From Campylobacterales bacterium (GTDB taxonomy: Bacteria; Campylobacterota; Campylobacteria; Campylobacterales; Nautiliaceae), in contig JALUWM010000092.1 of the NCBI GenBank assembly GCA_027019465.1, positions 1 to 47,100 of the forward strand: a stretch of DNA of 47,100 nucleotides. The letters run 5' to 3'. This document shows, one piece after another, positions 1 through 47,100 of the stretch. Numbering within the stretch: the stretch's first letter is position 1; every line of letters starts with the position of its first letter. The notes below the pieces were generated by a model, which saw nothing but the letters and a program-made list of their open reading frames with translations, ran no database searches and was not told where the DNA came from. Both the position numbers and the translations under genes were made by a program.

Positions 1-58
1 CAGGGCTAACATTTAGTTGTTCTACTATTACTTCTTTTACTTCATCAAATAATGCCAT
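1..58 (-). CDS. acpP: Acyl carrier protein, N-terminal part (runs off window)
   Basis: Reverse strand from ATG at 58 reads MALFDEVKEVIVEQLNVSP, typical ACP N-terminus; downstream of fabG. Confidence 0.8.
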   Translation of the reverse strand, partial: MALFDEVKEVIVEQLNVSP

Positions 59-152
59 TATTTGCTCCTTTAATTTTTTTATTTCAGTATTTTAACATAA
101 AATTTATTTAATTTACAAATTTTATCTCTTTTCCCTTTTTATTCTATTTTTA

Positions 153-896
153 TCACATATACATTCCGCCATTAACTTTTAGCGTTTCTCCTGTAATATA
201 GCCAGCCTCATCACTTAAAAGAAATGCTACAGCATTTGCAACTTCTTTTGGATTTGCAAGTCTTTTTAAAGGAATTTTATTTAAAATCTCACTTTTTACT
301 TTCTCAGGCAGATTTTTTGTCATATCCGTATCAATAAATCCAGGAGTCACATTGTTAAATCTGATATTTCTAGGAGCACCTTCTAGGGCAAATGTTTTTG
401 TCATTGCAATTACCCCGCCTTTACTTGCCACATAATTAGCCTGTCCTACATTTCCACTCTCGGCCACCACACTTGCGACATTTACAACAGCTCCAAATCT
501 TTTTTTGCCCATTACTTTTAAAGCTTCCCTGCATCCTACAAAAGTAGAAACTAAATTTGCATCAATTACCTTTTTAAAATCCTCAACACTCATTCTCATA
601 GCAAGTTTATCATTTGTAATTCCCGCATTATTAACTAAATAACTAAGCTCCCCATCATTATCAATAATTGTTTTAATTGCTTCAATAAAAGCTTTTTCAT
701 CGCTTACATCAAATCCTATTACAGCAGCATTTCCGCCATTACTCTCTATTTCTTCTTTTAATTTATCCGCCATCTGGACATTGCTTCTATAATTTATCCA
801 AACTTTAAGACCATATCCCGCCAAAACTTTTGCAATCTCAGCTCCAATTCCTCTACTAGCTCCCGTAATAAGCGCATTTTTACCGCTAAATGTCAT
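153..896 (-). CDS. fabG: 3-oxoacyl-[acyl-carrier-protein] reductase
   Basis: SDR signature: NALITGASRGIGAEIA, NNAG, YVASKGG. The internal ATG at 896 follows AAAAAGGAGAAATT, so it is preferred over the 920 start in the track. Confidence 0.93.
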   Translation of the reverse strand: MTFSGKNALITGASRGIGAEIAKVLAGYGLKVWINYRSNVQMADKLKEEIESNGGNAAVIGFDVSDEKAFIEAIKTIIDNDGELSYLVNNAGITNDKLAMRMSVEDFKKVIDANLVSTFVGCREALKVMGKKRFGAVVNVASVVAESGNVGQANYVASKGGVIAMTKTFALEGAPRNIRFNNVTPGFIDTDMTKNLPEKVKSEILNKIPLKRLANPKEVANAVAFLLSDEAGYITGETLKVNGGMYM

Positions 897-943
897 AATT
901 TCTCCTTTTTTTAGATACAATTTTACCCAAAAAAAGGATATTT

Positions 944-1999
944 ATGTTATATCTTTTATATGAGCATTTTCATATAAATATTTTTCATTATATTTCAGTT
1001 AGAGCAATTATTGCATTTTTTACAGCTTTTATACTTACTTTATGCTCTTTACCTATATTTATAAAATGGGCAAAACAAAAAACCACTCAACCTATTTATG
1101 ATTTAGCTCCCAAAAATCATAAAAACAAAAGTAAAACTCCTAGTATGGGGGGAGTAATATTCATTTTAAGTGCTTTTATAGCTTCTATTTTAAGCGTAAA
1201 ATTTAACTTTTATGTTTTAATCACTTTCATTACAATGTTAGGATTTATGGGAATTGGAATGATAGATGATTTAGGAAAAATTTTAAATAAAAACAATCAA
1301 GCCGGACTTAGCGCCAAAAGTAAATTTTTTTTACAGACAATTTTAGCTTTTTTTATTTCTTTAATTTTATATTTTCACCATTTCGATACATATTTTTATA
1401 TTCCTTTTTACAAACATCCTCTTTTTAATATGGGATTTTTTGCCGTATTTTTTTGGACATTTGTAATTGTAGGAATGAGTAATGCCGTAAACCTTACAGA
1501 CGGACTTGATGGACTTGCCACTATTCCTAGTATATTTTCATTTTTTACCTTAAGTATCTTTTTATATATTTTAGGAAATGCAATTTTTAGCCATTATCTT
1601 TTTTTTCCATTTGAACTTGGAGTTGGAGAAATAGTTATAATAGCCACAGCAATAACAGGCTCACTTCTTGGGTTTTTATGGTATAACGCAAATCCGGCTG
1701 ATATTTTTATGGGAGATAGCGGAAGTTTGACAATAGGTGCTTTAATAGGAGTTTTGGCAATTTTGGCAAAAAGTGAAATTTTACTGTTTTTTATAGGTTT
1801 TGTATTTATTATAGAAACAATATCTGTTATACTTCAGGTAACTTCTTATAAAACAACAGGTAAAAGAATTTTTAAAATGGCACCTATTCATCATCATTTT
1901 GAACAGCTAGGCTGGAAAGAGAATAAAATTACGGTAAGATTCTGGATAATTGCTTTTATTACAAATTTAATTGCAATTTTAAGTATTAAAATAAGATAA
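944..1999 (+). CDS. mraY: Phospho-N-acetylmuramoyl-pentapeptide-transferase
   Basis: Multi-TM protein with KTPSMGG, NAVNLTDGLDGLA, NPADIFMGDSGSL and APIHHHFE motifs. Confidence 0.96.
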   Translation: MLYLLYEHFHINIFHYISVRAIIAFFTAFILTLCSLPIFIKWAKQKTTQPIYDLAPKNHKNKSKTPSMGGVIFILSAFIASILSVKFNFYVLITFITMLGFMGIGMIDDLGKILNKNNQAGLSAKSKFFLQTILAFFISLILYFHHFDTYFYIPFYKHPLFNMGFFAVFFWTFVIVGMSNAVNLTDGLDGLATIPSIFSFFTLSIFLYILGNAIFSHYLFFPFELGVGEIVIIATAITGSLLGFLWYNANPADIFMGDSGSLTIGALIGVLAILAKSEILLFFIGFVFIIETISVILQVTSYKTTGKRIFKMAPIHHHFEQLGWKENKITVRFWIIAFITNLIAILSIKIR

Positions 2000-2010
2000 A
2001 AGGAAAAAAT

Positions 2011-2901
2011 ATGGACGAAAAATTAAATGCTGAGCTTAAAATATTCAAATTAAAAGCATTAAAAGAAAAAATTGTATTATTTGGTGTTGCTTTATTAATA
2101 TTAGCTGAACTTGTTTTTTTATTAATGGCTTTTAAAAGCACTTTTATAAAAAAAACAATAAACAAACCATATATTGCTGTAATAAATATTAATAAAACTA
2201 TAACTGTCCCTTATATCAACAATATTATGGCTAAAATGAATAGTTTAAAAAAAGATAAAAACTGCAAGGAATATCTGCTTATTTTCAATACTCCCGGTGG
2301 AAGTCCCAGCGCAAGTGATGAGTTTAACGCATATCTTAAGTATATAAACAAAATAAAAAAAGTAAATGTTTATGTGGAAAGCATGGCTGCAAGCGGAGGA
2401 TATTATATTATTAGTGCAATAAAACCTATTATTGCAAACAAAAATGCAGTTGTAGGAAGTATAGGTGTTATTATGCCTCATTTTGTTCTAAAAAAACTTG
2501 CTGAAAAACTAGGAATTGAAGAAGACACTTTAACAGTCGGAAAATATAAAGAGCCTGTAAGTCTTTTTAAAAAATTTTCACCGGCTGATAAAAAATATCT
2601 CTTATCCCATCTATTGCTTCCAACATACAACAACTTCCTAAAAACAGTTGCAACAGACAGAAACATATCTATCGAAAAACTAAAAAAATATGCAGATGGA
2701 AAAATATATATAGCTTCTATGGTTAAAGGAATTTTGGTTGATAAAATTTCTAATTTAATCACCGTTGAACAAAATTTAAAGAAAAGATATAACAACAATA
2801 TCGTATTTGTAAATATTTCTCTTTATAAAAAATCTTTACCGTTTTTTAACATCAAACTCTCAAGCGATATAGGGCAAGCCCTAAAGGAAATAGTAAAATG
2901 A
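2011..2901 (+). CDS. sppA: Signal peptide peptidase SppA-type serine protease
   Basis: N-terminal TM; NTPGGSPSASDEF, YVESMAASGGYYI, GSIGVI motifs of the S49 family. Confidence 0.88.
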   Translation: MDEKLNAELKIFKLKALKEKIVLFGVALLILAELVFLLMAFKSTFIKKTINKPYIAVININKTITVPYINNIMAKMNSLKKDKNCKEYLLIFNTPGGSPSASDEFNAYLKYINKIKKVNVYVESMAASGGYYIISAIKPIIANKNAVVGSIGVIMPHFVLKKLAEKLGIEEDTLTVGKYKEPVSLFKKFSPADKKYLLSHLLLPTYNNFLKTVATDRNISIEKLKKYADGKIYIASMVKGILVDKISNLITVEQNLKKRYNNNIVFVNISLYKKSLPFFNIKLSSDIGQALKEIVK

Positions 2902-4064
2902 AATCTCTTTTTGGATATGGAATTACTACAAAAGAAATAGCAAAAAGCGGAGGATGGCATATTTATGATGATACTTTCAAAGAGATAAGCTTTGATAAAT
3001 ACGGCAATAAACTTTTGCCCTCAAATCTTTTTGATGAAAACAAATCAAAACTTGAAATAACATCACCCGGAATTCCCCCGAATAATTCCTTAATAAAAAA
3101 ATCCAAAAATTTAATAAGTGAGCTTGATTTTTATTATAATCCTGATATTTTTCAAATATGGATAACAGGCACAAATGGAAAGACCACAACAACTCAAATG
3201 ATTAATTTTTTACTTGAAAACAGCCAAATGGGAGGTAATATCGGTATTCCTCTTGGAAAACTTAATAAAAACAAAAAATGGGTTATTGAAGTCAGTTCTT
3301 TTCAGCTTTTTTATACCAAAAAAGCAAAACCTGATATTTTTATTATTTTGCCTTTAAATGAAGACCATATCTCATGGCACGGAAGTTTTGAAGAATACAA
3401 AAAAGCAAAACTCTCCCCTCTTAAAAGAATGTCAAAAAGAGATATTGTAATAATGCCAAAAAAGCTTAATACCAAAACAGATGCTTTTAAAGTTCTTTAT
3501 GAAAATGAAAAAGATTTAATAAATTATTTTAATATAAAAACAAAAGAATTTGAAATTCCGTTTTTGCTTGATGAATTACTGGCAAAAGCTGTTTATAAAA
3601 TACTCTATTTCAAAGAAAAAAATCTAAAAAACTTTAATATTGACCCTCATAAACTGGAAAAAATTGTAGATTCTAAAAATAGAACCTGGATAAATGACTC
3701 TAAAGCTACAAATATAGATGCCACACTTAACGCCCTAAAAAGATATAAAAATAAAAAAATTCATCTTATTATAGGCGGAGATGAAAAAGGGCAAAATTTT
3801 GAAGATTTATTTAAATTTATAAGTAAATCAAATATTGCTATTTATATTATTGGTGAAGATAGAGAAAAATTTATAAATCTAGCTAAAAAATATTCTATTC
3901 CTTTTTTTGATATGCATACTCTTGATAATGCTGTCAAAAAAATTGATAAAAATTTAAAAAATGATGAAATAGCTATGCTTAGCCCATCTTGTGCCAGTTT
4001 AGACCAGTTTAAAAATTACAAAAAAAGAGGAGAAGAGTTTAAAAAATGTATAAAATCATTATAA
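2898..4064 (+). CDS. murD: UDP-N-acetylmuramoylalanine--D-glutamate ligase
   Basis: ITGTNGKTTTTQMI ATP-binding motif, EVSSFQL, NDSKATNIDAT, SPSCASLDQFKNYKKRGEEF. Confidence 0.93.
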   Translation: MKSLFGYGITTKEIAKSGGWHIYDDTFKEISFDKYGNKLLPSNLFDENKSKLEITSPGIPPNNSLIKKSKNLISELDFYYNPDIFQIWITGTNGKTTTTQMINFLLENSQMGGNIGIPLGKLNKNKKWVIEVSSFQLFYTKKAKPDIFIILPLNEDHISWHGSFEEYKKAKLSPLKRMSKRDIVIMPKKLNTKTDAFKVLYENEKDLINYFNIKTKEFEIPFLLDELLAKAVYKILYFKEKNLKNFNIDPHKLEKIVDSKNRTWINDSKATNIDATLNALKRYKNKKIHLIIGGDEKGQNFEDLFKFISKSNIAIYIIGEDREKFINLAKKYSIPFFDMHTLDNAVKKIDKNLKNDEIAMLSPSCASLDQFKNYKKRGEEFKKCIKSL

Positions 4065-4969
4065 CTTCAATAGCTGTTATATTTTTTTTAGGATGTGCCC
4101 CAAAAATAAATCTAAATGAATATCATCCCATAATTGCCCCAAAAGCGGCCATACTTCCGACTAAAAGAGATATAAATAATAAACCATATATTATAATTTT
4201 TACCAAAAACAGAAATTTTTATGAAGAAAAAGCTAAAGAAGATTTAGCTAATTTATTAATTAATTCCAAATATATAAATATATTAACAAGAAAATCAAAT
4301 ATTATAAACGAAATCAAACTTGCCGAAAATGCAAAAGCAACAAACAGCGACTTAAATCAGGCTAATTTTATAATCATTGAAGATATAACCCCAAAAACAT
4401 ATAATGAAAAATACATTCCTCCTAAATATTACAAAGATAAAAAAGGACATACATATAAAATTCCAGGTTACTATTTATACAAATCCTGCAGCAACGGATA
4501 TATAAATATATATAATGTATTGCCATACCAACTCTTAAAATCCATATATACAACAGGTTGTTTTTCTACAACAACTTCACACTATCAGCATATTAAAAAC
4601 TATGTGATTCTTAACGGAATCTCACAAAGCATAGATAATGCCAAATACCAATTATATAAATTTTTTACACCAAAAGGATATATCTTTGAAATAAGAAAAA
4701 AAGATAATAATATCATACTTCACACCACTCTTGGCAGAAAAAACGGTGCAAAAAAGTATGAAAAAGTAGATATATATACAAAAAAAATAATAAATATGCC
4801 TTTTAGTAATAAAAAAATTATTGAAAATATAAAAATCGGTAATGGAATTATCAGTAATATTGTAAACAAAAATGATTGCTGGGTTATTGTGAAAAAAACA
4901 ATTCAACCAATAAAAATAGGAGATTATATAAAAATGAATTATAAATTCAGTTTTTGGAATATCTTTTAA
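4046..4969 (+). CDS. Putative lipoprotein, uncharacterised
   Basis: N-terminal signal with lipobox FFLGC; 18-nt overlap with murD; TAATG coupling to the next ORF. Confidence 0.7.
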   Translation: MYKIIITSIAVIFFLGCAPKINLNEYHPIIAPKAAILPTKRDINNKPYIIIFTKNRNFYEEKAKEDLANLLINSKYINILTRKSNIINEIKLAENAKATNSDLNQANFIIIEDITPKTYNEKYIPPKYYKDKKGHTYKIPGYYLYKSCSNGYINIYNVLPYQLLKSIYTTGCFSTTTSHYQHIKNYVILNGISQSIDNAKYQLYKFFTPKGYIFEIRKKDNNIILHTTLGRKNGAKKYEKVDIYTKKIINMPFSNKKIIENIKIGNGIISNIVNKNDCWVIVKKTIQPIKIGDYIKMNYKFSFWNIF

Positions 4970-5850
4970 TGAGAAAACTAATTTTTCTTTTACCCTCAAT
5001 CCTTTTATTTATAGCCTGTTCATCTCCAAATCCTCCACAATGGTATAATAAAATCTATAATGACAATAATAACATTATTTATGCCACAGGAGTCGGAAAA
5101 ACAAAACAAGAAGCTATAAATAATGCTTTGGCAAATGCAAGTGCCAAAATTTCAGTAATTGTAAAATCTATGTATAAATCTCTTAAATACCAATACAAAG
5201 GGAATGATACAACAAGCTACTCAAATAATTCTATTTTTAATATTGAAACAAAAACAAATCCGATTGAATTTAGTCAATACAAAATCTTAAAACTGCAAAA
5301 AAAAGAGAATTATTATATCCTAATCCAAATAAACAGAATAGAAAATGCAAAATATATATGTAATAATATAAATTATCCTGATATTGATAAAACCTCTTTG
5401 AATATATTTTTAAATTATAAAAAAATTATTTTTCTATTAAATCAAAAAATTAAAAAATTAAAAAACATCAATGCACTTTACCCTTTGTGTAAAAACAAAC
5501 TAACTCAAATCATCAACCTAAAAAAAGAAATTATAAAAAAATTCAATAATTTAAGCGTTTTTATTGTTTCTAATAATAAAAATATAAAAAACATAATGGA
5601 AGATATTTTAAATATTCAAACTTCTAAAAATGGAAATATAAAAATTTTTATTCATCAAAATACAAAATATAAACAAATAGGAAATTATAAAATAACAACA
5701 ATTTATTTGAATTTAAAAATAAAAGCCGATAACCATTCTAAAAATTATTCTCTAATATGTGCCGCCTCTTCCATTCAGGATTTCAATACAGCTAAAGAAC
5801 TGGCTTACCAGGAATGTAAAGGGAAATTAAAAAATCTTTTTAATAATTAA
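4969..5850 (+). CDS. LPP20-like lipoprotein
   Basis: Lipobox LFIAC; PPQWYNKIYNDNNNIIYATGVGKTKQEAINNALANASAKISV resembles the LPP20 family. ATG at 4969 overlaps the previous stop (TAATG). Confidence 0.65.
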   Translation: MRKLIFLLPSILLFIACSSPNPPQWYNKIYNDNNNIIYATGVGKTKQEAINNALANASAKISVIVKSMYKSLKYQYKGNDTTSYSNNSIFNIETKTNPIEFSQYKILKLQKKENYYILIQINRIENAKYICNNINYPDIDKTSLNIFLNYKKIIFLLNQKIKKLKNINALYPLCKNKLTQIINLKKEIIKKFNNLSVFIVSNNKNIKNIMEDILNIQTSKNGNIKIFIHQNTKYKQIGNYKITTIYLNLKIKADNHSKNYSLICAASSIQDFNTAKELAYQECKGKLKNLFNN

Positions 5851-5885
5851 AGCTAAATTTTAAGTTTTATTTAAGTTTAATTCAT

Positions 5886-5891
5886 TATAAT
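5886..5891 (+). promoter_or_regulatory. Putative sigma70 -10 box (TATAAT) for tRNA-Phe
   Basis: TATAAT 12 nt upstream of the tRNA 5' end. Confidence 0.5.
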
Positions 5892-5903
5892 TTCAACCTA
5901 CCA

Positions 5904-5979
5904 GCCCCGGTAGCTCAGTCGGTAGAGCAAAGGACTGAAAATCCTTGTGTCGGCGGTTCGATTCCGTCCCTGGGCACCA
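5904..5979 (+). tRNA. tRNA-Phe (anticodon GAA), CCA encoded
   Basis: Cloverleaf read by eye: D-arm GCTC/GAGC, anticodon arm AAGGA-CTGAAAA-TCCTT, T-arm GGCGG-TTCGATT-CCGTC, 3' ACCA. One C-U mismatch in the acceptor stem. Confidence 0.93.
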
Positions 5980-8118
5980 CTAAAACGGCAAAAATTTCTT
6001 AATCTTGTTTTTCAATATACTTTTTTGTTTAGATTTTATAATATCTTTTAATTCTTTATTGATTAATTTCTTAATATCTTCAAAAGAATTTAAATCTTTT
6101 AATTTCAAATTGACATCATTTAATTTCATACCTTTTAATGAGTTGTTTACTTTTTCATCTAAAAGTTTCTGGGCTTTTTTGATATTTTTATTTATTAAAT
6201 TATTAACTCTATTTTTTATAATTTTGGAAAAGTATTTATTCAGATCGGAACTAATTTTAATTTTAGGAGAATCAATTTTACCTTTTAAAGCAATTAAAAT
6301 TTTAAAATGTTTTATAGAATTTAATTCATTTAAAATTTTTATGCTTTTTTTAGGAATAAAATGAGGTTTATAAAAATAAACAAAAATTTTTGAATTAATA
6401 TTCTTATCTGCAATCACACCGTTTATTTTGATATTAGCCAAAGCTTTTAAACTAAATAAATTCAAATCCAATTTTTTAATATCCACTCTATTGCCATAAC
6501 CTGAAAACTGAATATTTTTTAAATAATTCACATCTACACCCACATCAAAAAATTTACTTTTCCCGGTAATTTTAATAAAAGCCCTTTTATTTAGCAAAGG
6601 TTGATTATCAGAAATGTTACGTGCTTTTATATTCCATTTTGCAATAGAAGTTTCAACTTCACCCAAAGATTTAACCAGCACAAAATCAGGATAATTTGTT
6701 TTATCTTTAAATTTAATATAAATACCTTTTGCCCTTACATATTCATTTTCTTTTTTATTTGAAGAATGAATATAAGGTTTTACTTTTTCGTAAATTAAAG
6801 AAGCTGTTTTTATATATTTACTGATTTTCGGTTTCAACATAGTTTCAGCAAAATTTAAATACTCTTTATTTTTTATCATTTTATATTTTGATTTTATATT
6901 GTTTGTATCTTCATTAAGAACAATTTTTAAATTTTTCAAATCTTTTTCTATTAATCTTTTATCATTACTTAATAAATTTTTATTCTGTTTTATTTTTTTA
7001 AGCAGATTATTTGTCTCTTTTTTAATAGAATTAATATCACCTTCCAGTTTTTGAAAATCATTAAGAGAACTTATTTTAACACTTTTTAAAGAAGTTATTT
7101 TTGATTTTAAATTATCAAACTCGGCTTTATATTTTTTTATATCTACTTTTTTTAAATCTTTATATACTTTTTTGTAATCGGTTTTTAGTTTTTCTATTGC
7201 CTTAAGTGACTTTAACTGCTGTTTTGCCAAAAATTCATCCGCAGACGGTAATTTGATATTTAAATTAAAACCGCTTTTATTTTTTGGTTTATTTGAATTT
7301 GAAGAACTTCTTTTAATCAAATTAAAAATATTTTTATCTGTTTTGGCAATAAATGTTAAATCATCTATTTTATATTTTCTCCATACAATTTTTCCCCAGT
7401 CAAATTTGGTATAAACTTTTTTAAATAAAATATCCCCTATTTGCATATTTTCTATATTTACAGATAAGTTTTTAATGCTTGTATCCACTTTCTCAATAGC
7501 AACTTTTTTATGAAGTATATGAGACAGACCAAATTCTAAAGAATATTTAACAATCGGGTCAAGCAAAAACATAAAAAACAAAATAATCCCCGCTGCTAAA
7601 ATACCTATAAATCCGACTCCTGCTATTCTTATTATTCCATTTTTTTCATTAGGAACAAGCCAAGAGAGATATTTTTTTGTTTTAAGCTTTTCAAAAACTT
7701 TGGTTCTATATAATTTAATGGATTTATCCAAAACAAAATATAAAATAATTCCAAAAACAATTCCCAACACCAAACTACCCATTACAATAGTATTATTAAA
7801 TCCACTCCATCTAAAAAAAGGAATATTATAAAAAAATGTCCATAAAGGTTTCAAGAAAGAAAGATTTAATAAAAAAGCCCCCGTTTTATTAAAAACAGAA
7901 TCAAGAAAATATCCTATAACTTCAAAAAAGGAAAAAGATGCCAAAAAAAGACCAATAGGAATTCTAAATACCAAAACAGTAATAAAAATCAAAATAGTAA
8001 AGAAATTAACAAAAGGTAAAAAACCTGCCATAAGACCTAAAACAACAGCTAAAATCATCATTTTAGTAGATGTTGCTGAGTTTAATTCTTTTAAAAATTT
8101 AAATATAAAATGCCCCAT
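5980..8118 (-). CDS. Large membrane protein; N-terminus TIGR03546-like, remainder TIGR03545/AsmA-like
   Basis: Four or more N-terminal TM segments (MILAVVLGLMAGFLPFVNFFTILIFITVLVFRIPIG...), then a TM and a long Lys-rich coiled-coil region with AsmA-like VNIENMQIGDILFKKVY. Family names are from memory, not searched. Confidence 0.6.
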   Translation of the reverse strand: MGHFIFKFLKELNSATSTKMMILAVVLGLMAGFLPFVNFFTILIFITVLVFRIPIGLFLASFSFFEVIGYFLDSVFNKTGAFLLNLSFLKPLWTFFYNIPFFRWSGFNNTIVMGSLVLGIVFGIILYFVLDKSIKLYRTKVFEKLKTKKYLSWLVPNEKNGIIRIAGVGFIGILAAGIILFFMFLLDPIVKYSLEFGLSHILHKKVAIEKVDTSIKNLSVNIENMQIGDILFKKVYTKFDWGKIVWRKYKIDDLTFIAKTDKNIFNLIKRSSSNSNKPKNKSGFNLNIKLPSADEFLAKQQLKSLKAIEKLKTDYKKVYKDLKKVDIKKYKAEFDNLKSKITSLKSVKISSLNDFQKLEGDINSIKKETNNLLKKIKQNKNLLSNDKRLIEKDLKNLKIVLNEDTNNIKSKYKMIKNKEYLNFAETMLKPKISKYIKTASLIYEKVKPYIHSSNKKENEYVRAKGIYIKFKDKTNYPDFVLVKSLGEVETSIAKWNIKARNISDNQPLLNKRAFIKITGKSKFFDVGVDVNYLKNIQFSGYGNRVDIKKLDLNLFSLKALANIKINGVIADKNINSKIFVYFYKPHFIPKKSIKILNELNSIKHFKILIALKGKIDSPKIKISSDLNKYFSKIIKNRVNNLINKNIKKAQKLLDEKVNNSLKGMKLNDVNLKLKDLNSFEDIKKLINKELKDIIKSKQKSILKNKIKKFLPF

Positions 8119-8167
8119 TTAATTCCTTTAATATTCAATTGATATAATTATACCTAAAAGGATAAAA

Positions 8168-8590
8168 ATGAGAGATTATACTTATAATGATTTTCAAAAT
8201 GATTTAAATAAATTAAATATTCCCAAATCTGATGCTATTGTAGCTATTGCTAGAGGAGGTTTGTCACTTGCACATAATTTAGCAGAAATTTTTAATATAA
8301 GAAATGTTTTTACAATAAATGCTGTATCTTATGAAAAAGAACAAAAAAAAGAAAATATAAATGTTTTCAATATTCCAAATTTAGAAAAATTTAAAAATAT
8401 ATTAATTGTTGATGATATCAGCGACAGTGGAGATACTTTTATTGAAGTTTTAAAAATTTTAAAACAAAAATATCCTGATGTAAATTTTAAAACATTATCA
8501 ATTTTTTATAAACCAACTTCAAAATTCAAACCTGATTTTTATTTTCATGAGACAAAAGAATGGATAAAATTTTTTTGGGAAAGATATTAA
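8168..8590 (+). CDS. Phosphoribosyltransferase (purine-type)
   Basis: PRPP-binding motif ILIVDDISDSGDTF; IVAIARGGLSLAHNLAE; TATAAT at 8143-8148 upstream. Confidence 0.85.
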   Translation: MRDYTYNDFQNDLNKLNIPKSDAIVAIARGGLSLAHNLAEIFNIRNVFTINAVSYEKEQKKENINVFNIPNLEKFKNILIVDDISDSGDTFIEVLKILKQKYPDVNFKTLSIFYKPTSKFKPDFYFHETKEWIKFFWERY

Positions 8591-8871
8591 GAAGGCTTTT
8601 TTGAATCCAAAAAATCCATAATTTCAATAAACTTTTTTTCTTTTTTATAAAGAAATTTATATTTCTCATATGTCGCCCAGACTTTTTTATAATTTTTTCT
8701 TCCTCGTTTTTTAAGCTCCAATGCAACAGCTGCATTTATAAAGCCTCTATATACATTTTTATAAGGATTAGAAGTTTTTCTTATTGTATGCCAATATTCT
8801 TCCAAAACCTCATGAGCTTCGTAAAATTTGCCATTATTTATTAATTGTTTAAAAATTTTAAAAAGAGACAA
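8587..8871 (-). CDS. DUF309 domain protein
   Basis: FYEAHEVLEEYWHTIRKTSNPYKNVYRGFINAAVALELKKRGR matches the DUF309 signature. Confidence 0.8.
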   Translation of the reverse strand: MSLFKIFKQLINNGKFYEAHEVLEEYWHTIRKTSNPYKNVYRGFINAAVALELKKRGRKNYKKVWATYEKYKFLYKKEKKFIEIMDFLDSKKPS

Positions 8872-8920
8872 AATAAATCCTTTTTATCCCATTATAAAGA
8901 AAAGAAAGAAAAAGTCAAGA

Positions 8921-10987
8921 TTACCAGTTAAGCTTTTTGACTTCAGATTTATTTGCTTTTACTTTTTTCAAAGAAGCATTTATTTCAGCAGTTCTATTTG
9001 TTTCACTTGATTTTACATTATCTTTACCAATTCCACCCCATCCGATACTGATTTTATTAAATGTAACACTCTCACACGGATGAGTAAGACAATTTTGATT
9101 TGTAGCTGATGGATTTTTATAACTCTCAGCTAAAGGATTATACCAAAGCCAACTTGGAATAGCCAAATGGATTTTTGTGCTGTAAGGAATAGCGTGAGTT
9201 GTTGATAACGATATATTTTCTTTACCGCTTTTGATAGTATGATTTACATCCATAGTTACAAAAGGATGATATGATTTACTTTCATTTACATCTCCAAAAA
9301 TTGAAGAGTTATGCTCTTTATTAACAATCCAACCATCATTAGTCCAATATTCATATTTATATGTAGTATTAAGCTCTTTGCTATAACCTCCTATATTTTG
9401 AACATCAATTCTTCCATATCTAAAAGTTGCGTTTTTATCCAAAGCATCACTCCCCATTACATCATCTTTATCGCTTACATTTATATCTTTTACCGTAAAG
9501 TTAAATTCATTTATTAAAACTCTTGGATTTCTTTTAAAATTAATTTTTAAATTTAAATCTGCACTTCCATTGTGATCGGTTGTGAAAATATCTTTTGTAA
9601 ACTTCAAGTTAATAGTATTAGGTATAGTTATATTTGTTTCATTATTATTTTCTTTTACTAAAATTTTTGTAAGTTTAGAAGGGACACTGCCATAAGAAAT
9701 ATTCAAATCAGAATCTTTTGCATAACATTTTGAATTATAATTTTTTGTAGTTTTATTTTGTTCATTTTGAGCCGTTATATTAATATCCAAAATAGAAGAC
9801 ATATTCAAATCATTTGAAATATAAGTAAATTGCGAATGGTTAAAATTATAATAATTAGCAAATATATTAAAATGATCCGGAATAAATTTTAATTGAATTG
9901 ATGCAGGAATAATAAATAATTGAGAATTAGTATCGTCGTTTTTATCTACTTTAGCAAATTCACTTCCGTTTATTTCCTTTATTGTAATATTTAACTCCCC
10001 TGCTTCCGAATAATTCAAGGTCACATTTACTTCTCCGTTTTTAAATTGTAAATTCTTTCCATTAAGTATTCCTGTAATACAGCCTTTGGAAAAGTTTGTA
10101 TCATTATATTCCAAACTTGGAGAACTATTGCCTTTTAATGTTAATGTCTCATTATAATCTTTAGTAGGATTTCCTTTATAATCTAATGCTTTAATAGTTA
10201 AATTAAATTCTTTTCCAGCTTTAATTTTTTCTTTAGGGATATTAGTGATTATAAATTTATCTGGTCTTATTGCGAAATTATCACTTGAATAACAAATTCT
10301 ATATCCTTTACCTTTCCAATTACATTTATGAATTGTTTTATCTGCACTGCAATCATTATGAGGATAAATAATATAAACATCACCTGAAACAGAACCACTT
10401 CCAGTTCCTCCTACCTCTTTACCATTCGTAGATACAGTTCCTGCTCCTGAACCACCAACACTCTCTTTTCCATAATATGAACAAGTTAAAAATCCCACTC
10501 TTGCATTTTTTGAAGCCTGAGTAACTGTAAATCCTTTAAATAATTTTGGGAAACTTACAAAACTTGTAGAAGCTGCGAAATGCAAAGTATTACTGATAAC
10601 TTTCTTAGTATGCATATCATAAACACTGACATAAACATCAAAACCTTTAGATGAAAGTTTAACAGGTATAGAATTTGTCGGATTAGGAGCTAAAATTAGC
10701 CAAAATTTTTTATTAACTATTTTTGTAGAAATAGTTCTTCTTAAAAAGCCTTGAGGATCAAAATCAAAAGCATCAAATGGGCTGTTATTACCCCTAAGCC
10801 AAGGTAAAGTATTATTAACAACATACCCATTAGAATCAAATCTTATCTTATAACCATTATTACTAGACACTTGCTGGTTTGTACTACTAGCTCCTAATAG
10901 TGTAGCAGTAGAAGAAAGACTAAAACCAAAATCGGATCCGAGCAAGACACCGCTCAGTACAACACTAAATAACCATATCTTTTTCAT
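8921..10987 (-). CDS. Large secreted protein, MshQ/DUF6701-like
   Basis: Signal peptide MKKIWLFSVVLSGVLLGS. Repeated modules (FAIRPDKFIITN...AGKEFNLTIKALDYKGNPTKDYN; LKFIPDHFNIF...ILDINITAQNEQNKTTKNYN) and C-terminal ATFRYGRIDVQNIGGYSKELNTTYKYEYWTNDGWIVN resembling MshQ C-terminal domains. Confidence 0.6.
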   Translation of the reverse strand: MKKIWLFSVVLSGVLLGSDFGFSLSSTATLLGASSTNQQVSSNNGYKIRFDSNGYVVNNTLPWLRGNNSPFDAFDFDPQGFLRRTISTKIVNKKFWLILAPNPTNSIPVKLSSKGFDVYVSVYDMHTKKVISNTLHFAASTSFVSFPKLFKGFTVTQASKNARVGFLTCSYYGKESVGGSGAGTVSTNGKEVGGTGSGSVSGDVYIIYPHNDCSADKTIHKCNWKGKGYRICYSSDNFAIRPDKFIITNIPKEKIKAGKEFNLTIKALDYKGNPTKDYNETLTLKGNSSPSLEYNDTNFSKGCITGILNGKNLQFKNGEVNVTLNYSEAGELNITIKEINGSEFAKVDKNDDTNSQLFIIPASIQLKFIPDHFNIFANYYNFNHSQFTYISNDLNMSSILDINITAQNEQNKTTKNYNSKCYAKDSDLNISYGSVPSKLTKILVKENNNETNITIPNTINLKFTKDIFTTDHNGSADLNLKINFKRNPRVLINEFNFTVKDINVSDKDDVMGSDALDKNATFRYGRIDVQNIGGYSKELNTTYKYEYWTNDGWIVNKEHNSSIFGDVNESKSYHPFVTMDVNHTIKSGKENISLSTTHAIPYSTKIHLAIPSWLWYNPLAESYKNPSATNQNCLTHPCESVTFNKISIGWGGIGKDNVKSSETNRTAEINASLKKVKANKSEVKKLNW

Positions 10988-11016
10988 TTTTTTCCCTTTT
11001 AAAAAAATTTTACTTT

Positions 11017-11022
11017 ATTATA
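11017..11022 (-). promoter_or_regulatory. Putative extended -10 box (TGCTATAAT) for the MshQ-like gene
   Basis: Reverse strand reads TTTTGCTATAATAAAG ahead of the start at 10987. Confidence 0.45.
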
Positions 11023-11048
11023 GCAAAAACATTAATAAAATGTTAATA

Positions 11049-11789
11049 TTATAATTTAAGGCACTTTTTTGCCACTTTTTTAAATTCAGTAGGATTATCG
11101 CTTGAAAAAAGTTTTATGTTAGTTTTATTTACAGAAGTCAAATTATAATTATTTTTTATCATTTCAACTATCGCCTGACCGGAATGAATAAGTTTTGCAT
11201 TTGGAAAATGTTTTTTAAAAGTTTTAGCTAAAAAGGGATAATGGGTGCATCCCAAAATTACAATATCTATTTTTTCTTTATCTATATTTTCAAAATACAT
11301 ATCAAATATTTTATCTGTAATTTCACTTTCTATAAGCCCTTCTTCCACCAAAGGGACAAACAAAGGAGTTGCTATTGAAGTTATATTTTTAAAGCCTTCT
11401 TTTTGAAGAAAATTTTGATATTTATTTGATTTTATTGTTCTTTTTGTTCCTACAAGTAAAATATTAGAATTTTTATCTTCATTTTTAAGAGCTTCCACAC
11501 CCGCTTCAATAACTCCAAAAACAGGAAAAGAAACCTCTTTTTTAAGCTCATTTACAGCTACAGCACTTGCCGTATTACAAGCAACCACCAAAAAATTAAT
11601 ATCAAAATTTTTAAGAAATTCTAAAGCTTCAAGAGAATATCTTATAATAGTGCTTTCATTTTTATTACCATAAGGAACTCTTGCAGTATCTCCAAAATAA
11701 ATAATTTCATCAAAAAGATTTGCTTTTAATATCTCTTTAGCAACACTTATACCGCCTATTCCACTGTCAAATATTCCGCATTTATTCAT
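11049..11789 (-). CDS. murI: Glutamate racemase
   Basis: [44 protein letters not shown]. Confidence 0.96.
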
Positions 11790-13104
11790 TAATTACGCTT
11801 AAAAATTCCTTGTTGTTTTTCGTTTTTAGCATTTTTGAATACATAAGTTTAAGAGCTTCAACTTCATCCATTTCAGAAATAATATTTCTGATAGCCCAAA
11901 CTTTTGCAAGCTCTTCAGCATTTAATAAAAGTTCTTCTTTTCTTGTTCCGGATTTAAGAATATCAATAGCCGGATAAATTCTTCTATCGGCAATTCTTCT
12001 ACTTAAAACTGCTTCCATATTACCCGTTCCTTTAAATTCTTCAAAAATAACCTCATCCATTTTAGAACCTGTTTCAATAAGAGCCGTTGCGATAATAGTC
12101 AAACTCCCACCCTCTTCTATGTTTCTAGCCGCACCGAAAAATCTTTTTGGTTTATGAAGGGCATTTGCATCAACCCCACCGCTTAAAACCTTTCCGCTAG
12201 CAGGTGTAACAGTATTATATGCTCTTGCAAGTCTTGTAATAGAATCAAGCAAAATAACAACATCTTTTTTCATTTCAACCATTCTTTTTGCTTTTTCAAT
12301 TACAAGTTCTGCAACTCTTACATGATTCCCAGCCGGTTTATCAAATGTTGAACTAAAAACTTCACCTTTAACACTTCTTTGCATATCGGTAACTTCTTCA
12401 GGTCTTTCATCTACTAAAAGAACTATAAGCTCAATTTCAGGATGATTTTTTGTAATCCCATGAGCTATCTCTTTTAAAAACACCGTCTTACCGCTTCTTG
12501 GAGGGGCAACTACGAGTCCTCTTTGACCTTTTCCAATAGGTGCAAATAAATCAAGTACTCTTCCTGTAAGCTTTTTTGGCTCAAATTCAAGCTTTATTTT
12601 TTCCTGAGGATAAAGAGGCGTCAAGTTATCAAAAAGGGCTCTGTTTTTTGCTTCTTCAGGCGGGAGATAATTAACGGCTTCTATTTTTAAAAGTGCATAA
12701 TATTTTTCCTGCTCTCTTGGCGGTCTGATTTGTCCTGTTACAATATCACCGGTTCTAAGAGCAAATCTTCTGATTTGTGTTTGAGAGACATAAACATCAT
12801 TTCTTGAATTTTCAAAATTTCCGCCTATACTTCTTAAAAAACCGTATCCATCAGGCATTATTTCCAAAATTCCTGTAAAAAGCAGATAACCGCCTTGTTG
12901 AACTTGAGTTTTTAAAATTTCAAACATTAAATCCTGTCTTTTGTATTCCTGAGGATTTTCAACATTTAATGTTTTTGCGATTGTAATAAGCTCTTCTGTA
13001 GGCATTTTCATTAAATCTTCAATTTTATGCCCTTTAACGGGAATATGTGTTCTTTGTTTACTTTTATCTTGTGTATTTGAGACATCTTTTTTTTGATTTT
13101 CCAT
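11782..13104 (-). CDS. rho: Transcription termination factor Rho
   Basis: GYGFLRS RNA-binding region, [34 protein letters not shown]. Confidence 0.97.
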
Positions 13105-13170
13105 ATAAATTGTCCTTGTAGATTTTGGAGTTTAGCAGTAATTTTGAGATTTTATTCAATTTAATTTTTT

Positions 13171-13197
13171 TTGTCAAGATTTTTTATTTGATATAAT
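13171..13197 (+). promoter_or_regulatory. Putative promoter for the RluA-type gene (TTGTCA ... TATAAT)
   Basis: TTGTCA at 13171-13176 and TATAAT at 13192-13197, 15-nt spacing, upstream of the ATG at 13216. Confidence 0.45.
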
Positions 13198-13215
13198 TTT
13201 CCCAAAAAGGTAAAA

Positions 13216-14145
13216 ATGAATAAATTTACAGCTTCAAAAGCGCAAAGACTAGATAAATTTTTAAGTGAAAAATTACAAACTTCAAGAAATCAAATAGAAC
13301 AGCTTATAAAAAAAGGGTATGTAAAAATAAACGGCTCAGGTATAAAAAAGGGCGGCATAAAATTAAAAACGGGTGATATTATAGAATATGAAATTCCGGA
13401 TATTGAAAAAAAAGAAACAAAAAAAGTGGATTTTGATATTCCTATTCTTTATGAAGATGAAGATTTACTGGTAATTAATAAACCGTCCGGAATTGTAGTC
13501 CATCCAGCCCCTAGCGTAAAAAAAGCAACTGTAGTTGACTGGCTAAAAGCAAAAGAATTTTCACTCTCTAACCTCGCAGGAGAAGAGAGATTTGGAATAG
13601 TCCATAGAATAGACAAAGAGACAAGCGGGGCTTTGGTTATTGCAAAAAACAATAAAACCCACGAATTTTTATCAAACCAGCTAAAAGACAAATCAATGGG
13701 AAGATACTATATTTTTTTATTAAATCATCCTTTAAAAGAAGCCTTTTGCGTAGATAAACCAATAGCAAGAAATCCAAAAAACAGACTGAAAATGGCAATA
13801 GTTCAAAACGGAAGAAACGCAAAAACACTTTTTATTCCCATAGAACAAAATCTAGGAGCCGCAAAGCTTTATACAGGCAGGACACACCAGATAAGAGTTC
13901 ATTTAAATTCCATAGGCAGATATATTTTAGGAGACAAAACTTACGGTAAAAAAGAACAGAATACAAAAAGAGTAATGCTTCACGCAAAAGAGATATATTT
14001 TACTCATCCAAACGGCAAAAAACTTAGTATAATAGCGCCATTATTTGAAGATTTTAAAAATGAGCTAAAAGGAACTCCATATGAAACAAAAATTAATAAT
14101 CTTAACAGGAAGTTTACTACTTTTGAGCGGTTGTGCAAATCTTAA
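13216..14145 (+). CDS. RluA-family 23S rRNA pseudouridine synthase
   Basis: S4 domain N-terminus; NKPSGIVVHPAP; GIVHRIDKETSGALVIAK; GRTHQIRVHL. Confidence 0.93.
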   Translation: MNKFTASKAQRLDKFLSEKLQTSRNQIEQLIKKGYVKINGSGIKKGGIKLKTGDIIEYEIPDIEKKETKKVDFDIPILYEDEDLLVINKPSGIVVHPAPSVKKATVVDWLKAKEFSLSNLAGEERFGIVHRIDKETSGALVIAKNNKTHEFLSNQLKDKSMGRYYIFLLNHPLKEAFCVDKPIARNPKNRLKMAIVQNGRNAKTLFIPIEQNLGAAKLYTGRTHQIRVHLNSIGRYILGDKTYGKKEQNTKRVMLHAKEIYFTHPNGKKLSIIAPLFEDFKNELKGTPYETKINNLNRKFTTFERLCKS

Positions 14146-15289
14146 TTTAAATAAACCTGTTCCAAAATCAAATCCAAATCTGCCTACTGTTAAAAATTTC
14201 AAAGCTTATCCTGATAGAAATGCAATGGCTCTTTATTGGAATACAGTTCCAACAATGAAAGGCTATTATATTCAAAGGTATAATCCAAAAAACAAAAAAT
14301 GGAAAGAAATTGCTACAATAAAAGACCCTTATACATCCATTTATGTAGATACAAATCTTAAACCTGGACATATTTATCAATATAAAATCGCAACATTTGA
14401 CAAAAGTGGTATCCCTTCACTTTCAAAAGAAGTAATTCAATCAACAATGCCAAAGCTCTCGCCTGTAATTATTCTTGAAGCAAAACCTATTGTAAAAGGT
14501 AAAATAAAAATAATATTCAGACCCGCCCAAAACGAAAGAGTAAATGAATATATAATAAAAAGATTTGATAATGAAAATGCAAAATGGAAAACAATAGCTA
14601 CACTTTCTCCAAGACTTGATGTTGAATATATTGACAGCGGACTTAAAGATGGAACAATTTACAAATATCAAGTAATTGCCAAAAGTTTTGATGGAATAAA
14701 ATCATTTCCTTCAAAAACAGTAGTTGTTTCAACATTTAAAAGACCTCCTGTTATCACCCAAATAAACGCAACAAATAACTTAGCAAAAAAGATAAAATTA
14801 ACTTTTTCACCAGTAAAAGGGGCTGTAGCATATAAAATATACATTTCTTCATATCCAAACGGTCCTTTTAAATTCTACAAAAAAATTAATTCCACTAATT
14901 TTACAGATTATATAAATAAAGACGGATTTATAAGATATTATAAAGTTACTGCTTTATCAGCCCATAAAACACAATCGCTTCTTAGCGATACACCTGTAAC
15001 TATGGGTCAAACTTTATCAAAACCGGCAAAACCGATAGTTTCAACAAATATAACAGGAAATCAAATAGAGCTTATTTTTACATCTCCCGATAATAGAGCA
15101 ACAAAATATTTAATAATAAGAAAAGAAAAATTATCTCTTTTTAAATCAATACAGAAAAAATTTATAGCCTCTTCAAACAGATTTACAGATATTATAAATC
15201 CAAAAAAATCATATGAATATTATGTTTATGAAATTGATAAATATGGTCTTTTATCAAAAGCACCTGCTGTAATAAAGGTTAATAATTAA
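14081..15289 (+). CDS. flpA: Lipoprotein with about four fibronectin type III domains (FlpA-like)
   Basis: Lipobox LLLLSGC; repeated FN3-like blocks (YYIQRYNPKNKKWKEIATI, YIIKRFDNENAKWKTIATL, YKIYISSYPNGPFKFYKKI). Position between rlu and trmB matches recalled C. jejuni Cj1279c (flpA) context. Confidence 0.75.
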   Translation: MKQKLIILTGSLLLLSGCANLNLNKPVPKSNPNLPTVKNFKAYPDRNAMALYWNTVPTMKGYYIQRYNPKNKKWKEIATIKDPYTSIYVDTNLKPGHIYQYKIATFDKSGIPSLSKEVIQSTMPKLSPVIILEAKPIVKGKIKIIFRPAQNERVNEYIIKRFDNENAKWKTIATLSPRLDVEYIDSGLKDGTIYKYQVIAKSFDGIKSFPSKTVVVSTFKRPPVITQINATNNLAKKIKLTFSPVKGAVAYKIYISSYPNGPFKFYKKINSTNFTDYINKDGFIRYYKVTALSAHKTQSLLSDTPVTMGQTLSKPAKPIVSTNITGNQIELIFTSPDNRATKYLIIRKEKLSLFKSIQKKFIASSNRFTDIINPKKSYEYYVYEIDKYGLLSKAPAVIKVNN

Positions 15290-16392
15290 TGCCGCATATT
15301 GTTATAGACAAATTAAAAGATATAAAATATCCAATAAAAACAAAAAAAGCTGAGTTTTTATTTAAAGCAGAAGATTATATAGGGGTAAAAACATCAAATG
15401 CTAAGTTTTTACTCAATATAAGAAAATACAAAAACGGATATTTAGTTAAATACGATAAAGTTACAAGACCAATAATAAGCGAAATAAAAAAAGCTTATAT
15501 GGATTTTGTAGAATTAAATGAAGCTGAAATTATTTTTGAAAACATACACGGAATAAAAGAAAAATTACCTGATGAAAATATGCTTGATATTAATGATAAT
15601 TTAAGCAAGATTGACATAATTGAAGTTGGGTTTGGAAGTGGAAGACATCTTCTTTATTTAGCAAAAAAATACCCTGATAAAACAATTCTAGGAATAGAAA
15701 TACACAAACCTTCCATCGAACAGGTACTAAAAAGAATAAAAAACGAAAATATAAATAATATAAAAATAATAAATCATGATGCAAGACTGATTTTGAGTAA
15801 AATCCCTTCAAACAACTTACACAGTATTTATGTTCATTTTCCGGTTCCCTGGGATAAAAAAGAGCATAGAAGAGTAATAAACAGCGATTTTATAAATGAA
15901 AGTGTAAGAACTTTACAAAAAAACGGCTTTTTGCATTTAAGAACAGACAGCGAAAATTATTTTGCCTATTCTCTTAAAAAATTTTTGGAAGTAAATAAGA
16001 CCCATATTGAAATAAAAAAAAATCTACCTTATGAAATTACAAGCAAATATGAAGAAAGATGGATAAAAATGGGGAAAAATATTTATGATATTTATATGTA
16101 TTCCCTTGAAATTTCAGAAGAAAAAAAAGAAAATTTTGATTTTTCATTTGATAAAAAGCTTACAAATCTTGATTTTAATGCAAAGATTTATGATAATTTC
16201 ATTATTCATTTGGAAAAAGAAAAAAAAATAGATGAAAATTCCTCTTTAATAAGAGCAACTATAGGAAATTTCAACAGACCTGAACATATTTATATAATAA
16301 ACACTCAAAAACCATATTATTTTAAAAAACCGGCAGAAATCAAAGAAAATTATTTAGCACATCAAGAAATCAAAAGGCTTTTTAATGGGTAA
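15289..16392 (+). CDS. trmB: tRNA (guanine-N7-)-methyltransferase
   Basis: IIEVGFGSGRHLLYLAKKYPDKTILGIEIHKPS; VHFPVPWDKKEHRRV; long Campylobacterota-type form. Confidence 0.88.
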   Translation: MPHIVIDKLKDIKYPIKTKKAEFLFKAEDYIGVKTSNAKFLLNIRKYKNGYLVKYDKVTRPIISEIKKAYMDFVELNEAEIIFENIHGIKEKLPDENMLDINDNLSKIDIIEVGFGSGRHLLYLAKKYPDKTILGIEIHKPSIEQVLKRIKNENINNIKIINHDARLILSKIPSNNLHSIYVHFPVPWDKKEHRRVINSDFINESVRTLQKNGFLHLRTDSENYFAYSLKKFLEVNKTHIEIKKNLPYEITSKYEERWIKMGKNIYDIYMYSLEISEEKKENFDFSFDKKLTNLDFNAKIYDNFIIHLEKEKKIDENSSLIRATIGNFNRPEHIYIINTQKPYYFKKPAEIKENYLAHQEIKRLFNG

Positions 16393-17050
16393 ACTAGTTT
16401 TAGCTAAAAATATTACAATAAATTATAATGACACACAAATAATAAAACCTTCATCTTTTAGTATAAACAGCGGAGATTTTGTATTCTTAACAGGAATTAG
16501 CGGAAGTGGAAAAACAAGTCTTATAAAAACACTTTATGCAGAACATAAAATCCAAAGTGGAGAAATGTATATAGGGGAATTTAATTTAAAAAAAATAAAT
16601 AAATCAAAAACTTCTCTTCTTAGAAAACATCTTGGAGTTGTTTTTCAAGATTTTAAACTAATATCAGAATGGAATATAATAAAAAATGTAATGTTACCTC
16701 TACTAATTACAGGAATAGACAAATCCAATGCCAAAGAGATGGCTATGCAATATCTAAATAAAGTAAAACTCTCTCATAAAGCCGACAAATTTCCATTTGA
16801 ACTGAGTGGGGGAGAACAGCAAAGAGCAGCAATTGCAAGGGCAACAATCCATAATCCTGTAATGATTTTGGCAGATGAGCCTATTTCAGGACTTGATGAA
16901 TATTCAGCTTCACTTGTTATGGATTTATTTATAGAAGCAAATAAACTAGGAATTACTATAGTAATAGCTTCTCACTCCATTCCCCAAAATTTTGATATAT
17001 TATTTAAACAATTACATATAGAAAAAGGCAAAATTTATGAACTCGCTTAA
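16385..17050 (+). CDS. ftsE: Cell division ATP-binding protein FtsE
   Basis: ABC ATPase: Walker A GISGSGKTS, LSGGEQQRAAIARA, Walker B ILADEP; followed by ftsX. Confidence 0.92.
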   Translation: MGKLVLAKNITINYNDTQIIKPSSFSINSGDFVFLTGISGSGKTSLIKTLYAEHKIQSGEMYIGEFNLKKINKSKTSLLRKHLGVVFQDFKLISEWNIIKNVMLPLLITGIDKSNAKEMAMQYLNKVKLSHKADKFPFELSGGEQQRAAIARATIHNPVMILADEPISGLDEYSASLVMDLFIEANKLGITIVIASHSIPQNFDILFKQLHIEKGKIYELA

Positions 17051-17819
17051 AAGCCATTTAACGCTTGTTTTATCACTTATAGCAATATTGTTAAGTATTT
17101 TTTTATTTCGTATTTTTTCACAGGTTATGCATCTTTATCAAAAAAATATTGTTAATAACTATTCAATAGTCATTGTTAGTACAAAACCTATCACATCTTT
17201 AAATATCTCAGAAATTTCATCAATAAATCCTATAAACATAAATTCTGAAATAAAAAAATTAAAAGAAAAATATAAAAATATTGACTTTTCAAATCTAAAA
17301 ATCCCTTTTTTTTATAAATTAAAATTGAAAAACTTTCCTTCACCAAATAAATTACAAGAAATTCAAAAGCAACTTAAAAATTATGATTTTATTAAAAAAG
17401 TAATGACAAAATCTTCTTCCCAAACAAAAATATACAATCTTTTAATACTCCTTAAAACTACAACAAAAATTTTTATGTTTTTAATAGCTATTTTAGGATT
17501 TTTATTAATTATAAAACAGCTGGAAGTATGGAAATTACTACACTACGAAAGAATGTATATAATGGAACTCTTCGGAGCTCCTGTTTGGTTTAAAGGTGCC
17601 TCACTTTTTAAAATAGCTTTTTTAGATTCTATAATTTCTTTAATCTTAACAATGTGTTTAATATTTTTAATAACACATTCAGCTCTTTTTAATAATATAA
17701 TTAATGAACTAAATATAAACTTTCAGTTAAATTATTTTAATGAAATCATTTTATTGTTAATTACGAGCTTTTTAATTTCATTTATTTCTTCAGTAATTGT
17801 TGTAATAGGGAAAAAATGA
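17037..17819 (+). CDS. ftsX: Cell division protein FtsX
   Basis: Four predicted TM segments; directly downstream of and overlapping ftsE; MELFGAP motif. Confidence 0.82.
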   Translation: MNSLKSHLTLVLSLIAILLSIFLFRIFSQVMHLYQKNIVNNYSIVIVSTKPITSLNISEISSINPININSEIKKLKEKYKNIDFSNLKIPFFYKLKLKNFPSPNKLQEIQKQLKNYDFIKKVMTKSSSQTKIYNLLILLKTTTKIFMFLIAILGFLLIIKQLEVWKLLHYERMYIMELFGAPVWFKGASLFKIAFLDSIISLILTMCLIFLITHSALFNNIINELNINFQLNYFNEIILLLITSFLISFISSVIVVIGKK

Positions 17820-18982
17820 AAAAAATTATATTTTTTTTATTGACATCTTTATTGCTATTTGCAAACAACATAACTACAACTCAAAAAAAAATTTCTCAAA
17901 CTAAATTCATAATATCAAAAATGAATCAAAAGCTTGACATAATTGCAGATAACATACAACAAAAAGAGTTATTTATAAATAAGATAAATAAAAAAATAGG
18001 AAATCTTACTATACAAATAAATTTTTTAAATAAAGAACTAAATAATTCTAAAACAAAACTTTCTAATTTTAATAAACTAAAAAATAAATTTATAAAAAAA
18101 TCAACTAAAATACAAAATGAAATAATAAATTTCATATCAGAAAATTATTTTAATTCAACATCAAAGACAGAGAATATCACAGATTTAATAGATAAAGAAA
18201 TAACAAAAAAAATTTTAGAAAGATACTCTAATAAAATAAATTCTCTAATACAAAAAAATAAAAAAATTTTAAATCAAATAACTCTTTTAAATAAAAAAAT
18301 AAATAATATAAAACAAAAACAAGCTCTCTTAATTAAAGCAAAACAAAAATTAGCTCTGCTAAAACGAAATAGACAAAAAGAGCTTTTATTTTTAAAACGA
18401 GACAAAAAAATATATAAAAAAAGACTAAAAACTCTGATAAAAAAAGAAGAAAATTTACAAAATAAACTTGCCCAATTAAATATCATAAAAATAGAAAGAA
18501 GAAAATATATAAGACAACAAAATCAAAACCTAAAAGTCAATCTTAATCTTAATGTTAAAAAATACGGTTCTTTATATTTTACACCAAGTGTAGTAAATTA
18601 CAGAGGCCTTAAAACTATAGCTCCTGTAGAAGGAAAAATAATAAAAAAATTTGGTTCATATATAGACCCTGTTTATCATATAAGAATTTATAATGATTCT
18701 ATCACAATCAAATCTTATAAAAAAAATTCAATGGTAAGGGCAATTTTAAGCGGAAGAATTATTTATATAGGAACAACTAACGGCAAAGGAATAATAATTA
18801 TAAAACATAGAGATAATTTATTTAGTATTTATGCAAATCTTGAAAAAATATCCCCTATTCTAAAAAAAGGTCTTTATGTAAAAAAAGGACAAATTATAGC
18901 AAGGATAAAAAACAACCTGGAATTTGAAATTACATATAAAAACCATCCTATTAATCCTATAAAAGTAATTGCTTTTAACTAA
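17816..18982 (+). CDS. EnvC-like murein hydrolase activator, M23 domain
   Basis: Signal peptide, long coiled coil, C-terminal degenerate LytM domain (APVEGKIIKKFGSY...GKGIIIIKHRDNLFSIYANLEKI...VKKGQIIARI). Confidence 0.85.
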   Translation: MKKIIFFLLTSLLLFANNITTTQKKISQTKFIISKMNQKLDIIADNIQQKELFINKINKKIGNLTIQINFLNKELNNSKTKLSNFNKLKNKFIKKSTKIQNEIINFISENYFNSTSKTENITDLIDKEITKKILERYSNKINSLIQKNKKILNQITLLNKKINNIKQKQALLIKAKQKLALLKRNRQKELLFLKRDKKIYKKRLKTLIKKEENLQNKLAQLNIIKIERRKYIRQQNQNLKVNLNLNVKKYGSLYFTPSVVNYRGLKTIAPVEGKIIKKFGSYIDPVYHIRIYNDSITIKSYKKNSMVRAILSGRIIYIGTTNGKGIIIIKHRDNLFSIYANLEKISPILKKGLYVKKGQIIARIKNNLEFEITYKNHPINPIKVIAFN

Positions 18983-19038
18983 AATAGCCAATAATAAGTT
19001 TTTAATTTCAACTCTTTTATGATAAAATACTCTTTTAA

Positions 19039-19770
<732 letters not shown>

Positions 19771-19835
19771 TTATTGGTATATTCGTGTATTAGTTAAAAT
19801 ATTACAAATAACCAATCACTAATTACTAATAACCA
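19771..19835. repeat. Degenerate ~8-nt tandem repeat in facing inverted arms
   Basis: Left arm TTATTGGTATATTCGTGTATTAGTTA (ATTGG/ATTCG/ATTAG at 19773, 19781, 19789); right arm ACAAATAACCAATCACTAATTACTAATAACCA. Confidence 0.8.
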
Positions 19836-19842
19836 TTTTTGC

Positions 19843-19848
19843 TATAAT
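19843..19848 (+). promoter_or_regulatory. Extended -10 box (TGCTATAAT) for rpoZ-spoT
   Basis: TTTTTGCTATAATTTCGC 22 nt upstream of the rpoZ ATG. Confidence 0.6.
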
Positions 19849-19869
19849 TTCGCTAAAAAAGGACAAAAA

Positions 19870-20073
19870 ATGAGAGTAGAACAAATTAGTGCCGAAGCAC
19901 TTGAAAAAGTAAATTACGATAGATACCTGTTAGCCCAAGCTGTTTCAAAAAGAGTTAATGAACTTTTAAATGGAGCAAAACCTCTTATAGAACTTCCTAA
20001 AAAAAATATGCAACCTACAGAAATTGCCATTTTAGAAATTGCAAAAGATTTAATTAAGGTAAATGAGATTTGA
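19870..20073 (+). CDS. rpoZ: DNA-directed RNA polymerase subunit omega
   Basis: MRVEQISAEALEKVNYDRYLLAQAVSKRVNEL; between pyrH and spoT. Confidence 0.93.
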   Translation: MRVEQISAEALEKVNYDRYLLAQAVSKRVNELLNGAKPLIELPKKNMQPTEIAILEIAKDLIKVNEI

Positions 20074-22193
20074 TAAATAGTTTTGATAAATTTTTAAATG
20101 AGATAACAAAAATAAAAACTACCAAAAAGGCTTCCTTTTTACTTTTACAAAGAGTAAATACCCCCAAAATACAAAAAGCCTTAAATTTCGCAATAAAAGC
20201 ACATGAAAATCAAAAAAGAAAAAGTGGGGAAGATTATGTAATTCACCCTATTTTAGTAGCTGCTATTACAAGCTTTTTTAATGATAATGAAGATGTAATT
20301 ATTGCAGCTTTACTTCATGATGTGGTAGAAGATACAAATTATACAATTTATTATATAAAAGATGAATTTGGAGGAGAAGTTGCCAATCTAGTAGAAGGTC
20401 TTACAAAAATAGTAGAAATAAGAGATTATTCTTTAGTTCCAAGCGATTCAAACGAAAAATTAACAAAATCTGCTCTAACTTTTAGAAAAATGCTTATAGC
20501 TTCTATTGAGGATATAAGAGTTTTATTAATAAAACTTTGTGATAGAACACACAATATGCTAACACTTGCTTCACTCCCTTCTCACAAACAAAAAAGAATA
20601 GCAGAAGAGACACTTGTAGTTTATGCCCCAATAGCTCATAGACTAGGAATTGCCAAACTAAAAAACACTCTTGAAGATTTATCTTTTAAATATCTTTTAC
20701 CTGAAGAATATAAAAAAATTGATGAATACATAAAAACAAATCAAAAAGAATTTCAATTAAAATTAAATTCTTTAATTCAAAAGATAGAAAAACTCTTTTT
20801 ATCCAATGGATTTTTAAAAGATGAATTTCATATCAAATCAAGAATAAAACATTATTATTCAATTTATCTTAAAATGCAAAGAAAAGGGATTTCTATAGAA
20901 GAAGTTTTAGATCTTTTGGCTATTAGAATTATTGTAAAAAACCCTTTACAATGTTATGAAACACTTGGAATTGTTCATCTAAACTTCCGCCCTCTTATTT
21001 CAAGATTTAAAGATTATATAGCTATTCCAAAAGAAAACGGATATCAAACAATACATACAACAGTCTATAATAAAAATGCCATTATAGAAGTTCAAATAAG
21101 AACATTTGATATGGATAAAAACGCAGAATTTGGAATTGCCGCACATTGGAAATATAAACTAAATACAGCAATGCCAGATATTAAATGGCTAGAAGAGATG
21201 AAATTTGATGAAAATAATGTAAATGATTTTTATGAACTAGCAAAAAACGACCTTTTTAGCGAAGATATTGTAATTTTCACTCCTTCATTTGAGACAATAA
21301 CCTTGCCCCGCGGGGCTACTGCTCTTGATTTTGCCTATAAAATCCACTCGGATATAGGCAATAAAGCCATTGAAGCAATTGTAAACAAAGAAACAGTTTC
21401 ACTACTTCATCAGCTAAAAACAGGAGACATTGTAAAAATAATAACAGGAAAAGATATTATCCCAAGATGTACCTGGCTAAATGCTATAAAAACCAGTAAA
21501 GCGAAATATGAACAAAAAAGACTTTGTAATAATAAAGAAAAAGAAATAAATAGAAAATTTGCCATTGCTATTTTAAGCACAATATTTGATCTTAATAAAA
21601 TAAAAATAAGAGCATTAGTAAAAGCAAATGCTTTATGCGATAGTATAAGCAAAATAGTAGATGATGAAAAATTTTTAAAAGAAGTAGTTAAAAAAATAAA
21701 TAGAACAATAAAAAAAAGAAACATTTTATACTTTAAAAATATAAAACTAAAAGAATACAAATTCGGAAATTTAAAAATTTTAAGTAATAAACCAATAAAT
21801 GATATAAGATTTAATTATTGCTGTCATCCAAAATTTGGTGATAAAATTCTTGGACTTCTTGATAAAAAAGAAGTTGAAATCCATCACAGATTTTGTAATA
21901 ATGCCGAAAAAAAATTAAATAGTGCCGTTTTTGTGAAATGGATCTCAAACAATCAAAACAGATATTTTTTAGTTGTCAGTTTACCTAATAAAAAAGGTGA
22001 ACTTGCAAAATTCATAACATATCTTACAAAAATGGATATATTTATACATTCAATAAATGCAGGCAAAGACTCCAATAACTGTAAATTGGAAATAGAATTT
22101 GAAGATAAAAGATTTGATACAATCAAATCGAAAATTGGAAAAGAATATAAAATAATAGAATTTATTTCAATAAAAGATGCCTATAACGGATAA
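20070..22193 (+). CDS. spoT: Bifunctional (p)ppGpp synthetase/hydrolase, RelA/SpoT family (TTG start)
   Basis: HD domain HPILVAAI...AALLHDVVEDT; synthetase PKENGYQTIHTTV; TGS TPSFETITLPRGATALDFAYKIHSDIG; ACT-like C-terminus. Start overlaps the rpoZ stop (TTGA). Confidence 0.95.
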   Translation: MINSFDKFLNEITKIKTTKKASFLLLQRVNTPKIQKALNFAIKAHENQKRKSGEDYVIHPILVAAITSFFNDNEDVIIAALLHDVVEDTNYTIYYIKDEFGGEVANLVEGLTKIVEIRDYSLVPSDSNEKLTKSALTFRKMLIASIEDIRVLLIKLCDRTHNMLTLASLPSHKQKRIAEETLVVYAPIAHRLGIAKLKNTLEDLSFKYLLPEEYKKIDEYIKTNQKEFQLKLNSLIQKIEKLFLSNGFLKDEFHIKSRIKHYYSIYLKMQRKGISIEEVLDLLAIRIIVKNPLQCYETLGIVHLNFRPLISRFKDYIAIPKENGYQTIHTTVYNKNAIIEVQIRTFDMDKNAEFGIAAHWKYKLNTAMPDIKWLEEMKFDENNVNDFYELAKNDLFSEDIVIFTPSFETITLPRGATALDFAYKIHSDIGNKAIEAIVNKETVSLLHQLKTGDIVKIITGKDIIPRCTWLNAIKTSKAKYEQKRLCNNKEKEINRKFAIAILSTIFDLNKIKIRALVKANALCDSISKIVDDEKFLKEVVKKINRTIKKRNILYFKNIKLKEYKFGNLKILSNKPINDIRFNYCCHPKFGDKILGLLDKKEVEIHHRFCNNAEKKLNSAVFVKWISNNQNRYFLVVSLPNKKGELAKFITYLTKMDIFIHSINAGKDSNNCKLEIEFEDKRFDTIKSKIGKEYKIIEFISIKDAYNG

Positions 22194-22249
22194 ATGGGTG
22201 GATGAGTAATAATACAAAAATTCATCCAATCATCTATTCATATATCCAT
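22194..22249. repeat. Degenerate ~8-nt repeat, inverted arms (ATGGGTGGATGAGTAA / CATCCAATCATCTATTCATATATC)
   Basis: GGATGAGT faces ATTCATCC across a short loop; right arm units catccaat-catctatt-catatatc. Confidence 0.75.
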
Positions 22250-22276
22250 ATGCCATTTATAAATTAAAGGAGAATT

Positions 22277-23482
22277 ATGAACAATAAAATTAAAACAGCT
22301 TTAGAAGAGATTAAAAGAGGTACAAATGAAATAATAGGCTTTGATAAAATAGAAGAATTAGTTAAAAAATTTTTAACTACAGGTGAAAGATTTACAATAA
22401 AAGCCGGATTTGATCCAACTGCACCTGATTTGCATTTAGGGCATACAGTTTTACTGCAAAAATTAAAAGTATTTCAAAAATATGGAGCTAAAGTTCAATT
22501 TTTAATAGGAGATTTTACAGCTCAAATAGGAGACCCTACAGGTAAAAGCGCTACTAGAAAAATGCTGACCCCTGATGAAATTGCTAAAAATGCCCAAACT
22601 TACAAAGAACAGGTTTTTAAAATTCTTGATGAAGATTTAACCCAAGTTGTATTCAATTCAAAATGGCTAAATAAATTAGGAGCTGCTGGAATAGTAGAAC
22701 TTACTACAACTTATACGGTTGCAAGAATGCTTGAAAGAGATGATTTTGAAAAAAGATATAAAAATCAAACACCTATTGCAATAAGTGAATTCATCTACCC
22801 GCTTCTTCAAGGATATGATAGCGTAGCACTTAAAAGCGATATAGAAATTGGTGGAACAGATCAAAAATTTAATTTACTGATGGGTAGACAGCTTCAAAAA
22901 ACATATAATCTTGGAAAAGAACAAAGTGTTGTAATGATGCCTTTGCTTGTAGGTCTTGATGGTATAAATAAAATGAGTAAATCTCTTGGGAATTATATAG
23001 GAATCACAGAAGATGCAAATACAATTTTTGCAAAAGTTTTATCTATTAGCGATGAATTAATGTGGGAGTGGTATGAATTACTAAGTGACAAGTCACTTGA
23101 AGAAATTAATACTCTTAAAGACGAAGTAACTAAAGGCAAAAACCCAAAAGAGATAAAAGAAGCCTTAGCTATTGAAATAGTTGACAGATTCCACGGTAAA
23201 AACGCAGGCTTAAAAGCAAAAGAAAATTTTGATAAAATACATAAACAAAATCAGATTCCAGAAGATATACCTGAATTTGAAATTGAACCAATGAATATTG
23301 TAGATGCATTAGTTGAAACTAAATTAGCTTCTTCAAAAAGTGAAGCCAGAAGACACATTAAAGGCGGCGCTGTTAGAATTAATCAGGAAAAAATATCTTC
23401 ACAAGATATTAAACTTGAAAATAGCAAAGAATATATTTTACAGATTGGAAAAAGAAAATTTGCAAAAGTAAAAGTTAAATAA
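22277..23482 (+). CDS. tyrS: Tyrosyl-tRNA synthetase
   Basis: [17 protein letters not shown] (HIGH), KMSKSLGN (KMSKS), C-terminal S4 domain. Confidence 0.97.
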
Positions 23483-23492
23483 CGGAGTGAAT

Positions 23493-24587
23493 ATGAGTAA
23501 ATTAAAACCATTAAAAATAGGCAAGCATACAATTAAACACCCTATTTTCCAAGGTGGAATGGGGCTTGGAATAAGCTGGGATAAACTGGCCGGAAATGTT
23601 AGCAAAGAAGGCGGACTTGGTATTATAAGCACAGTTGGAACAGGATATTATGAAAATAAAAAATATGCAAAAGAGCTAATAGAAGGAAGACCTTTTAGCG
23701 AAAAAGATTTTTATAATAAAGAAGCTTTAATAAAAATTTTTGAAAACGCAAGAAAAATATGCGGCGATGCCCCACTTGGTGCAAATGTTTTATATGCCAT
23801 AAATGATTATGGAAGAGTTGTAACAGATTCTTGTGAAGCCGGAGCTAATATGATAATAACAGGGGCTGGTCTTCCTATGGATATGCCAGAATACACAAAA
23901 AAATTTCCAGATGTGGCACTTATTCCAATTGTATCAACAGGAAGAGCTTTTAAGCTTATTGCTAAAAGATGGGAAAAAAGATACGGAAGAATTCCAGATG
24001 CTGTAATAGTAGAAGGACCTTTAAGCGGAGGTCATCAAGGATTTAAATATGAAGATTGTTTTAAAGAAGAAAATCAACTTGAACATTTAGTCCCGGATGT
24101 TAGAGAAGAAGTTGATAAATGGGATAAAAATATTCCTATTATTGCTGCGGGCGGAATATGGGATAAAAAAGATATAGAAAAATTCATCTCTCTTGGTGCA
24201 AACGGCGTTCAAATGGGGACTAGATTTGCCCTAACCTATGAATGTGACGCAAGTGACATATTTAAAGAAATTTTACTAAATGCAAAAAAAGACGATATTT
24301 TATTAATGAAATCACCTGTGGGATATCCGGCCCGTGGAATCAGAACAAACCTTATTAAAAAAGTGGAAAAAAAAGAAGGTCCTAAAATCAAATGTATCTC
24401 AAACTGCGTTTTTCCTTGTCATAGGGGTGAAGAAGCTAAAAAAGTGGGCTACTGCATAGCAGATAGACTTGCTGATGCATACATAGGAGAAGAGGAAACA
24501 GGTCTTTTTTTTAGTGGCGCTTATGCATATAAAGCAGATAAATTAATGCATGTAAAAGATTTAATCAAAGAATTACTAGGAAAATGA
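23493..24587 (+). CDS. Nitronate monooxygenase / 2-nitropropane dioxygenase-family flavoprotein
   Basis: HPIFQGGMGLGISW, VEGPLSGGHQG, IIAAGGIWDKKDIEKFISLGANGVQMGTRF. ATG at 23493 is 5 nt after CGGAG. Confidence 0.9.
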   Translation: MSKLKPLKIGKHTIKHPIFQGGMGLGISWDKLAGNVSKEGGLGIISTVGTGYYENKKYAKELIEGRPFSEKDFYNKEALIKIFENARKICGDAPLGANVLYAINDYGRVVTDSCEAGANMIITGAGLPMDMPEYTKKFPDVALIPIVSTGRAFKLIAKRWEKRYGRIPDAVIVEGPLSGGHQGFKYEDCFKEENQLEHLVPDVREEVDKWDKNIPIIAAGGIWDKKDIEKFISLGANGVQMGTRFALTYECDASDIFKEILLNAKKDDILLMKSPVGYPARGIRTNLIKKVEKKEGPKIKCISNCVFPCHRGEEAKKVGYCIADRLADAYIGEEETGLFFSGAYAYKADKLMHVKDLIKELLGK

Positions 24588-25858
24588 AAACACTCCTTTT
24601 TCTTTTTTTTGCTGTTTTTTTATTTGCCTGCAATACCAAAAATTATAATACAGCCTATCAGGATTATTATAAAAACCAAAGAATTTATATAAATTCAATT
24701 TTGAACAATAATAAAAATAAAGAAATTGCTGCTTTAAAAGAAATTATAAAATGTGGAGAATATCTTAATTTCAATGTAAATGATTATAAACAAAAACTAT
24801 CAAAATTAACATACAAAAAACAAATTAAAAAAGAATATATAAAAATATACTCTTTTAATCCGTTAAAAATAAAAACTTCTCATAAATATAAATTTTATAT
24901 TTTAAAAAAAGACAAAAAATATATAAATTTTATTAACATTTATTATGCAATCACTCCAAAACCATTAATACAAAAAAGATTAAATAAAAATCTGACATTA
25001 AAAATAGCCCAATATAATAAAAATATTGTAAGAATTGTATATTCTTCAAATATACCTATAAAAATAAGTATAAAAAAAATAAAAAATTTATTAATTATAA
25101 ATCCAAATATTACCCAAAAGTACATAAAACAAAAGATAAAATTTCACCACTCATATGCTCAAAAAATACCTTTAAAAAAATATTCACAAAAAATAATAGT
25201 AATAGACCCAGGTCACGGAGGTAAAGACACAGGAGGAATAGGAATAGGAGGAAAATTAGAAAAGACCGCTGTTTTGGAAATTGCAAAAAAAGTCAAATAT
25301 TATTTAGAAAAAGAAGGATATAAAGTTTTTCTTACCAGAAATGCAGACTATTTCGTATCATTACAAAATAGAACACATTTTGCAAATTATAAAAAAGCTT
25401 CCCTTTTTATATCAATACACTGCAATATAGCCCCAAAACATGTAAAATGGATACATGGTGTTACAACTTATTATTTATCACCCACAAGAAGTGCAAGAGC
25501 AATAAGAATTGCAAAAATAGAAAACAAAGGGATTAAAGGGCTTAATTATCTTGACCAAAGTGTAATTTTAGGATTTTTAAATAAAAACAGAATAATTGCA
25601 TCGGATAAATTTGCAATTAATATAGAAAGCAGTATTTTAAATATTCTTAGAAAGCATTATAACAATGTAGTAGATAACGGAGTCAGACCTGCTCCTTTTT
25701 ATGTACTTGTAGGTACACAAATGCCTGCAATTTTAATAGAAACAGGATTTTTAACCAATCCTATGGAAGAAAACAGACTTTTTAATCCTACATATCAAGA
25801 ATATATGGCTAAAGGTATAGCTAAAGGAGTAAAAGCCTATTTTCTTCTAAATCATTAA
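24584..25858 (+). CDS. N-acetylmuramoyl-L-alanine amidase (Amidase_3)
   Basis: IVIDPGHGGKDTGGIG, SLFISIHCNIAPK, PAILIETGFLTNPMEE; N-terminal signal/lipobox-like FLFAC. Confidence 0.93.
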   Translation: MKTLLFLFFAVFLFACNTKNYNTAYQDYYKNQRIYINSILNNNKNKEIAALKEIIKCGEYLNFNVNDYKQKLSKLTYKKQIKKEYIKIYSFNPLKIKTSHKYKFYILKKDKKYINFINIYYAITPKPLIQKRLNKNLTLKIAQYNKNIVRIVYSSNIPIKISIKKIKNLLIINPNITQKYIKQKIKFHHSYAQKIPLKKYSQKIIVIDPGHGGKDTGGIGIGGKLEKTAVLEIAKKVKYYLEKEGYKVFLTRNADYFVSLQNRTHFANYKKASLFISIHCNIAPKHVKWIHGVTTYYLSPTRSARAIRIAKIENKGIKGLNYLDQSVILGFLNKNRIIASDKFAINIESSILNILRKHYNNVVDNGVRPAPFYVLVGTQMPAILIETGFLTNPMEENRLFNPTYQEYMAKGIAKGVKAYFLLNH

Positions 25859-26481
25859 AATTCTTCCCCGTTTATAAGTTCAAACTCTTTTATCTCCAAA
25901 TTATAATTATAAACTTCTCCACTTTCAATTATATAATACCATCCATAAATTTTAAGTTCTCCACTTTCAAATCTTTCTTTTACAAAATCATATGTCAAAA
26001 GATTTTCAATCTGACGGACAACATTTAACTGTTCTATCTCCCATTCCCTAAGAGCTATATCTTCTATATCATCAACTTTTTCTTTTAAATCTTTTATTAA
26101 ATCAAGCCATCTATTTACCATTGGCAGTTTTTCAAGCTTTTCTTTAGGATAAAAAAGTGCTTTTAAACCTCCACAGTTACTATGTCCGCAAATGACAATA
26201 TTTTTAACTTCTAAATATTTAACTGCATATTCTAAAATAGAAGCCGTACATTTAAGTGTTCCTTCATTTCTATCAGCAGGTGGTACAACATTTGCTATAT
26301 TTCTTACAACAAAAAGTTCTCCTGGAAGTGTTTTTGTAATTAAATTTGGAACAACCCTACTATCAGAACATCCTACATAAAAAGTATGAGGTTTTTGACC
26401 TTCTTTAAGACCTTGAAAAAACTCTTTATCTCTTTCAAAATCCTCTTTTTTAAATCTTACTATTCCGTCAATAATTGGCAT
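25855..26481 (-). CDS. Beta-class carbonic anhydrase
   Basis: YVGCSDSRVVPN, VVRNIANVVPP, ICGHSNCGG. Confidence 0.96.
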   Translation of the reverse strand: MPIIDGIVRFKKEDFERDKEFFQGLKEGQKPHTFYVGCSDSRVVPNLITKTLPGELFVVRNIANVVPPADRNEGTLKCTASILEYAVKYLEVKNIVICGHSNCGGLKALFYPKEKLEKLPMVNRWLDLIKDLKEKVDDIEDIALREWEIEQLNVVRQIENLLTYDFVKERFESGELKIYGWYYIIESGEVYNYNLEIKEFELINGEEF

Positions 26482-26482
26482 T

Positions 26483-28138
26483 TTAATCTCCTTTTTTTAA
26501 ATTTAATACATATTCAAGTTCGTAAAGATTATTGATTATATATTCAAAATCTTCAATCACTTCATTATTACCTGTTATTAAGAGTTTGTCACCTATTTTC
26601 ATTTCTGTTTCAGGATGAGGCATAAGAATAAATTCATCATCTCTTTTTAAAAGTAAAAAAACAGCTTTTAAAATTTCTTCCCTATTTGCCCTTGATTTTC
26701 TTATATCTCCTAATGTAATTTTCATTTTTTTAAGATATAAACTAAGAGCATAGGCGTTTTCTTCATTTATTTCAACTTCATAATAAATAGGATTAATACC
26801 GGCAATATTTATAAGCATATTTACAATTACCTCTCCCCATTCATTATCCATTTTTCTAATTTCTTTAATAAAAATATCGACCATTTCCCTGGAAATAATC
26901 GTATTTGTATATTCTGCCAAGATTTTTTCTAAAACATAAATTCTATCAAAATTAGCCGCTTGAAAAATTGTTAAATCTTCCAGAGAATTTTCTCTTGCTA
27001 TTGTATAAATTTCAGGATTTAATTTCTTTGCTGTATTTAAAATAGTAAGGTTTAATAAATCATTATTTGTAGCTGCAAATACAGCAACGGCATCTTTTAT
27101 TCCTATTTTTATTAAATTTTCTTTATCTTCATCATCACCAAAAATAACTCCGCCTTTTTTTTCTAAATATTCTTTTGGGTAAATAGGAAAAACTTTATAT
27201 TCAACTCCAGCTTTTTTAAGCCCTTTTTCCAAAGCCTGTGCCATTCTTCCATATCCACAAATAATATATTTTCCATTTGGAAGTAAATCTTTTTTTTCTA
27301 GTTTCAAATTGTGTCCATAAGCCCATAATTCCAAAAGCCATATGTAAGGGGATATCAAATTTAGATATAATCTTTTTGCAATAATATCAAAAGGATTTTG
27401 AATATATCTGATTCCAAGAGACTTAAAATAATCAATCTGATTTTTAGATGTTGCTTTTACAATCAAATCAATTTTTGGATTTAATAATTTACAAATAGTT
27501 GCTATTTGCATATTTTTTGCATCATCTTCAAATAAAGAGATTATACCTTTACAGTTTTTTTGATTAATCCCTGCTAACTTTAAAATATATTGATTTGTGG
27601 CATCTCCAACAGTAGAAGGAACAAATGGATAAAAATCCTCCAAAATAAGTTCTTCTATTTTTAACTCATTTTTATCAATAACAACAAATCTTATATTATT
27701 TTTAGAAGCAGAATTTATTATATCTTTTGTAATTCTGTTATATCCCAAAATAATATAAAAATCTTCAATTAATCCTAAAATCTGTTTTCTAAATTTATTA
27801 ACAGCTATTGCTTTTTTAAGCGCATCATCCTGAATTAATGCAACAATGGTTCCTATTGCATAAAACCACCCTATTACCGTTAAATAAATAGCAACCGTAA
27901 CCCAAAGTTTTTGAGGATAGGTAAAAGCATAAGGCGATTCTCCAAATCCAATTGTTGTAGCCATATAACTCACAAAATAAAAAGCATCAAAAAAATTAAG
28001 ATGATAAATATGCCCTTTATTATCCATTCCCGGAATTAACATCATTCCTAAAATTGAAATAGAAAAAGTAACTAAAAGTACTAAAAAAGGCATTCTTAAT
28101 TTTTTTAATATTATCCAGATTACTTGATTATTTTCCAT
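26483..28138 (-). CDS. Potassium channel with two cytoplasmic RCK/TrkA domains
   Basis: Two TM segments flanking filter TTIGFGE; two Rossmann TrkA-N regions (FYIILGYNRITKDI; KYIICGYGRMAQAL); TrkA-C-like end. Confidence 0.88.
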   Translation of the reverse strand: MENNQVIWIILKKLRMPFLVLLVTFSISILGMMLIPGMDNKGHIYHLNFFDAFYFVSYMATTIGFGESPYAFTYPQKLWVTVAIYLTVIGWFYAIGTIVALIQDDALKKAIAVNKFRKQILGLIEDFYIILGYNRITKDIINSASKNNIRFVVIDKNELKIEELILEDFYPFVPSTVGDATNQYILKLAGINQKNCKGIISLFEDDAKNMQIATICKLLNPKIDLIVKATSKNQIDYFKSLGIRYIQNPFDIIAKRLYLNLISPYIWLLELWAYGHNLKLEKKDLLPNGKYIICGYGRMAQALEKGLKKAGVEYKVFPIYPKEYLEKKGGVIFGDDEDKENLIKIGIKDAVAVFAATNNDLLNLTILNTAKKLNPEIYTIARENSLEDLTIFQAANFDRIYVLEKILAEYTNTIISREMVDIFIKEIRKMDNEWGEVIVNMLINIAGINPIYYEVEINEENAYALSLYLKKMKITLGDIRKSRANREEILKAVFLLLKRDDEFILMPHPETEMKIGDKLLITGNNEVIEDFEYIINNLYELEYVLNLKKGD

Positions 28139-28140
28139 AT

Positions 28141-28521
28141 TTATCTTTTTGATTTTAATGTATCTCCGATAAATAAAATTACCGAAACAAGATTTGCAAT
28201 TAATGCCCCACCTGAAAGCGAAACAATAGAAACGGCAACAGTAAGATTGAAATCTTTAAATCCGTAAAGACTTACAGCCCATACAACAGATGCTAATATT
28301 AACTGAATATCTGCAACCAGACTTGTAGCAAGCAATACAGCCCCAAGCTGCGTTTTATCTCCTAATTTGTAAAAAGTGGCTATAAGATTAATAACAATAG
28401 CGGCAAACAGCTCATAAGCACTATGCTCGGCAATTTTTGTAGGATCTCCGTAAAAAAACCCAAAATTGAGCGTCATTGCCAAAATAAACCAAAATCCTGA
28501 CATAATTTTATTCATATTCAT
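28141..28521 (-). CDS. Small integral membrane protein, DUF6394-like
   Basis: About four TM segments; MSGFWFILAMTLNFGFFYGD...HSAYELFAAIVINLIAT; directly upstream of the K+ channel gene. Family name from memory. Confidence 0.65.
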   Translation of the reverse strand: MNMNKIMSGFWFILAMTLNFGFFYGDPTKIAEHSAYELFAAIVINLIATFYKLGDKTQLGAVLLATSLVADIQLILASVVWAVSLYGFKDFNLTVAVSIVSLSGGALIANLVSVILFIGDTLKSKR

Positions 28522-28584
28522 TATAAGCCTTTTTTAAAATTATATTCCTATGAGAAAAAAAAGGAGGTTATAAAAAAGAGAAAA

Positions 28585-29775
28585 TTACTCTTTTGTAACA
28601 CTCTGTAACAGTTTTTCTATGTTTTTAATAATTTTTTGAATAGATTTTATTTCCACTTTTTCTCTAACTGAATGTGGATTTTTGATATTGGGTCCGTAAC
28701 TTGCCATTGATACATTTGGAAATTTTTCTTTTAAAATTCCGCATTCAAGTCCTGCGTGAATAACTTCTAAGTTATTTCTTGTAATTTCCTGTAATTTTAA
28801 AGCCAAATCACTTTTCTCAGGAGCCCAGGCTGGATATTCATCTTCAAAATCCACTTCACATCCAAGGGTTTTAATTTTAATATATTCTTTTATTTCTTCT
28901 AATTTTTCATTTGTATTTGCCCTAGCACTTAACACTATGTTTTCTTCTTCAATCAAAGCAAAATTAACAGATTTACTTGGAAGCTTAAATTCAAAATTAT
29001 ATTCAAGTACCCCATAAGGAAGCTTTCTTAAAAATTTAAGATATTCATTATCATAAATTTGGATTTCTTCACTTCCTTCAAATACTTCTAAAGCCATAGC
29101 ATTTACAGGAATAGAATTTCTTCTCTCCCCTCCTTTAATAAAAGCTAAATTATCAACTTTAAATAAAAGTTCCACTATTGCGTTTGGAATATTTTTATCA
29201 ATATCAACACCACTGTGACCGCCAGGTAAATTTTCAACACTCACTTTTCCATAAGAACCGTTTATTTTTTCCTTTTTTAAAGGATATTTTATTTTTACAT
29301 CAACCCCGCCTGCACAACCTATTAAAATAACATCATCATCTTCACTATCCAAATTTAAAAGATATTTTGATTTTATATTAAGTTCTAAATTTTTAGCCCC
29401 TATAAGACCTATTTCTTCATCGTTTGTAAACAAAAATTCCAAATCATCATACTTTTTCATTAAATAGATCATAATAGCAATTCCAATTCCATTATCTGCC
29501 CCAAGAGACGAATTTTTTGCTTTTAAATATCCATTTTCTTCCATAACTTCAATTTTAGGAGCATCTCCTACACAAACCATATCCAAATGAGATTGAAAAC
29601 ATATTTTTGGAAAATTTTTTCTAGCTAATAAATTTCCAGCCTTATCACTTAAAACTTCATATCCCAAATTTTTTGCATAATTTTCTAAAAACTCCCTTAA
29701 CTCTTTTGTATTACCGCTGCAATGAGGGATTTTTGTAATTTTGATAAAATTTTCCAAAACTTCTTTTAATGCCAT
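28585..29775 (-). CDS. pepD: Aminoacyl-histidine dipeptidase (PepD-type, M20)
   Basis: IPHCSGNTKELREF, FQSHLDMVCVG, LGADNGIGIAI, LFTNDEEIGLIGA, LPGGHSGVDI. Start at 29775 preferred (AAAGGATGAAT-ATG). Confidence 0.93.
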   Translation of the reverse strand: MALKEVLENFIKITKIPHCSGNTKELREFLENYAKNLGYEVLSDKAGNLLARKNFPKICFQSHLDMVCVGDAPKIEVMEENGYLKAKNSSLGADNGIGIAIMIYLMKKYDDLEFLFTNDEEIGLIGAKNLELNIKSKYLLNLDSEDDDVILIGCAGGVDVKIKYPLKKEKINGSYGKVSVENLPGGHSGVDIDKNIPNAIVELLFKVDNLAFIKGGERRNSIPVNAMALEVFEGSEEIQIYDNEYLKFLRKLPYGVLEYNFEFKLPSKSVNFALIEEENIVLSARANTNEKLEEIKEYIKIKTLGCEVDFEDEYPAWAPEKSDLALKLQEITRNNLEVIHAGLECGILKEKFPNVSMASYGPNIKNPHSVREKVEIKSIQKIIKNIEKLLQSVTKE

Positions 29776-29811
29776 ATTCATCCTTTGATATAATTTCTAA
29801 AAAGGTCTTTT

Positions 29812-29997
29812 ATGAAAATATTATTCTTAATAATAGCACTTTTTTTTGCAGGTTGTGTAGATAAAACAGGAATTTCTCTTGATTTATATCCTAATTGTGA
29901 AGAAAATTACGATTTATATGGAGTTTATTATCAAAAATGTAAAAACAATATATATAATTTCAAAAAAAAGAGAAAAATCTGTCTTGATTGTAATTAA
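29812..29997 (+). CDS. Small Cys-rich putative lipoprotein
   Basis: 61 aa; signal with lipobox LFFAGC; C-terminal cysteines; TATAAT at 29789-29794. Confidence 0.6.
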   Translation: MKILFLIIALFFAGCVDKTGISLDLYPNCEENYDLYGVYYQKCKNNIYNFKKKRKICLDCN

Positions 29998-30012
29998 AAT
30001 TATTGTATAGTG

Positions 30013-30085
30013 GTGTATTAGTTATTGGTGTATTTGTCATTTTAACCAATATACCAATATACCAATATACTACTAACAAATACAC
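30013..30085. repeat. Degenerate ~8-nt repeat with long inverted arms, including (ACCAATAT)x3
   Basis: Perfect 10-bp inverted pair GTGTATTTGT (30028-30037) / ACAAATACAC (30076-30085); AACCAATATACCAATATACCAATATAC in the right arm. Confidence 0.9.
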
Positions 30086-30099
30086 AAAAAAGGATAGCA

Positions 30100-30987
30100 T
30101 TGAATATTAAAGAGATTTTAAAAGAACGACAAAAATGGTTTGAATGGAAAAATATAGAACCGATATACGAAAAAATTAAACAATGGAAAATGGAAAATAG
30201 AAAATTAAAATACGAATATAAGATAGGAGATATTATAGAAATTAATGGAGAGGAAAATCCTAAAATTTTAGAATTAGCAAAAATGCTTAAACCTTGGAGA
30301 AAAGGACCTTTTAAAATAAATAACATTTTTATTAACAGCGAATGGAAAAGTTATATAAAATGGAATACTATAAAAAAATTTTTGGATTTAGAAAATAAAG
30401 ATATTTTGGATATTGGATGTAATAACGGATATCATATGTTTAGAATGTTAAAATCTAATCCAAAAAGCATAACCGGCTTTGACCCAAGTGCTTTATTTAA
30501 TCTTCAATTTGAATTTATAAATTCATTTATTAAAAGTAATATTGAATATAAACTTCTTGGGGTCGAACATATCCCATATTATGAAAAAAAATTTGATACT
30601 ATTTTTTGTATGGGAGTTTTATATCATAGAAAAGACCCTATTGAAATGCTAAAAGAAGTAAAAGCCGGACTTAAAAAAGGAGGAGAAATAATTTTAGATA
30701 CTTTAATTATTGAAGGGAATGAAGAAGTTGCACTAAGCCCAATCAGATATGCAAAAATGAAAAATATCTATTTTATTCCAACACTTAAAACTTTATATAA
30801 CTGGATTGAAAAAACAAATTTTAAGAGCATTGAATTTATAGGCAAACGATATACAACTATAAACGAGCAACGCAAAACTGAGTGGATAGAAGGTGAAAGT
30901 TTAGAACATTTTTTAAATAAAAATCAAACAAAAACAATAGAAGGGTACGAACCACCTCTACGTCTTTATCTAAAAATAAAAAATTAA
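30100..30987 (+). CDS. cmoB: tRNA U34 carboxymethyltransferase (TTG start)
   Basis: KWFEWKN...KIKQW, WRKGPFKIN, SEWKSYIKW, VLDIGCNNGYHMFRML-like SAM motif, GVLYHRKDPIEML, TEWIEGESLEHFL. Confidence 0.9.
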   Translation: MNIKEILKERQKWFEWKNIEPIYEKIKQWKMENRKLKYEYKIGDIIEINGEENPKILELAKMLKPWRKGPFKINNIFINSEWKSYIKWNTIKKFLDLENKDILDIGCNNGYHMFRMLKSNPKSITGFDPSALFNLQFEFINSFIKSNIEYKLLGVEHIPYYEKKFDTIFCMGVLYHRKDPIEMLKEVKAGLKKGGEIILDTLIIEGNEEVALSPIRYAKMKNIYFIPTLKTLYNWIEKTNFKSIEFIGKRYTTINEQRKTEWIEGESLEHFLNKNQTKTIEGYEPPLRLYLKIKN

Positions 30988-31083
30988 TTATTCAGGTTTA
31001 GCACCTATCATAAATAAATAAACTAATGTTATGAAGATAACAGTGATACCAAATCCAACACCAACAATCATTCCGAAATCCAT
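30988..31083 (-). CDS. 31-aa putative single-pass membrane protein
   Basis: Not in the ORF track. Reverse strand reads MDFGMIVGVGFGITVIFITLVYLFMIGAKPE*, preceded by AAAAAAAAGGAGAAAAA-ATG; stop abuts the cmoB stop. Confidence 0.8.
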   Translation of the reverse strand: MDFGMIVGVGFGITVIFITLVYLFMIGAKPE

Positions 31084-31135
31084 TTTTTCTCCTTTTTTTT
31101 AAAGATATAGTAAAATTATACAAAAAAGGATTTAA

Positions 31136-32011
31136 ATGTCAAAACATTTAACTCATACAAAAGATTTAAATAAAGAAGAAATATTAAAAATTTTTAAATA
31201 TGCAACAAAATATCTTGATGAAAAAAAAAGAAATGAGCTTCAAGGTAAACTGATAATTAATATCTTTTTTGAAAATTCAACTCGTACCAGAAGCTCTTTT
31301 GAAATAGCTGCCAAAAGATTAGGCGCTGATATTGTTAATTTAGATGTTTCAAGAAGCTCAACTGCTAAAGGTGAAACCCTTTTTGATACGGCTGCAAATC
31401 TTGATGCAATGGGACCAAGTGCTATTGTTGTACGTCATAAACTATCAGGTGTGCCTAAGATTCTTTCAAAATATGTAAAAAGCTCTATTATAAACGCAGG
31501 AGATGGAGCTCATCAACATCCAACCCAGGGGCTTTTAGATCTGTTTACCCTTCTTCAAAAATGGGGAAGTTTAGAAGGGAAAAAAATAGCAATCGTAGGA
31601 GACATTAAAAATTCAAGAGTTGCAAATTCAGATATTGAACTTTTTACAAGATTTGGTGCAAAAGTTTTACTTGTGGCACCTCCTCATTTCTTGCCAAAAA
31701 CCAATCTTCCAACAACATATAATTTAAAAGAAGCAATAGATTTTGCAGATGCTGTAATTAGTCTTAGAACACAAACAGAAAGACACTCACAGGTAAGTTT
31801 TTCTTCTCTTAAAGATTACGCAGCTAATTTCCAAATAACAAAAAATTTAATTAAAGATAAAGATATTTTAATAATGCATCCAGGACCTGTACATAGAAAT
31901 ATAGATTTAAGCGATGAAGTAATGGAAGATGAAAGATGTCTTGTTTTAGAGCAGGTTAAAAACGGAGTTGCTGTGAGAATGGGAATACTTAAATATTTAA
32001 TTGAAAATTGA
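31136..32011 (+). CDS. pyrB: Aspartate carbamoyltransferase catalytic subunit
   Basis: [46 protein letters not shown]. Confidence 0.96.
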
Positions 32012-33003
32012 AAATGGAGAATTTAAAATTTTTTTTGATTGATTTTGAAGGGAATATTTTTATTAAAGATGTAAAAAATTTAAAAAACATCTATTTCTCA
32101 TTTCCCTTATTCACCCATCCGCCCATCCGCCCATCCACTCATCCACCCATCCACCTAAAAAAATATCCAATATCTTTTGAAAAATATCAAAAAGCCTTTA
32201 ATGAAGTGATTGAAGAAATAAAAAAGGGAAATACTTATTTACTGAATCTAACTTTTCCAACATTAATAGATACAAACTTAAACTTAAAAGAAATTTACTC
32301 TATATCAAAAGCCCCTTTTAAACTTTTTTTTAAAGATAAATTTGTATGTTTTTCTCCGGAAAGATTTGTAAAAATTGAGAATAATAAAATCTATACCTAT
32401 CCTATGAAAGGCACTATTGATGCAAATATTCCAAGTGCTAAAGAAAAAATACTTTCAAATATTAAAGAAATGGCAGAACACACAATGATTGTTGATTTAC
32501 TTAGAAATGATTTAGGAATTATAGGAAAAGATGTAAAAGTAAATAAATTCCGTTTTATAGATAAGATAAAAGCCGGAAATAAAGAGCTATTACAAGTCAG
32601 CAGCGAGATTGAAGCCACACTTCCTAAAAATTGGGGAGAAAATTGGCTTGAATTAATTTTAAAAATGCTACCAGCCGGAAGCATCACCGGAACTCCTAAG
32701 AAAAAAACAGTTGAAATTATAAAAAAAGTTGAAAATTATAAAAGAGGCTATTACACCGGAATTTTTGGAATAACAGATGAAAAAACATTTTTAGATAGTG
32801 CTGTGATTATTAGATATATTGAGAGAGGAGAAGATTTGAGTTCCAAGCTCCAAGTTCTGTCATCAACCCATCCACTCATCAACCCATTAACCCATCAACC
32901 CATTTACTCATTCACTTACAAAAGTGGCGGAGGAATCACAATAGACAGCAATCCATATAATGAATATGAAGAATTAATAAATAAAGTTTATATTCCCCAT
33001 TAA
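32008..33003 (+). CDS. pabB: Para-aminobenzoate synthase component I-like (chorismate-binding)
   Basis: [61 protein letters not shown]. Confidence 0.88.
32112..32156. repeat. 8-nt tandem repeat inside pabB (site 1)
   Basis: cacccatc-cgcccatc-cgcccatc-cactcatc-cacccatc-cacct; encodes [14 protein letters not shown]. Confidence 0.92.
32838..32917. repeat. Tandem repeats inside pabB (site 2): TTCCAAG/CTCCAAG then 8-nt CATCAACC-type
   Basis: ttccaagctccaagttc followed by catcaacc-catccact-catcaacc-cattaacc-catcaacc-catttact-cattcact. Confidence 0.92.
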
Positions 33004-34199
33004 CCTTTATAAACTATTCTATTTCTACCAGTTTCTTTGGCTTTATATAATCTTTCATCTGCTTTTTTTATCATTTCAGCCAATGTTTCACCTTCATTTG
33101 CAATTCCCGCGGAAAAAGTAAATTTTATTCCATCTACTATTTGCAGGGAATTTTTTATTTTATGAAGCACAATATATGCCTCTTCTTTTGTAGTGTTTGG
33201 CATAAATACCAAAAATTCTTCACCTCCATATCTTATTATCAAATCATCTTTTCTTAAATTGTTCTTTATATGCTTGGCAAAATAAGTAAGAATTTTATCA
33301 CCTGCTTGATGACCGTATGTATCATTTATTTTTTTAAAGAAATCTATATCAAGTATAGCAACGATTTTTTGTTTATAAAATTTAAAAATCTGCTCAAAAC
33401 TGTTTTCAAGAAAAAAACGATTATATATTTTTGTAAGTCCGTCAATAGTTCTTTCTTCTTTATAGTTAATTAAATAATCATAAATATCTAAAATATTATT
33501 GATTCTTATAATATATTCGTTTTTATCAAAAGGTTTTTTTATAAAGTCATTCGCACCAAGTTTTAAAATTTGAAAAGTTATAAATAAATTTTCAGTACTT
33601 GAAACAATTAAAATAGGTAATTCATCTATATTTTTTGTTTTTCTAATTTCTTTTACCATTTCAACACCATTCATTTTTGGCATTTCTATATCGCTTATAA
33701 CAAAATTTATTTTTTCTTTTTTTATAATTTCAAGAGCTTCTTGCCCGTTTTTGGCTTCAAAAACATTTAAATTTAAGAGTTTTAAAAATTTTTTTTGATA
33801 AAGTCTAATAGATTTAGAATCATCAACCACCAATACATTTTTAAACTGATTTTTATAAATCCTTTTAACAAGTCTTATTAAATAATTTATAATAGAAATA
33901 TCTTCTTTAATAATAAAATCTATTATATCGTTCATAAAAGAAGATTTATAAATTTTATCTTCATATTGAGTCATAACAATAATTTTTGCATTTTGTTCTA
34001 ATAAATATTTTATATGTTCATCTTCATTGGTATCAGGTAATATATAATCAACAATATATAAATCATATTTTTTATCTATTTTTTTTAATTCTTCAAAAGA
34101 AGAGACAACATCACACTTTGCAAAAATAAGATATTTTTCAATATTTGATTTTATTAATTTAGCATATAACTTACTATCTTCTAAAATTAAAACATTCAA
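33000..34199 (-). CDS. Response regulator with two REC domains and GGDEF diguanylate cyclase domain
   Basis: REC-like NVLILEDSKLYAKLI...LYIVDYILPD; second REC VLVVDDSKSIRLYQ...FVISDIEMPKMNG; catalytic RYGGEEFLVFMP. Confidence 0.93.
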   Translation of the reverse strand: MNVLILEDSKLYAKLIKSNIEKYLIFAKCDVVSSFEELKKIDKKYDLYIVDYILPDTNEDEHIKYLLEQNAKIIVMTQYEDKIYKSSFMNDIIDFIIKEDISIINYLIRLVKRIYKNQFKNVLVVDDSKSIRLYQKKFLKLLNLNVFEAKNGQEALEIIKKEKINFVISDIEMPKMNGVEMVKEIRKTKNIDELPILIVSSTENLFITFQILKLGANDFIKKPFDKNEYIIRINNILDIYDYLINYKEERTIDGLTKIYNRFFLENSFEQIFKFYKQKIVAILDIDFFKKINDTYGHQAGDKILTYFAKHIKNNLRKDDLIIRYGGEEFLVFMPNTTKEEAYIVLHKIKNSLQIVDGIKFTFSAGIANEGETLAEMIKKADERLYKAKETGRNRIVYKG

Positions 34200-34250
34200 A
34201 AAACGACCTTTTTGAGGTTAATTATATCAAAAAAAGGGAAAAAGAAGGAA

Positions 34251-35693
34251 CTAACAAGAGTAAGTAGTTATAAACTCATATGGATGAGGTCTTCCTTCTA
34301 CCGGAATAATTTCTGTTTCATATTTGTAATCAATATAAGTTTTAATAAACTCTTCGCTCATTACAGCTTTTAAGAAACTGTTTTCATTTTCAAGCTCATC
34401 TTCAACTGCATAAATCGCTTCTCTTAAAGTTGCCGGAAGGGTTTTAATTCCTCTTTGTTTAATTTCATCAAGGCTTAATTCAAACAAATCTTCATCTAAA
34501 GGTTCTCTTGCCGCTTCATAAATTTCAAGATTGTTTTTAATTCCATCAAGTCCTGCAAGTAACATTACACTAAATGCGAGATATGGATTTGCTGTGCTGT
34601 CAGGGAATCTGAATTCTGTTCTAACCGCTTTTTCTCCTGCTCCAAAAGGGATTCTACAACAAGCACTTCTATTTTTTGCGCTATACGCTAAAATATTTGG
34701 AGCTTCAAATCCTGGTTGAAGTCTTTTATATGAGTTCATAGAAGCATCTGTAAATGCTGAAACTGCATCAGCGTGAGCAAATACACCGGCAATATATTTT
34801 TTCGCTATATCACTAAGTCCTGCATATCCCTCTTTATCATAAAATAAGTTTTTACCATTTTTCCAAATTGATTGGTGAACATGCATTCCGTTTCCATTAT
34901 CTCCATAAAGAGGTTTTGGCATAAATGTAGCAGTTTTTCCATTTAAATGAGCTACCATTTTAATAACATATTTAAGTTTTTGAACATTATCCGCAGCTTC
35001 TACAAGAGTTCCGAATTTAACACCTATTTCTCCTTGAGCCTGCGCAACTTCGTGATGAACAACAAATGTTTCAAGCCCTACTTCTTTTAGAGTCTGAACC
35101 ATTTCAGCTCTTAAATCAACCATACTGTCAATTGGAGCTACCGGAAAATATCCGCCTTTTGTTCTTGGTCTATGCCCAATATTTAATTCATCCCCAAAAT
35201 CTGCATAATCATTCCATACACCTTCGCTTGAATCCACTTCATAAGCCTGAGAATTAATTTCATCTTTAATCACAACATTGTCAAATACAAAAAATTCATT
35301 TTCAGGTCCAAAATAAGCAACATCTCCTATTCCGCTTTCTTCTAAATATTTTAAAGTTTTTTTAGCAATTCCTCTTGGGCATTTGTGATATGGGGTATAA
35401 TCTGTATTCAAAACATCACAAAACACTACCATTGTAGGGTCAGCTGTAAATGGGTCTATAAAATGTGTCCCAATTTCAATATCTGGCATTAAAATCATAT
35501 CTGAATCATTAATTGGTTGCCATGCTGGAATACTGCTTCCATCAAAAGGAACGCCATTTTTAAATGTATCTTCATCAATAGCATCCATATCATATGTTAC
35601 ATGATGCCATACACCTTTTATATCCGTAAATCTGAAATCTATAAATTCTATTTCGTTTTCTTTACATTCTTTTAAGAATTTTTCTGCACTCAT
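34251..35693 (-). CDS. glnA: Glutamine synthetase type I
   Basis: [75 protein letters not shown]. Confidence 0.97.
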
Positions 35694-35720
35694 TTGCTCT
35701 CCTTGTTTAGTTTTGAGATA

Positions 35721-35726
35721 ATTATA
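35721..35726 (-). promoter_or_regulatory. Putative -10 box (TATAAT) for glnA
   Basis: Reverse strand TTGATATAATTATCTC 28 nt upstream of the glnA start. Confidence 0.45.
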
Positions 35727-35785
35727 TCAAAGAAAAAATTTTAGATGCCAAAAAAACTGTATAAAATTTAATCATTGGAGACAAA

Positions 35786-36373
35786 ATGGAATTTATTGAA
35801 ACAATATATGTGAAAAATGGTAACATATTAAATTTAGATTATCACTTAGAGAGGATGAAAAGAACGGCTCAACACTTTAAATGGAAAACTGATATAAATG
35901 AAAAGTTAAAAGTGAAAAGTGAAAAGTATAAAAAAAGTGAAAAGTTAAGGATGAGAGTTGTATATAATGAAAAAGAAATTATTAACATTGAAACTTTTCC
36001 TATAAAAGAAAGAAAATTTAAAAAATTTAAAATAATAAAGACTGATAATTTTGATTATAAATTTAAATACAAAAACAGAGATTTTTTCACTTTACACTTT
36101 TCATTTTACACTAATTTTGACGAGTTTATCCTAATCAAAAATAATCTTATAACCGACACTACAATTTCGAATTTAGCTTTTTATACAGGCAAAGAATGGC
36201 TAACACCAAAATATCCCCTGCTTAAAGGCACTAAAAGAGCTGAACTTTTAGATAAAGGATTTTTAAAAGAAGAAAATATCCAAAAAAGCGATTTAAAATA
36301 TTTCAAAAAAATGGCAATGATAAATGCTATTTTAGGATTTAGAGAAATTGAAGAATATGATATAATTAGCTAA
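35786..36373 (+). CDS. pabC: Aminotransferase class IV, 4-amino-4-deoxychorismate lyase-like
   Basis: FIETIYVKNGNILNLDYHLERM, NLITDTTISNLAFYTGKEWLTPKYPLLKGTKRAELL. Confidence 0.8.
   Translation: MEFIETIYVKNGNILNLDYHLERMKRTAQHFKWKTDINEKLKVKSEKYKKSEKLRMRVVYNEKEIINIETFPIKERKFKKFKIIKTDNFDYKFKYKNRDFFTLHFSFYTNFDEFILIKNNLITDTTISNLAFYTGKEWLTPKYPLLKGTKRAELLDKGFLKEENIQKSDLKYFKKMAMINAILGFREIEEYDIIS
35896..35950. repeat. 7-nt tandem repeat (AAAAGTG) inside the pabC-like gene
   Basis: aaaagtg-aaaagtg-aaaagta, with degenerate flanking copies. Confidence 0.88.
36085..36114. repeat. Opposite-orientation 7-nt repeat (CACTTTT) inside the pabC-like gene
   Basis: cacttta-cactttt-catttta-cact; inverted relative to 35896-35950. 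Confidence 0.85.
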
Positions 36374-36384
36374 AAAGGATATAA

Positions 36385-38124
36385 ATGAACTGGGATTTAA
36401 CAACACTTTTTAACTCAATACCAGAAGCAGAAGAATTTTTAAAAAAAGCAGAATTTAAAGCACAAGATTTTGAAAAACTATACAAGAACAGACTTTATAC
36501 CCTAACACCTGAAGAATTTTTAGAAGTTTTAAAAAAATATGAAGAAATTTTAGAAAATATTGGCAGAAGTTTAACTTATATATTTTTACAATTTGCAACA
36601 GATTCAAATAAAGGAAATTTTTTAGCGGCTTTTGAAGAACTGTCAAACAAAGTAGAAGAGCATCTTATTTGGTTTGAACTTGAATTTATCTATCTTCCAA
36701 TTGATAAACAGCAAAGATTTATTGATAACAGCGGAATTTATAAATATTATTTAATTCATCTCCAACAAACGGCTCCGTATAAACTAAGCGAAAAAGAAGA
36801 AAAAATATTAATGAAAAAAGATTTAACATCTTCTAGCGCTTTTACAAGGCTTTTTGATGAACATATAAGCCGCCTTAAATTTTTCTTTGAAGGTAAGAAA
36901 TTAAGTGAAGAAGAAGTTTTAAGCAAATTATATTCAAATGACAGAAACGAAAGAAAAAAAGCCGGGGTGAGCCTAACTCAAGGACTAAAACCTCATCAAA
37001 ATCTGTTTGCTTTTATCTATAATCAAATCAAAAAAGACTGGAAAATAGATTATGTGGAAATAAGAGGTTACGATAATGCCGAAATGCCAAGACATATGGC
37101 AAACAAAGTTAGCAAAAAAAGTGTAGATGCTCTTGTTAAAAGCGTAAATGAAAATACAAAAATTGTAGAAGAATACTATACAATAAAAAAATCTCTCCTT
37201 GGTTATGATAAATTATATGATTATGACAGATACGCTCCACTAAAATTTACAGATAAAAACTCTGAAATTACTTTTGAAGAAGCAAAAGAGTTAGTACTAA
37301 ACGCATTTAAAAAATTTTCTCCTAAATTTTATGAAATAGCCCTAAAGGCATTTGAAGAAAAATGGATTGATGTTTATCCAAAAGAAGCTAAAAGAGGAGG
37401 AGCATTTTCACACTCAGCAACACCAAACGCACATCCATATGTATTATTAAACTACACAAATCAAAGAAGAGATGTTTTTACCCTAGCCCACGAATTAGGA
37501 CATGCTATTCATCAATATTTAGCAAGAGAAGTTGGCTATCTAAATCAAGATACTCCTCTAACAACGGCAGAGACTGCTAGTATATTTGCAGAAATGCTTT
37601 TGTTTGAGGAGCTTAAAAAAGATTTAGACAAAAAAGAGCTTGCAGAAATTTACGCTTCTAAACTTGAAGATATTTTTGCAACTCTATTTAGACAAATTGT
37701 ATTTACAAATTTTGAAAGAGAAGTTCATTCGTTTGATGAGTTAAAACCAAAGGAATTTAATAAAATATGGATGAGAGAAAATCAAAAAATGTTTGGTGAT
37801 AGCGTATATTTAACAAAAAATTACGAAATTTGGTGGAGTTATATTCCACATTTTATCCATTCTCCATTTTATTGTTATTCATATTCATATGCCCAGCTTT
37901 TAGTCTTAGCACTATTTAGGCTTTACAAAGAAAATTTTGAAAATTTTGAAGAAAAATATATTAAATTCCTTAGCCTTGGCGGAAGCATCCCACCTAAAAA
38001 ACAATTTATGGAACTTTTCGGACTTAATATAGAAAAAGAAGATTTTTGGCAAAAAGGAATAAAAGAAGTAGATAATATACTTTTTGAATTTAAAGGAGTA
38101 ATTAATGATATTACAAACGACTAA
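36385..38124 (+). CDS. pepF: M3-family oligoendopeptidase F
   Basis: VFTLAHELGHAIHQYLA (HExxH), HPYVLLNYTNQRRDV, SPFYCYSYSYAQLLVLALF. Confidence 0.94.
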   Translation: MNWDLTTLFNSIPEAEEFLKKAEFKAQDFEKLYKNRLYTLTPEEFLEVLKKYEEILENIGRSLTYIFLQFATDSNKGNFLAAFEELSNKVEEHLIWFELEFIYLPIDKQQRFIDNSGIYKYYLIHLQQTAPYKLSEKEEKILMKKDLTSSSAFTRLFDEHISRLKFFFEGKKLSEEEVLSKLYSNDRNERKKAGVSLTQGLKPHQNLFAFIYNQIKKDWKIDYVEIRGYDNAEMPRHMANKVSKKSVDALVKSVNENTKIVEEYYTIKKSLLGYDKLYDYDRYAPLKFTDKNSEITFEEAKELVLNAFKKFSPKFYEIALKAFEEKWIDVYPKEAKRGGAFSHSATPNAHPYVLLNYTNQRRDVFTLAHELGHAIHQYLAREVGYLNQDTPLTTAETASIFAEMLLFEELKKDLDKKELAEIYASKLEDIFATLFRQIVFTNFEREVHSFDELKPKEFNKIWMRENQKMFGDSVYLTKNYEIWWSYIPHFIHSPFYCYSYSYAQLLVLALFRLYKENFENFEEKYIKFLSLGGSIPPKKQFMELFGLNIEKEDFWQKGIKEVDNILFEFKGVINDITND

Positions 38125-38524
38125 ATTTAGAAAAATAAAAGCAAAACATGCAAAAGAGCTGTTGGAATTTTTAATTCCAAATGCTGAAGAGTTTGATGTT
38201 TTATGTTCAACTGATAAAATAACTTTTAATCCGGAATTACCAAAACATATAAGCAGTGCTTTTGGCGAAGTTTTGGTGTTTACACTTGCAAACTATACCC
38301 TAAGCACTGCAAAAATAATGGATAATAAATTAACATTTGAAGCCGGATTTGGAGAAGAAAACATAGGAAGCGTGGTAAGTGTGCCTTTAAGTGCAATTAT
38401 TCAAATTACAGAGGAAGAAACACCACTTTTTATAAATGTGGCGGCAACACTTCCAAAACCAGAGCCGGAAAAGACCCAAAATCCGTTTGAATTAAATCCG
38501 AGAAATAAAAAATTTATGAATTAA
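38105..38524 (+). CDS. Conserved hypothetical protein
   Basis: 139 aa, overlaps the pepF end; position between pepF and uvrD resembles recalled C. jejuni Cj1100 context. Confidence 0.7.
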   Translation: MILQTTKFRKIKAKHAKELLEFLIPNAEEFDVLCSTDKITFNPELPKHISSAFGEVLVFTLANYTLSTAKIMDNKLTFEAGFGEENIGSVVSVPLSAIIQITEEETPLFINVAATLPKPEPEKTQNPFELNPRNKKFMN

Positions 38525-39383
38525 TAAAATTCACAACAGCTTCAATCTCTTTTGTTTTTGTTTTAAAAACCATATATGCTTTTCTTTTTAAATTAAGCCC
38601 TTTTATTTTTGCTCCAAATAATTTACCCTCTTTAAGCTCGTCTTTTATAACCATTTTTGAAATAATAGATACAACCTGCTCACTTGAATTTTTAACGGTA
38701 TATTTTAGGGCGGTAGAGTTATGAACAACACTGACGACATTTAAATCATCACATTTAAATCCTTCTTTTTCAAAAACTTTTTTTATAAATTCCCTGGTGG
38801 AAGAATTAGATTCTCTACAGATAATCTTATATTTTTTCAAATCTTCCAACTCAATACTTCTTGGAAGAAGTTTATTTGAAAAAACAACCAGTTCATCATC
38901 CATCCATTCGACATATTCCAAGCCGTTATCTACTTTTTTTGTCACAAAGCCCAAATCAATAACAGCATTTTGAATATCTTCCAATAAAGAGGCATTGCTT
39001 TTAATTACTAAATTTATATCTTTGTTTATTAAACTTTTATAATATTTTATACATTCAGGCAGATTATAACTCCCAAGTGTCGGAGAAGCCCCTATTACAA
39101 AAGGCATATCAAGATTTTTAAATTTTTCTATTTTATTTTCAAATCCTTCTAAAAAGATATCAAATTCTTTTGCAATTTTTAAAAAATTCTGCCCATTTTT
39201 AGTAAGAATAACCCCATTTTTTTTCCGCTCAAAAAGAGTAACTCCTAAATATTTTTCCAATATTCTTATCTGTTGGGTAACCGCCGGCTGAGAGATACCA
39301 AGAACTTTACTTGCTTTTGAAAAACTAAACTCTTTGTTTATCACTAAAAATGTGTAAATTTTATCCAGATATTTTGTAATCAT
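38514..39383 (-). CDS. LysR-family transcriptional regulator
   Basis: N-terminal HTH: FSFSKASKVLGISQPAVTQQIRILEKYLGVTLFERKKNGVILTKNGQ. Confidence 0.92.
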   Translation of the reverse strand: MITKYLDKIYTFLVINKEFSFSKASKVLGISQPAVTQQIRILEKYLGVTLFERKKNGVILTKNGQNFLKIAKEFDIFLEGFENKIEKFKNLDMPFVIGASPTLGSYNLPECIKYYKSLINKDINLVIKSNASLLEDIQNAVIDLGFVTKKVDNGLEYVEWMDDELVVFSNKLLPRSIELEDLKKYKIICRESNSSTREFIKKVFEKEGFKCDDLNVVSVVHNSTALKYTVKNSSEQVVSIISKMVIKDELKEGKLFGAKIKGLNLKRKAYMVFKTKTKEIEAVVNFINS

Positions 39384-39454
39384 TATCTCCTCTTCATAAA
39401 TTGATTTATATCTAATTATAACTAAATCTTATATTAAAAAGCAAAAAAATTTGT

Positions 39455-39460
39455 TATAAT
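39455..39460 (+). promoter_or_regulatory. Putative -10 box (TATAAT) for the UvrD-family helicase
   Basis: TTTGTTATAAT 20 nt upstream of the ATG at 39481. Confidence 0.45.
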
Positions 39461-39480
39461 TAAATAAAAAAGCAGGACAA

Positions 39481-41469
39481 ATGAAATTTTTAGATGAATT
39501 AAACGAACAACAACAAAAAGCAGCTACACATATTGACGGAGCTTTATTAATTTTAGCAGGGGCAGGAAGCGGAAAAACAAAAACGATTACTACACGGCTT
39601 GCTTATCTTTTAAATTTAGGAATAGACCCGGCAAACACCCTAACTCTTACATTTACCAATAAAGCCGCAAGTGAAATGAGACAAAGAGCTCTTAGTATGA
39701 TTGAAAACAATATTTCCCACCCTCCCCTTTTAGTAACATTTCATAAATTCGGACTTATGTTTTTAAAACTTTATATTCATTTATTAAATAGAGACAATAA
39801 TTTTGTAATAATAGATAAAGATGACCAAAAAAAGATATTAAAACAAATATCAACCGAATTACCACCAAATTATATGAGTAAAGAAATAAGCAGATATAAA
39901 AATTCATTCTTAAGCCCGGATGAAGTCTATGCTCTTGCTAATGATACAAACTATAAAAAAATGGCTCATATTTATGATAAATATCAAAATTATTTAATAG
40001 AAAATAATTTAGTTGATTTTGACGATTTACTTCTTTTAACATATAAAATTTTAGATGAGAATGACGAGCTAGCAAATGAAATAAGCAATAAATATCAATA
40101 TATTATGGTAGATGAATATCAAGACACTAATGAAATTCAGCTGTTACTTTTAAAAAAACTGTGTAAAAACCACAATAATATTTGTGTAGTGGGAGATGAC
40201 GACCAGAGTATTTACGGATTTAGAGGGGCAAATCATAAAAATATTTTAGAATTTGAAAAAGATTTTAAAGCAAAAGTTATAAAACTTGAATTAAATTACC
40301 GCTCAACAAATCAAATATTAAATGCTGCAAATTCTTTAATATCTTTTAATAAACAACGGTATAATAAAAAATTAATTTCAGCCCTTGGAGATGGTAAGGA
40401 AGTTAGAGTCATAGGCAAATACAATGAACTTACAGAAGCAGAAACAATAGCAAAAGAAATAAAAAATCTTATAAAAAACGGTGTAAATCCAAAAAATATT
40501 GCCATTCTTTACAGAATTAATGCCCTCTCCCGCTCTATTGAAGACGGACTAAGAAATGAAGGAATTGCTTATAAACTCGTAGGTGGAATGAGATTTTACG
40601 AAAGAGAAGAGATAAAAGATTTAATAAGCTATTTAAGAATTTTTGTAAATGAAAATGATGATTACTCTTTTAAAAGAATTGTAAATAAACCAAGACGCGG
40701 AATTGGGAAAACGACCATAAATAAACTAGAAAACGCAAAAGCTGAAAAATCCTTTATTGAATTTATAAAAGAAAACGAACTTGAATTTGTGAGCAAAAAA
40801 ACGGCTAAAACCCTAAAAGAGTTTGTAAAAGATATGGAAATTTTAAGTAAAGCCTCAATAGATAATCTTCCTGAACTTATTGAAGAAAAAATAAATCTTT
40901 CAAAAGCTTATAAAGACGAAGACAAAGCCAGAAATATAGAAGAATTTTACGGACTTATGAAAGATAAATATGATTTAACATTAAGAGAGTTTCTAAATGA
41001 ACTTTCATTAGAATCAGACCAAGACAAGATCACAAATGAAACAATAAATCTTATGAGTATCCACGCAAGCAAAGGGCTTGAGTTTGATTATCTTTATGTA
41101 ATAGGACTGGAAGAAGGATTTTTTCCACTTGGAGATGCTGATATAGAAGAAGAAAGACGCTTAGCGTATGTAGCTATTACAAGAGCAAAAAAAGAACTTA
41201 CTTTATCATTTGTTGAAACAAGATATATAAGAGGTCAAAGAAGCAGGGTTTCAAAAAGCAGATTTTTAACAGAAGCCGGACTTATTAAAGGGGAAAGAGT
41301 AAATCTAAAAGAACACAGTAGCTTAAAAACAGGCTCTTTAGTAAAACATAAAGTTTTTGGTACAGGAAGAGTAATAGGCATAAATAAAGCAGGAAATAAA
41401 ACCAAATTAAAAATTGATTTTGGAGGTAGTATAAGAGAAATCTTAAGTGATTTTGTAGAAAAAGCTTAA
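39481..41469 (+). CDS. UvrD/Rep-family DNA helicase
   Basis: LNEQQQKAA, LAGAGSGKTKTITTR, VDEYQDTNEIQ, GDDDQSIYGFRGA, LMSIHASKGLEF, AYVAITRAKKELTLS. Confidence 0.95.
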   Translation: MKFLDELNEQQQKAATHIDGALLILAGAGSGKTKTITTRLAYLLNLGIDPANTLTLTFTNKAASEMRQRALSMIENNISHPPLLVTFHKFGLMFLKLYIHLLNRDNNFVIIDKDDQKKILKQISTELPPNYMSKEISRYKNSFLSPDEVYALANDTNYKKMAHIYDKYQNYLIENNLVDFDDLLLLTYKILDENDELANEISNKYQYIMVDEYQDTNEIQLLLLKKLCKNHNNICVVGDDDQSIYGFRGANHKNILEFEKDFKAKVIKLELNYRSTNQILNAANSLISFNKQRYNKKLISALGDGKEVRVIGKYNELTEAETIAKEIKNLIKNGVNPKNIAILYRINALSRSIEDGLRNEGIAYKLVGGMRFYEREEIKDLISYLRIFVNENDDYSFKRIVNKPRRGIGKTTINKLENAKAEKSFIEFIKENELEFVSKKTAKTLKEFVKDMEILSKASIDNLPELIEEKINLSKAYKDEDKARNIEEFYGLMKDKYDLTLREFLNELSLESDQDKITNETINLMSIHASKGLEFDYLYVIGLEEGFFPLGDADIEEERRLAYVAITRAKKELTLSFVETRYIRGQRSRVSKSRFLTEAGLIKGERVNLKEHSSLKTGSLVKHKVFGTGRVIGINKAGNKTKLKIDFGGSIREILSDFVEKA

Positions 41470-41510
41470 ATGGGAAAATGAGTGAATGGGCAAAGAAGTA
41501 AATGAGTTAC
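41470..41510. repeat. Degenerate 8-nt repeat, G-rich strand only
   Basis: atgggaaa-atgagtga-atgggcaa-agaagtaa-atgagtta. Confidence 0.75.
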
Positions 41511-41528
41511 TTGTTAAAAAGGAATTTA

Positions 41529-42356
41529 ATGGATTGTAAAAATATGCTTTTTGTAGCAAATAAACCAATGTTTATTAGCTCTAATAAATTTTTAAATCAA
41601 TTAAAGAAAAAATATGGAATTAAAAAAATGGGATTTTCAGGAACTCTTGATCCATTTGCGTGTGGATGTTTAATAATTGCAACCGGGCAATATACAAAAT
41701 TTTTCAGATTCCTTAAAAAAACACCAAAAGCATACATTACAACCCTAATACTTGGAGCCTCTTCCCCTACCCTTGATATAGAAAAAATTGAAAAAATAGA
41801 AAATGTAGAAAAAATAGACACAGAAAAAATAAAAGAAGTTTTAAATTCATTTTTAGGAAAACAGCTTCAACTTCCTCCAAAATATTCAGCAAAAAGAATA
41901 AACGGTAAAAGAGCTTATGAACTGGCAAGAGAAAATGAAAAATTTAAATTAAAAGAAACACAAATAGAAATTTCTGATATTGAACTTATAAATTATTCTC
42001 ATCCGTTTATTACATTTAAAACAGTTGTCAGTGAAGGAACATATATAAGAAGTCTCGGATTTGATATAGCTCAAAGATTAGGAACTACCGGAACATTAAC
42101 TTATCTTGAAAGAATAAATGAAGGAAATTTTTTTTATGAATGTGAAAAAAAATTAGATCCTTATAATTATATATGGCCAAAAGAAAATAATTATAACAAT
42201 GAAGAAGATTTGATTTTAGGCAGAAAACTTGATATAAATAATTTTGAAATAAAACAAGAAGGTATTTATAAAATAAAAACTAAAAAATTTTTAAGTATAA
42301 TTGAAATAAAAGAAGATAAAATAAGCTATCTTCTAAACAGGATAAATTTATGTTAG
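41529..42356 (+). CDS. truB: tRNA pseudouridine(55) synthase
   Basis: [59 protein letters not shown] precedes the ATG at 41529; 5' extension to 41502 lies in repeat sequence. Confidence 0.92.
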
Positions 42357-42601
42357 TAATAAGCAGAAAATTAAATGAAAAAATAAAAATAGGAGAAAAT
42401 ATAGAAATTTATATAATTTCTATTGACAAAAATCAGGTAAAAATAGGTATTGAAGCACCAAAAGAAGTTACTATTTTAAGAGGTGAATTAATAGAAAGTA
42501 TAAAAGAAGAAAATAAAAAAGCAGTAAAATCTATAAACATAGAAAATTTAAAAAATTTTTCAAAGGTTATAAATGAAAATAAAAGCACCAGCAAAAGTTA
42601 A
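42350..42601 (+). CDS. csrA: Carbon storage regulator CsrA
   Basis: [47 protein letters not shown]. Confidence 0.96.
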
Positions 42602-43313
42602 TATGTTCTTAAAAATCACAGGACATGACGGATATTACCATCTTTTAAATTCAAGATTTATGAAAGTTGATAATCTATATGATGAGATAGAAATTGTTGA
42701 ATCAGATAAGTTTGACATAAAAGGCGATATAAATTGTGCCCTAAGAGATAATACTGTTTTTAAGGCCTATGTAGAACTAACTCAGGAATATTCGGAAATA
42801 AAAAAATGGTTTATAGGCAAAGAGATAAGAATTAAAAAAAATATTCCGGAAATGGCGGGACTTGGCGGAGGAAGCAGTGATGCTGCAGCATTTTTAAAAT
42901 TAGTTAATGAAAAAAGTAAACTTAATTTATCTACTGAAGAACTCATAAAAATAGGTAAAAAAATAGGAAGCGATGTTGCGTTTTTCTTATATGATTGCGA
43001 TGTTGCAGATGTTTATGGAAGAGGAGATATTGTTAAACCAAGAAATGAAAAAGCCCTAAATTTAGAAATTTTCACTCCTCCAATTGAATGTTCAACTCCA
43101 GATGTTTATAAAATGTATAAAGAGCAATTTTTTAATCCTAGCCCAACTGATTTAGATAAAAAAGAAACCACTGAAATATTGCAGAATTTTTCTCCCACAG
43201 AACTTAATGATTTACTAAAACCAGCTCTTATGTTATATCCAGAACTTAACAGATATCTACATTATGGATTTTTCAGTGGAAGTGGAAGCAGCTTTTTTAG
43301 ACCTATATCTTAA
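42573..43313 (+). CDS. ispE: 4-diphosphocytidyl-2-C-methyl-D-erythritol kinase
   Basis: [36 protein letters not shown]. Confidence 0.93.
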
Positions 43314-43560
43314 AATCTATTCCACTTTTAATATCTTTTTGATTAAATTTTTTTAATTTTTTAATCTCTTGCATATTTTTAAAAAGTCTTAATTTTTCTT
43401 TTTTTATAATCTCTTTTGCAAGATTAATATAACTTAAAATCTCTTTTGCCTCATCAATAGAAGAAAAACAAGGCTCCTTATTAGATATTTGCTGTAATTT
43501 TCCCACGTTTTCATTAATTACAGCAAGTTTTATCTCATTTAATGAATAACTTTCTTTCAT
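43303..43560 (-). CDS. Small flagellar-operon hypothetical (possibly FliT-like)
   Basis: 85 aa, helical, directly downstream of fliS in the same orientation. Confidence 0.6.
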   Translation of the reverse strand: MKESYSLNEIKLAVINENVGKLQQISNKEPCFSSIDEAKEILSYINLAKEIIKKEKLRLFKNMQEIKKLKKFNQKDIKSGIDFKI

Positions 43561-43937
43561 TAATTAATACCTGTTTCTTCTTTCCACGCCACTATAAGCT
43601 CTTTTAAAACATTTATTACTTGGTCAATATGATCTACATTATCTTCAGCATTTGCTTTTGCTAATAGTTCCAGCTGGTATGCATAAAGTCCATTTAAATA
43701 ATAAGCTATTTGACCACCTTTTTCAAAATCTAATATATTTATAAGTTCTACAAAAATATCAGATGTTTTATTTATAAATTTTACTTTTTTTTCAATATTT
43801 TTTTCTTTTATAGCTTTTTTTACAAAACTTGCAAATCTTAAAGCTCCTTCATACATCATTAACACAAGCTTTGCTGGATCATCTACACCTAAATTTAATT
43901 GATTATAATTATTCATTATATTTGCATTATATGTCAT
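43560..43937 (-). CDS. fliS: Flagellar export chaperone FliS
   Basis: NNYNQLNLGVDDPAKLVLMMYEGALRF; downstream of fliD. Confidence 0.93.
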   Translation of the reverse strand: MTYNANIMNNYNQLNLGVDDPAKLVLMMYEGALRFASFVKKAIKEKNIEKKVKFINKTSDIFVELINILDFEKGGQIAYYLNGLYAYQLELLAKANAEDNVDHIDQVINVLKELIVAWKEETGIN

Positions 43938-43947
43938 TTTTTACCCT

Positions 43948-45642
43948 TTATTTAGAATTTATAGCTTGTTGTATTGTCATATTAAGAGATTTACTTTGTA
44001 CATTAAACTGATTTATCGTATCATTATATAAAGCAAATTGTTCTGACATAATATTATATTTTGTATCTAAATATTCGTTCATTGAATCAATTCTATTTTG
44101 ATAATCTTTTTCTTGATTTTGTATATTTTGAGATAATAATTCAAGATCGGAATTATTCCCTGTAGCTATTGAATCAAAGTCACTGTCTAATTTTGTAAAA
44201 GCGTTTGTTGTAAATTGTTCTACCAAATCAGGATGTTTTGCATATGTATTTTGAAATGTTGTTGCATCAAAACTTAACATCCCTGTTCTATTCATACTTA
44301 ATCCCATATCAGCTGCTGAAAAAATAGCCTGAGTTTGATATGAATTCCCATTTAAATCAGATTGTGTCGTAGTATAATTTAAAGTAGTATCAAATAAATC
44401 AGAGCTTAATTTTGAAGATATCATAGTAAAATCACTATTTCCTTGAAAAAGACCTACATTCCCACTATCTTTATTAAAAGCGGTTAAATTTTGTAAATTA
44501 CTTATCATCGCATTATAATCAGCTACAAATTGTTGAATACTTTTTGTTATATCATCTATATTACTATCAATATTAACCTGTGAATCACCACTTGAAAGTA
44601 GATTGATACTAACTCCGGGAATTAAATCGGTTACTTCGTTTTTGCTTCTTTCTATTTCAACATTATTATAATCAAAAACTGCATCTTCGGCCGTTTGAAT
44701 TCTATTTGAATTTGTAAAATCTGTATTATTGTTAATATCTGTTGTTAAATTTGTATCGTCAAATGAAATATCACCTATTTGTTGAAGAGATATTTGTATA
44801 TGTCCATTTGTAAAAGAAGCACTTATTCCTTTAAGTGAATTACCAGATGAGTCTTGTAAATCTCCGTTATTTATTGCATTTACAAAATCGCTCACCGTAG
44901 CTCCATTTGCAACATTCATAGAATAATCAATACCGTTAATTGAGGCTTTAAAAGTTTGTTCAGCACCACTGTTATTAACTTCATCAGTATCAGAGCTATA
45001 AGAAGCTGACTCATAAACAGTTTGATTAAGCCCTAAATCATCTATACTCCCATAATCAAATTTTATAATATTGTCTTTTCCCGTATCATTTGCTTTTAAA
45101 ATTAATTTATAAGGATCATTACCTATACCGGTATCTATAATTTGAGCACTAACTCCTGCATTGGCATTGTTTATCGCATCTTTTAAATCACTCAAAGTAG
45201 CTCCGGCATTTAAATTAATATTTACACTGCTTGTTCCTACTCCTAAAGTTAATGTAGCATCACTATTGGCTATTTGTGTATCAAGACTGGCAAATCCTTT
45301 ACTCTCATAAATATCGTTTTTTGCAATATTTTTAACATTAATATCAAAGACTTGAGGTTTAACCCCTGCACTCGCACTGACACTAACACTGCTTCCATTT
45401 ACATTTGTACTAACTTTTTCAAAAGCAGTTCCTTGTGCTAAATCTATCGTGTCTGATTTTACAGTTGAGGCAATAGTAATGAATTTACTTAAAGCAGTCT
45501 GACGTTTTTGTAATAAATCTAATTTAGATTTTAGAGGATCAATCATTAATTGTTCATCTGCATTTTTTAATTTATCTATTAAATTAGAATTTAATACGCC
45601 ACTCCCTATTCCAAGAGAGCTTAATGTTCCAAAATCAGCCAT
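43948..45642 (-). CDS. fliD: Flagellar filament capping protein FliD
   Basis: LGIGSGVLNSNLIDKLKNAD N-terminus, VTDLIPGVSINLLSSG, FVADYNAMISNLQNLT. Confidence 0.95.
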   Translation of the reverse strand: MADFGTLSSLGIGSGVLNSNLIDKLKNADEQLMIDPLKSKLDLLQKRQTALSKFITIASTVKSDTIDLAQGTAFEKVSTNVNGSSVSVSASAGVKPQVFDINVKNIAKNDIYESKGFASLDTQIANSDATLTLGVGTSSVNINLNAGATLSDLKDAINNANAGVSAQIIDTGIGNDPYKLILKANDTGKDNIIKFDYGSIDDLGLNQTVYESASYSSDTDEVNNSGAEQTFKASINGIDYSMNVANGATVSDFVNAINNGDLQDSSGNSLKGISASFTNGHIQISLQQIGDISFDDTNLTTDINNNTDFTNSNRIQTAEDAVFDYNNVEIERSKNEVTDLIPGVSINLLSSGDSQVNIDSNIDDITKSIQQFVADYNAMISNLQNLTAFNKDSGNVGLFQGNSDFTMISSKLSSDLFDTTLNYTTTQSDLNGNSYQTQAIFSAADMGLSMNRTGMLSFDATTFQNTYAKHPDLVEQFTTNAFTKLDSDFDSIATGNNSDLELLSQNIQNQEKDYQNRIDSMNEYLDTKYNIMSEQFALYNDTINQFNVQSKSLNMTIQQAINSK

Positions 45643-45644
45643 TT

Positions 45645-46022
45645 TTATCCTTTCTTATCAAATAACATTCCTACAAGTTCCCTCATTTTTTCCATAAGCC
45701 TTAGTGCTTCTTTAGGAGGAAATTTTCTTATTATTTTATCTGTTTTTTTATCTATTACAAATACACTAAAATTATCTATTTTATCATTATATTTAAATTC
45801 TAAATCTGTATTTAGAGGATTCATCTCTTTATTTAATTGCTCTGTTAAATGTTCAAGTTCTTTTTTTATATCTTCAGTTGATTTCTTTTTTATTAAATCT
45901 TTATTGTCTGTTTCAAAATTTTTTTCTATTTTTTGTCTATACATATTTTCATTAGTATGGGTAACATGTTTATTATCATAAGTTGTATTTTGAACATTTT
46001 TGATATTGCTAAAAATATCCAT
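45645..46022 (-). CDS. flaG: FlaG family protein
   Basis: LNTDLEFKYNDKIDNFSVFVIDKKTDKIIRKFPPKEALRLMEKMRELVGMLFDKKG; upstream of fliD. Confidence 0.92.
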   Translation of the reverse strand: MDIFSNIKNVQNTTYDNKHVTHTNENMYRQKIEKNFETDNKDLIKKKSTEDIKKELEHLTEQLNKEMNPLNTDLEFKYNDKIDNFSVFVIDKKTDKIIRKFPPKEALRLMEKMRELVGMLFDKKG

Positions 46023-46050
46023 TTTTAATCCTTTTAATTTATTGTAAAGA

Positions 46051-46077
46051 ATATCGGCAAATTTTTAAAAATCTTAA
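46051..46077 (-). promoter_or_regulatory. Putative sigma28 (FliA) promoter for flaG-fliD-fliS
   Basis: Reverse strand TTAAGATT-N11-GCCGATAT versus TAAAGTTT-N11-GCCGATAA; about 29 nt upstream of the flaG ATG. Confidence 0.75.
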
Positions 46078-46110
46078 ATTTTTGATAAAATTTTTTAAAA
46101 AAAGGTAAAA

Positions 46111-46401
46111 ATGAAAGTTAGAATACAATGCGATTCTCCTCTTTTACAAGAAACTTTAGAAATTTATTTAAAAGAATTTTTATCAAAAAACGGGCAAGTT
46201 GTAAGTGATAATCCCAAAAAAGGTGATATTATTATAGGCAACGATATTAAAAAGCCTTTTACAAAAGCATCTCTTTTAATACAATTAGAAAAAATTTTTA
46301 ATTTGCCAAAAAAAAATTTTGAAACGGAATTAGATTTACTTATGGAAGATTTTACCAAAAAACTAAAAAGTTTAATAAAGGAGCATTATGGAAAAAGGTA
46401 A
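46111..46401 (+). CDS. Conserved hypothetical protein
   Basis: 96 aa, overlaps rsmD by 14 nt; Campylobacterota-like rsmD neighbour. Confidence 0.7.
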   Translation: MKVRIQCDSPLLQETLEIYLKEFLSKNGQVVSDNPKKGDIIIGNDIKKPFTKASLLIQLEKIFNLPKKNFETELDLLMEDFTKKLKSLIKEHYGKR

Positions 46402-46975
46402 TATAAAAATAATAGGAGGAAAATATAAAGGCAAAAAACTCTATATGAATGAGAAAGAAACCACAAGAAGCACAAAACAAATACTAAAAGAGTCAATATT
46501 TAACTCTCTTCAATGGGAAATCCCTGATTCCATATGGGTAGAAATGTTCGGAGGAGTAGGAAGTATAGGCCTTGAGGCTATAAGCAGAGGAGCCAACAAG
46601 TCTTACTTCATAGAAAAAGACTCCAATGCTCTTAAAGTACTTCAAAAAAACATAAATTCTTTGCAAAAAGAAGAGAGCAAAAAATGCGAAATATTTTTTG
46701 GAGACGCTTTTGAGAGGGTTTGGGATATTATAGATAATCTTCAAAGAAAAAAAGAAAAAGCATTTTTTTATTTTGACCCTCCTTTTGCGATAAGAGAAGG
46801 TTTTGAAGATATTTATGAAAAAACACAAGATTTAATAAAAAAGATGCCAAAAATTAATGTTGAAAAAATATTAATAGAACACCAAAGTAATTACAAATTT
46901 CCTGAAATACTTGGAAAATATAAAAAAACAAAAACAAAAAAATTCGGAAAAAGTTCCGTAACATTTTATGAATAA
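46388..46975 (+). CDS. rsmD: 16S rRNA (guanine(966)-N(2))-methyltransferase RsmD
   Basis: IIGGKYKGKKL, TRSTKQILKESIFNSL, FGGVGSIGLEAISRGA, FYFDPPFA. Confidence 0.92.
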   Translation: MEKGNIKIIGGKYKGKKLYMNEKETTRSTKQILKESIFNSLQWEIPDSIWVEMFGGVGSIGLEAISRGANKSYFIEKDSNALKVLQKNINSLQKEESKKCEIFFGDAFERVWDIIDNLQRKKEKAFFYFDPPFAIREGFEDIYEKTQDLIKKMPKINVEKILIEHQSNYKFPEILGKYKKTKTKKFGKSSVTFYE

Positions 46976-46984
46976 GGATAAAAT

Positions 46985-47100
46985 ATGAAAAAACTACTTT
47001 TAATTCCATTTATTTTTTTAGGATGTGCAAATACACAAATTTCACAAAACCTTAAAAATATAAATCAAAGCAACAAAATTATAGAAAAATATCAGGTAAA
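46985..47100 (+). CDS. Putative lipoprotein, truncated by window end
   Basis: MKKLLLIPFIFLGCANTQISQNLKNINQSNKIIEKYQV with lipobox; possibly FlgP-like but too short to assign. Confidence 0.6.
   Translation, partial: MKKLLLIPFIFLGCANTQISQNLKNINQSNKIIEKYQV

Follow-up and report, generated by a model that had tools for sequence, protein, structure and literature searches.

Arrays of heptamers have been catalogued in bacteria for decades, with no origin given. The STRR heptamers of filamentous cyanobacteria, for instance, are degenerate 7-nt units which are dispersed, mostly intergenic, and patchy between relatives. TAACTGA direct repeats have been described in marine Beggiatoaceae, cyanobacteria, and Bacteroidetes, with a single inverted case among 170 sets; their author noted the scatter across phyla, gave no mechanism for it, and proposed a protein-binding role (MacGregor 2015, PMC4679880). 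Paired octamer/heptamer elements of Geobacter metallireducens are interpreted as regulator-binding sites (PMC2700814). Additionally, the tandem repeats of Borgs are error-free and head-to-tail, with an A-bias on one strand (PMC9879509).

The window considered here, a whole stretch of 47,100 nucleotides from a Campylobacterales bacterium of the Nautiliaceae, belongs to a fragmented metagenome-assembled genome (MAG) of 1.14 Mb in 171 contigs, 70% complete (hereafter G000). Between a small lipoprotein-like gene and cmoB we find an insert of 92 bases, which fills the entire gap from the lipoprotein stop codon (TAA, 29995-29997) to the Shine-Dalgarno sequence (table 1). A previous sequence-only reading had described a foldback octamer repeat at 30013-30085. 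The octamer array and its 10-bp inverted pair are indeed present, but the true insert is larger, at about 29998-30089. Within it, GTGTATTAGTTATTGGTGTATTTGT spans 30013-30037 and (ACCAATAT)x3.25 spans 30045-30070, while GTGTATTTGT (30028-30037) and ACAAATACAC (30076-30085) are exact reverse complements, the pair ending 14 nt before the cmoB TTG. The bottom strand of the right arm is C-free and reads inward. A perfect 26-nt period-8 run and the two-word pattern each occur once in the real window and in none of 150 dinucleotide shuffles of it. The downstream gene is bona fide cmoB with a TTG start, again as the earlier reading had it, and the 61-aa product of the upstream gene gave no family match. 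A repetitive-looking segment within cmoB (30182-30205) was left out of the inserts because the same-genus relative G006 is similarly long there.

Table 1. Coordinates of the word arrays and neighboring features in the window.
Feature	Position	Strand	Basis or remark
Small lipoprotein-like gene, 61 aa	29812..29997	+	Upstream of the insert; genus-wide conservation
Whole word-array insert	29998..30089	.	Absent in six same-genus orthologues; reorganised form in G006
Left arm, C-free words GTG-GTGTATTA-GTTATTG-GTGTATTT-GT, inward	30010..30037	+	Sequence; same grammar at about nine dispersed genome places
Inter-arm junction CATTTTA (hairpin loop)	30038..30044	.	Sequence; junction common to G006 (TATTTGTCATTTAATCCAATATACC)
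Right arm, G-free (ACCAATAT)x3.25 then ACTACTAACAAATACAC	30045..30085	-	Period 8, 100% matches
cmoB Shine-Dalgarno AAGGA, outside the hairpin	30090..30094	+	Kept in empty-site relatives
cmoB, tRNA uridine-34 carboxymethyltransferase, TTG start	30100..30987	+	NCBIfam PRK15068, 368.5 bits (cut-off 209)
Second window copy after pyrH, TTATTGGTATATTCGTGTATTAGTTA ... TTACAAATAACCAATCACTAATTACTAATAACC	19766..19835	.	E=2e-9 to query
ATGrGT-class array (CACCCATC x5.5) within pabB, in frame	32112..32155	-	TRF; linker varies among relatives
Two-class element within pabB, left GAGTTCCAAGCTCCAAGTTCTG, right TCATCAACCCATCCACTCATC..., in frame, variable loop	32838..32920	.	Repeat and pattern search

Comparison with relatives provides the empty sites that the sequence-only reading had proposed to look for. 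Six of the seven relatives from the genus have an empty cmoB site, with stop, Shine-Dalgarno, and start only (TAAAGGATAACATTG in G007), as do several members of other genera. G006 carries a related but reorganised element, and in four genomes from two other genera (G009, G013, G014, and G016) the place is taken by arrays whose words are quite different. Since the stop codon and the Shine-Dalgarno sequence stayed intact when the operon junction was lengthened, a mild effect on cmoB is expected. Seven further sites were aligned to relatives. The pyrH site is empty in six of them (G001-G005 and G007) and filled in G006 with unrelated words (GTTGTAAAGGTATTAGAAG), and the trxB-dapB site is empty in most. 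Unlike the other sites, that of locus L003 (G000:C7:7657-7727) lies in a long intergenic region that could not be aligned to any of the relatives, and thus appears to be a generally unstable gap. The pabB loop measures 3-4 aa in G007, G002, and G012, and 20-30 aa in G000, G006, and G003. The cleanest case comes from a phage contig (L317), in which an array with different words in its two arms lies between the scaffold gene and the major capsid gene; the site is empty in all four relatives (88, 75, 59, and 59% identity).

Some inserts lie within genes or bring further sequence with them. Arrays of other words (CACCCATC, AAGTTCC, and TGAAAAG) are found inside pabB and a pabC-like gene. Both pabB loops listed in table 1 take a short or otherwise different form in relatives, so that the arrays give rise to new protein segments of low complexity. 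The pabC-like gene holds GAAAAGTGAAAAGTG words at 35899-35945 and CACTTTACACTTTTCA words 140 bp on (36084-36112), G-rich inward and in frame. The pyrH-site insert (19766-19870) carries a promoter-like TTTTTGCTATAATTTC, common to G006 and missing in empty-site relatives, and so the downstream gene may have gained its own promoter.

The sequence-only reading had also named other copies and a stable fold as what to look for, and both exist. A BLAST search of the 83-bp element against its own genome returned about nine further, dispersed places, with 76-93% identity over parts, in what is a 70%-complete assembly. The copies have a common grammar, not a common sequence: in one arm GTRTATTN octamers alternate with GTTATTN heptamers, the latter being degenerate 7-nt units of the STRR type, and the other arm is the reverse complement. 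The exact two-word pattern has nine matches in the genome, every one in such elements. Dispersed copies, empty sites, and inverted arms would suit a foldback or MITE-like mobile element, the octamer arms representing terminal inverted repeats for a transposase acting in trans. Nevertheless, transposition is disfavoured because it predicts conserved ends and none were found: arms vary in words, length, and class both between and within elements, many elements have two different word classes, and the arms of one element are no more alike than those of different elements. No consistent target-site duplication was seen in the empty-site alignments, although flanks there are only about 75-95% identical. 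We consider a MITE-like origin very unlikely. What stands of the mobile repeat suggested earlier is that the inserts are derived and dispersed; they have neither conserved termini nor coding capacity, and their arms are independent.

To place these arrays in a wider frame, a 25-base grammar pattern was scanned against the GTDB genome collection. At least 116 stretches match, in Campylobacterota, Desulfohalobiaceae, Chloroflexi/Ardenticatenaceae, Bacteroidota, Peregrinibacteria, and Nitrospirae, the named relatives with the same words being Nautiliaceae (Campylobacterota) MAGs. Isolate genomes (Lacihabitans) match too, and the arrays are therefore not just an artefact of MAG assembly. General low complexity was rejected as an explanation, a reversed-pattern control giving counts near zero in most genomes, and the plasmid, E. 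coli, and GenBank phage collections yielded no match. Across Campylobacterota the arrays occur patchily, even among members of one genus: G000 and G006 carry this word class, and the remaining six do not. One archaeal match (L131, labelled Methanocaldococcaceae) was not counted, since its contig resembles a Nitratifractor contig (L087) and is probably mis-binned in a public genome. Of the genomes seen, G025 (Nitratifractor S012_110 by RT match) is the richest in arrays, with over 100 matches to TTATTGG words, of which many lie at contig ends.

Most placed arrays (82 of 88) are intergenic, 64 in co-directional, 10 in convergent, and 8 in divergent gaps, with six intragenic. This context resembles that of background gene pairs (355 co-directional, 61 convergent, and 69 divergent; co-directional versus rest, p=0.42). 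In co-directional gaps the array begins a median of 22 nt from the stop and ends a median of 20 nt before the start. Such nearness to starts, together with the heptamer repeats reported near start codons in Beggiatoaceae (PMC4679880), would be consistent with selection, upstream of genes, for an array of sites bound by a nucleic-acid-binding protein, as MacGregor envisaged for TAACTGA repeats. However, the upstream stop is equally near, arrays are also found in convergent gaps and inside genes, and at the pyrH site the words have been swapped for another class in a relative. We regard a binding-site origin as improbable.

The fold itself invites an explanation at the RNA level, in which the hairpin would control the cmoB 5' UTR, act as a processing site, or terminate the lipoprotein gene. 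The insert lies between stop codon and Shine-Dalgarno and folds stably (-29.1 kcal/mol, z -3.7 over 111 nt; z -5.1 when 93 nt are folded), and the G006 element at this site folds as well (z -2.6). Yet six same-genus orthologues do without the element. The terminator function put forward by the sequence-only reading fails on several counts: the right arm is followed by AAAAAAGG with no T-run, there are no terminator-like sites in 29700-30400, and the enrichment in convergent gaps which terminators predict is not seen (10 of 82 intergenic arrays vs. 61 of 485 background pairs). Its other suggestion, sequestering of the 5' UTR, is not supported: the AAGGA lies outside the hairpin and, across elements, the pairing of own arms does not exceed that of swapped arms. 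Rfam returned nothing above the gathering score, the best match being a eukaryotic snoRNA at 23.5 bits against a threshold of 45. An RNA-level role is thus, in our view, quite doubtful.

In 33 of the 80 scanned loci, a complementary arm lies downstream of the G-rich arm and nowhere else; in one locus it lies only upstream, and in two it is present on both sides. Arm pairs of the same class, in all fetched DNA, point inward in 70 cases vs. outward in 8. The same polarity holds for cross-class arms, which are unable to pair: 23 inward vs. 2 outward (p=2e-5), in a sample where some loci are related or share an element and where the orientation of AAGTTCC was set after seeing examples, and 18 vs. 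2 once the AAGTTCC class is left out. In viral arrays, ascertained separately with three other word-class patterns and scored by the longest G-free run alone, that run lies downstream in 46 and upstream in 18. Furthermore, GC skew flips at the element center even in elements without a same-class right arm. The two arms are also independent of each other. A left arm matches its own right arm at 0.55 vs. 0.60 for right arms of other elements in the same genome (n=51), and on average 37% of folding swaps are less stable than the element's own pair (n=45), the cmoB element itself standing slightly above its swaps (70%). Selection for a hairpin was rejected, as swapped arms fold equally well or better; it and inverted duplication are disfavoured because both predict well-paired arms, which are not seen.

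Polarity also bears on minisatellite or STRR drift, in which replication slippage and recombination expand arrays from local seeds. Drift could give rise to polarity if arrays grew from the two edges of an AT-rich gap, or through strand composition, with no synthesis at break ends. Pure tandem arms do exist (e.g., TTATTGG x12 in L139), several genomes have single-locus GTGATTAG arrays, and at the sites they share, G000 and G006 have their words in a reshuffled order; the pure TTATTGG runs make it clear that slippage acts on arrays after their formation. As the origin of the arrays, however, slippage from local seeds does not place the same words in scattered parts of a genome or in unrelated phyla, nor does it give a two-sided polarity across different word classes, and it does not account for a de novo phage insert where four relatives have none. 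Overall, we judge drift unlikely, if less so than the mobile, binding-site, and RNA-level explanations.

G-rich 3'-end addition would read G-rich then C-rich on one strand. From unlike and independent G-rich strands, each running inward, we infer 3'-end extension and joining, and we tentatively favour, at slightly less than an even chance, the reading of the element as an insertion scar, in which G-rich words were added to each 3' end at a break before the two ends were joined, a process deduced from the layout. The layout itself is shown by the data: the elements constitute a dispersed class of inserted arrays of irregular 7-8-nt, G/T-rich, C-poor words, which sit in gaps between stop codon and Shine-Dalgarno sequence, start at both edges of the insertion, and run 5' to 3' to the center, the top strand being G-rich and then its complement. 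The arms would be made separately, through 3'-end extension at both sides of the break, either templated or by reiterative slippage, with the extended ends joined afterwards. The imperfect hairpin would represent a by-product of one vocabulary used on both ends, not a selected feature. Several observations speak against break-end extension. The recurrence of the same words in unrelated phyla is not accounted for. Moreover, G000 and G006 have junction sequences in common at the cmoB, trxB-dapB, and PolX sites, where G007, closer to G000 by flank identity (82-95% vs. 73-86% for G006), is empty; loss, element-sized transfer, or recurrent insertion are possible explanations.

A further point against break-end extension is that none of the enzymes checked (RVT_1, Ku, and PolX) could be tied to the arrays. 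Reverse transcriptase was rejected as cause, RVT_1 being found in neither G000 (70% complete) nor G006 (97% complete); among a further 18 genomes with arrays, it is present in 7 and missing in 11. Ku end joining was likewise rejected, with Ku in none of 21 family genomes. PolX is enriched in array-bearing Campylobacterota (7/20 vs. 14/180, p=0.0017), a comparison that is phylogenetically confounded, and p falls to 1e-5 once single-locus pure tandem cases are dropped post hoc. Because the array-richest genome (G025) is without PolX, which is found in only 9 of the 18 array-bearing genomes of the wider scan, the link to the arrays is left as suggestive. Directly upstream of the G000 PolX gene there is an array of three word classes (L011, G000:C34), which may be a coincidence; its flanks adjoin without an array in G007 and lie apart in G001, G003, G004, and G005, indicating a synteny breakpoint. 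More speculative than the insertion scar itself, and rather unlikely at present, is the broader proposal that unrelated bacteria and some of their phages have in common a means of healing DNA breaks that needs neither Ku nor RT, with telomere-like 3' extension by G-rich 7-8-nt words, joining, and polar scars.

In relation to known systems, we view the element as a variant among its nearest kinds, namely STRRs, TAACTGA repeats, and the paired elements of Geobacter. It resembles STRRs in its degenerate 7-nt units, dispersal, intergenic location, and patchy occurrence, and differs in that arrays mix 7- and 8-mers, with C-poor words running head-to-head inward and several classes per element. With TAACTGA repeats it has in common intergenic heptamer arrays near starts, a scatter over unrelated phyla, and related heptamers interspersed; in contrast, the two-armed inverted layout is common here, and the words are different and of many classes, the units being of TAACCAA/TAACTAA/TACACCAA type and not TAACTGA. 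The Geobacter metallireducens elements are similar in having three to five tandem 7-8-mers, often paired on opposite strands and also intragenic, with words that differ from those here (PMC2700814). Borg repeats likewise evolve fast, occur in intergenic and genic locations, and encode low-complexity protein stretches (PMC9879509), while the arrays described here are head-to-head. No description of inward polarity or arm independence was found in the literature searched, which leaves out most subscription journals. By analogy, the G-rich 3' addition proposed here may be likened to the interstitial telomeric repeats at repaired eukaryotic breaks and to TdT N-regions, with the difference that array-bearing members of this genus are without RVT_1 and Ku, and that a telomerase-like or TdT activity is putative at most. 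Inward polarity, even for arms that cannot pair, and independent arms point to a testable origin, namely that a break had both its 3' ends extended. Should this reading prove false, some other cause for the polarity is still needed, since neither hairpin selection nor inverted duplication explains it. If it is true, bacteria would have their own counterpart of telomere-like break healing, and such arrays could serve to map past breaks.
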